From IMG/VR virus record IMGVR_UViG_3300025674_000164, positions 1-35,189 of that record: DNA of 35,189 bases. One strand, 5' to 3'. The position numbers were made by a program, and so were the translations under genes. This stretch comes from a virus. The notes under the pieces were generated by a model. It was not told the DNA's origin and did no database searches. It saw only the letters and a list, made by a program, of their open reading frames with translations. Shown here piece after piece: positions 1-35,189 of the stretch (position 1 is its first letter; each line of letters opens with the position of its first letter).

Positions 1-14
1 TTATCATATTATTA

Positions 15-242
15 ATGTTTTTTGGCGATCCGATTGGACTCAAAGAATATACTGTAAGGGATAGTTTAGGCGAGTGTATGAAGGCAAAAAGAACTATCGA
101 AAGAAATATACGTGGTGGCAAATCAAAAGAGCATAAGAGCGCATTGATGTTATCATGCCGTAAAATGGAAGTCGTAGTTGATGCAGATTATAGAATACTT
201 GAATTTGTTAATACAGAAACTAATAAGATTAGGGTCAAATAA
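15..242 (+). CDS. Small hypothetical protein, probably 5'-truncated by the window edge
   Basis: 75 residues from the first visible ATG, but the frame is open back to base 3 and adds hydrophobic residues (IILL) before MFF. There is no Shine-Dalgarno sequence ahead of base 15, so the real start is probably outside the window and the visible N-terminus may be the end of a signal or membrane segment. Two cysteines (C21, C48) would fit an exported, disulfide-bonded protein; that is inference. Its TAA overlaps the ATG of the next gene (TAATG), implying translational coupling. I do not recognise a domain. Confidence 0.65.
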   Translation: MFFGDPIGLKEYTVRDSLGECMKAKRTIERNIRGGKSKEHKSALMLSCRKMEVVVDADYRILEFVNTETNKIRVK

Positions 243-520
243 TGGCAGATGGTAATACCAACGTTAGACTAGATAGAATTGAACAAAAGCTAGATAGTCT
301 TGCAGATGCGCTAGTAATGATGGCTAGAGCAGAAGAAAAACTCATAGGGTTAAAAGAAGACCATGATCGAGCATATGAAAGAATGAACAGATTATCTAAA
401 AAGATAGACGAAATTGAAAAGAAAGTAGATGATAATGCCCATACAGTAGGGATTATAAATAAATTAGTATTAGCAGCGATAGTCGCTGCCGTTGGCGCAG
501 TAGTAGCCCAATGGATGTAA
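242..520 (+). CDS. Coiled-coil protein with C-terminal membrane anchor (XhlA-like topology)
   Basis: 92 residues. Residues 8-66 form a charged heptad-like helix (RLDRIEQKLDSL onward), followed by one hydrophobic segment at about 72-90 (LVLAAIVAAVGAVV). This topology, a cytoplasmic amphipathic coil plus one C-terminal TM helix, is that of XhlA-type haemolysin/holin accessory proteins and of many phage spacer or lysis-associated membrane proteins. No sequence identity to XhlA is claimed. The start is coupled to the previous stop through TAATG. A role in lysis or at the membrane is only a guess from topology. Confidence 0.65.
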   Translation: MADGNTNVRLDRIEQKLDSLADALVMMARAEEKLIGLKEDHDRAYERMNRLSKKIDEIEKKVDDNAHTVGIINKLVLAAIVAAVGAVVAQWM

Positions 521-533
521 AGGAGAAAAGATA

Positions 534-1394
534 ATGTCACTATTCGGACAAAATCCATTTAAAGAGTTCCGGGCTACTCTAAACGAAAAAGCCCAAAAGG
601 ATGAAGGTAATGCTTTTACCAAGGCATTAAATGCAGCAAGAGAAAAAGGCGAAAACTCCTTTGTTGTTGCTGGTAAAAAATTCGATGTGAAAACTGAAAT
701 GGCTAAATTATCCAAAGAAGATAATACCAATGATAAAGAAGATGATGGCGAAGGTATGGACAAGGTTCAGCCAAAGGCATTGAAAAAGAAATTTAAAAAT
801 CGTAAAGATAAAGACATTGATAATGATGGTGATGTGGATTCATCAGATGAATATCTACATAATCGCCGTAAAACCGTTTCCAAAAAAGTTGACGAAAATG
901 ATGATGAAGAAGAAAACGGCAATGATGATAATGAAAAGAAAAAGATGAAGAAAAAAGGCGAAAAAGATGATGTGGAAATGAATCCTAAGATGGAATCACG
1001 TATCCGTCAATCACTACGCGATGTTCTTGAGGCAAATAATAATCCAAATAAGGATAAAGCTGAGAAACCAGAAGATGCCCTAAAAGGTAAAGGTGCCAAG
1101 GACATGATGGAACCAGCCAAAAAGCCTGAAGTTGATGATACCGAAGAAAAAGGTCATGATGATGCATCTAAGGCTGGTAAGGTAACCAAACCGGCAAAGG
1201 GTCGTAACGGAAGTGATAACGTCCGGACAGGTGATCAGAAGGTACAAGCGCCTGGCACACCAATGAAAAAGACCATGGAAGCATATTTAGAAGTACAAGA
1301 AAAATGGCTAAAGTTACAGGAACCAATTGATGGTGCAACACAGATTGATCCTGATGCTGTAATTCAAAGTGCAGAAGAAGAAACTAAGGAGTAA
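534..1394 (+). CDS. Highly charged virion-associated protein with an EF-hand/dockerin-type calcium loop
   Basis: 286 residues, preceded by a GGAG Shine-Dalgarno. The N-terminal 55 residues (SLFGQNPFKEF, GNAFTKALNAA) look folded. The rest is very rich in Lys, Asp and Glu and probably disordered. Residues 94-105 read D-I-D-N-D-G-D-V-D-S-S-D, with acidic ligands at loop positions 1, 3, 5, 9 and 12 and Gly at 6, which is a textbook calcium loop. It is followed by a basic stretch (EYLHNRRK). I recall this loop recurring in large charged proteins of marine T4-like phages, usually unannotated. A scaffold or head-internal role is possible but not shown. Confidence 0.75.
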   Translation: MSLFGQNPFKEFRATLNEKAQKDEGNAFTKALNAAREKGENSFVVAGKKFDVKTEMAKLSKEDNTNDKEDDGEGMDKVQPKALKKKFKNRKDKDIDNDGDVDSSDEYLHNRRKTVSKKVDENDDEEENGNDDNEKKKMKKKGEKDDVEMNPKMESRIRQSLRDVLEANNNPNKDKAEKPEDALKGKGAKDMMEPAKKPEVDDTEEKGHDDASKAGKVTKPAKGRNGSDNVRTGDQKVQAPGTPMKKTMEAYLEVQEKWLKLQEPIDGATQIDPDAVIQSAEEETKE

Positions 1395-1397
1395 TAA

Positions 1398-1787
1398 ATG
1401 GCAATCAGTCCTCCAAATTATCAAAAGGATGCTATCCCAACTGCTCGCGGTTGGACCCATCCTCGTACAGGTGAATTATTAAAGGCACAAAAATTATCTC
1501 CTCAACAAATTGATGAGTATAATGGTGTTGCCACAATTCCAATTGTTCAAACCATAACAGAATCTCCTGTTAACGAACAGGAATTTGCTGAAGAGCATCT
1601 TGAACTGGACATGGATAATCTTTCAACCGAAGAAACAGAAGAAGAGTATTGGATGGAAGATGATTTGGACGGTATGTCCAAAAAGGAACTAGAAGAACTT
1701 GGTCGTGAATATGGAATTGAACTTGACCGTCGCCTTAATAAGGATATATTGATTGAACAGTTGAAAGCAGTAATGTTTGAGGATTAA
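1398..1787 (+). CDS. Acidic protein with C-terminal SAP/Rho-N-like helix pair
   Basis: 129 residues. The N-terminal third is short and proline-containing (PTARGWTHPRTGELLKAQKL). The middle is strongly acidic. The C-terminus, about 92-126 (GMSKKELEELGREYGIELDR, then LNKDILIEQL), has the spacing of the SAP/HeH/Rho-N-like helix-extension-helix motif found at protein termini in many phage structural proteins. It lies 3 nt after the previous gene and is probably cotranscribed. Function unknown. The SAP-like reading is by pattern only. Confidence 0.7.
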   Translation: MAISPPNYQKDAIPTARGWTHPRTGELLKAQKLSPQQIDEYNGVATIPIVQTITESPVNEQEFAEEHLELDMDNLSTEETEEEYWMEDDLDGMSKKELEELGREYGIELDRRLNKDILIEQLKAVMFED

Positions 1788-1807
1788 AATTCCTTATACA
1801 TATTATC

Positions 1808-2164
1808 ATGGAATTAAATGAAAAAAACTTTCTTCTTTATGCCTCGAGGCACTACTATAATCCAACGTTTTCGGATATAGAAGAATTTCACGAGGATTTG
1901 AAAAGATTTAAATATATTAAACGTTTGGTTAATAGGTATATCGAAAACGGAAATCTATCTGAACGTTTAATATTAAATCACCTTATTGTTATATTTAATG
2001 TTTTTGGATCAGAAGCGGCATTAAATATGCTTCAGGTAAAACTGGAACAAAAACATTGGCCAACAGTAAAACCTTTCCTTGTTTTTTTAAGGTATATTAC
2101 AAATGAACAATTAACAGGGATAAAAATGGATAAAAGAGTTGTAGAGGAACTGAGGAAAATATAA
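1808..2164 (+). CDS. Conserved marine T4-like phage protein, unknown function
   Basis: 118 residues, probably all helical. It opens with MELNEKNFLLYASRHYYNP and contains LKRFKYIKRLVNRY and LILNHLIVIFNVFG. I recognise this pattern from small proteins of marine T4-like phages without assigned function. Its TAA overlaps the next ATG (TAATG). No catalytic motif, TM segment or signal peptide is visible. The 20-nt gap before it carries no clear Shine-Dalgarno sequence. Confidence 0.75.
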   Translation: MELNEKNFLLYASRHYYNPTFSDIEEFHEDLKRFKYIKRLVNRYIENGNLSERLILNHLIVIFNVFGSEAALNMLQVKLEQKHWPTVKPFLVFLRYITNEQLTGIKMDKRVVEELRKI

Positions 2165-2751
2165 TGGGTATTCTTAAAAGAGCAGCTGACCTCACCTACA
2201 CCTTTAGGTTTATTCGTATGCTGGTGTTAAAATGGGAAAGTTGGGATGCATATAAACTTGGTATCATTGATGAAAACGGTAAAAGAGACAAGACCGTAAA
2301 ACTCGATGATGATGAAAAGAAATCAGCATATACTCCTTTCATTAGACTTTGCGCTAATATAAAAAGATTATTAAGTAAAATTCCTGGAGGTGGGACCAAA
2401 TTAGGTTCCTTTGCCGCTGCACTATTCCTAATCAAAGAAAAATATGGAATGAAAGATGAACACCTTTCACAGATTTGTGAAAAGTTCAATGTTGATTTAT
2501 TAGATGTTCTTAATGAATCATCTGAGTGGTTTGTATTAGAAGATAAACAGATATCACCAGGAATCTATACCATTCTAGAAAATAAAATTTTAAATTCCTC
2601 ATATGAAGAGTTTTGTTATGCCAAAGATAAAATCAAAGTGCTGGATGATTCATATCCGGTTGGTGATGTTTTTGGTTTGGATATCTATGAAGGAATCCAT
2701 ATTAAAACAAATCAGAAAATTTATTTCACAATCAGTGAGGTTTACAAATGA
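2164..2751 (+). CDS. Conserved marine T4-like phage protein, unknown function
   Basis: 195 residues. The N-terminus is MGILKRAADLTYTFRFIRML, with a further conserved-looking segment TKLGSFAAALFLIKEKYGM at about 79-97. The C-terminal half looks like a mixed alpha/beta domain (VYPVGDVFGLDIYEGIHI type strands). It is coupled upstream by TAATG and downstream by ATGA. It always seems to accompany the preceding 118-residue protein in marine T4-like phages as far as I recall. No functional motif is identified. Confidence 0.75.
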   Translation: MGILKRAADLTYTFRFIRMLVLKWESWDAYKLGIIDENGKRDKTVKLDDDEKKSAYTPFIRLCANIKRLLSKIPGGGTKLGSFAAALFLIKEKYGMKDEHLSQICEKFNVDLLDVLNESSEWFVLEDKQISPGIYTILENKILNSSYEEFCYAKDKIKVLDDSYPVGDVFGLDIYEGIHIKTNQKIYFTISEVYK

Positions 2752-3098
2752 ACGAGGGTAGTGGTTTTCAACCAGCGATGATGTTGCACGGTCCTACAAA
2801 GAAAAAGATCCTTGCAAAACAAAAGAAAAAGAAGAACGAAGGTTTGTGGGATAACATTCACGCCAAAAGACGTAGAGGGGAAAAGATGAGGAAAAAAGGT
2901 GAAAAAGGTGCACCTACAGCAGATGCATTACGTAGAGCAAGAGGTGAACAAAAAGAGGACACCACAACGGCATCAATTCCTAATCCGGCACAAACATCTC
3001 AAGGGCCTGTTGTTGCATTTCTTGACCGTAGATCAAAAAAGAAAAAGAAACTACTCAAGAAGTTTCGTGAATACAATAAGGAAATGGGTATTGAATAA
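2748..3098 (+). CDS. Lys/Arg-rich basic protein with WDNIHAKRRRGEKMRKKGEKGAPT-type motif
   Basis: 116 residues and extremely basic. Residues about 32-55 hold a WDNIHAKRRRGEKMRKKG core, followed by GAPTADALRRARG. This short basic motif is one I associate with several marine T4-like phage proteins, typically beside structural genes. The charge suggests DNA or RNA binding, or packaging inside the capsid; that is inference. It overlaps the previous gene by ATGA and the next by TAATG, so it sits inside a coupled operon. Confidence 0.7.
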   Translation: MNEGSGFQPAMMLHGPTKKKILAKQKKKKNEGLWDNIHAKRRRGEKMRKKGEKGAPTADALRRARGEQKEDTTTASIPNPAQTSQGPVVAFLDRRSKKKKKLLKKFREYNKEMGIE

Positions 3099-4687
3099 TG
3101 ACTAAATTGCGTGATATTGCACGTATTTTATCGCGCACTGAGGCAGCAAATACTGACAATCAGAGATTATTGATTGCTGGTGAAGCCTTTGATTCCAATT
3201 TAGCAACACCCATTATTAATTCTTCTCTACCAGCAATATCATCAATATTCCAAACTCACGATTCATTACCTACCGATAATTTAAGTATGGGCGACACTGC
3301 ACTTGTTATTGATAGTGAAAAGTATTATTTTAGTGATGGTAATATTTGGTATTCTGTTGGTGTATTTAACCAAATACCTGATTGGGATGCCGCATTTACT
3401 GCAACATATGAAGTTGCTGATGAAGATACAAATCTGGTAATTACTAATACTGCCTCTGATTCAGATGATCCAGATGGAATTTTTACATACAGTGGTGAGG
3501 TATATGCACCTCAGGTTCCAGTTGCCAATACGCTAATGACAAGTATTACAGTTGATTCTGATGTTGGATCCTGGACATTTAACGCTGCACCTGAGACAAG
3601 TGTTCTTCCAGTCTATGATGCAGATGGAACCGGTGGATCTACTTTTAAATATATTTTTAGAGCAACAGACGGTATTAATACAATAACAGATAGTGCTACT
3701 ATTGATTGGACATTTCCTTCAGTGCCTCCAGTGACATGGCCTTCTCGTAGTACGTATGGTGGCACAACTTACGGTTATGCCATGGGTGGTCAGGCCGATA
3801 CTGATAGAATGGAAAGGTGGTCCTTATCATCTGACGGTAATGCCGCATTTGTAGGGAATTTAGGTAGTGGCACTTTCTTAGGTGGTTCAGGTGGTTCCGG
3901 AACATATGGGTATGTTTTCGGAAGTGGTTTACAATGGCAAAAATATCAATATTCCAGTGATACAGATGTTTATAACGTTCGAGATACCACATTTCCAAAT
4001 AACATCTCACAAGCAGCAACAGGTATGAGTGGAAATAGGTCAAAAGGGTATTTAATGGGTACTGGGTGGCCATCACCAGCAAATAGTAGCATTAAAAATT
4101 ATTATGATCGTATTACTTACAGTACAGACACTTGGGCGACTAATGTTGGCACACTTACGACATATTCAGATACTTATGGTGGTATGGTAAATAGTTCACC
4201 AACACAGCAATATACTACTGGTGGGGGAATATACAGAAGTTCATTTCCGTATGGTGAAAGTGTTGCTACATCAATATATTCATTTCCTTTTGCGAGTGAA
4301 GGAGCAACATCAGATATAGGTTATGATAACTTATGGCCATATTCAGCCTCACTATATGGTAGTTCTGCTTCATCAACTACCTATGGATATAATTTTGGTG
4401 GTGTGAATTACCAACCAGCGCCAGATACATATTCGAATAGTGTTACAAAATTTCCATTTGCTAATAATTCCAATTCTACATTGGTTGGAAGTATGGCCTC
4501 AGCAAAATCAACTAGGGTAGCTGGAGTTTCATCTACAAGTCATGGTTATATGGCTGGTGGTGTTTCAACACCTTGGTCACCAGATGCTAATGGCATCGGT
4601 AAATTTTCATTTGCATCCGATGCTAATGCCACAGATGTGGGTGATTTAACATACGCAGATTACGGTAAAACTGGAGGGCAATATTAA
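3098..4687 (+). CDS. Tail-appendage protein: shared N-terminal module, Ig/cadherin-like domain, Kelch-like propeller
   Basis: 529 residues. Residues 1-90 (MTKLRDIARILSRTEAANTD to GNIWYSVGVF) are a module shared with the next two genes, presumably an attachment or capping domain. Residues about 95-206 look like a cadherin/Big-type beta domain (TNTASDSDDPDGIFTY, FRATDGINTITDSATI). Residues about 215-529 contain six repeats of the type (Y/H)GY-x-x-GG followed by KFSFASDANATDVGDL-like strands, as in Kelch-type beta-propellers of marine phage appendages. A receptor or surface-glycan binding role is likely. It is coupled to both neighbours by TAATG. Confidence 0.8.
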   Translation: MTKLRDIARILSRTEAANTDNQRLLIAGEAFDSNLATPIINSSLPAISSIFQTHDSLPTDNLSMGDTALVIDSEKYYFSDGNIWYSVGVFNQIPDWDAAFTATYEVADEDTNLVITNTASDSDDPDGIFTYSGEVYAPQVPVANTLMTSITVDSDVGSWTFNAAPETSVLPVYDADGTGGSTFKYIFRATDGINTITDSATIDWTFPSVPPVTWPSRSTYGGTTYGYAMGGQADTDRMERWSLSSDGNAAFVGNLGSGTFLGGSGGSGTYGYVFGSGLQWQKYQYSSDTDVYNVRDTTFPNNISQAATGMSGNRSKGYLMGTGWPSPANSSIKNYYDRITYSTDTWATNVGTLTTYSDTYGGMVNSSPTQQYTTGGGIYRSSFPYGESVATSIYSFPFASEGATSDIGYDNLWPYSASLYGSSASSTTYGYNFGGVNYQPAPDTYSNSVTKFPFANNSNSTLVGSMASAKSTRVAGVSSTSHGYMAGGVSTPWSPDANGIGKFSFASDANATDVGDLTYADYGKTGGQY

Positions 4688-7227
4688 TGACTAAGTCAAG
4701 GGATATTGCAAAAATTCTTGGCGTTACCGAGGATAACAATCCTAACAGTTCAAGAATATTATTTTTAGATGAGAGTCTGGACTCTGCAAGAATTACAGAT
4801 ATTGCAGATACGACTTCACCATCATTAACTGTATATGATTCTGTTAACGAATTACCTGTACAGAGTTTAGTATCTGGTACACAGGCTTATGTGAAATCAA
4901 ATAAAAGATTATATGTGACACTAAATAATGCCTATTATAATATTGCCACAGTTAACCTGACACCTACAGTTACATTGGATCCATCTGGTACTATTGTATT
5001 ATCAGATAGTGGTCAACCTTCTGCAATTGTTACCATGATTGCTACTGACTCAGATGGTAGAGATGCTGATTTAACCTTTGCTGTTGAATCAGATGGTAAT
5101 ATGCTTGGAAGGGCAACACTCACACAGGATTCAAGTGTATTTACAATTAATCCATTGACAGCAGATAGTGGCGCAACTACCGGTACATTTACTCTCACTT
5201 TCAAGGCAAATGATGGTATTAATATTGGTACCGCAACAAAAGATTTTAGTTTGACATTTGCTACCAGTGTAGTTGATTCATCTGCTGAAACCATATTATT
5301 GGTAAAGGCAACAGGTAGTGGTTTAGAAAACGATGCAATCACATATAAAAATTCAAGTGATGTAACAACAGGATTTACAGAAACTGGCGACCCAACCGCA
5401 GCCACGTTTTCGCCATATCGTAGTGGTGGGTATAGTACCAATTTTGATGGAACAGGAGATTATCTAAGCATTGATCTTGGTGCAAATGGTGGTCCTGATG
5501 GTGATTGCACATTTGAGTTTTGGGTGTATTATAAAAACGGTAGTACTAATTCTGGGTTCTTTCATCTATCTTCAACATCTGGTGGTTTTAATAGTAGCAA
5601 TAATGCGTACGGTGTTGGAAAACAGTCAAACACATTTAGATTCTATAAGGGTTCTTCTGGGGCAGTTGTTGGTGCAACTGCCCACGCAGATTACGATAAT
5701 ACTTGGGTTCATTTAGCATTAGTAAGATCAAGTGGGACAGTAACACTTTATATAAATGGTGTTGCTGATGCCAACACGGGTACAAATAATAATGACAACT
5801 CTAACAAAAGATATTTAGCAATAGGTGGTTATTATAGTACTTCATTTTTGACTCCCTCATATATTAGAGATTTTAGATATGTAAAGGGCACTGCTGTTTA
5901 TACCTCTAACTTTACGCCTCCAACAGAACCACTCACTGCTATTTCAGGTACACAGTTCTTGATGGGAAGTCTTCCATATTTTGCGGATCAATCAACAAAT
6001 AATCATACATTTACTGTAAATGGTGACACAAGAACTTTACCATACGGACCATATGATTATTCGCCATGGACGGCAGATGATGTTGGTGGCTCTGTTTATC
6101 TTGACGGAACAGGTGATGATTTAACAACAGCGAGTTCTAGTGATTTTGCTTATGGCACAGGTGATTTTACCTGGGAGGCATGGATATATGTCACTGGAGC
6201 AAAAGCTAATCACTATTTACTAGATCATGGTTCTAATGGTGGAACTATGAACATTGCAAATACTAAAATTAGATATTATAATTCTACAATAGGTATATCA
6301 AGTGCTCTTTATACTACAGGTGGGACCATCACATATAATGCTTGGCATCATATTGCATTTGTAAGATCCAGTGGAACAACTACAATTTACGTTGATGGTG
6401 CTGTAGGATCAAGTGCTGCTGATACTCATAACTATGGCACACAAGCCGTTACTGTAGGAGACTATGGTAGCGGTGGATATAATTTTCTCGGTTATATTGC
6501 AGACTTACGAATAGTAAAAGGAACCGCAATTTATACCTCTGCATTCACACCACCAACTGCTCCATTATCTCATACAGGTAGTGGAACATCATTACTAATG
6601 AACAATAAGTCAGACGCAAATATCTATGATGCAGCTGCTGGTAATGTTTTGGTTTCTATAGATGATCTCTATGGTAACGGAGTGCAATCAAACACTACAC
6701 CTAGGAAGTTTACCACATCCTCTTCTATGTTCTTTAGTTCAGATGGAAGTTATCTAATAGTCCCTGATACAGAATTACTTGGATTTGGTACCGGAGACTT
6801 TACCTGGGAACTTTGGATCTGGTCTAACGGCATGATTCCTTCCTATGTCTTGGAATTTGGAACAGGTGGTAATAGTGGAATTCATTATCCAACATCTCAG
6901 GGACATCTTTCTTATTATAATTCTACTGTTGGAACAGGAAGCACACTTTATACAACAGGTTTTAGTACATTTGATTCAAGTACATGGATGCATATAGCTG
7001 TTTCACGAGTGAGTGGAACAACTTACCTATTCAAAGATGGTACTCTTACAACATCTGCTAGTGATTCACATAACTATGGTACCTCAAATGCTTTGTATAT
7101 TGGGACATACGGTGCTTCTTTAGGTACCTTAGGTTTTTATGGTAGGATGCAAGATATCAGAATTACAAAGGGCAAAGGCAGATATACATCATCATTTACA
7201 GCCCCAACAGCAGAGTTTGAACTATGA
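4687..7227 (+). CDS. Tail-appendage protein: shared N-terminal module, Ig-like domain, three LamG/concanavalin-like domains
   Basis: 846 residues. Residues 1-90 repeat the module of the preceding gene (MTKSRDIAKILGVTEDNN to AYYNIATVN). Residues about 92-192 are a cadherin/Big-like domain (ATDSDGRDADLTFAV). Three LamG_3-type jelly rolls follow at about 245-415, 465-635 and 700-846. Each contains F-x-G-T-G-D-x-L, CTFEFWV/FTWEAWI/FTWELWI, W-x-H-(L/I)-A, a (Y/F)-(I/V/K)-(N/D)-G hairpin and R-(D/I)-x-R-(Y/I)-x-K-G-x-(A/G)-x-Y-T-S. LamG folds bind glycans, so host-surface adhesion is the likely job. Stop and next start overlap as ATGA. Confidence 0.82.
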   Translation: MTKSRDIAKILGVTEDNNPNSSRILFLDESLDSARITDIADTTSPSLTVYDSVNELPVQSLVSGTQAYVKSNKRLYVTLNNAYYNIATVNLTPTVTLDPSGTIVLSDSGQPSAIVTMIATDSDGRDADLTFAVESDGNMLGRATLTQDSSVFTINPLTADSGATTGTFTLTFKANDGINIGTATKDFSLTFATSVVDSSAETILLVKATGSGLENDAITYKNSSDVTTGFTETGDPTAATFSPYRSGGYSTNFDGTGDYLSIDLGANGGPDGDCTFEFWVYYKNGSTNSGFFHLSSTSGGFNSSNNAYGVGKQSNTFRFYKGSSGAVVGATAHADYDNTWVHLALVRSSGTVTLYINGVADANTGTNNNDNSNKRYLAIGGYYSTSFLTPSYIRDFRYVKGTAVYTSNFTPPTEPLTAISGTQFLMGSLPYFADQSTNNHTFTVNGDTRTLPYGPYDYSPWTADDVGGSVYLDGTGDDLTTASSSDFAYGTGDFTWEAWIYVTGAKANHYLLDHGSNGGTMNIANTKIRYYNSTIGISSALYTTGGTITYNAWHHIAFVRSSGTTTIYVDGAVGSSAADTHNYGTQAVTVGDYGSGGYNFLGYIADLRIVKGTAIYTSAFTPPTAPLSHTGSGTSLLMNNKSDANIYDAAAGNVLVSIDDLYGNGVQSNTTPRKFTTSSSMFFSSDGSYLIVPDTELLGFGTGDFTWELWIWSNGMIPSYVLEFGTGGNSGIHYPTSQGHLSYYNSTVGTGSTLYTTGFSTFDSSTWMHIAVSRVSGTTYLFKDGTLTTSASDSHNYGTSNALYIGTYGASLGTLGFYGRMQDIRITKGKGRYTSSFTAPTAEFEL

Positions 7228-7496
7228 CAAAAGTAAGAGACATTGCAAAAATGCTTAATTCCACTGAGGTAACGAATACGGATAATAAGCCTTTGGTATT
7301 TACACAATTGGATTCGGATTTAGTCAGTGCAGTTGCCGCTGCGTCCACGGGAACCTTTGCATCATATTCAGATATAAACTCATTACCCGTAACAAATGTA
7401 TCAGCAGGAGCAACTGCTTTTGTAACATCATTACAAAGATACTATATGTATGAAGGTTCCGGTTGGTATAATATAAGACTAGATAGTGATAGTTAA
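7224..7496 (+). CDS. Stand-alone copy of the appendage N-terminal module
   Basis: 90 residues (MTKVRDIAKMLNSTEVTNTD to GWYNIRLDSDS). It aligns end to end with residues 1-90 of the two preceding proteins, including the signature LPV-x-N-V-S-x-G-x-x-A-F-V and the closing WYNI. It stops where the others continue into the beta domain. It could be a free capping or adaptor subunit, or the remnant of a third appendage gene that lost its distal domains. The clean ATGA coupling to the upstream gene and the intact frame favour a functional protein. Confidence 0.75.
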   Translation: MTKVRDIAKMLNSTEVTNTDNKPLVFTQLDSDLVSAVAAASTGTFASYSDINSLPVTNVSAGATAFVTSLQRYYMYEGSGWYNIRLDSDS

Positions 7497-7497
7497 C

Positions 7498-7507
7498 AGG
7501 AGGTGAT
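7498..7507 (+). promoter_or_regulatory. Near-perfect Shine-Dalgarno sequence before the holin candidate
   Basis: AGGAGGTGAT is complementary over ten bases to the usual 3' end of bacterial 16S rRNA and ends 3 nt before the ATG at 7511. Nearly all other genes here use coupling overlaps or shorter GGAG/AGGA sites, so this gene appears set for strong independent translation. Confidence 0.7.
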
Positions 7508-7510
7508 ATT

Positions 7511-7969
7511 ATGTTATCATTATTAGGATCATTAATTGGATTTGCAGGTTCTGCAGTTCCAGCGATCACAGATTCGTTTGCCAAAAAGGCAGACAATAAA
7601 CATGAAATTGAAAAGATGAAAGTCATGGCTGAACTCAGGGCAAAAGGGTTTGACCATGATATGAAAATGTATGAACAACAGGGGGCCGATAAAGAGCATG
7701 ACCGTCTGATTCAACATGATATAAGTATAAACAAAGGGACAGGGTTTATTGCTGGTTTACAGAAATCAGTTAGACCAGTAATCACTTATGGTTTCTTTGC
7801 ATTATTTGTAACAATTGAGATTACATTATTAATGACAGCAATAGAAAAAGGTACTGACTTTGCCGAAGCGATTCAGTTATTATGGGACGAGGATACAAAA
7901 GCTATCTTTGCCGCAATTATATCATTCTGGTTTGGATCCAGAGCACTTGATAAAGCGAGGAAAAAATGA
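7511..7969 (+). CDS. Putative holin of the three-TM (GTA/3TMs) type
   Basis: 152 residues. A weak hydrophobic N-terminus (1-20) is followed by a long charged helix (25-70). Two clear membrane helices come after the hallmark S-V-R-P-V-I-T-Y at about 86-93: residues 91-110 (FFALFVTIEITLLMTA) and 131-145 (AIFAAIISFWFG). This order and the VRP-x-x-x-Y motif match the 'holin of 3TMs, for gene-transfer release' family. It would permeabilise the inner membrane at lysis. No endolysin gene lies next to it in the window. The start follows a very strong Shine-Dalgarno. Confidence 0.72.
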   Translation: MLSLLGSLIGFAGSAVPAITDSFAKKADNKHEIEKMKVMAELRAKGFDHDMKMYEQQGADKEHDRLIQHDISINKGTGFIAGLQKSVRPVITYGFFALFVTIEITLLMTAIEKGTDFAEAIQLLWDEDTKAIFAAIISFWFGSRALDKARKK

Positions 7970-8172
7970 GAGAAACATTAATTAAGGCAGTAATATCTCA
8001 CGCACAAGGCCACATCAATAAACATTTAGCCAATATCGAAGTCTATATGACTAACCCTGCAGGTATTGGTGAACATTCGGATATTATGGAAGCAATCGAA
8101 ATGGAACTAGAACAGGTTGCAAAATATGATGATCAAATTGAAATGATAAAAAAATATTATGTAAAAAAGTAA
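7966..8172 (+). CDS. Small conserved marine T4-like phage protein
   Basis: 68 residues with no TM or cysteine. The segment HINKHLANIEVYMTNPAGIG at about 16-35, then EHSDIMEAIEMELEQVAKYD, is a pattern I recall as widely conserved in marine T4-like phages without known function. It overlaps the holin candidate by ATGA, so it is made from the same message. It is the last gene before the first early-type promoter. Confidence 0.75.
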   Translation: MRETLIKAVISHAQGHINKHLANIEVYMTNPAGIGEHSDIMEAIEMELEQVAKYDDQIEMIKKYYVKK

Positions 8173-8192
8173 AGAAACACCGTTTTTTAGGG

Positions 8193-8221
8193 TTTACAAA
8201 GACCTACTTTTGATATATAAT
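8193..8221 (+). promoter_or_regulatory. Sigma70-type promoter P1 upstream of nrdJ
   Basis: TTTACA at 8193-8198 and TATAAT at 8216-8221, with a 17-bp spacer. It belongs to a set of nine promoters of identical geometry in this window and drives nrdJ and the genes behind it. It lacks the AAAAAAACAC block upstream of -35 that five of the others share. A weak AAAG/CTTT dyad spans the -35 end and the spacer. Confidence 0.75.
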
Positions 8222-8261
8222 ACTACCTATCAAGTAAAAAATCATATAAGGAATTCATGTA

Positions 8262-10478
8262 ATGCAAAATCGGTTTGCAGACACACGTTCATTTTTATCC
8301 GAAACCAAATTTTATGACGGTTACTCTCGTTTCATCGATGCAGAAAATCGTTATGAATCTTGGGATGAAGCCGTCGATCGTGTCTTATCTATGCACGAGG
8401 AAAATTACTCAGAGCATACAGAAAAATTAAGTAAGTATTTAGAAGAAGCCAGAACGGCATATAAGGAACAACGTGTGCTTGGCGCGCAACGTGCATTACA
8501 GTTTGGTGGTGAACAGTTAAAGAAACACCAAATGCGAATGTATAACTGTACCTCATCATATGCAGACCGTCCAGAATTTTTTGGTGAGTTCTTTTATATT
8601 TTGCTTTGTGGTGCAGGTGCAGGGTTTTCTGTACAGGAACATCACATTAAAAAATTACCAAAAATTCAACAACGTACCAAACAAGCAAAAGGGTATATCG
8701 TAGAGGATTCAATTGAAGGTTGGGCATCTGCTCTTGATGTATTAATGGCATCATATATGGTAGGTGGTGGTAAATTTCCAGAATATGAAGGCCGTCGTGT
8801 ATTCTTTGATTTATCAAATATTCGTCCAAAAGGCGCAAAGATTTCAGGTGGGTTTAAAGCTCCTGGTCCAGAAGGTTTACGTAAATCACTAGATAAAATT
8901 GAACATATGTTGCAAGGTATGGTAATGGATGAAAAGGATCCAATTAAAATTAGACCTATTGCAGTATATGATATTTGTATGCATGCGGCAGATGCAGTAT
9001 TATCCGGTGGAGTCCGTCGTTCAGCCACTATCTGTTTGTTCTCACCTGAAGATGATGAGATGATGAATGCAAAGACTGGTAACTGGTTTATGGATAATCC
9101 ACAGCGTGGTCGTTCAAACAACTCTGCAGTGATTGTCCGTGATGAAGCTACTCCAGAGATGTTTGCAAAAATTATGGAATCAGTTAAATCGTTTGGTGAA
9201 CCAGGTTTCTACTTTACTACTTCTAAGGAACACACAACTAATCCATGTGTTGAAATTGGTATGTTCCCACAGTATAAAGGCAAGTCAGGTTGGCAAGGCT
9301 GTAACTTGACAGAGATCAATGGTGGTAAATGTGTAACAGAAGAGGACTTCTATAAGGCTTGTCGTTCTGCTGCAATCCTTGGAACACTTCAAGCAGGGTA
9401 TACAGACTTTAAATTCCTATCTGATACATCCAAAAAAATCTTTGACCGTGAGGCATTACTTGGGGTTTCCATTACTGGTTGGATGAATAATCCAGATGTT
9501 TTATTTGATACCAAAATCCTGAAAAAAGGTGCCAATATAGTTAAAAAGGTAAACAAAGAAGTTGCTGAAATTATTGGTATTAATCCTGCAGCACGTACAA
9601 CTTGTGTGAAACCAAGTGGTAATGCCTCAGTATTATTACAGACTGCATCAGGTATTCATGCAGAACACTCTCCAATGTATATCCGTAATATTCAGATGAA
9701 TAAAGAATCTGAAATTACTCAAGCCATCGTTCGGTCAAATCCATTTATGGTTGAGGAATCAGTATGGTCTGCAAATGGTACAGATGTTGTGGTATCATTC
9801 CCTATTGTACCTAAAAACGGTTCCATGTATAAGGATGATCTACTTGGCGTAAAACACTTAGAGCTAGTCAAGAAGGCCCAAAAGTATTGGGTTGTTGAAG
9901 GCACTAATGAAGAACTATGTGCTGATGAAGGTATACGGCATAATGTATCTAATACCATTATCGTTGATGATTGGGATGATGTAGAAAAATATGTATTTGA
10001 AAATAGATATTCGTTTTCTGGTATTTCTTTCCTTGCCCCAACAGGTGATAAGGATTATAACCAAGCACCAAATACGCAGGTCATTACAGCCGATGATATG
10101 GTAAATAAATATGATCAAGGAGCAATATTTGCTTCTGGTATGGTTGTGGATTCTCTTAAGGTATTTGATAATCTTTGGACTGCATGTGCAACAGCTAATG
10201 GTATGGGTGAGGATTTATCTCTTGAATCATCAGAAAATTCTGCAAAGAAAGATTGGGTTCGCCGATATGAAAGATTTGCAGAAAACTATCTAGATGGTGA
10301 TATGAAGAAAACAGAATACTGTTTGAAAGATGCTTATCTGCTTCATAAGTGGAACAAAATTCAAAAGAACCTTAAACATATTGATTGGACAAATGATTTA
10401 ACAGAAAAGGTTTATACTGATGTCGACACGCTCGCGGCAGCGGCTTGTGCAGGTGGGGCCTGCGAAATCGATTTCTAA
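8262..10478 (+). CDS. nrdJ: Class II (adenosylcobalamin-dependent) ribonucleoside-triphosphate reductase
   Basis: 738 residues, almost exactly the length of the monomeric Lactobacillus-type enzyme (739). It reduces ribonucleotides to deoxyribonucleotides using a radical generated from coenzyme B12. Visible features are C96 in YNCTSSY and C347 in GCNLTEI (the reducible pair), N-P-C329-V-E331 (radical Cys and catalytic Glu), the class II segment IRPKGAKISGGFKAPG at 187-202, and the C-terminal relay pair C729-x4-C734 in ACAGGACEIDF. All expected residues are present and no intron or intein interrupts it. AAGGA lies about 9 nt before the ATG. The 3' end overlaps the next gene by 59 nt. Confidence 0.93.
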   Translation: MQNRFADTRSFLSETKFYDGYSRFIDAENRYESWDEAVDRVLSMHEENYSEHTEKLSKYLEEARTAYKEQRVLGAQRALQFGGEQLKKHQMRMYNCTSSYADRPEFFGEFFYILLCGAGAGFSVQEHHIKKLPKIQQRTKQAKGYIVEDSIEGWASALDVLMASYMVGGGKFPEYEGRRVFFDLSNIRPKGAKISGGFKAPGPEGLRKSLDKIEHMLQGMVMDEKDPIKIRPIAVYDICMHAADAVLSGGVRRSATICLFSPEDDEMMNAKTGNWFMDNPQRGRSNNSAVIVRDEATPEMFAKIMESVKSFGEPGFYFTTSKEHTTNPCVEIGMFPQYKGKSGWQGCNLTEINGGKCVTEEDFYKACRSAAILGTLQAGYTDFKFLSDTSKKIFDREALLGVSITGWMNNPDVLFDTKILKKGANIVKKVNKEVAEIIGINPAARTTCVKPSGNASVLLQTASGIHAEHSPMYIRNIQMNKESEITQAIVRSNPFMVEESVWSANGTDVVVSFPIVPKNGSMYKDDLLGVKHLELVKKAQKYWVVEGTNEELCADEGIRHNVSNTIIVDDWDDVEKYVFENRYSFSGISFLAPTGDKDYNQAPNTQVITADDMVNKYDQGAIFASGMVVDSLKVFDNLWTACATANGMGEDLSLESSENSAKKDWVRRYERFAENYLDGDMKKTEYCLKDAYLLHKWNKIQKNLKHIDWTNDLTEKVYTDVDTLAAAACAGGACEIDF

Positions 10479-10671
10479 GATTGCCTCACCTTGTATTAAA
10501 ATCTGTAAAATAGAGGACGACCATTGCGTAGGTTGTGGTCGTTCTTCTGAACATATCAAAGAATGGTTTTATTGTGATGATCTACGGAAACAGGAGATAC
10601 TAGAAAAAAGTGGAAAACGAATATCGAATCGAATGCGAAGAGTGCGACGCGGTAACGATTGTACTGGTTGA
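10420..10671 (+). CDS. DUF1289-type Cys4 protein
   Basis: 83 residues from an ATG inside the end of nrdJ, with AAAAGG about 9 nt ahead. GTG codons at 10447 and 10453 are possible later starts. The core SPCIKICKIEDDHCVGCGRS, followed by S-E-H-I-K-E-W, matches DUF1289. Its cysteines C25-x3-C29-x6-C36-x2-C39 probably bind a metal. The basic tail (RMRRVRRG) could contact nucleic acid. Position directly behind nrdJ suggests coexpression, but an RNR-accessory role is only inference. The first 20 residues are coded in the +1 frame over the RNR C-terminal cysteine relay. Confidence 0.8.
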   Translation: MSTRSRQRLVQVGPAKSISKIASPCIKICKIEDDHCVGCGRSSEHIKEWFYCDDLRKQEILEKSGKRISNRMRRVRRGNDCTG

Positions 10672-10747
10672 GAATGGCGAGAAGCCAGAATTTTGTCCTG
10701 TTTGTGGACGTAGAGCAGAGGTTGAAAATATAACGGAAAATCACTAA
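10610..10747 (+). CDS. 45-residue Cys4 zinc-ribbon mini-protein
   Basis: GTG start overlapping the end of the DUF1289 gene and ending in TAATG with the next gene. The protein has C9-x2-C12 (ECEECD) and C29-x2-C32 (FCPVCG) separated by 16 residues, a classic zinc-ribbon layout, with an acidic tail. Upstream in-frame codons hit TAG at 10601, so the GTG is the only start. A GGAG lies 13 nt before it, which is long, so coupling to the upstream gene is more likely. Function unknown. Confidence 0.72.
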   Translation: MENEYRIECEECDAVTIVLVENGEKPEFCPVCGRRAEVENITENH

Positions 10748-11382
10748 TGGCATTTTTAGTACACCCCTTACCACCAATACCCGTTTTTGTCCGAAAGGAA
10801 TATCTTTATGATTTAGAAAAAGGGCATGGTGAATTTACCCCCGGTATATGGATTAGTGTAAAAAGTACACAATATAAAGCCTTATATTTTGAAACACTAT
10901 TAACAGAATATGGTGCCTTATATGATAAACTACCACTTTCTGCCTTTTTATGGAAAACAGATCATGGTGAACTCTTACCATTGGATGTATTACAACTTTG
11001 GGATTGTTTTGATTACGACCTAACAGTAATTCAAAAACCATTATTGGCAAGGTGTGAATTTTTTGGTAAAGATAAAAAAATGCATCCAGGTGAATATGAA
11101 TTTACCATTGATAATGCTCACAGGGATAATTCATATCTCGATACAAACTTTTCTGAACATGATCCTGAACATAAATCATTCAACGTAATAAGACTTGATA
11201 ATGGTCAATTTGCTGCACAGCCAAATAATAGAGTTATTTGGCGTGACGGTTCCCTTATACCAGAAAAATTATTGCAACCTGATTTTAAAGTTTGCACACA
11301 AAATTATGCAGTTGAAGTTGAGCCAAAATGGTCAGTTGGACATACTGATGAATGGCAATATAAAACTTTAGATGGTGAATAA
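10747..11382 (+). CDS. Conserved marine T4-like phage protein, unknown function
   Basis: 211 residues with no TM or signal peptide. It is rich in aromatic residues (LYFETLLTEYGALYDKLPLS, LLPLDVLQLWDCFDYDLTVI). It has a DNGQFAAQPNNRVIWRD stretch near 150-167 and ends in W-S-V-G-H-T-D-E-W-Q-Y. I recall homologues near replication genes of marine T4-like phages, always without assigned role. The start overlaps the previous stop as TAATG. Confidence 0.75.
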   Translation: MAFLVHPLPPIPVFVRKEYLYDLEKGHGEFTPGIWISVKSTQYKALYFETLLTEYGALYDKLPLSAFLWKTDHGELLPLDVLQLWDCFDYDLTVIQKPLLARCEFFGKDKKMHPGEYEFTIDNAHRDNSYLDTNFSEHDPEHKSFNVIRLDNGQFAAQPNNRVIWRDGSLIPEKLLQPDFKVCTQNYAVEVEPKWSVGHTDEWQYKTLDGE

Positions 11383-11390
11383 ATACCTTT

Positions 11391-11801
11391 ATGTGGTATT
11401 ATGAAAATAGAGAATATAATGAAACTCCCGAAGAATATCAAGGCTTTGTCTACCTCATCACTGAAGTGGATACAAAGAAAAAATATATCGGTAAAAAGAA
11501 CTTCTGGCGCCCGAAAGTATTACCAAAAAATTCAAAGAGAAACCGACGGGTACGGACACGTGTTGAGTCTGACTGGCGAAACTATTACGGCAGCAACAAA
11601 GAGATCCAACTTCTTGTAGAAGAAAAAGGTAAAGAAAACTACAAGAGAGAGATTTTATACCTTTGTAAAACAAAGGGTGAAATGTCCTACTACGAAACAA
11701 AACTTCAATTCGATCATGACGTCCTATTAAAGGATGAATATTACAATGAGTTTATTGGTTGTAAAATTCATTCTAAACATATTAGGGGTTTACATTTATA
11801 A
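11391..11801 (+). CDS. GIY-YIG-like nuclease domain protein (Seg-like)
   Basis: 136 residues. GFVY at 18-21 and KYIGKK at 31-36 give a GFVY-(10)-YIG variant of the GIY-YIG signature. ESDWRNYYGSNKEI follows, then E102 (SYYETK) and N119 (YYNEF) as candidate late catalytic residues. Similar short proteins of marine T4-like phages are called Seg-like endonucleases. There is no DNA-binding repeat domain, so homing activity is doubtful and a resident repair or degradation role is equally possible. Promoter P2 begins inside its 3' end. Confidence 0.78.
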   Translation: MWYYENREYNETPEEYQGFVYLITEVDTKKKYIGKKNFWRPKVLPKNSKRNRRVRTRVESDWRNYYGSNKEIQLLVEEKGKENYKREILYLCKTKGEMSYYETKLQFDHDVLLKDEYYNEFIGCKIHSKHIRGLHL

Positions 11802-11817
11802 AGAAATGTTATATAAT
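11789..11817 (+). promoter_or_regulatory. Sigma70-type promoter P2 upstream of the RNase H gene
   Basis: TTTACA at 11789-11794, 17-bp spacer, TATAAT at 11812-11817. It overlaps the last codons of the GIY-YIG gene. A perfect dyad ACATTT-(6)-AAATGT starts in the -35 box and ends in the spacer. Confidence 0.78.
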
Positions 11818-11847
11818 ATACCATAATAAAAATTTATGGAGCGTAAT

Positions 11848-12699
11848 GTGATTTTAATTGATTTCAGTGGTATTGCAATTGCCACTATTGTAGTGAACAA
11901 AGTAAATGATGAATCTATGCTGCGGCATATGATGATTAATTCAATTCGTATGTATCGTTCAAAGTTCAAAGAACAATATGGCGAAGTTGTTTTGGCCATT
12001 GACTCTGGTAACAACTGGCGTAAAAATTATTATCCACAATACAAAGCCGGCCGTAAGAAAAATCGTGAGGAATCAGATTTCGATTGGAATGAGGCTTTCC
12101 GTATTCTGAGTATGGTTCAAGAAGAAATCAAAGAAAACTTTCCATACTATGTGATCAAGATTGATGAATGTGAGGCAGATGATATTATCGGCACATTGGC
12201 AGCAAATACACAAGAGTTTGGCCAGTATGAAGATGTAATGATCATATCTGCAGATCACGATTTTAAACAACTGCAACAATATCCTAATGTGAAACAGTTT
12301 TCACCATTACTTAAAAAACCGGTTGTGGATGATAATCCAAAAATTAACCTTATTGAAAAAATCCTTACCGGTGATGCAGGTGATGGTGTTCCAAATGTGT
12401 TATCCGATGATGATGTATTTGTTGAAAAACGTAGACAAACTCCATTATCAAAAAAGAAAAAAGAGGCATTCAAAGAGGATCTTGCAGATGGTGAATTACT
12501 CTATGCTGCATCGTGGTATCGTAATTACTGCCGTAATGAAACTCTTATTGATTTGTCCAAAACACCGGACAGATTAAAAAATCAAATCATTGAAGAATTT
12601 AATTCACAAGATCCTTTGAATAACAAGGGTAAAGTGTTTCCGTATCTTATAAATAAAGGTATGAAACAAATGATTGAATCCGTTGAGGAATTAATATAA
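11848..12699 (+). CDS. rnh: T4-type RNase H (5'-3' flap exonuclease family)
   Basis: PIN/FEN1-type nuclease that removes RNA primers and flaps during lagging-strand synthesis. Acidic metal ligands are visible in order: ILIDF, AIDSGNNWRKNYYPQYKAGR, DECEADDIIG, ISADHDFKQL, then the helix-three-turn-helix signature LTGDAGDGVPNV. I prefer the GTG at 11848 (MILIDFSG) because GGAG lies 6 nt before it; an in-frame ATG at 11836 would add four residues. At about 283 residues it is close to T4 RNase H (305). It is coupled to the next gene by TAATG and driven by P2. Confidence 0.9.
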   Translation: MILIDFSGIAIATIVVNKVNDESMLRHMMINSIRMYRSKFKEQYGEVVLAIDSGNNWRKNYYPQYKAGRKKNREESDFDWNEAFRILSMVQEEIKENFPYYVIKIDECEADDIIGTLAANTQEFGQYEDVMIISADHDFKQLQQYPNVKQFSPLLKKPVVDDNPKINLIEKILTGDAGDGVPNVLSDDDVFVEKRRQTPLSKKKKEAFKEDLADGELLYAASWYRNYCRNETLIDLSKTPDRLKNQIIEEFNSQDPLNNKGKVFPYLINKGMKQMIESVEELI

Positions 12700-13118
12700 T
12701 GGCTAAGAAATACGTATTTGAAGTTCTGTCTGATGTTGCAAAAGCTAAATCAAAAGCAGACAAAATTAAATTATTAAAACAGAATGAATCTTGGGCGTTA
12801 AAGGATATACTACGTGGTACACTTGATACCAAGGTAACTTGGAATTTACCTGAAGGTGCACCACCATATCAAGAGGCAGAGGATCATAATCACCCTACTG
12901 AATTGCAAAGAGAATATAAGCAATTTGCATGGTTTGTAAAGGGTGGTAAAGGAGACAAACTGCCGGCGTTCAAACGTGAAAGGCTCTTTATTGGTTTATT
13001 GGAAGGTGTTCATCCGGAAGATGCCAAACTGGTGATTGATATGATTAATAAAAAATCACCAAAGGGTGTAACGAAACCAGTAGTTCAGGAGGCCTTCCCT
13101 GGTCTGTTGCGCGAATAA
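12699..13118 (+). CDS. DUF6433-like protein, conserved in T4-like phages
   Basis: 139 residues. Conserved-looking stretches are KADKIKLLKQNESWALKDIL, LPEGAPPYQ, FVKGGKGDKLPAFKRERLFI, GLLEGVHPEDAKLVIDMINK and VVQEAFPGLL. I recognise this pattern as a family of unknown function in marine T4-like phages (I believe DUF6433). It directly follows RNase H, which suggests a replication-time role, but no catalytic motif is visible. An intrinsic terminator follows 30 nt after the stop. Confidence 0.82.
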   Translation: MAKKYVFEVLSDVAKAKSKADKIKLLKQNESWALKDILRGTLDTKVTWNLPEGAPPYQEAEDHNHPTELQREYKQFAWFVKGGKGDKLPAFKRERLFIGLLEGVHPEDAKLVIDMINKKSPKGVTKPVVQEAFPGLLRE

Positions 13119-13148
13119 AAAAAATAATAATCTTTCAACACTAACCTC

Positions 13149-13179
13149 GGGTGTGCATGTTCTTGCACATCCTTTTTTT
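13149..13179 (+). terminator. Intrinsic terminator after the RNase H operon
   Basis: GGGTGTGCA at 13149-13157 pairs with TGCACATCC at 13164-13172 (9 bp, one G-U), with loop TGTTCT and seven T residues at 13173-13179. It is the clearest rho-independent terminator in the window. It lies between the P2 unit and a 55-residue gene that has no promoter of its own. Confidence 0.85.
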
Positions 13180-13194
13180 ATAGGAAAAATACTA

Positions 13195-13362
13195 ATGGTA
13201 TTAGCTCAAATCGAACGTTTGGAAAAAGATTCTGCAGAACTCGAAATCTATGCACGTAAGCTAGAAAAGAAAGGGTTTACCCAAAGAGCACAGAAGATTC
13301 TTAAAAAACGAGACTTTGTACTAAAAACCATAGGAGATTTGAAACCAGTAAATTCATATTAA
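13195..13362 (+). CDS. Small helical protein downstream of a terminator
   Basis: 55 residues (MVLAQIERLEKDSAELEIYA to LKPVNSY), basic and helical, with TAGGAAAA about 8 nt before the ATG. An ATG at 13153 in the same frame lies in the loop of the intrinsic terminator and is rejected as start. No promoter separates it from the terminator, so it depends on read-through or antitermination unless a weak promoter is hidden in the T-rich stretch. Function unknown. Confidence 0.65.
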   Translation: MVLAQIERLEKDSAELEIYARKLEKKGFTQRAQKILKKRDFVLKTIGDLKPVNSY

Positions 13363-13377
13363 ATAGGAATTTTTTTG

Positions 13378-13406
13378 TTTACATACCACTCATTATGGTA
13401 TATAAT
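13378..13406 (+). promoter_or_regulatory. Sigma70-type promoter P3
   Basis: TTTACA at 13378-13383, 17-bp spacer, TATAAT at 13401-13406. A perfect dyad ATACCA-(7)-TGGTAT spans from the last base of the -35 box to the first base of the -10 box. It precedes the gene at 13446 and the run to 16346. Confidence 0.78.
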
Positions 13407-13445
13407 AATAGTATTATTAAGTGAAAGGGAAGTGGTATCTATATT

Positions 13446-14042
13446 ATGAATATTTTTGTCTTACATGAAAATCCAGTAATCGCTGCTCAATTACAATGTG
13501 ATAAACACGTTGTTAAAATGATTGTTGAGTCAGGTCAAATGTTATCAACTGCTCATCGGATGTTGGATGGTAAAAAGGTAAAACGGCCATCAAAGTCCGG
13601 TAAAAGAATGGTTGATTATTATGATTTATATCTAGGTGCAGATGATCTAGAAGCAGAATTACTCTATTACAAAGCAGTACACTTTAATCATCCATGCACA
13701 CAATGGACTATGGAAAGTTCTGCAAATTATCGTTGGCATTGGGAACACTTTAAGGCACTTTGTGACGAATATACATATAGGTATGCAACAGAAAAGGAAC
13801 CTTACAAGAATACAAAGACTGCAAGGGAACTTCTCTGGCAAATACAATCATTACCTAGAAATATACCAGAAGGACCAATGACTCCATTTCGTTTGGCCAT
13901 GAAGTCTAATCCAGAGTGTATGTTTCCAGATGATCCTGTAAAATCATATCGTATGTTCTATCATACAAAACAAGATCGGTTCAAGATGGAATGGACCAGA
14001 CGTAAACAACCGGAGTGGTGGAATGCCAAAATATACGCTTAA
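13446..14042 (+). CDS. Conserved phage protein with CDKHVVKM motif, unknown function
   Basis: 198 residues. The N-terminus MNIFVLHENPVIAAQLQ is followed by C-D-K-H-V-V-K-M at about 18-25, then Q-M-L-S-T-A-H-R, NHPCTQWTMESSANYRWHWEHF and the C-terminus WWNAKIYA. The invariant-looking His, Lys and Cys residues suggest an enzyme or nucleic-acid-binding fold. Proteins of this pattern occur in many large phages and some giant viruses. I recall occasional annotation as a pyrimidine-dimer glycosylase, which I cannot support beyond the shared KxIYA ending. P3 drives it. Confidence 0.75.
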   Translation: MNIFVLHENPVIAAQLQCDKHVVKMIVESGQMLSTAHRMLDGKKVKRPSKSGKRMVDYYDLYLGADDLEAELLYYKAVHFNHPCTQWTMESSANYRWHWEHFKALCDEYTYRYATEKEPYKNTKTARELLWQIQSLPRNIPEGPMTPFRLAMKSNPECMFPDDPVKSYRMFYHTKQDRFKMEWTRRKQPEWWNAKIYA

Positions 14043-14253
14043 AAGAAAATCTACTGGTGAGGAATGGGATGTAAGTGTACCATTTGATGAGCTCGCTCGG
14101 TTATTAGAAGATGAAGATATCACAAAGGTTTTATCAACACCATCCTTTGCAAGTAATACTGTTTCAAATTTACGTCGTGCAGGTGGTGAATGGCAAGACC
14201 ATTTAAATAGAATTAAAAAGGGATCCGGTCGGAATAATACAATTAAATCATGA
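14023..14253 (+). CDS. FmdB-like small protein that has lost its cysteines
   Basis: 76 residues. MPKYTLKRKSTGEEWDVSVP, an acidic middle, LSTPSFASNTVS, then G-G-E-W-Q-D-H-L-N-R-I-K-K-G-S-G. This follows the layout of phage FmdB/zinc-ribbon-like proteins (MPTY opening, a 'P-x-x-x-S' turn, a 'GF/W-x-D-x-L-x-x-I-K' tail), but no cysteine remains. Overlaps by 20 nt upstream and by ATGA downstream place it in a coupled run. Function unknown. Confidence 0.7.
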   Translation: MPKYTLKRKSTGEEWDVSVPFDELARLLEDEDITKVLSTPSFASNTVSNLRRAGGEWQDHLNRIKKGSGRNNTIKS

Positions 14254-14405
14254 GACGTAATAAACAAAGACATTATAAAGATTATATCACTGCTCGTATT
14301 GCACAACTTAGAGACGATGCATTGAAGGCATCAGATCCACACGATCGAACATGGTATTATAGGTTGATAATGGAACTTAAATGGGTACACGACTATCATG
14401 AGTAA
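14250..14405 (+). CDS. 51-residue basic protein
   Basis: Begins with ATG overlapping the previous TGA (ATGA) and ends 8 nt into phoH. The protein MRRNKQRHYKDYITARIAQL... is rich in Arg, His and Tyr and ends TWYYRLIMELKWVHDYHE. The double coupling on both sides and the uninterrupted frame argue that it is real. No homologue or motif is recognised. Confidence 0.65.
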   Translation: MRRNKQRHYKDYITARIAQLRDDALKASDPHDRTWYYRLIMELKWVHDYHE

Positions 14406-15075
14406 ATCAACAGTAAAATTTGAAGATTTATATAATTATGAACCACAAACAGATAACCAAAAAAAAGCCTATGATGGATGGGATGACGGAGAAAATCTTG
14501 TCTTGGCTGGTAGTGCTGGTACTGGTAAAACTTTTGTTGCGTTATACTTGGCATTGGAAACGGTTCTCGAGCGAGAGACGCCTTATAATAAAGTCATTAT
14601 TGTCAGATCGGTAGTGCCTACCAGAGATATGGGATATTTGCCAGGTACTGTTGAGGAAAAAAAGGAAGTATTTGAAACACCTTATAAGGCCATTTGTAAT
14701 GAATTATTTAACGAGCAATCAGCCTATAATAAACTTATAAATAGTCACCAGATAGAGTTTACTACAACATCGTTCATACGGGGACTGACCATTGACAATT
14801 CTATCATTATCGTGGATGAAATGCAAAACTTAAACTTCCACGAACTTGATTCTGTTATCACACGTGTAGGAGAAAATTGCAGAATCATATTTAGCGGAGA
14901 CTATCATCAGTCTGATTTTAAGGATCAAACTGAACGTGATGGGATCCAAAGATTTTTACGAGTGATTGAACAACTGAAAAATTTTAGTGTGATCACATTT
15001 GGTTGGCAAGACATCGTAAGATCAGACTTCCTTCGTGATTATATCATGACAAAGGAAATGCTAGGAATGAAATAA
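14398..15075 (+). CDS. phoH: PhoH-like P-loop ATPase
   Basis: 225 residues. Walker A GSAGTGKT at 38-45, VRSVVPTRDMGYLPGTVEEK at about 69-88, Walker B IIIVDEMQN at 136-144 and the sensor-like FSGDYHQSD near 165 define PhoH. phoH is common in marine phages. Proposed roles include RNA or phosphate-stress metabolism but none is proven, and the link to phosphate starvation rests on the bacterial homologue. It is coupled to the next gene by TAATG. Confidence 0.93.
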   Translation: MSKSTVKFEDLYNYEPQTDNQKKAYDGWDDGENLVLAGSAGTGKTFVALYLALETVLERETPYNKVIIVRSVVPTRDMGYLPGTVEEKKEVFETPYKAICNELFNEQSAYNKLINSHQIEFTTTSFIRGLTIDNSIIIVDEMQNLNFHELDSVITRVGENCRIIFSGDYHQSDFKDQTERDGIQRFLRVIEQLKNFSVITFGWQDIVRSDFLRDYIMTKEMLGMK

Positions 15076-15449
15076 TGAATATTGTAAAATGGATATTTGC
15101 AGCTATTGCAACAGGTCTTGTCCTAATGGCAATAAGTACCAGTGACTTATTTGCCAATGAGACATGGGAAAAATCAGTCATGATTTGTGATTCAAACATG
15201 GATGACATGGTTGAGTTTTATATCGAAGAAGGACTTGTACCGATTATGGCTGGTACAGGAAAAGCACTTTATGAAGGTGGCACAACTGGTGAAGATGTTA
15301 TTACTTTTGTAATGCAAGACCCAGATGGCAAGTTTGCTTTGATACGTTATTATGCCAATCCAAAACGTGCATGTCTACTAGGTGTTGGATCAAACGTAAC
15401 TTATGATGCCGAAGCAATGAGTAAAATGCTGGGGATATATGCAGGATGA
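15075..15449 (+). CDS. Exported protein with signal peptide
   Basis: 124 residues. Basic N-terminus (MNIVKW), a hydrophobic core at 7-20 (IFAAIATGLVLMAI) and a plausible signal peptidase site after D-L-F-A at about 27. The mature part has two cysteines (C38, C100) that could pair in the periplasm. I do not recognise the domain. Coupled upstream by TAATG and downstream by ATGA. With the next gene it may form a pair acting in the host envelope. Confidence 0.75.
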   Translation: MNIVKWIFAAIATGLVLMAISTSDLFANETWEKSVMICDSNMDDMVEFYIEEGLVPIMAGTGKALYEGGTTGEDVITFVMQDPDGKFALIRYYANPKRACLLGVGSNVTYDAEAMSKMLGIYAG

Positions 15450-15688
15450 AATGGTTTATCGTTGCATTAATGTTTAACGTTGAACCAAATCAACAGGGAA
15501 CGGATATTTTTGCATTTACTAAATATCCATTTCCAGATGAAATAATGTGCAGAGCATTCTTAATTAAAAACAGAGAAATGGCAGCGAAAGTTGCATCAGA
15601 ACAATATAATGGCAGACCAGTAAAAAATGTGGTTTGCGTTGATGAAATTAAATTACAGTATTGGATAGACGGTGAACAGAGTATTTGA
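15446..15688 (+). CDS. Small cysteine-pair protein, probably envelope-associated
   Basis: 80 residues. A short hydrophobic start (MKWFIVALMF) may act as a weak signal or anchor. The body FTKYPFPDEIMCRAFLIKN, then GRPVKNVVCVDE, holds two cysteines (C34 and C63) placed for a disulfide. I recall small phage proteins with this YPF-x-D-E-x-x-C ... P-V-x-x-V-x-C pattern, without function. It overlaps the next gene by 17 nt. Confidence 0.65.
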   Translation: MKWFIVALMFNVEPNQQGTDIFAFTKYPFPDEIMCRAFLIKNREMAAKVASEQYNGRPVKNVVCVDEIKLQYWIDGEQSI

Positions 15689-16346
15689 ATATGAAGAAAT
15701 TGATCTTGGATATACAGATTTGGATGCAGACACAAGGAAAACTGGCAGGGTATATGTTGCTCCTGATGGTTCTACTTTTCCTAGTGTCACAACAGTACTA
15801 AGTATTCTCAGTGAAGACTCCATTAGAGCCTGGCGAGCCAGAGTCGGAGAAGAGGAAGCTAATAAGATTAGTACTCGAGCTGCTGGTCGCGGTACTCTTG
15901 TACATTCTATTATCGAAGGATATTTAAAAAATGAAGATACAACAAAATATCTCCCACATATTAGGCAAAGTCTTGAAAACTTGCGGCCAATTCTTGATAG
16001 ATCTATCGGGAAAATCTTTGGCCTCGAAACTGCTCTTTATAGTCGCCATCTTGGTATGGCTGGTCGTTGTGACTGTATAGCGGAGTTTGATGGTGTCCCG
16101 TCAATTATCGACTTCAAAACATCTCGCAGAATTAAGAAAAAGGAATACATTTCCAATTATTTTGCTCAGATGTCTGCGTATGCCATTATGTTTGAAGAAC
16201 GCACTGGTATGCCGATCACGAACACGGTAGTCATTATGGATGTCGATGGTGAAGATCCTTTGGTCTTTAAAGAGCACAGAGATAACTATACAAAGTTGTT
16301 ATTGGATACCAAGGCCGAATATGATAGGCGCAAATTATTTTCATAA
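15672..16346 (+). CDS. RecB-family PD-(D/E)XK exonuclease
   Basis: 224 residues from a GTG codon inside the end of the previous gene; no in-frame ATG exists nearby. The Cas4/RecB-type active site is visible in order: G-T-L-V-H78, E119, G-R-C-D134, I-I-D147-F-K149-T-S and Q166-x3-Y170. The four-cysteine Fe-S cluster of Cas4 or AddB is absent. Such nucleases in marine T4-like phages probably process DNA ends during recombination or degrade host DNA. The next promoter follows 27 nt after the stop. Confidence 0.88.
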   Translation: MNRVFEYEEIDLGYTDLDADTRKTGRVYVAPDGSTFPSVTTVLSILSEDSIRAWRARVGEEEANKISTRAAGRGTLVHSIIEGYLKNEDTTKYLPHIRQSLENLRPILDRSIGKIFGLETALYSRHLGMAGRCDCIAEFDGVPSIIDFKTSRRIKKKEYISNYFAQMSAYAIMFEERTGMPITNTVVIMDVDGEDPLVFKEHRDNYTKLLLDTKAEYDRRKLFS

Positions 16347-16384
16347 AAAAATAAAAATAATTTAAAAAAACACTTTACATTATC
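16346..16384 (+). repeat. 39-bp direct repeat, copy 1 (promoter upstream block)
   Basis: Thirty-nine bases are identical to 24769-24807. They comprise an A/T-only stretch with poly-A runs, then CACTTTACATTATC. The repeat covers the region upstream of -35, the -35 box itself and the first spacer bases. In both places it starts at the very end of a coding sequence. The A-rich part could act as an UP element. Confidence 0.9.
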
Positions 16385-16402
16385 CATAAAATGGTATATA
16401 AT
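16374..16402 (+). promoter_or_regulatory. Sigma70-type promoter P4 of the nucleotidase-glycan unit
   Basis: TTTACA at 16374-16379, 17-bp spacer, TATAAT at 16397-16402. It has the AAAAAAACAC block before -35 and a CCAT-AAA-ATGG dyad in the spacer. The leader ends in GAGGAGCTTATATT directly before the ATG at 16436. It is the only promoter of this type before 24797, so it may transcribe about 8.4 kb. Confidence 0.8.
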
Positions 16403-16435
16403 GGTTATATAATAAAAATTTGAGGAGCTTATATT

Positions 16436-16621
16436 ATGAAATATTCCTATCGTATTCTATCAGATGTCCTGGATAAAATTGCCAAGGATAATTCTACCGA
16501 AAATATTTTTGACCAAATTGAACGTCTTACAACAGACGAATGTCGAGTTCTGATCCAAATTGCCAGAACTGCAGAGGATGGGGCAATTGCCAAAATTTTT
16601 GATCAAGGAGAAACTATATGA
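16436..16621 (+). CDS. Small acidic protein, first gene of the P4 unit
   Basis: 61 residues (MKYSYRILSDVLDKIAKDNS to FDQGETI), helical, acidic and cysteine-poor. A strong GAGGAG Shine-Dalgarno lies 8 nt before the ATG. Its TGA overlaps the next ATG. It shares promoter and leader type with the unrelated first genes at 25488 and 27797, which suggests that the promoter-leader cassette has been placed before different small genes. Function unknown. Confidence 0.7.
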   Translation: MKYSYRILSDVLDKIAKDNSTENIFDQIERLTTDECRVLIQIARTAEDGAIAKIFDQGETI

Positions 16622-17160
16622 TTTATTTAGATATGGATGGAGTCATTGCAGACTTCTTTGGAGAAATCGCAGTACAGTTTGGAGTTGATCATTGGAAATC
16701 AATTCAAGATAAAGAATTATCCTTCGGTACATTGGCCAATACAGATTTCTTTAATCGTATTCCATGTTTCTTTGATGAAGATAATCCTAGTGTAAATATA
16801 TCTACTAAAATCGTTGACATTGTAAAACAACGTGCATGGCATAATGAAATTAATTGGGGTATTTGTTCATCACCTATGCGTGGTGATACATTCAACTCTG
16901 CCTACTGGAAACGTATTTGGTTGGAGCGAATGGGATTTATGCCTGAGGTAGAAAATTGTATTTTTACTTCAAACAAACATAAATATGCCTATTCAAAAAT
17001 GGATAATAAACCTAATATCCTTATTGATGATAAACCAGAAAATATCATGAGGTTTAAAAAGGCCGGTGGTTATGGGATCAGATTTCAGGCAAATTTGGAT
17101 GATATTGGCTACTTAGAAGAAGAACTTAACTTTGCACTTAATACGAGGAACATGATATGA
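16618..17160 (+). CDS. HAD-superfamily 5'(3')-deoxyribonucleotidase-like phosphatase
   Basis: 180 residues. HAD motif I is D5-M-D7-G-V-I-A-D. Motif II is ICSSP at 82-86, with a basic motif III at K120/K122. Motif IV is ILIDDKPENI at 134-143. Length and motif spacing fit the NT5C group, which dephosphorylates nucleoside monophosphates. It may adjust nucleotide pools made by the phage RNR. It is coupled on both sides by ATGA. Confidence 0.85.
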   Translation: MIYLDMDGVIADFFGEIAVQFGVDHWKSIQDKELSFGTLANTDFFNRIPCFFDEDNPSVNISTKIVDIVKQRAWHNEINWGICSSPMRGDTFNSAYWKRIWLERMGFMPEVENCIFTSNKHKYAYSKMDNKPNILIDDKPENIMRFKKAGGYGIRFQANLDDIGYLEEELNFALNTRNMI

Positions 17161-17393
17161 CATTTATGGAAACATTAAATCTTAGAACTGAATTTGAAGA
17201 ATTGTCCTCAGAGTTTTCTAGCTCAGTAGGTTCAGGTTCAAGTATAAATACTCTTGAATGGTTCGCAGAAAATGGCTTTAGGTCAAATCGTCTGCGCAAT
17301 GGTTATGATCGTGCAATGGAAATTGCTAACATAATTTTAGCGGAGTATAAAAATGGCTGCACAGAAGAAATTGGAAGCCGGGAGTCACTATGA
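17157..17393 (+). CDS. Small hypothetical protein
   Basis: 78 residues, soluble. Serine-rich middle (ELSSEFSSSVGSGSSINTLE) and a helix ending in NGYDRAMEIANIILAEYKNG. It overlaps the nucleotidase by ATGA, and its last 41 nt overlap the EF-hand membrane gene. No motif recognised. Conserved spacing inside the coupled unit supports that it is expressed. Confidence 0.65.
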   Translation: MTFMETLNLRTEFEELSSEFSSSVGSGSSINTLEWFAENGFRSNRLRNGYDRAMEIANIILAEYKNGCTEEIGSRESL

Positions 17394-17703
17394 ACACTTT
17401 GATAAAGATGGTGATGGTGTTATCACAGATGAAGAGTTCGCATTAGAACGTGAAATGATGAGAGCAGATAACGAAGATAAGAAAGAAGATCAGATCCGTC
17501 GTATGGCATGGTTTGCTTTATGGGGATTGTTGATATATCCAGTAGGCATCGTTGTAACAGACGTATTGCCTTTTAGTTTTGAGAGCACAAGTCAGCTGTT
17601 GGCTGATATTGCTCCAACTTACTTTGTTTCTGTATCAGCATTAGTTGGTGCTTTCTTTGGTGCTCAAGCATATCAAAAGGCAAAAACAAACCCTAAAAAG
17701 TAA
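17353..17703 (+). CDS. EF-hand membrane protein
   Basis: 116 residues. A canonical EF-hand loop at 17-28, D-K-D-G-D-G-V-I-T-D-E-E, has every calcium ligand present. A charged linker follows, then two membrane helices at about 51-73 (WFALWGLLIYPVGIVV) and 86-106 (FVSVSALVGAFFGAQAY). I recall this architecture (KLEAGSHYEHFDKDGDG) from marine T4-like phages, unnamed. Calcium-gated membrane permeabilisation, or signalling in lysis or superinfection, is conceivable; that is inference. It is 3 nt before the glycan cluster. Confidence 0.82.
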   Translation: MAAQKKLEAGSHYEHFDKDGDGVITDEEFALEREMMRADNEDKKEDQIRRMAWFALWGLLIYPVGIVVTDVLPFSFESTSQLLADIAPTYFVSVSALVGAFFGAQAYQKAKTNPKK

Positions 17704-17706
17704 GTT

Positions 17707-18474
17707 ATGAAAAATTTAGTATTTCAATATTATATACCGTATGAAATGAATGATGCAGACCTTGGTGGAATAGAGATGCCTGAATGGGCAAAGGCTGGTT
17801 CTCGTTCTGCTAAGGCTTATGCAGATATATGTGGCGCTGAATATATTTTAGATCACACCAGATATTTTCAACACATAGATCCAAGACTAGATTCCACCAA
17901 ATTAATATTCGATGAGAAATGGGATGAATACGATAATATTCTTTCCATTGATTTGGATATGCTTATTTCTACCAAGTGGAACATTTTTGATTATATAATT
18001 GGTGATGTTGCAATGGTACATGAGCTTGGTGTTCATACCGGTGGTCCTGCAAGATGGATGCAAAGAGTAATGGATGTGCCTCTTTATCAAAGAGGTATTA
18101 TTGCATATGGTAAACATCTGTTTGGTGAAAAATGGATGTTTCCAAAGTCTGAAAAATATCCAGAAGAAAGATTCCGTTACCTAAATGGTGGACTGCAATT
18201 ATGGTCACGTGAAGGTAGACAAAAGGCAAGAGAACATTTTACCTCACTTGATGATTATATAATACACACTCGTTATACTGAACAGATGTATATCAATTTG
18301 CAATTATCACAACCAGTATTTGATGTGGTTGAACTTGATACATCATGGAATCGACTGCCTTATCAGTGGCCAAATAAACAACCTGATGGTAAAATTAATC
18401 ATTTTCTTGCCAGAACAAAATTTAATATGCCAGAACTTGAAAAAACGGAGTTAAGTGTATGGGACAATTCTTAG
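17707..18474 (+). CDS. GT-A-type glycosyltransferase-like protein (first of three paralogues)
   Basis: 255 residues. Opens with VFQYYIP, then an alpha/beta region leading to IDLDM with D82-x-D84, the metal and nucleotide-sugar binding motif of GT-A folds. The pattern 'DEYDNILSIDLDML', the later NGGLQLWSREGRQKAREHF and 'YTEQMYINLQL' recur in the genes at 19345 and 20726, indicating a family that has multiplied here. It probably transfers a sugar onto a cell-surface or virion glycan. Overlaps the next gene by 16 nt. Confidence 0.78.
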   Translation: MKNLVFQYYIPYEMNDADLGGIEMPEWAKAGSRSAKAYADICGAEYILDHTRYFQHIDPRLDSTKLIFDEKWDEYDNILSIDLDMLISTKWNIFDYIIGDVAMVHELGVHTGGPARWMQRVMDVPLYQRGIIAYGKHLFGEKWMFPKSEKYPEERFRYLNGGLQLWSREGRQKAREHFTSLDDYIIHTRYTEQMYINLQLSQPVFDVVELDTSWNRLPYQWPNKQPDGKINHFLARTKFNMPELEKTELSVWDNS

Positions 18475-19058
18475 AAATTGCAGCAGATAGACCACGGGGT
18501 TTAAATTGGACAGTAGTGAATCTGCAAGATAGAGCAGGTGTGGATAACCTTGACCTTACCAATTTGCCTACACCATATATGGATAACCAGTTTGATGGTA
18601 TTTACTCAGAACACTTTATTGAACATATGCACAAATACCAAGGAATAAATTTTTTTAAAGAGGCATACCGTATCCTAAAACCTGGTGGAACAATTCGTAC
18701 CGTTTGGCCACCTTATGAGTTTGTGGAAAAATTAGTGAGTGATGAAAGATTAGAACCAGACGAAAAAGAGTTTGTGGATCACTATCATGCATTCTATGTT
18801 GTAAAACATAAGTTTGCTGCACCAGGAAATCATCATAGAAGTAAAAGAGAACAATGCGCACTTGGGTTATTATATCAGAATGGTGAACATTTATATATCT
18901 GGAGAAAGCAAGAAATGATCGATGCACTTAAGGATATCGGATTTAGAGTAGTAAAGGAATGTAAATACCAAGAAAGCAGTGTTCCTGATTTTAAAAATAT
19001 TGATACACCAGGTAAAATTCGTATGTTGCATTCAGCAGTTGTTGAGGCAAAGAAATGA
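18459..19058 (+). CDS. Methyltransferase-11-like protein lacking the N-terminal SAM motif
   Basis: 199 residues. It has the second half of the class I fold: VDNLDLTNLPTPYMDNQFDG, IYSEHFIEHM and FKEAYRILKPGGTIRTVWP, as in SAM-dependent enzymes of surface-glycan clusters. The usual glycine-rich motif I (LxLGCG) before it is missing. The start reads MGQFLEIAADRPRGLNW instead. Upstream sequence in the frame belongs to the preceding glycosyltransferase region, so this is not an obvious mis-start. Either SAM binding differs or the protein is non-catalytic. Confidence 0.75.
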   Translation: MGQFLEIAADRPRGLNWTVVNLQDRAGVDNLDLTNLPTPYMDNQFDGIYSEHFIEHMHKYQGINFFKEAYRILKPGGTIRTVWPPYEFVEKLVSDERLEPDEKEFVDHYHAFYVVKHKFAAPGNHHRSKREQCALGLLYQNGEHLYIWRKQEMIDALKDIGFRVVKECKYQESSVPDFKNIDTPGKIRMLHSAVVEAKK

Positions 19059-19348
19059 GAATCGTAACTGAATTTGATGGTAAACAGCAAAAATTTCACT
19101 ATTATTGGTTACCACTTATATACAAACATAATGAATGCCAATTTTATATTCAGGCACCCAGAGGATTTGTATATCCAAAAGATATAAAAAATCTAAAAGT
19201 AAATGAAGTTCCAAGTGGCAAAGGTCCAACGCTAAGATGCCCTATGAACTTGGTACCTACATATATTGCAATGGAACGATTTGGTAAAAAGAAAAGTGAC
19301 TGGGATGGAACCCCTGAAGATCTAGGTGAAAGGTTTTATGAGGTATGA
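19055..19348 (+). CDS. Small hypothetical protein inside the glycan cluster
   Basis: 97 residues, beta-rich by eye (KFHYYWLPLIYKHNECQFYI), with one Cys pair and the ending WDGTPEDLGERFYEV. Coupled by ATGA to the methyltransferase upstream and the glycosyltransferase downstream, so it is made with them. I cannot tell whether it is an accessory of those enzymes. Confidence 0.7.
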   Translation: MRIVTEFDGKQQKFHYYWLPLIYKHNECQFYIQAPRGFVYPKDIKNLKVNEVPSGKGPTLRCPMNLVPTYIAMERFGKKKSDWDGTPEDLGERFYEV

Positions 19349-20016
19349 ATATAATATTACAACACTTTGATGGTGACCTAAGACCACTTGATGAAAAGTC
19401 CGTAGAAAATATTATGGCATATGCCGATATGGTTGGTGCAGATTATCGTCTGATCCGTGGCAAACCATTTCGCAAACATCTCACATCTCCATGTCAAAAA
19501 GTGTATATGTTGGATAAAGAATTTGATGAGTATGATCAGGTGCTCATGCTTGATATTGATATGTTTGCGCCAAAGGGTATGACCGAAAATATATTTGAAC
19601 TTGAGGGTGTTGGTTTATATGCCGATGTGCAGAAAATGCTTCATAGAAAAATTGCTGCACAATATCCAATGATTGCAAGTTTATCAGTTCCATATTGGGG
19701 TGGTGCCATTTATAAAATGGATAAAACAATGCGCATGACACTTAGGCAACATCTAGATGGTAATGAAGGATGGATGAACAATTATAATAAACTTTATCAT
19801 TTTGAAGATGAAGGAATCATGCACACTCTTGCTTATAGGCAAGGATTAAAATGTGAAGATAAATATATTTTGAATCAGAAATGGTGTCAGTGTTCATTTT
19901 TACCTAATCCAGAAAATGCTGGATTTATTCATGTTCGTACCAAAATAACCCCTTCCGGGCCAAAACGTGAAAAGATAGAAAATTACAAAGAGTTAGTTGA
20001 AAAAGAAATATTATGA
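19345..20016 (+). CDS. GT-A-type glycosyltransferase-like protein (second paralogue)
   Basis: 223 residues. The segment DEYDQVLMLDIDMFAPKG carries D70-x-D72. YWGGAIYKMDKTMRMTLRQH and FEDEGIMHTLAYRQG correspond to acceptor-side and second metal regions of the paralogue at 17707. The C-terminus NAGFIHVRTKI resembles the histidine-containing end of GT8-like enzymes. ATGA overlaps on both sides. Probably adds a sugar from a host nucleotide-sugar donor. Confidence 0.77.
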   Translation: MNIILQHFDGDLRPLDEKSVENIMAYADMVGADYRLIRGKPFRKHLTSPCQKVYMLDKEFDEYDQVLMLDIDMFAPKGMTENIFELEGVGLYADVQKMLHRKIAAQYPMIASLSVPYWGGAIYKMDKTMRMTLRQHLDGNEGWMNNYNKLYHFEDEGIMHTLAYRQGLKCEDKYILNQKWCQCSFLPNPENAGFIHVRTKITPSGPKREKIENYKELVEKEIL

Positions 20017-20729
20017 CCTATATGGCATACTGGGGTGATCATGATGGTCCTAACTTTGGTGATATACTAAACGGACCTCTTTTGGATCACTATGGTGTGA
20101 ATTATAAACACACAAGAGATTATCCCGCAGGCAATTTATTTGTTATAGGATCCGTGGCAAGATTGGCATTACCTGGATCAATAGTAGTTGGTTCTGGTGC
20201 TATTCGTAAAACAGAAGTCTATAATCCGTCTGTTAATTTCCGTAGTGTAAGAGGTCCGAGAACTCGTGAAATGGTATTAAAGGGTGGTGGTAACTGCCCT
20301 GAGATTTATGGTGACCCTGCTCTTTTATTACCACGTATTGTTCCAGCGCAAGAAAAGAAATATAAAATAGGTTGCACAGTTCACTACGTTCATCGTAAAC
20401 CTCATATTATTGATTCATTAAAAAAGTCTGGTTATCATTATATCGACATCTTTAACGAAGACCCTCTTGAAGTTGCAAAAGAAATATCGCGTTGTGAAAA
20501 AATGATATCAACTAGTTTACATGGTATTATTGCTGCTCATGCATATGGAATACCTGCTGCACACTTTCACTTTAATGGTAAAAAACTTCATGGCGATGGA
20601 GTAAAGTTCCTGGATCATTATGAGGCTATGAATTTGGACCATAGTTGCGATCGTATAGATAATTTAGTGTTTAGGGTTGGTACATTACCAAATCTAAATT
20701 TAATTGAAAATGAGATAAAAAAATTATGA
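20013..20729 (+). CDS. Polysaccharide pyruvyltransferase-like protein
   Basis: 238 residues. The family pattern is clear: N-F-G-D-I-L-N at 14-20, VIGSVARLALPGSIVVGSGA, VRGPRTREM, GDPALLLP and STSLHGIIAAHAYGIPA. Enzymes of this type (ExoV/CsaB-like) add a pyruvate ketal to sugars of exopolysaccharide or cell-wall glycans using phosphoenolpyruvate. A phage copy would add a negative charge to the glycan built by the neighbouring enzymes. Coupled by ATGA on both sides. Confidence 0.85.
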   Translation: MTYMAYWGDHDGPNFGDILNGPLLDHYGVNYKHTRDYPAGNLFVIGSVARLALPGSIVVGSGAIRKTEVYNPSVNFRSVRGPRTREMVLKGGGNCPEIYGDPALLLPRIVPAQEKKYKIGCTVHYVHRKPHIIDSLKKSGYHYIDIFNEDPLEVAKEISRCEKMISTSLHGIIAAHAYGIPAAHFHFNGKKLHGDGVKFLDHYEAMNLDHSCDRIDNLVFRVGTLPNLNLIENEIKKL

Positions 20730-21526
20730 AGGCACTAATATATCAATTTTGGGAAGGCAAGATTTCATCTGGAAATAGAGCAGGTGTAGACCTAATGGAA
20801 CAATATGCCAAAAGGATTGGAGTAGAACATCAGTTCGAAACTAACCCATCTTGGCCATCCGATTGTCATATACAGAGAAAAGGATTAGGTAGATATAATC
20901 CACACTATGGTGCTTTCAAACCTATATTTGATTCATATTATGATGATTATGATTATATTCTATTTTGTGATACAGATGTGGTTCCGAGAAACACTTCTGA
21001 AAACATATTTAATGAGTTCGGTTCATTTGATATAGGTGTATGTGAAGAACATATGCAACCAGAGAATAGGCAAAAATATAATATTGGTGGTATTAACAGT
21101 CAGAATGATCTACGTTGGCACGATATAATTAAAGAAAAATATGGTCATAATATGCCTAAAGATGATCAGGGTAGACACAGAGTATTTAATTCTGGCTGTG
21201 TCCTATATAGTAAAGAAGGTAGAAATAAAGCACAATCCGTTTTTAAGGATTTTAAAGAATACACTGATCTGATGGCCAGAAGTGGAATGCCTCCATTTTA
21301 TCAAGGGGATCAAAATTACTTAAATGCAATGTTACCTGCATTTAATTGGACCATAATGGATTATAAATGGAATAGCCAAATATTTTTTCAACCAGGCACA
21401 AGTGGTGATAACAGACCTATTGCAGATTATACCGAAAACGCTAACTTTGTGCATGTACAACTCCGTGGTGCTGATCACTATGATATGGATAGATTAAAGG
21501 GAGTAATAAATTATGCTAACGGCTGA
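20726..21526 (+). CDS. GT-A-type glycosyltransferase-like protein (third paralogue)
   Basis: 266 residues. DDYDYILFCDTDVV carries D82-x-D84. VFNSGCVLYSKEGRNKAQSV and YQGDQNYLNAML are the counterparts of the regions in the paralogues at 17707 and 19345. The C-terminal FVHVQLRGADHYDM holds a likely metal-binding His. Longest of the three. Its last 14 nt overlap the next gene, whose own Shine-Dalgarno (GGGAG) lies inside it. Confidence 0.78.
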   Translation: MKALIYQFWEGKISSGNRAGVDLMEQYAKRIGVEHQFETNPSWPSDCHIQRKGLGRYNPHYGAFKPIFDSYYDDYDYILFCDTDVVPRNTSENIFNEFGSFDIGVCEEHMQPENRQKYNIGGINSQNDLRWHDIIKEKYGHNMPKDDQGRHRVFNSGCVLYSKEGRNKAQSVFKDFKEYTDLMARSGMPPFYQGDQNYLNAMLPAFNWTIMDYKWNSQIFFQPGTSGDNRPIADYTENANFVHVQLRGADHYDMDRLKGVINYANG

Positions 21527-22103
21527 TTTAAAAAAAGTAAAATCGGTAGATGAATTCTACGTACAAATTCGTTCACAACAAGAAGCGTATCACGGTGCAG
21601 ATTATTGCGCTATGCACAATGCTATCCGTAGATATATGAAAGACTGTAGATCATATAAAGAACTTGGAACACATCAAGGTGGTTCTGCATCTGCAGCAAT
21701 GACCTGTAAACACAAACCAGAATATATGGAACTAGTAGATATTAACCATGAAAAATATAGATGGAAATTAAAATCACTTGCCGAACCATATTGTAAAGAA
21801 CATGGCATTGAGCTTGTAGTAAAAGAAGCAGATTCAACTAGTATTAATTCTATAAGTGATCGTGATATTGATATGCTAATGATTGATTCACTGCATATCA
21901 GAAGTCACATGGAAAAAGAATTATCCTTACACGGTCCATACATTCAAAAATATATTATTGCCCATGATACCACTATCTGTCAAGATAGACCAAAAGATGC
22001 TCTTTACCGTTGTCTTTCAGATTTTTGTGATAATAATAGCCGTTGGAGTATTATCGAACGTGGTAAAACAAACGTAGGATATACGGTGTTGAAAAAATCA
22101 TGA
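21513..22103 (+). CDS. SAM-dependent methyltransferase (Methyltransf_24/CmcI-like)
   Basis: 196 residues. Motif I is E-L-G-T-H-Q-G-G-S at 50-58. V-D-I at 75-77 is the acidic ribose-binding position. I-D-S-L-H at 124-128 and I-A-H-D-T at 150-153 give the metal-site pattern of CmcI and rhamnosyl O-methyltransferase-like enzymes. Unlike the methyltransferase at 18459, all SAM-binding elements are present. It probably O-methylates a sugar, capping or masking it. Confidence 0.8.
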   Translation: MLTADLKKVKSVDEFYVQIRSQQEAYHGADYCAMHNAIRRYMKDCRSYKELGTHQGGSASAAMTCKHKPEYMELVDINHEKYRWKLKSLAEPYCKEHGIELVVKEADSTSINSISDRDIDMLMIDSLHIRSHMEKELSLHGPYIQKYIIAHDTTICQDRPKDALYRCLSDFCDNNSRWSIIERGKTNVGYTVLKKS

Positions 22104-22795
22104 TTGCAGTCTCTATTGTCATTCCTCATAATCAGGTTTCCTTTGATGGATATGAAACACTAACTAAATCTTCTGAAAAGGTTCAGAATGAATTTAAGAT
22201 AGAAAAGTTTGATGCAGTAACTCCTGACTTGGCAGATATTGTATTTAAAGGAAATGGAATTAAGTGGACTTATCCCTGGGAAGGAGAGGCAATAGACTTT
22301 GCAAGTGGATTGATAAAACGTGCATATCCAACCACCTACCCTAAAAGACGTATGGCATGTTTTGCTAGTCATTATCTTTTATGGTACAGATCCTTTAAAG
22401 AGGATATTCCTTTATTGGTTTTGGAACACGATTCCGTATTTGTGCATAAGTTTGATCCTCAACCAATTATAGATTCAAAGTATGATATTGTTGGGATCAA
22501 TAACCCTCTTATGGCAACTAGAAGAGCAAAGAAATTTTATGACATCGTAAAAGAGAACAAAGAAGATATACAACCTGTTCCTTCAATAGATGAATGGAAT
22601 GTTCCTCAAGGCCTTGCCGGAAATAGTGCATATATAATTAAACCAAATGGGGCCAAAGAGCTTATTGCGGCCGTTGAAAAATATGGTGCTTGGCCAAATG
22701 ATGCATTAATGTGCAAACAACTGATACCTAATATGGGTGTGACAAGAAGGTTTTATACAAAAGTACAAGGGTTGCCTTCAACTACAACAGGATAG
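22100..22795 (+). CDS. GT25-like glycosyltransferase A
   Basis: 231 residues. RRMACFASHYLLWYRSF at about 83-99 and LVLEHDSVF with E109-x-D111 are the two landmarks of GT25 LPS glycosyltransferases (the 'C-x-x-S-H' helix and the ExD metal motif). PQGLAGNSAYIIKPNGAKEL is the matching later loop. The next gene is a divergent relative with the same landmarks, so this is a tandem pair. Acceptor unknown. Confidence 0.8.
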   Translation: MIAVSIVIPHNQVSFDGYETLTKSSEKVQNEFKIEKFDAVTPDLADIVFKGNGIKWTYPWEGEAIDFASGLIKRAYPTTYPKRRMACFASHYLLWYRSFKEDIPLLVLEHDSVFVHKFDPQPIIDSKYDIVGINNPLMATRRAKKFYDIVKENKEDIQPVPSIDEWNVPQGLAGNSAYIIKPNGAKELIAAVEKYGAWPNDALMCKQLIPNMGVTRRFYTKVQGLPSTTTG

Positions 22796-22798
22796 ATT

Positions 22799-23464
22799 AT
22801 GGAATACGAAGCATATGTCATTACAATTATGGATGAGGAAAAATCCGTAAAGGCCGCAAAAAGGTGTATTAAATCTGCGGCAATGTATAATTTGAATGTG
22901 CAGATGTTTGCGGCATTAACACCAAAGGATGATCCTGAAACTCAGTTTAAAGTTAGGAATATTCCAACCCATAATTTTGAAGAGGTTTATTCCAGACGAG
23001 TAAATTGTATGTCTGCATTTCTTTCACATTTTAGTTTATGGGAAAAATGTGTACTGAGTGGAAAAAGAACAGTAATTTTTGAACATGATGCTTTTGTGAC
23101 TGGCGATGTGCCAGTAAAGGCAAATTTCAGACACTTTATGACATTTTCAAAACCATCATATGGTGAATATAATACACCAACAACTTTGGGTGTCAATCCA
23201 TTAATACAGAAAAGATATTTTGGCGGTGCACATGGATATATTGTAAGTCCAGAAGGTGCATGGATATTAGTTGAGGCCGCGCAAAGAATTGCAAGACCTA
23301 CTGATATATTTTTAAATAGAGAAAACTTTCCATCAATGCAAGAGTATTTTCCTTGGTCGTGTGAGGCCAGGGATAATTTTAGTACTATTCAAAATGCAAA
23401 TGGCTGTCAAAGTAAACACAACTATACATCAAATGGTAATTATGAGTTAGTAAATGTCAAGTAA
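22799..23464 (+). CDS. GT25-like glycosyltransferase B
   Basis: 221 residues. VNCMSAFLSHFSLWEKCV at about 68-85 and VIFEHDAFV with E95-x-D97 mirror the gene before it. FGGAHGYIVSPEGAWILVEA is the matching later region. It starts 3 nt after the previous stop with no strong Shine-Dalgarno, so it is likely translated by re-initiation. Overlaps the next gene by 11 nt. Confidence 0.8.
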   Translation: MEYEAYVITIMDEEKSVKAAKRCIKSAAMYNLNVQMFAALTPKDDPETQFKVRNIPTHNFEEVYSRRVNCMSAFLSHFSLWEKCVLSGKRTVIFEHDAFVTGDVPVKANFRHFMTFSKPSYGEYNTPTTLGVNPLIQKRYFGGAHGYIVSPEGAWILVEAAQRIARPTDIFLNRENFPSMQEYFPWSCEARDNFSTIQNANGCQSKHNYTSNGNYELVNVK

Positions 23465-24134
23465 AAGATATCCCGAATGCGTACTTACTGGTTGTGATTC
23501 TAATACTGAATGGCAACTAAATTGGTTTATTGAAAATTATGGCCAACACGAAAAACGCCCCTTAATCATAGCAGACTTTGGAATGTCCGAAGAATATTTA
23601 AGATATGTTTCGAGTCACCCACAGGTCAATGGTATTATGAACCTCCGTAAAACCAAAGAGGAAGGTTGGTTTAATAAACCAATAGCAATATTTAATTCAC
23701 CAGCAAATAAAACAGTTTGGGTAGATACTGATTGTGAAATAAAAACTAATTTAAATCCTTTATTCAGAATGATTGTTCCTAATAAATTAAATATGGTAGA
23801 GGATAAACCATGGACAAAGAGGCGTGGTGAGATTTGGCATAACTCTGGAGTTGTTGGGGTAATAGGCAGACCAAAAATTTTACATGATTGGTGTAATGAA
23901 ATTCGTGCAAATCCAAAAAAGGGTGATCAAGAAGTCCTACACAGTTTATTGAATCCTATTACAAGAATCACATATATAAATGACATACCATTTGAATGGA
24001 ATGTGATGCGTCTTGCCACAGATGAGGACGGATATACAGGGCCAATAAATATTCAACACCATACAGGGTTTAAAGGTAAGGATAAAATAAAAGGTTTAAT
24101 GAAAATTAGAGAGGCAATATTTAAAAATGGCTAG
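23454..24134 (+). CDS. GT-A-type glycosyltransferase-like protein
   Basis: 226 residues. WVDTDCEIKTNL at about 89-100 carries D91-x-D93. HNSGVVGVIGRPKILHDW and KKGDQEVLHSLL follow as in nucleotide-diphospho-sugar transferases. It is not an obvious paralogue of the 17707/19345/20726 trio: the N-terminus (YPECVLTGCDSNTEWQLNWF) differs. It overlaps the next gene by 8 nt. Confidence 0.75.
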   Translation: MSSKRYPECVLTGCDSNTEWQLNWFIENYGQHEKRPLIIADFGMSEEYLRYVSSHPQVNGIMNLRKTKEEGWFNKPIAIFNSPANKTVWVDTDCEIKTNLNPLFRMIVPNKLNMVEDKPWTKRRGEIWHNSGVVGVIGRPKILHDWCNEIRANPKKGDQEVLHSLLNPITRITYINDIPFEWNVMRLATDEDGYTGPINIQHHTGFKGKDKIKGLMKIREAIFKNG

Positions 24135-24777
24135 AGTGGTTCATGTAATTGGTAATGGTGACTGTGCTGATTTCTACAATCAGGCACCTAGAAAAGGTCT
24201 TAAATTAACCTGTAATTTTTCACCATTTGAAGTACCAGATCAATATGCAACTTGTATTGTTGATTTTAAGATGATGCACGCAATTAATAAGCAAGAGGTA
24301 TCAATGCCTCCTGGCGAATGGATTGTGGGTATGAGACCAAAGTTATATTGTGAAAAACATCCATCGTTTCATATGCGCATTGCTGGACGCATAAAAGAGT
24401 TCTATACGAAGAAGCCAAGTTACTGCCCAAACTACACTGATTTTAATTGTGGTCATATGGCAGTATATTATGCAGCTGCTAAATTAAAAGCAGACGTTGT
24501 TCATATGTGGGGATTTGATTCTATTATGGATTTTAATCTACGATCTTATACTGACCTTGTTATGAATTCAGATCGTGGTAATATGAACAATCACAGACTT
24601 GCCGAAAACTGGAGACCTTTGTGGGCAAACATATTTAATGACTTTAGTGATCAAGGGGAATATTCCAATGGGGAAACTAGGACTAAATTTGTAATTCATC
24701 ATAAACACGATCAAATAAAGTTTCCTGTTACAGATAATGTTTCTATTGAAGTCCACTCAAAAAATGATAAAAAATAA
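24127..24777 (+). CDS. Putative transferase of the glycan cluster, GNG-motif protein
   Basis: 216 residues. Begins VVHVIGNGDCADFY, a Rossmann-like G-N-G opening seen in DUF115/sialyltransferase-like and other glycan-cluster proteins. NCGHMAVYYAAAKLKADVVH at about 109-128 and MWGFDSIMDFN resemble the helix-strand and acidic region after it. The match is by pattern only. It could be a GT-B-half or sialyltransferase-like enzyme. It is the last gene of the unit, and its final Lys-Lys-stop lies in the 39-bp promoter repeat. Confidence 0.65.
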   Translation: MARVVHVIGNGDCADFYNQAPRKGLKLTCNFSPFEVPDQYATCIVDFKMMHAINKQEVSMPPGEWIVGMRPKLYCEKHPSFHMRIAGRIKEFYTKKPSYCPNYTDFNCGHMAVYYAAAKLKADVVHMWGFDSIMDFNLRSYTDLVMNSDRGNMNNHRLAENWRPLWANIFNDFSDQGEYSNGETRTKFVIHHKHDQIKFPVTDNVSIEVHSKNDKK

Positions 24778-24807
24778 AAATAATTTAAAAAAACACTTTA
24801 CATTATC
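24769..24807 (+). repeat. 39-bp direct repeat, copy 2
   Basis: Identical to 16346-16384 over 39 bases. Here it begins inside the last codons of the gene ending at 24777, so it supplies that gene's terminal Lys codons and stop. Its downstream end contains the -35 box of promoter P5. Confidence 0.9.
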
Positions 24808-24825
24808 TTAAAAGTATGATATAAT
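24797..24825 (+). promoter_or_regulatory. Sigma70-type promoter P5, predicted to give a leaderless transcript
   Basis: TTTACA at 24797-24802, 17-bp spacer, TATAAT at 24820-24825. Only six bases (AGTACT) separate the -10 box from the ATG at 24832, so the expected +1 is the A of the start codon. Confidence 0.78.
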
Positions 24826-24831
24826 AGTACT

Positions 24832-25263
24832 ATGATATATTTAGAAATACAAGGTGGAACCAATAAAGAGCAGAGGATGGCATATGATGCTGTCAACTTT
24901 GCAATTAAAAAGTTGATGCCTCGGAAAAGAAATTTGCAAGTAGAAATTTCCATTACCGATATACCTGATGATGCTGATGCTTATCACTGTTGTATTACTA
25001 AAGGTGAACACGAAATTGAAGTGCAAAAAGGGCTCATAGAAGAAGATTTTATGACAGCAATTTTTCACGAAATGGTTCACGTTAGACAACATGAACGTGG
25101 TGACCTAAAAGATCATGGTATTCGTAAGGCCTGGAAAGGCGAAGAGTACTTTGGCATATATGATTCGAAAGAAACATATATGAACCTTCCTTGGGAGGAA
25201 GAGGCTTACCGTTTACAAGAGGAGATATATGAAAAATGGATCAAGACATCGATTTCAAAATAG
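24832..25263 (+). CDS. HExxH zinc peptidase-like protein (SprT-like)
   Basis: 143 residues. FHEMVHVRQHERG carries H79-E80-x2-H83, and NLPWEEEAY at 118-126 supplies a downstream Glu that could be the third zinc ligand, as in SprT-like and other gluzincin-type phage proteins (P-W-E-x-E-A). The domain is complete but small, with no signal peptide. Whether it cleaves protein or only binds zinc is open. No Shine-Dalgarno is possible on the message from P5. Confidence 0.8.
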   Translation: MIYLEIQGGTNKEQRMAYDAVNFAIKKLMPRKRNLQVEISITDIPDDADAYHCCITKGEHEIEVQKGLIEEDFMTAIFHEMVHVRQHERGDLKDHGIRKAWKGEEYFGIYDSKETYMNLPWEEEAYRLQEEIYEKWIKTSISK

Positions 25264-25412
25264 TAGAAAAACAACTCGCAGAAGAAACTGCTGAAAAGTA
25301 TTTTCTACTGACCAGAATCAAAGAATTAAATGAAGAGGTTGAAACCCTGAAACAACGTCTGAGTATTCTGGAAAATCCACCTACACTGAGTGGCGATGAA
25401 AAAACTTGGTAA
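25236..25412 (+). CDS. 58-residue coiled-coil protein
   Basis: ATG inside the end of the zinc peptidase-like gene. The protein MDQDIDFKIVEKQLAEETAE... has a heptad helix at about 14-46 (LLTRIKELNEEVETLKQRLS) and a short tail ending GDEKTW. Likely oligomerises. The overlap of 28 nt and frame integrity up to the next promoter support it. Function unknown. Confidence 0.65.
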   Translation: MDQDIDFKIVEKQLAEETAEKYFLLTRIKELNEEVETLKQRLSILENPPTLSGDEKTW

Positions 25413-25429
25413 AAAGTTTAAAAAAACAC

Positions 25430-25458
25430 TTTACATTATCTGTAGAATGGTTTATAAT
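25430..25458 (+). promoter_or_regulatory. Sigma70-type promoter P6
   Basis: TTTACA at 25430-25435, 17-bp spacer, TATAAT at 25453-25458, preceded by the AAAAAAACAC block. A CATT-(8)-AATG dyad spans the -35 end and spacer. The leader ends with GAGGAGCTAAATT before the ATG at 25488. Confidence 0.8.
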
Positions 25459-25487
25459 ATTAATATAATTATCTGAGGAGCTAAATT

Positions 25488-25805
25488 ATGGAACAACAAC
25501 TTATCGATTTTATTAAGGATCAACGTGCCGAGGCAGAAGCATTTACTGCTGCTGCTCCAGGTAACATTATGGGCAAGTTGCCTTGTCATACCGATATTGA
25601 GTATTGGACAGAACGTGTACCTTCTGGTACATTGGCCGAGTTTGAACGGATTCAGCTTGAGGAATCTGCCTACTATCTGGCTGCAGATGCAATGAGTAAA
25701 TCATATGCTCGTTTCATCAGCCCTAAATTATCGGATATGACCGATGGTGAGTTGCATCACTTTTGTGATCAGATGTCATTGTTAATGAAAGCGGATGCGG
25801 CATAA
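25488..25805 (+). CDS. Hypothetical protein behind a promoter-leader cassette
   Basis: 105 residues, acidic, mostly helical. C-x8 spaced single cysteines and an ending LHHFCDQMSLLMKADAA. A strong GAGGAG Shine-Dalgarno lies at 25475-25480. Its Shine-Dalgarno and following bases (25475-25485) are exactly complementary to a loop of the structured RNA at 26065-26075. It is coupled to the next gene by TAATG. No domain recognised. Confidence 0.7.
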   Translation: MEQQLIDFIKDQRAEAEAFTAAAPGNIMGKLPCHTDIEYWTERVPSGTLAEFERIQLEESAYYLAADAMSKSYARFISPKLSDMTDGELHHFCDQMSLLMKADAA

Positions 25806-26038
25806 TGGTTGCTGAAACATATGATTCAATTGAATATCCAGGTTACAAGATTGACAGAATACCAACCTTGTTAGAAGCCGATATGTTTCAGGCGCTTGGT
25901 CGGTCATTATATGGCAAATATGAAGATAAAGGTTATCAAGTTCTTCATGTCTTATCATATTATAATAATGGTTTGGATTGGTTCACAGGTGAAAGAGTAA
26001 AAGAAGATGAACACGGATTTGAGGTCGTGTATAAGTAA
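25805..26038 (+). CDS. Small hypothetical protein
   Basis: 77 residues. MVAETYDSIEYPGYKIDRIP, then EADMFQALGRSLYGKYEDKG and LSYYNNGLDWFTGERV. Tyrosine-rich, soluble. Its start overlaps the upstream stop. It is followed by the longest intergenic stretch of the window (216 nt). Function unknown. Confidence 0.7.
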   Translation: MVAETYDSIEYPGYKIDRIPTLLEADMFQALGRSLYGKYEDKGYQVLHVLSYYNNGLDWFTGERVKEDEHGFEVVYK

Positions 26039-26044
26039 TTCGAA

Positions 26045-26233
26045 TTCCAGCGAGGTTGAGTTATTTTAGCTCCTCTCTCAAACTCCCTCGTTGGAAACCT
26101 TATAAATAAAGACGTCAAGTTGAAATCCTTGACATAACACAAAGGAGATGCACCAGCCACTTATACGGTTGCTCTGCTAAATTTAAGGTTTGTCTCTTAA
26201 TCGACACGTGAGGGGTCATGGTTAACCCCTCGT
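26045..26233 (+). ncRNA. Structured intergenic RNA candidate
   Basis: The 216-nt gap holds three clear stem-loops. First, 26045-26055 pairs with 26086-26096 (11 bp, one G-U), with an inner TTGAG/CTCAA helix and a 16-nt pyrimidine-rich loop. Second, GTCAAG at 26114-26119 pairs with CTTGAC at 26128-26133. Third, GAGGGGT at 26210-26216 pairs with ACCCCTC at 26225-26231. None is followed by a T tract, so they are not terminators. It may be a 3' UTR-derived sRNA, or the 5' leader of the gene at 26255, or both. Confidence 0.55.
26101..26108 (+). promoter_or_regulatory. T4 late-type promoter box
   Basis: TATAAATA, the T4 late consensus, lies in an intergenic region. With normal T4 late spacing the transcript would start at 26114, the first base of the GTCAAG stem-loop, and would carry the genes from 26255 onward. 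The 8-mer is expected several times by chance in AT-rich DNA, so this rests on position. Confidence 0.45.
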
Positions 26234-26254
26234 CCATTACAGAAGGAAAAGAAA

Positions 26255-26473
26255 ATGGAACTAGGAATTGGATTTTTAGTATTACTCTCACTTATTGGTA
26301 TCAACGAACGTGAATTTTTTGATGAGAAAATTAAATGGGAAAAATTAGGTTATAAGTATTGGAGTCAGATTGAGTGTCGTGAACCTGATCCAAATGCAAA
26401 GTCCATGCCTATTACCACCCCGATTGGAAATGAATACGTATGCTACAAGCAAACCAAGAGACCCCAACAATAA
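26255..26473 (+). CDS. Small membrane-anchored or exported protein
   Basis: 72 residues. Hydrophobic N-terminus at 2-16 (ELGIGFLVLLSLIGI), then a hydrophilic domain with two cysteines (IECREPDPN and NEYVCYKQ) that could be disulfide-bonded outside the membrane. AGAAGGAAAAG precedes the ATG. Its end overlaps the next gene by 34 nt. No family recognised. Confidence 0.68.
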   Translation: MELGIGFLVLLSLIGINEREFFDEKIKWEKLGYKYWSQIECREPDPNAKSMPITTPIGNEYVCYKQTKRPQQ

Positions 26474-26613
26474 AACTTTATGATTTATTAATCATATCTC
26501 CATTTGCCTGGGTAATTAGTCAATCAATGCTTTCTGGTAATTTTCTCTTTTTGGCTATATCGTATTGCGTATTTTTACAGTATGCATATAAAAGGAAAGA
26601 ATATTATGTCTGA
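26440..26613 (+). CDS. 57-residue two-helix membrane protein
   Basis: Starts inside the end of the previous gene and ends inside the next. Sequence MLQANQETPTIKLYDLLIIS..., with hydrophobic segments about 14-28 and 32-49 (NFLFLAISYCVFLQYAY) and a basic tail KRKEYYV. Overlaps on both sides suit a coupled small membrane protein. Without it, 26474-26605 would be an unexplained gap. Confidence 0.6.
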   Translation: MLQANQETPTIKLYDLLIISPFAWVISQSMLSGNFLFLAISYCVFLQYAYKRKEYYV

Positions 26614-26869
26614 TGATTTTTTCGATTTTGGTTTTACTGCTGTTGATGAAACAGAACTAAAAGCAGTTCAACAAACTCAGGCACTTGCCCAAGATGCTGA
26701 ACAGGCAGCATTAGGTAATCAAGAAAAACTTGATAAGTTATATAATGCTATTCAGCCTTTATTATCCAACCTTAAAAAGAATCCAGAAAAAGAATATATT
26801 TTATGGCCTAATCGAATTGAAAAGGTTGATCAGTTTGAAGATTATCTGAGAAAAATATATAATTCATAG
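26606..26869 (+). CDS. Conserved marine T4-like phage protein (MSDDFFDFGFTAVDE family)
   Basis: 87 residues. The start MSDDFFDFGFTAVDE, then a helix, then QEKLDKLYNAIQPLLSNLKK and NPEKEYILWPNRIEKVDQFE, is a pattern I recognise as widely conserved in marine T4-like phages. AAAGGAAAGA lies about 6 nt before this ATG, so I choose it over the in-frame ATG at 26582. Function unknown. The conservation suggests a core role. Confidence 0.82.
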   Translation: MSDDFFDFGFTAVDETELKAVQQTQALAQDAEQAALGNQEKLDKLYNAIQPLLSNLKKNPEKEYILWPNRIEKVDQFEDYLRKIYNS

Positions 26870-26877
26870 GATAAAAA

Positions 26878-27711
26878 ATGTTCGATTATATTTTAGAAAA
26901 AATTAATAATGCAGAATTTGAAACAAATCCATTCAAGTTTTTATACATTGAGGATTTCCTTTCACAGGAACATTTTGATTTAATTACTCAAAATGATCAG
27001 ATTAACTTTCCTGAGTTTGATAAAATCGAAGATATGATTCAACATCTAAATGATAATAGATACGCACCTGTTCCCTTTCCAGGATGTACCACAGATGTGA
27101 ATGAATATGTGAAGTGGTATAAAACAGGTCAAGGGACATCACCAAGTCACGCCAGAGGTTTAATTGAAGGGTTTGGTATTGCATATAGAATCCAAGAATA
27201 TAAAAATGAAACAATTAACCAATTAATGCAGTTCCTTAATTCACCCATATTCCTAGACACATTAAAACAAAAGTTTGATAAAAAAGGCGATATGAGAGTT
27301 GAAACTGCAATACAAAAATACCTGACTGGATATGAGATTAGTCCTCATCCGGATATTCGTAAAAAGTGTCTTACGTATATGCTGAATATTAATCCGGATG
27401 AAAAGGCACATGAATATGGATTATCCACACACTTTATGAAATTTAAGCCAGAATATAAACACGTTCAAGAGTTTTGGAAAACCAACCAAAAGGCAGAACG
27501 TTGTTGGGTTCCATGGGATTGGTGTGAAACCGTATTTGAGCAAAAGGCAAATAACTCTATTACCATATTTGCACCTTATGATGAAAGTATGCACGCGGTT
27601 AAATTGGATTATGATATGCTAAAAACTCAACGGACTCAGGTGTATGGTAATCTTTGGTATCATAAATCCAATACTACTAGTAACCCAACCTGGCCATATT
27701 TTCAAAAATAA
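26878..27711 (+). CDS. 2OG-Fe(II) oxygenase-superfamily-like protein
   Basis: 277 residues. N-terminal FLYIEDFLSQEHFDLI is typical of this superfamily. H157-x-D159 (SPHPDIRKK) gives the first two iron ligands. H239 (ESMHAVK) is a plausible third after the strand NNSITIFAP, and R252 (KTQRTQVYG) could bind 2-oxoglutarate. Such enzymes are frequent in marine T4-like phages and could hydroxylate protein, sugar or base. A partner substrate is not evident. Confidence 0.75.
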   Translation: MFDYILEKINNAEFETNPFKFLYIEDFLSQEHFDLITQNDQINFPEFDKIEDMIQHLNDNRYAPVPFPGCTTDVNEYVKWYKTGQGTSPSHARGLIEGFGIAYRIQEYKNETINQLMQFLNSPIFLDTLKQKFDKKGDMRVETAIQKYLTGYEISPHPDIRKKCLTYMLNINPDEKAHEYGLSTHFMKFKPEYKHVQEFWKTNQKAERCWVPWDWCETVFEQKANNSITIFAPYDESMHAVKLDYDMLKTQRTQVYGNLWYHKSNTTSNPTWPYFQK

Positions 27712-27735
27712 TTTAAAAAAAAATTAAAAAAACAC

Positions 27736-27764
27736 TTTACATTATCCATAGAATGGTATATAAT
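27736..27764 (+). promoter_or_regulatory. Sigma70-type promoter P7
   Basis: TTTACA at 27736-27741, 17-bp spacer, TATAAT at 27759-27764, with the AAAAAAACAC block and a CCAT-AGA-ATGG spacer dyad almost identical to P4. The leader ends GAGGAGTTATATT before the ATG at 27797. Confidence 0.8.
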
Positions 27765-27796
27765 AGTACCAGGTTTGTATTTTGAGGAGTTATATT

Positions 27797-28024
27797 ATGG
27801 CACAAACACAGGCACAACGGATGGCTCTTATCCGTAAAGCATCAAAAAAATTCACTAAAAAGTTGAATCGCAACCAACGTGTTCGTAGGACCGAAACGTC
27901 TTTTATGGACAAGTATGATAATGGTAATAATATTTACGCCTGGACAGATGCTCCAAAATATGTGGATGAATATTATGGCGATCGTGCAAGGTCACAAGAA
28001 TCATATGAGAAGGAGTGGGACTAA
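27797..28024 (+). CDS. Small basic protein behind a promoter-leader cassette
   Basis: 75 residues. MAQTQAQRMALIRKASKKFT, a strongly basic half, then an acidic, Tyr-rich tail (DEYYGDRARSQESYEKEWD). GAGGAG lies 7 nt before this ATG. A TTG codon five codons earlier overlaps the Shine-Dalgarno and is not the start. Possibly a small inhibitor-type early protein; that is inference from size, charge and promoter. TAATG couples it to the next gene. Confidence 0.72.
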   Translation: MAQTQAQRMALIRKASKKFTKKLNRNQRVRRTETSFMDKYDNGNNIYAWTDAPKYVDEYYGDRARSQESYEKEWD

Positions 28025-28116
28025 TGTGGGGATTCTTATTCGGCGTTGTTGTGACTGGACTGATTGTATATTTTCGGCCAGATATCTTTAATAATTTCGT
28101 GAGTTGTGTATTATGA
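28024..28116 (+). CDS. 30-residue membrane micro-protein
   Basis: MWGFLFGVVVTGLIVYFRPD plus ten residues: a single TM helix at 2-17 followed by a short polar tail. The start overlaps the upstream stop (TAATG) and its stop overlaps the next start (ATGATG). Both couplings and the classical TM-then-Arg-Pro layout make it credible despite its length. Function unknown. Confidence 0.58.
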   Translation: MWGFLFGVVVTGLIVYFRPDIFNNFVSCVL

Positions 28117-28307
28117 TGCCAGATATGACAAGTGATCGTATTCTTGCCTATAGAGTATTTCAAGGTGAATTGGAAAAGTTAAGTCTTAAAAAACTTCCTG
28201 TCGATAATACCAAATCAGATCACCTTTCAGGTACTGAAGTTTTTGTTATGGAATACCTGAAAAAAAGAATTATTGATATGGCAAAAAAGGGGCACAATAA
28301 AACATGA
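28113..28307 (+). CDS. Small hypothetical protein
   Basis: 64 residues from the ATG that overlaps the preceding TGA. Helical start MMPDMTSDRILAYRVFQGEL, then KLSLKKLPVDNTKSDHLSGT and a basic C-terminus (YLKKRIIDMAKKGHNKT). Coupled downstream by ATGA. No motif recognised. Confidence 0.7.
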   Translation: MMPDMTSDRILAYRVFQGELEKLSLKKLPVDNTKSDHLSGTEVFVMEYLKKRIIDMAKKGHNKT

Positions 28308-28651
28308 GTGGTATGCATTTGATTCGTGGTATGACAACTACCAATACTCGTAAACGTAAGGCAAGAAAAAAGACTGCTGCCGTTTTAGAAGAGGAACGTA
28401 AATTACAAAAGTTGTTATCACGTGTTGGTTATGAAAAGGGTTCGACATATCGTTCACCAATACCAGACTATAAGGTCAGTCAATCAAATATACCAACATC
28501 TGATATGGTAGGTAATGGTTATCAAAAAGTAGCCAATCGATATACAGGTGATGAACTTGCCGGCATTGGTACACTTCATAAATCAAATATGGTACCGATC
28601 CGTAAGGACAGTAATGCAGCAAAAGAAATTGCTCGGATGAGACGTGGATAA
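28304..28651 (+). CDS. Basic conserved protein, unknown function
   Basis: 115 residues. The N-terminal 35 residues are very basic (TTNTRKRKARKKTAAVLEEE). The C-terminal half SDMVGNGYQKVANRYTGDEL, then GIGTLHKSNMVPI and AAKEIARMRRG, is a pattern I associate with marine T4-like phages. Charge suggests nucleic acid binding. Its last codons run directly into promoter P8. Confidence 0.75.
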   Translation: MSGMHLIRGMTTTNTRKRKARKKTAAVLEEERKLQKLLSRVGYEKGSTYRSPIPDYKVSQSNIPTSDMVGNGYQKVANRYTGDELAGIGTLHKSNMVPIRKDSNAAKEIARMRRG

Positions 28652-28659
28652 AAAAACAC

Positions 28660-28688
28660 TTTACATTTATCCGAAAATGTATTATAAT
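28660..28688 (+). promoter_or_regulatory. Sigma70-type promoter P8
   Basis: TTTACA at 28660-28665, 17-bp spacer, TATAAT at 28683-28688, preceded by the AAAAAAACAC block. A perfect 7-bp dyad TACATTT-(6)-AAATGTA spans -35 and spacer. Confidence 0.8.
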
Positions 28689-28721
28689 ATTATATGATTC
28701 AATTTTGCAGAGGATATAATC

Positions 28722-29855
28722 ATGGTAGCTAAATTACAAAAAAGAAAGAAAAAGGCATTACCTAGAAGAGCCAAAACTGGCCTAGGTGGTGTTCCTTCGG
28801 ATAAAGGTTTTGCACACGTAATGAATTATTTTCATTTTGAAGTTGCAAACAAAGATTTATCTGAATCAATTAAGGGATATGTTCGTAAAACATTTTCCAA
28901 AAAAGATTCACAGGCAATACTTGCAAATCCTGAATTTAAGTTTTATGCATTTACTCACCATTGTGCAACTGCATGGTGGATGATGATGGAAATGACCATG
29001 TGTGAAAAATCGGAGTATTATGCAAATGCTCTGAATAATTATCTACAAGGATTACTTGAATCAGGTAGAATTATACAGGCCGAAAAAAAGGCTCAGGCTA
29101 AAGATGATGATAAGGTTGTATCCTTATCTCCAATGCAAAGATTGCAAAATAAAATTGGTCGTACAATAATGCAAGATTTATTGGACCTAGAAGATTCTTG
29201 GATGGAGGGTGAAAAGACTACCATCGATATATATGCTCTGTTCAAGAAACATGGACTGCCCTCCTCTGCAACCGTGGCAGTCCGTGAGGTGGTTGAGGGA
29301 TGGTTACTTGATTATGAAGATGCTTACCACAAGCGTTGTCCTGATGCCGTGGAAGGTTATTCACATTTGAAAAGACCTGAACTCAACCGCCGACTTAAAT
29401 CATGTCAAGAAATGTTATCGGATATTGACCGTATCAAATCTGCTGGTAAGGCAACACGTGCCACAAGAGTTAAAGGGCCAAAGGCCGCTGATAAACAAGT
29501 CACACGTGTTAATTACAAAAAAGAGGATACGGAATTTAAACTTGTTTCCATACCACCAATACAAATTGTTGGTAAACGCAGGTTGTACATATTCAATACC
29601 AAATATAAATCACTAACAGAATTTGTATCAAACTCAGTTAATGGTTTCCAAATATCAGGATCAACCCTCAAGGACTTTGATCCAGTAAACAGTAGGTCTG
29701 TTAAACTTCGGAAACCAAATGAGTTTTTACCTATCGCTCTTGGTAAAACACCAAAACAAATTGATAAAGAGTGGCAGAAACTCACAACCAAAACAACGGT
29801 ACCAAATGGCCGTATAAACAAAGAAACAATCCTATTAAGGGTAATGGATCAATGA
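28722..29855 (+). CDS. Conserved marine T4-like phage protein, unknown function
   Basis: 377 residues, starting with a very basic tail (MVAKLQKRKKKALPRRAKTG). A long helical middle follows (HHCATAWWMMMEMTMCEKSE, MQRLQNKIGRTIMQDLLDLE). A second basic linker (RATRVKGPKAADKQ) leads to a beta-rich C-terminal part (IVGKRRLYIFNTKYKSLTEF). AGAGGA lies before the ATG. It sits where T4 has gene 59, upstream of gene 33, but I see no similarity to gp59. A DNA-binding replication-time role is possible. Confidence 0.75.
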   Translation: MVAKLQKRKKKALPRRAKTGLGGVPSDKGFAHVMNYFHFEVANKDLSESIKGYVRKTFSKKDSQAILANPEFKFYAFTHHCATAWWMMMEMTMCEKSEYYANALNNYLQGLLESGRIIQAEKKAQAKDDDKVVSLSPMQRLQNKIGRTIMQDLLDLEDSWMEGEKTTIDIYALFKKHGLPSSATVAVREVVEGWLLDYEDAYHKRCPDAVEGYSHLKRPELNRRLKSCQEMLSDIDRIKSAGKATRATRVKGPKAADKQVTRVNYKKEDTEFKLVSIPPIQIVGKRRLYIFNTKYKSLTEFVSNSVNGFQISGSTLKDFDPVNSRSVKLRKPNEFLPIALGKTPKQIDKEWQKLTTKTTVPNGRINKETILLRVMDQ

Positions 29856-30100
29856 GTGAAAAAATAGAAGAAAAGTTTTTATCAAAAAGTAAATTTTCTA
29901 AACTAATTGAAAAGACAGTTACCGATTTGTCAATTGGTTATATGGAGGCCATACTACTGGTTTGTGAACAGAATAATATCGAACCAGAAGATGTAAAGAA
30001 ATTTGTCTCACCTATCATTAAAGATAAACTTGAGGCAGAGGCAATGGGGTTAAACCTATTACCGAAAATAAATTCAATTGATTCAGCTCTTTTTGAATAA
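29852..30100 (+). CDS. 33: Late-transcription co-activator gp33
   Basis: 82 residues from the ATG that overlaps the previous TGA; an earlier in-frame start is not needed. FSKLIEKTVTDLSIGYMEAI, then CEQNNIEPEDVKKFVSPIIK and DKLEAEAMGLNLL, match the core of T4 gp33 (SYLEA, ENSIPE, IIEKIQSEA), which bridges host RNA polymerase and the gp45 sliding clamp at late promoters. The C-terminal DSALFE is a plausible hydrophobic-acidic clamp-binding tail. Location directly before gene 32 agrees with T4 synteny. Confidence 0.85.
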   Translation: MSEKIEEKFLSKSKFSKLIEKTVTDLSIGYMEAILLVCEQNNIEPEDVKKFVSPIIKDKLEAEAMGLNLLPKINSIDSALFE

Positions 30101-30106
30101 ATTGAA

Positions 30107-30114
30107 TATAAATA
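30107..30114 (+). promoter_or_regulatory. T4 late-type promoter box upstream of gp32
   Basis: TATAAATA directly after the gp33 gene. With T4 late spacing the +1 would be 30120, inside the -35 box of promoter P9, so a late message would begin with the P9 dyad folded as a 5' hairpin. Chance occurrence cannot be excluded. Confidence 0.45.
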
Positions 30115-30116
30115 CA

Positions 30117-30145
30117 TTTACATTTCAGCGCAAATGTAATATAAT
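30117..30145 (+). promoter_or_regulatory. Sigma70-type promoter P9 of gp32
   Basis: TTTACA at 30117-30122, 17-bp spacer, TATAAT at 30140-30145. It has the most perfect spacer dyad of the set: TTACATTT-(6)-AAATGTAA, 8 bp. It lacks the AAAAAAACAC block. AAGGA precedes the ATG at 30187. Confidence 0.8.
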
Positions 30146-30186
30146 TATACTACAGTTAATATTTCAGCTATACAAGGAACATACTA

Positions 30187-31089
30187 ATGTCATTCGAAAA
30201 CCTAAAACGCAATCGCGATCAAATTTCCAAACTAGTACAAGCAGCAGAACAGGCCGGTGGTTCAACCGAACAGAAGAACTACGGTGATGATCGAATCTGG
30301 AAGCCAACAGTAGATAAAGCAGGTAACGGATATGCCGTTCTCCGTTTTCTACCAGCGGCCGAAGGGCAAGAACTTCCATGGGTCCGTTATTGGGATCATG
30401 GATTCAAAGGCCCAACCGGTCTTTGGTATATTGAAAACAGCCTTACATCTATTGGTCAACCTGATCCAGTTGGTGAACTTAACTCACGCCTATGGAATTC
30501 AGGTATTGATGAGGACAAAGAAACTGCCCGTAAACAGAAGCGCCGACTTCACTATGTGGTAAATGCCCTTGTCGTACAAGACCCAGGTAACCCTGCGAAT
30601 GAGGGTAAGGTTGTCTTATATAAGTTTGGTAAGAAAATCTTTGAAAAGATTATGGACGTGATGCAACCATCGTTTGCAGATGAAACACCAGTTAACCCAT
30701 TTGACTTCTGGGATGGGGCAGACTTTAAATTGAAAATCCGTAACGTTGAAGGATATCGTAATTATGATAAATCAGAGTTTGCAAGTCCATCTGCTCTCCA
30801 TGATGGAGACGAATCCAGATTGGAAACAATCTATAATGGATTACATAACCTCGGTGAGTTTACCGACCCAAAGAACTACAAGTCATACGATGAGCTCAAA
30901 GCCAAGATGATGCGTGTTCTAGGTGAACAGGTGGAAATGGGTGCCCCTAAGGTTACCCAGATGAACCAGGTAAACGAACCCGTTTCAACCCCTGAACCAC
31001 AGGCAGTACCCGTCACAGCATCTGAAATGAATACTCAAGATGATGACGATACAATGTCTTATTTTGCTAAATTGGCAAACGAAGGTTAA
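30187..31089 (+). CDS. 32: Single-stranded DNA-binding protein gp32, zinc-free
   Basis: 300 residues (T4 gp32 has 301). N-terminal basic cooperativity segment (ENLKRNRDQISKLVQ), OB-fold core with VVNALVVQDPGNPANEGKVV and LYKFGKKIFEKI as in T4 (LINVLVIKDxxxPENEGKV, KYRFGKKIWDKI), and an acidic C-terminus with DDDDTMSYFAKLANEG that recruits replication proteins. The T4 zinc-binding insertion is replaced: there is not one cysteine in the protein. Its stop overlaps the stop of the opposing tape-measure-like gene. Confidence 0.93.
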   Translation: MSFENLKRNRDQISKLVQAAEQAGGSTEQKNYGDDRIWKPTVDKAGNGYAVLRFLPAAEGQELPWVRYWDHGFKGPTGLWYIENSLTSIGQPDPVGELNSRLWNSGIDEDKETARKQKRRLHYVVNALVVQDPGNPANEGKVVLYKFGKKIFEKIMDVMQPSFADETPVNPFDFWDGADFKLKIRNVEGYRNYDKSEFASPSALHDGDESRLETIYNGLHNLGEFTDPKNYKSYDELKAKMMRVLGEQVEMGAPKVTQMNQVNEPVSTPEPQAVPVTASEMNTQDDDDTMSYFAKLANEG

Positions 31090-32777
31090 TAGCCTGGGGT
31101 ACTTCTATAAAAACCAGTACCTAAAGCCCGGTCATTCCCAGAGGATGGCCGGGTTTCTCCAGCGAGAACAGTACCACTTCCACCCACATTAGTATCACCA
31201 CCAATAACTGTCATTGATGGCATTGCACCACCACTATAAGCTGGTTGTAAATCATCATCCACAAATTTACCAGCCTTACCGGACAGCTGTCCGGATTTTA
31301 TTTCCTGTGGACCACTACTCTTTTTCTTAATTCTGAAGTTGCCTTCGCTATCCTGTACAACCTCTTCACCTGGTTTTGCTACTTTTTTAGCAAATTTTTC
31401 ACTTTTATATTTCTTTTTACCTAAACCACTTTCGGCATCATATGCATCAAGTGCCGCATCCGCCTCAGCATCTTCATTCTTTTTACGAGCAACCATTTCA
31501 GTTCGTGATTCTCCAGTATCCTCAAACTTAAAATCACGAATCGCTGATGCTACTTTACCTGTTCCAGGGAATGGAATTGAATCCACACCTACAGCAATCG
31601 CCTCAAGGACAGCATTAATTCCTCGTTTAATCATAACAAATGGTGACATAATCATATCTCTAATTAGGTCAGTAAATTTAAAACTGTCCAACATTTTTTC
31701 TGCTTCTTCAAATCCAAAGAACCCAGCAATAGTGGATATAAGACTTTTCAGCAAATCAAGAGGCATACCAATTAAACCTTCAACCAGCCCGGATATACCA
31801 CCAAGGACACCCATCAATAACTTTTCTGCAATTGATCCATCAGTATTCACAAAACCTTTGAATGCACCAGTTACTGAATCAATAATTGCCATAATAACTG
31901 TGATTGGCCAAGCAAGTCTACCAATGACTCGGCCAACACTTCCTAAAGTTTTGGCAAATGCACTTCCCTCTTGAGCAAAACTAAAAAAGCTTTTTAATCT
32001 TGCCACCATCTTACCTAAAGGACTATCCTCACCAAATGAGAAAAACTTTCTAATTGGATCAAAGAATCCAGAAATCCTTGCACCAATATTTCCAAAGAAT
32101 GATTTTATTGTTTTTATTTCATCACCTTGAAAAGCACCAAACAAAAAATTCTTGATAGCATTAAATCCATTTTTTAAAACTCTAAAGATACTATTGTCGG
32201 TAAGAAACTTTAGGAAGTCATCAGCACCTGAAGTAAAGAATGATTTTAATTTTATAAAATACCCCTTTAGTGCTCTAAACGAATCTTGTATTGCCTCTGG
32301 ATCAGGCAACAATGTTTTTAATGCCCTTCCTAATCTAGAAAATGCCCCTTTAACAGTTGTAGCAACACTGTTAATGACCTTTGTGATACCTGCTTCTTTA
32401 AATATGGCTCTAAATAATTGTCCGAGGCCTCTAATTGCTGCACGAATTGGTTTAAATAAAGTTTTGAGAACTTTTCTTATATTCTGAAAGTAATCCTTAA
32501 CAGCAGTTACCATGGCAATTACGGCAACATATGCTGCAGCAAGGAACGGATTTATTCCCTTTTCTGCTTCCTTTGGAGATGCACCTTCACCACCACCGCC
32601 ACCAGAAGTTCCACCCTCACGTTTTTGTTCTGCTAGTTCACGTAAGAGTTTTTCTTGGATACCATATAATTTTTTAAATTCATCTCTCAGCCCATTTACA
32701 CCACGTGCAATGACCTCATCCACTTTTAATTGTGAACTGAGTTTGGTACTGACGTCATTTAAGGTTGCTTCTGCCAT
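31086..32777 (-). CDS. Putative tail tape-measure/hub protein (gp29-like size)
   Basis: 563 residues, close to T4 gp29 (590). N-terminal coil (1-50), Gly-rich linker (GGTSGGGGGEGA), then a long run of amphipathic and hydrophobic helices (FLAAAYVAVIAMVTAV, IGRLAWPITVIMAIIDSVTG, LLMGVLGGISGLVEGLIGMP) as in tape-measure proteins, and a low-complexity Gly/Ser tail. The position just after a gp26-like gene and a small chaperone-like frame is where tailed phages keep the tape measure. No sequence signature proves it. Starts 1 nt after the preceding stop. Confidence 0.65.
   Translation of the reverse strand: MAEATLNDVSTKLSSQLKVDEVIARGVNGLRDEFKKLYGIQEKLLRELAEQKREGGTSGGGGGEGASPKEAEKGINPFLAAAYVAVIAMVTAVKDYFQNIRKVLKTLFKPIRAAIRGLGQLFRAIFKEAGITKVINSVATTVKGAFSRLGRALKTLLPDPEAIQDSFRALKGYFIKLKSFFTSGADDFLKFLTDNSIFRVLKNGFNAIKNFLFGAFQGDEIKTIKSFFGNIGARISGFFDPIRKFFSFGEDSPLGKMVARLKSFFSFAQEGSAFAKTLGSVGRVIGRLAWPITVIMAIIDSVTGAFKGFVNTDGSIAEKLLMGVLGGISGLVEGLIGMPLDLLKSLISTIAGFFGFEEAEKMLDSFKFTDLIRDMIMSPFVMIKRGINAVLEAIAVGVDSIPFPGTGKVASAIRDFKFEDTGESRTEMVARKKNEDAEADAALDAYDAESGLGKKKYKSEKFAKKVAKPGEEVVQDSEGNFRIKKKSSGPQEIKSGQLSGKAGKFVDDDLQPAYSGGAMPSMTVIGGDTNVGGSGTVLAGETRPSSGNDRALGTGFYRSTPGY
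31124..31156 (+). terminator. GC-rich hairpin behind gp32, candidate terminator inside the opposing gene
   Basis: 31124-31135 pairs with 31145-31156 (12 bp with two G-U on the plus strand), with loop TCCCAGAGG, followed by TCTCC rather than a long T tract. It is strikingly GC-rich for this genome and lies 35 nt after the gp32 stop, within the last codons of the minus-strand gene. It may stop gp32 transcripts before they run antisense into the tail genes. Confidence 0.5.
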
Positions 32778-32778
32778 T

Positions 32779-32952
32779 TTAATATCCCTGCGCAGTTTGT
32801 TCTTGCTGCTGTTTTTCCTTCTGTTCCTTCAGGTGTTGGACAAGCATAGTGAGATATATTTCCCTCTCCCATGGCATCTGATAATCAAGTTCGGATAACG
32901 AATAATTGTGATGCTGCATTAATGAAAAATTTGTTCTGTAAAAATTTTCCAT
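32779..32952 (-). CDS. 57-residue tail-assembly chaperone-like frame (gp51/GpE-like), probably reached by -1 frameshift
   Basis: MENFYRTNFSLMQHHNYSLS..., then E-L-D-Y-Q-M-P-W-E-R-E-I-Y-L and a Gln/Lys-rich tail. The 'S-x-x-E-L-x-x-x-x-P-W-E-R-E' pattern recalls small GpE-type tail chaperones. I also recall similar short proteins called gp51 in marine T4-like phages. The ATG has no Shine-Dalgarno. Its frame is open upstream to the slippery heptamer at the end of gp26, adding LVCLSHEN, so it is likely translated mainly as a 302-residue gp26 fusion. Confidence 0.7.
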   Translation of the reverse strand: MENFYRTNFSLMQHHNYSLSELDYQMPWEREIYLTMLVQHLKEQKEKQQQEQTAQGY

Positions 32953-32957
32953 GTTTT

Positions 32958-32997
32958 CATGCGAGAGGCATACTAGAAAAAATTGTCCATACCCTCC
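32958..32997 (-). promoter_or_regulatory. Candidate -1 programmed ribosomal frameshift signal
   Basis: On the minus strand, in order: GGAGGG (32997-32992), 9 nt, the heptamer T_TTT_TTC read in the gp26 frame (32982-32976), the gp26 stop TAG (32975-32973), then a small stem ATGC/GCAT with loop CTCTC (32971-32959), extendable by one T-G pair. These are the three elements of bacterial -1 frameshift sites such as dnaX: an upstream Shine-Dalgarno, a slippery site and a downstream structure. Confidence 0.68.
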
Positions 32998-33686
32998 AGT
33001 AAAATTTTATTATCATGATTACACTGTTCACAAGTAAATTCCATATCATAACTTAATTTTGGAATATTTCCAATAAACTGTGCAATCTTTTCAAACTGTT
33101 CTGCATTTAAAGAATCCATAAAGGTCATTAATTCTTGCCTTGATTCATTCTTTAAATCAATTCGTTCATCTTCTGTATATAATGTTTTCATACAGGACAT
33201 AATTAAATTCATTGATGCCTCACTTGTTTTGGCATCATCATCAAATACACTTGTATTAGACATAAGATCACTATAAGTTGGATAGTGAAGTTCCATTGAA
33301 ATATCTGGGGTAAGTTGTACCTTTTGAGGTTTAATATCACCAACCACTTTGGATTGCATAATATCAACCTTTGTGTCGTTTTCACTATCACACTTTTGAC
33401 ATTTAACAACTAGTTCGGCAGTTTCACCAACCGACTTTGCCCTAATTCTTGTAAAGATATAATCCACATCAAATGATGCCAAGGAACTAATATCAATATC
33501 CTCTTGTACACATGATCTAATTGTATCAGTAATTGCTCTAATAACCTGTCTTGGTTGATTTGATTCTCCTGCAAGAAGCAAGATTTTTTGTTCTTTGACC
33601 AGAAACGGTCTGTAATGAATAATTTCTCCAGATGATGGTAATTTAAGATCATACCAAATAGTTTCATTCAAACGTGGCAGTGCCAT
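32973..33686 (-). CDS. 26: Baseplate hub assembly protein gp26-like
   Basis: 237 residues. The start PRLNETIWYDLKLPSSGEII and HYRPFLVKEQKILLLAGES are typical of the T4 base plate (gp26) family. Two CxxC knuckles, C96/C99 (KCQKC) and C219/C222 (TCEQC), probably form one zinc ribbon. The C-terminus GMDNFF is coded by the slippery sequence next to the TAG stop. AGGAG lies before the ATG. In T4 gp26 acts with gp51 in hub assembly, which suits the small frame behind it. Confidence 0.82.
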   Translation of the reverse strand: MALPRLNETIWYDLKLPSSGEIIHYRPFLVKEQKILLLAGESNQPRQVIRAITDTIRSCVQEDIDISSLASFDVDYIFTRIRAKSVGETAELVVKCQKCDSENDTKVDIMQSKVVGDIKPQKVQLTPDISMELHYPTYSDLMSNTSVFDDDAKTSEASMNLIMSCMKTLYTEDERIDLKNESRQELMTFMDSLNAEQFEKIAQFIGNIPKLSYDMEFTCEQCNHDNKILLEGMDNFF

Positions 33687-33696
33687 TATTTAACTC

Positions 33697-34362
33697 CTAT
33701 CCTAAAAAGCCAGAAAGTGATCCTAAACTGGCGTCAAGTGAAAACAGTCCCTGATTATCCACAATCGGTGACCATTTTGTATATGTCATTTCAACTGTTA
33801 ACTGCATTAATCCATCCGGATCGTTAGTAAATTCAGTTTGCGTTATGTTCGTTGGGAATGCTTCTTCTAATAAAGCACTATAAACAGTTCCTTCTCCGAT
33901 ATTTACATTGAGATTAATCGGACCTGCACCAAACCGTTTATTGGTTATGGGTTTCCTTAATTGGTGAATTTTAATTTGTTTTGCATAATTATTAAAATAT
34001 AATGCCTTACCTGTATTTTGAGCAACAGTTGAAGCATACCAAGTGTCAAAATATTTTCTTACACCATAATCATTTAACATAAGAAAGGTCATATTAACAG
34101 ACCCTGCGCCAGAATATCCATATGCAACTTTACGCATCTGAACACCCATTTTTTGATCCAATGTTAAAACAGTTTTGGGTGGAATACCTACACTTTGGCA
34201 AAGAACATTTAAATCGTTTCCACTCATTAAGTTTCTAACGGCGCTAAGGATACCACCACCTCGTGGTCCAAAATCTGTTGGCAGTTCTATCATAAATTGG
34301 TTGGGTCTTGCCGTACCAAGTTTAAATGATATAGTGGATTTTAATTGATCTATAGTTGCCAT
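33697..34362 (-). CDS. Tail-tube-fold protein (gp19/gp54-like)
   Basis: 221 residues. ARPNQFMIELPTDFG, LCQSVGIPPKTVLTLDQK, VNMTFLMLNDYGVRKYFDTW and the closing VEMTYTKWSPI follow the T4 tail-tube family layout (N-x-F, 'C-x-S-x-x-x-P', 'ND-x-x-x-R-K-x-F-x-x-W'). Since it lies among baseplate genes, the tube-initiator gp54 or cap gp48 is more likely than the major tube protein gp19, though it is shorter than T4 gp54 (320). Coupled to the upstream gene by TAATG. Confidence 0.72.
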   Translation of the reverse strand: MATIDQLKSTISFKLGTARPNQFMIELPTDFGPRGGGILSAVRNLMSGNDLNVLCQSVGIPPKTVLTLDQKMGVQMRKVAYGYSGAGSVNMTFLMLNDYGVRKYFDTWYASTVAQNTGKALYFNNYAKQIKIHQLRKPITNKRFGAGPINLNVNIGEGTVYSALLEEAFPTNITQTEFTNDPDGLMQLTVEMTYTKWSPIVDNQGLFSLDASLGSLSGFLG

Positions 34363-34958
34363 TAAATCATCTCTCTAGATTGTTTGTAAACCTGTCTGCC
34401 ACTCATTTTGGCCCAATCTGCTGTTGGTAAGAATGTAGCGATTTCCCACTCGGTTGGTGATACTCTAGCCAGACGTGATTTTACGTGAGCAAAAAGATAG
34501 TGTTTAAAACAAGGTTTATAATATCTTGTTGTGCCCAATTTTTTCATTAAATTATATTGAGATTTAAATCTTGTTGTATCATCAAATTTGGTATTGTTTG
34601 TCATACCCATAAGTGCATCTAAAAATTTGGCTCTCAATATTGGAGAAAGATAGTGTAAGTTCATTCCATAGAATCCACCTTCAGCGGGCCCTACAATAAT
34701 TGCCAATGGAAACCTATCATAAACGGGTAGTGTTTCCTTACCTTTTGGATCATAGAAAAACATATTCATTGAGCCTATTAGAGGTTGTGATTTATTCACA
34801 AGCTTTACCTCGTCAGCACCCATTAATTCTCTACGGTTTACCCTTCTTATTGAGTGAATTCTTCTACGAAACCATGCTCGAGATTCATCAGTGCGTGGAT
34901 TAATACCTGCACGAAAGGCTTCTAATTCTAAATTTTTAAAAAGGTTAGCATCATTCAT
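34362..34958 (-). CDS. Virion assembly protein beside gp4, identity unresolved
   Basis: 198 residues. N-terminal helix (LFKNLELEAFRAGINPRTDE), MNMFFYDPKGKETLPVYDRF, GPAEGGFYGMNLHYLSPILR, RYYKPCFKHYLFAHVKSRL and W-E-I-A-T-F-L-P-T-A. The 'Y-D-P-K-x-x-x-T-L-P-x-Y-D-x-F-P-L ... G-x-N-x-H-Y-L' pattern recurs in T4-like and other large myoviruses. T4 order near gene 4 would suggest gp53 or gp2, but I see no similarity to T4 gp53. Possibly leaderless from the TATAAATA box at 34964. Confidence 0.72.
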   Translation of the reverse strand: MNDANLFKNLELEAFRAGINPRTDESRAWFRRRIHSIRRVNRRELMGADEVKLVNKSQPLIGSMNMFFYDPKGKETLPVYDRFPLAIIVGPAEGGFYGMNLHYLSPILRAKFLDALMGMTNNTKFDDTTRFKSQYNLMKKLGTTRYYKPCFKHYLFAHVKSRLARVSPTEWEIATFLPTADWAKMSGRQVYKQSREMI

Positions 34959-34963
34959 ACCAT

Positions 34964-34971
34964 TATTTATA
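34964..34971 (-). promoter_or_regulatory. T4 late-type promoter box, minus strand
   Basis: TATAAATA on the minus strand between the gp4 stop and the gene at 34958. Five bases separate it from the ATG, so with T4 late spacing the +1 is the A of the start codon. It suits late virion genes. An 8-mer by itself is weak evidence. Confidence 0.5.
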
Positions 34972-35189
34972 TCACTTTTTCTTCTTTTTGCGATATGGTT
35001 TCAAGGGTTTCAATGGTTTAAGTTTCTTTAAAATGTTCATACTGTATAGTGTTTCCTCTGTCCATATCTGAAATTCCCAACCTCTATCCTTTGCATAACT
35101 ATTTGCTGCTTCCCACTTATTCATATTTTTGACATATGTCATTGCCTCTCCGATATACCGTTTTGATTTATCAGGACGTTTGGGTGGTG
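34972..35189 (-). CDS. 4: Head completion protein gp4, C-terminal part (cut by the window edge)
   Basis: 71 C-terminal residues are visible; the gene continues beyond 35189. PPKRPDKSKRYIGEAMTYVK, NMNKWEAANSYAKDRGWEFQ and IWTEETL match the end of gp4-type proteins, which have a TnsA/PD-(D/E)XK-like nuclease fold and join heads to tails (T4 motif KWxAAxxYCxDRxWEFxxxTE). A basic tail rich in Lys-Pro (KKLKPLKPLKPYRKKKKK) extends beyond the usual end. Confidence 0.82.
   Translation of the reverse strand, partial: PPKRPDKSKRYIGEAMTYVKNMNKWEAANSYAKDRGWEFQIWTEETLYSMNILKKLKPLKPLKPYRKKKKK

Follow-up and report, generated by a model that had tools for sequence, protein, structure and literature searches.

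A -1 ribosomal frameshift very likely joins gp26 and gp51 in the T4-like virus analyzed here: slippage at the heptamer U_UUU_UUC, stimulated by an upstream Shine-Dalgarno (SD)-like element and a downstream RNA helix, would yield both a short tail assembly chaperone (TAC-N) and a longer gp26-gp51 fusion (TAC-NC). The heptamer, the open -1 frame, the SD-like element, and the covarying helix are conserved, and a T4-type relative carries a fused gene. In addition, we consider it probable that the gp26/gp51 frameshift of marine T4-like phages is driven by a previously undescribed stimulator, i.e., a helix closing over an 88-nt coding loop, with its 5′ arm 7 nt past U_UUU_UUN and its 3′ arm in conserved gp51 codons, whose 5′ arm has swapped partners over evolution to give local hairpins elsewhere while the slippery site stayed unchanged.

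Layout of the gp26/gp51 junction

The analyzed DNA (the window) is a 35,189-base virus record, and all features of the junction lie on its minus strand:

34362-33697, minus strand: tail-tube-like gene, just 5′ of gp26 (phrog_45 tail tube, 8.7e-27)
33686-32973, minus strand: gp26-like gene (TAC-N, 237 aa), T4_baseplate family (PF12322, 1e-55; phrog_150 baseplate hub, 1e-59)
32997-32992, minus strand: internal SD-like GGAGGG, 9 nt 5′ of the heptamer (anti-SD duplex, -9.8 kcal/mol)
32982-32976, minus strand: slippery heptamer U_UUU_UUC in gp26 phase (sequence; in-phase T6N in relatives)
32975-32973, minus strand: zero-frame gp26 stop TAG (sequence)
32976-32779, minus strand: -1 frame, 65 codons plus TAA, gp51 C-domain (phrog_634, 5.9e-23; phrog_150 positions 242-282)
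32968-32960, minus strand: 5′ arm of the predicted long-range helix, CCTCTC (32968-32963) plus CA (32961-32960) (RNAalifold pair probability ~1.0; covariation)
32871-32863, minus strand: 3′ arm of the predicted long-range helix, TG (32871-32870) plus GAGAGG (32868-32863) (RNAalifold; covariation; window fold z = -3.4)
32777-31086, minus strand: tape-measure-like protein, 563 aa (phrog_58 tail length tape measure, 1.8e-14)

The gp26-like protein passes the curated score of Pfam T4_baseplate (188.9 bits against a cut-off of 24.5). The 3′ end of its gene reads GGAGGG-TATGGACAA-TTTTTTC-TAG, the last codons being AAT-TTT-TTC-TAG. After a -1 shift, the reading continues as CTA GTA TGC CTC TCG CAT GAA AAC ATG and is stop-free to the TAA at 32781-32779; a shift at the heptamer would thus run through the 57-codon gp51 frame to give a 302-aa fusion. 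This -1 frame begins LVCLSHEN, ahead of the sole local ATG (32952-32950), and the tape-measure-like gene starts 1 nt past the gp51 end. The profile of the baseplate hub assembly catalyst gp51 (phrog_634) matches the -1 frame product over profile positions 65-119, and the last part of the gp26 family profile phrog_150 also matches this frame. The gp26/gp51 pair is therefore placed between the tail tube gene upstream and the tape measure gene downstream. The initial annotation, which had located a U_UUU_UUC in the correct phase directly before the gp26 stop, an open -1 frame leading into a 57-residue frame, and a tape-measure-like gene just behind it, agrees with the sequence and the profile matches on all three counts.

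Elsewhere in the window, the plus strand carries genes at 8262-10478 and 4687-7227, one of them ribonucleotide reductase-like and the other resembling a baseplate-wedge virion protein, as well as a run of genes of ~200-270 codons (18459-24777) that includes methyltransferases, glycosyltransferases of families 8 and 25, and a polysaccharide pyruvyl transferase; this run looks like a phage-carried surface-sugar modification cluster.

The slippery heptamer is kept in phase across relatives

Our comparative set comprised 360 loci from IMG/VR, GTDB contigs, and named phages, which gave 299 distinct T4-like junctions. An in-phase T_TTT_TTN was kept in 297 of them, as TTTTTTC (n = 189), TTTTTTT (n = 82), TTTTTTA (n = 22), or TTTTTTG (n = 4). 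The gp26 stop, which may be TAG, TAA, or TGA, lies 0 or 1 codon past the heptamer in 284 of the 297 junctions and 8-9 codons past it in the other 13. Because the heptamer is retained in phase while the stop type changes, its presence is not a matter of chance. It was found in the cyanophages S-PM2, P-SSM2, and ACG-2014, the pelagiphages HTVC008M and Mosig, Methylophilales phage Melnitz, Vibrio phage ValKK3, Sinorhizobium phage phiM9, and Pseudomonas phage pf16. The two junctions lacking it are those of L023 and of L106, a T4-type Aeromonas phage. Collectively, these counts bear out two expectations set down with the initial annotation, namely that the heptamer would be conserved in related gp26-to-tape-measure intervals and that the stop would hold its position relative to it, which it does with slight variation. 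Relatives with a disrupted heptamer but an intact, well-initiated small gene had been named as evidence to the contrary, and one contig with a disrupted heptamer exists: in L023 (~2471-2530), a single base of the heptamer is altered (AGTGTTTTC vs AGTTTTTTC in L025), by either natural loss or sequencing error.

The gp51 frame lacks a conserved start codon

In 131 of the 297 junctions, the gp51 frame contains no ATG, GTG, or TTG between the preceding -1 stop and 16 codons past the slip, and a conserved xxLSHxSLxNYY occupies this startless region. The window's ATG reads TTA in the close relatives L004-L006 and L009-L011, which nevertheless keep LxCLSHE in the -1 frame with third-position changes; the -1 frame thus shows conserved residues, along with synonymous changes, already 5′ of that ATG. 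An open -1 frame kept in relatives and lacking a conserved ATG is what had been anticipated from the window alone. The gp51 frame of L007 (~3717-3880) ends early, after 54 codons, at a stop close to the variable C-terminal tail. In the existing annotations of L017, L018, and L020 (Mosig, C48C1, and Melnitz) and of L019, L108, and L102 (ACG-2014d, ACG-2014b, and S-CAM1), gp51 either has an internal start that cuts the domain or is unannotated, as expected if gp51 has no start codon of its own.

The SD-like element upstream of the heptamer is likewise a family-wide signal. For 8-mers ending 7-9 nt 5′ of the heptamer, the mean binding energy to the anti-SD was ~-5.5 kcal/mol in window-type lineages and ~-6.8 kcal/mol in the others, compared with a gp26 background of ~-0.7 kcal/mol; the window's own element reaches -9.8 kcal/mol. 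The GGAGGG noted at the outset 9 nt 5′ of the heptamer is therefore confirmed, and the signal recurs at that offset. Since no gp51-frame start codon lies within usable distance of it, GGAGGG is more likely to be a frameshift stimulator than an initiation site, judging from the sequence.

Could gp51 nonetheless be a separate gene, translated from its own start or by coupling to gp26, with the heptamer a by-product of an AT-rich FF-stop ending? The window does hold an ATG at 32952-32950, and in many GenBank records gp51 stands as its own CDS with a start close by (e.g., S-PM2 and P-SSM2). However, starts of this kind are not conserved and are often missing altogether, conservation in the -1 frame reaches upstream of the window's ATG, GGAGGG has no start in the gp51 frame at a usable distance, and in Mosig, Melnitz, and C48C1 the conserved domain is truncated by the annotated start; we regard a separate gp51 as very unlikely.

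A long-range helix lies downstream of the heptamer

The CCTCTC that follows the heptamer is complementary to a GAGAGG ~96 nt further on, and, as predicted from this, the third positions of the Leu (CTC/CTT) and Glu (GAG/GAA) codons change in step. The helix pairs CCTCTC(n)CA with TG(n)GAGAGG over an 88-nt loop; it begins 7 nt past the heptamer, and its 3′ arm sits in the PWERE codons of gp51. To describe it, we used a codon-chosen subset of 130 representatives that are <90% identical and carry CTN-TCN ... GAR-AGR codons. With h as the first heptamer base, unconstrained RNAalifold on this subset paired h+15-20 with h+115-120 and h+22-23 with h+112-113 at probabilities of ~1.0, and a run on 100 sequences returned the same helix. 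Six of the eight pairs are invariant in the subset; the two variable ones, both at third codon positions, covary (n = 100; C-G 63 and U-A 23 for one pair; C-G 53, U-A 29, and U-G 6 for the other). Helix cells pair in 97.0% of cases vs 92.8% after shuffling and no more than 72.4% with the arms slid. For the window itself, folding gives the long-range helix and, nested within it, two hairpins (-29.4 kcal/mol; z = -3.4).

Covariation across all column pairs of 241 representatives was dropped, as its top pairs were clade-specific amino-acid differences, and the analysis was therefore restricted to third codon positions and a tree-aware test. Among 1,225 third-position pairs, the two variable helix pairs ranked first and second (APC-corrected G, z = 16.0 and 13.7; next, 5.9). 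The third-ranked pair (codons 19 and 33, z = 5.9) connects codons for hydrophobic residues, and we did not count it as a base pair. On a tree built from the gp26 protein, with the helix arms excluded, both sides of one pair change on 14 branches (19 and 24 changes; 1.8 coincidences expected) and both sides of the other on 12 (28 and 23 changes; 2.5 expected). Swaps between C-G and U-A, in either direction, numbered 13 and 11 (p = 4e-13 and 1.5e-7), and the same two pairs ranked first and second of 1,081, the next best reaching 2.5e-4. Given that a subset chosen by codon biases synonymous resampling, we used a set defined by amino acids instead (L, S, E, and R; n = 141) for that comparison: the full 6-bp core is present in 109 of the 141 sequences, whereas none of 1,000 synonymous resamplings exceeded 15 and swapping 3′ arms between sequences gave no more than 77.

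The conserved downstream structure, as predicted from these alignments, is thus the long-range helix, which the initial annotation had not seen. It had proposed a small ATGC/GCAT stem just downstream of the heptamer, a candidate that we rejected because it is not conserved among relatives (e.g., TGCCTCTCTCATG in L006 and L010). Rfam holds no relevant family for the covarying helix. The core is incomplete in 21 of the 130 subset sequences, which lack one or more of its six pairs, and a local hairpin that beats the synonymous null substitutes in just 6 of these 21.

Local hairpins often take a similar place in other lineages

Where the long-range codons are absent or broken, local stems often begin 4-8 nt past the heptamer. 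P-SSM2-type phages have a AGTATGGCTCA-N9-TGAGTCATACT hairpin in which one pair is exchanged from T-A to A-T (L296) or to G-C (L315), S-PM2 has a 12-bp local stem after the heptamer, and L166, L312, L328, and L343 have a GGGCTCTC-N4-GAGAGCCT hairpin there. In these last four and in L265, a perfect hairpin with a 4-nt loop (GGGCTCTC/GAGAGCCT or GGACTCTC/GAGAGTCT) reuses the 5′ arm, and the long-range partner is lost. A significant local stem (p ≤ 0.05, synonymous-codon null) was detected in 28% of the non-subset sequences vs 3 of 109 with an intact long-range helix. By the tests used, many cyanophage-type sequences have neither the long-range helix nor a local stem; other stimulators, or none, may therefore act in them.

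Two further readings accept the frame change or the frameshift and differ as to its agent or the role of the helix. RNA polymerase slippage on the T run, rather than a slip of the ribosome, might appear plausible for the 68 of 241 representatives with runs of 7-8 T, but the run is just 6 T in 173, and a 6-T run is short for efficient transcriptional slippage. Moreover, a slip of the ribosome is what the strict codon phase, the SD-like element, and the constant distance to a covarying helix would suggest, which makes polymerase slippage extremely improbable. It is also unlikely, if less so, that frameshifting is real and the long-range helix has a different function, for instance in regulating tape-measure translation or mRNA stability: the 3′ arm is 86 nt 5′ of the tape-measure start, yet the 5′ arm keeps a fixed distance of 7 nt from the heptamer although the gp26 stop moves by 0, 1, or 8 codons, and other lineages place a local hairpin at nearly the same spot.

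Predicted products and their role in tail assembly

We thus favor ribosomal frameshifting under a three-part recoding signal made up of the upstream SD-like GGAGGG, the heptamer, and a downstream helix whose 5′ arm would lie 7 nt past the heptamer and whose 3′ arm would lie ~90 nt further, inside gp51. Most ribosomes on gp26 would end at TAG to release the 237-aa TAC-N, and some would slip back one base on U_UUU_UUC to make the 302-aa TAC-NC. These two products are the ones first proposed for the locus, and conservation of the heptamer and of the open frame lends them support. TAC-NC probably bridges the tail tube and a tape measure coated with chaperone, as lambda gpG/gpGT do; we infer this chaperone role from gene position, family membership, and published work on lambda G/GT (PMC5009743) and T4-like TACs.

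A fused gene in the T4 group bears on the architecture of the product. In the T4-type Aeromonas phage 60AhydR15PP, gp26 is on the other strand, and the 249-aa gp51 consists of a complete gp26-like domain (PF12322, residues 2-198) plus the gp51 C-domain, matching phrog_150 to the profile end, gp51 part included. The presence of both domains in a single gene indicates that the T4 group does contain proteins with the architecture of the fusion. AlphaFold modeled gp26 with high confidence (pLDDT 90). A PDB sequence search with the gp26 profile gave no match, and the PDB fold search gave weak tail-chaperone matches only, among them HK97 chaperone 2ob9 (probability 0.35-0.60, E 0.7-0.9).

Relation to known frameshift systems

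The three-part layout is that of the E. coli dnaX signal, in which an internal SD precedes the slippery heptamer A_AAA_AAG and a compact hairpin follows it. The window has the SD-like element and a predicted downstream structure 7 nt past the heptamer; in its lineage, however, U_UUU_UUN and a helix with an 88-nt loop stand in place of A_AAA_AAG and the compact hairpin. Vladimirov and colleagues reportedly found frameshifting conserved in several T4-like groups, with T4 using separate genes 26 and 51. The T4-like tail assembly chaperones gp26/gp51 were identified by Vladimirov, Gautam, and Davidson (2022, Virology 566:9-15), as cited in PMC10885494 and PMC12846349, and the latter credits that study with poly-T slippery signals in T4-like TAC-N genes. 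According to these accounts, the genes, their place before the tape measure, and the poly-T slippery site are the same as here, and some T4-like phages have one short gene and one long-form gene. The frameshift of the window is therefore not itself new, contrary to the initial annotation, which knew of no description for gp26; the window is a new marine member that adds a covarying long-range helix and a quantified SD-like element. In lambda G/GT, a conserved tail-chaperone frameshift (Levin 1993; Xu, Hendrix, and Duda 2004; reviewed in PMC5009743), the short chaperone gene likewise sits between the genes for the tail tube and the tape measure and has a -1 shift toward its end, whereas the heptamer and stimulators differ. 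A -1 frameshift has also been proposed for the myovirus tail chaperone of Pakpunavirus Adele and the Vandenendeviridae, which belong to another family and have another motif, the conserved T-rich GTTTTT; the accessible text of PMC12846349 mentions no covarying RNA structure for them. The searchable literature, which does not extend to Vladimirov et al. (2022), yielded no description of a cyanophage or pelagiphage gp26 frameshift and, for T4-like TACs, no covarying long-range helix or quantified SD-like element. As far as that literature goes, the covarying helix beside the slip site seems to be new.

With one constant slippery site and stimulators that vary in nature, compensatory changes included, these junctions are well suited to testing how the balance between the short and the long tail chaperone depends on the RNA structure downstream and the SD upstream. 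In addition, the frameshift would account for the misannotation of gp51 in T4-like phages, of which those examined here are abundant in marine data, and would supply the correct protein.
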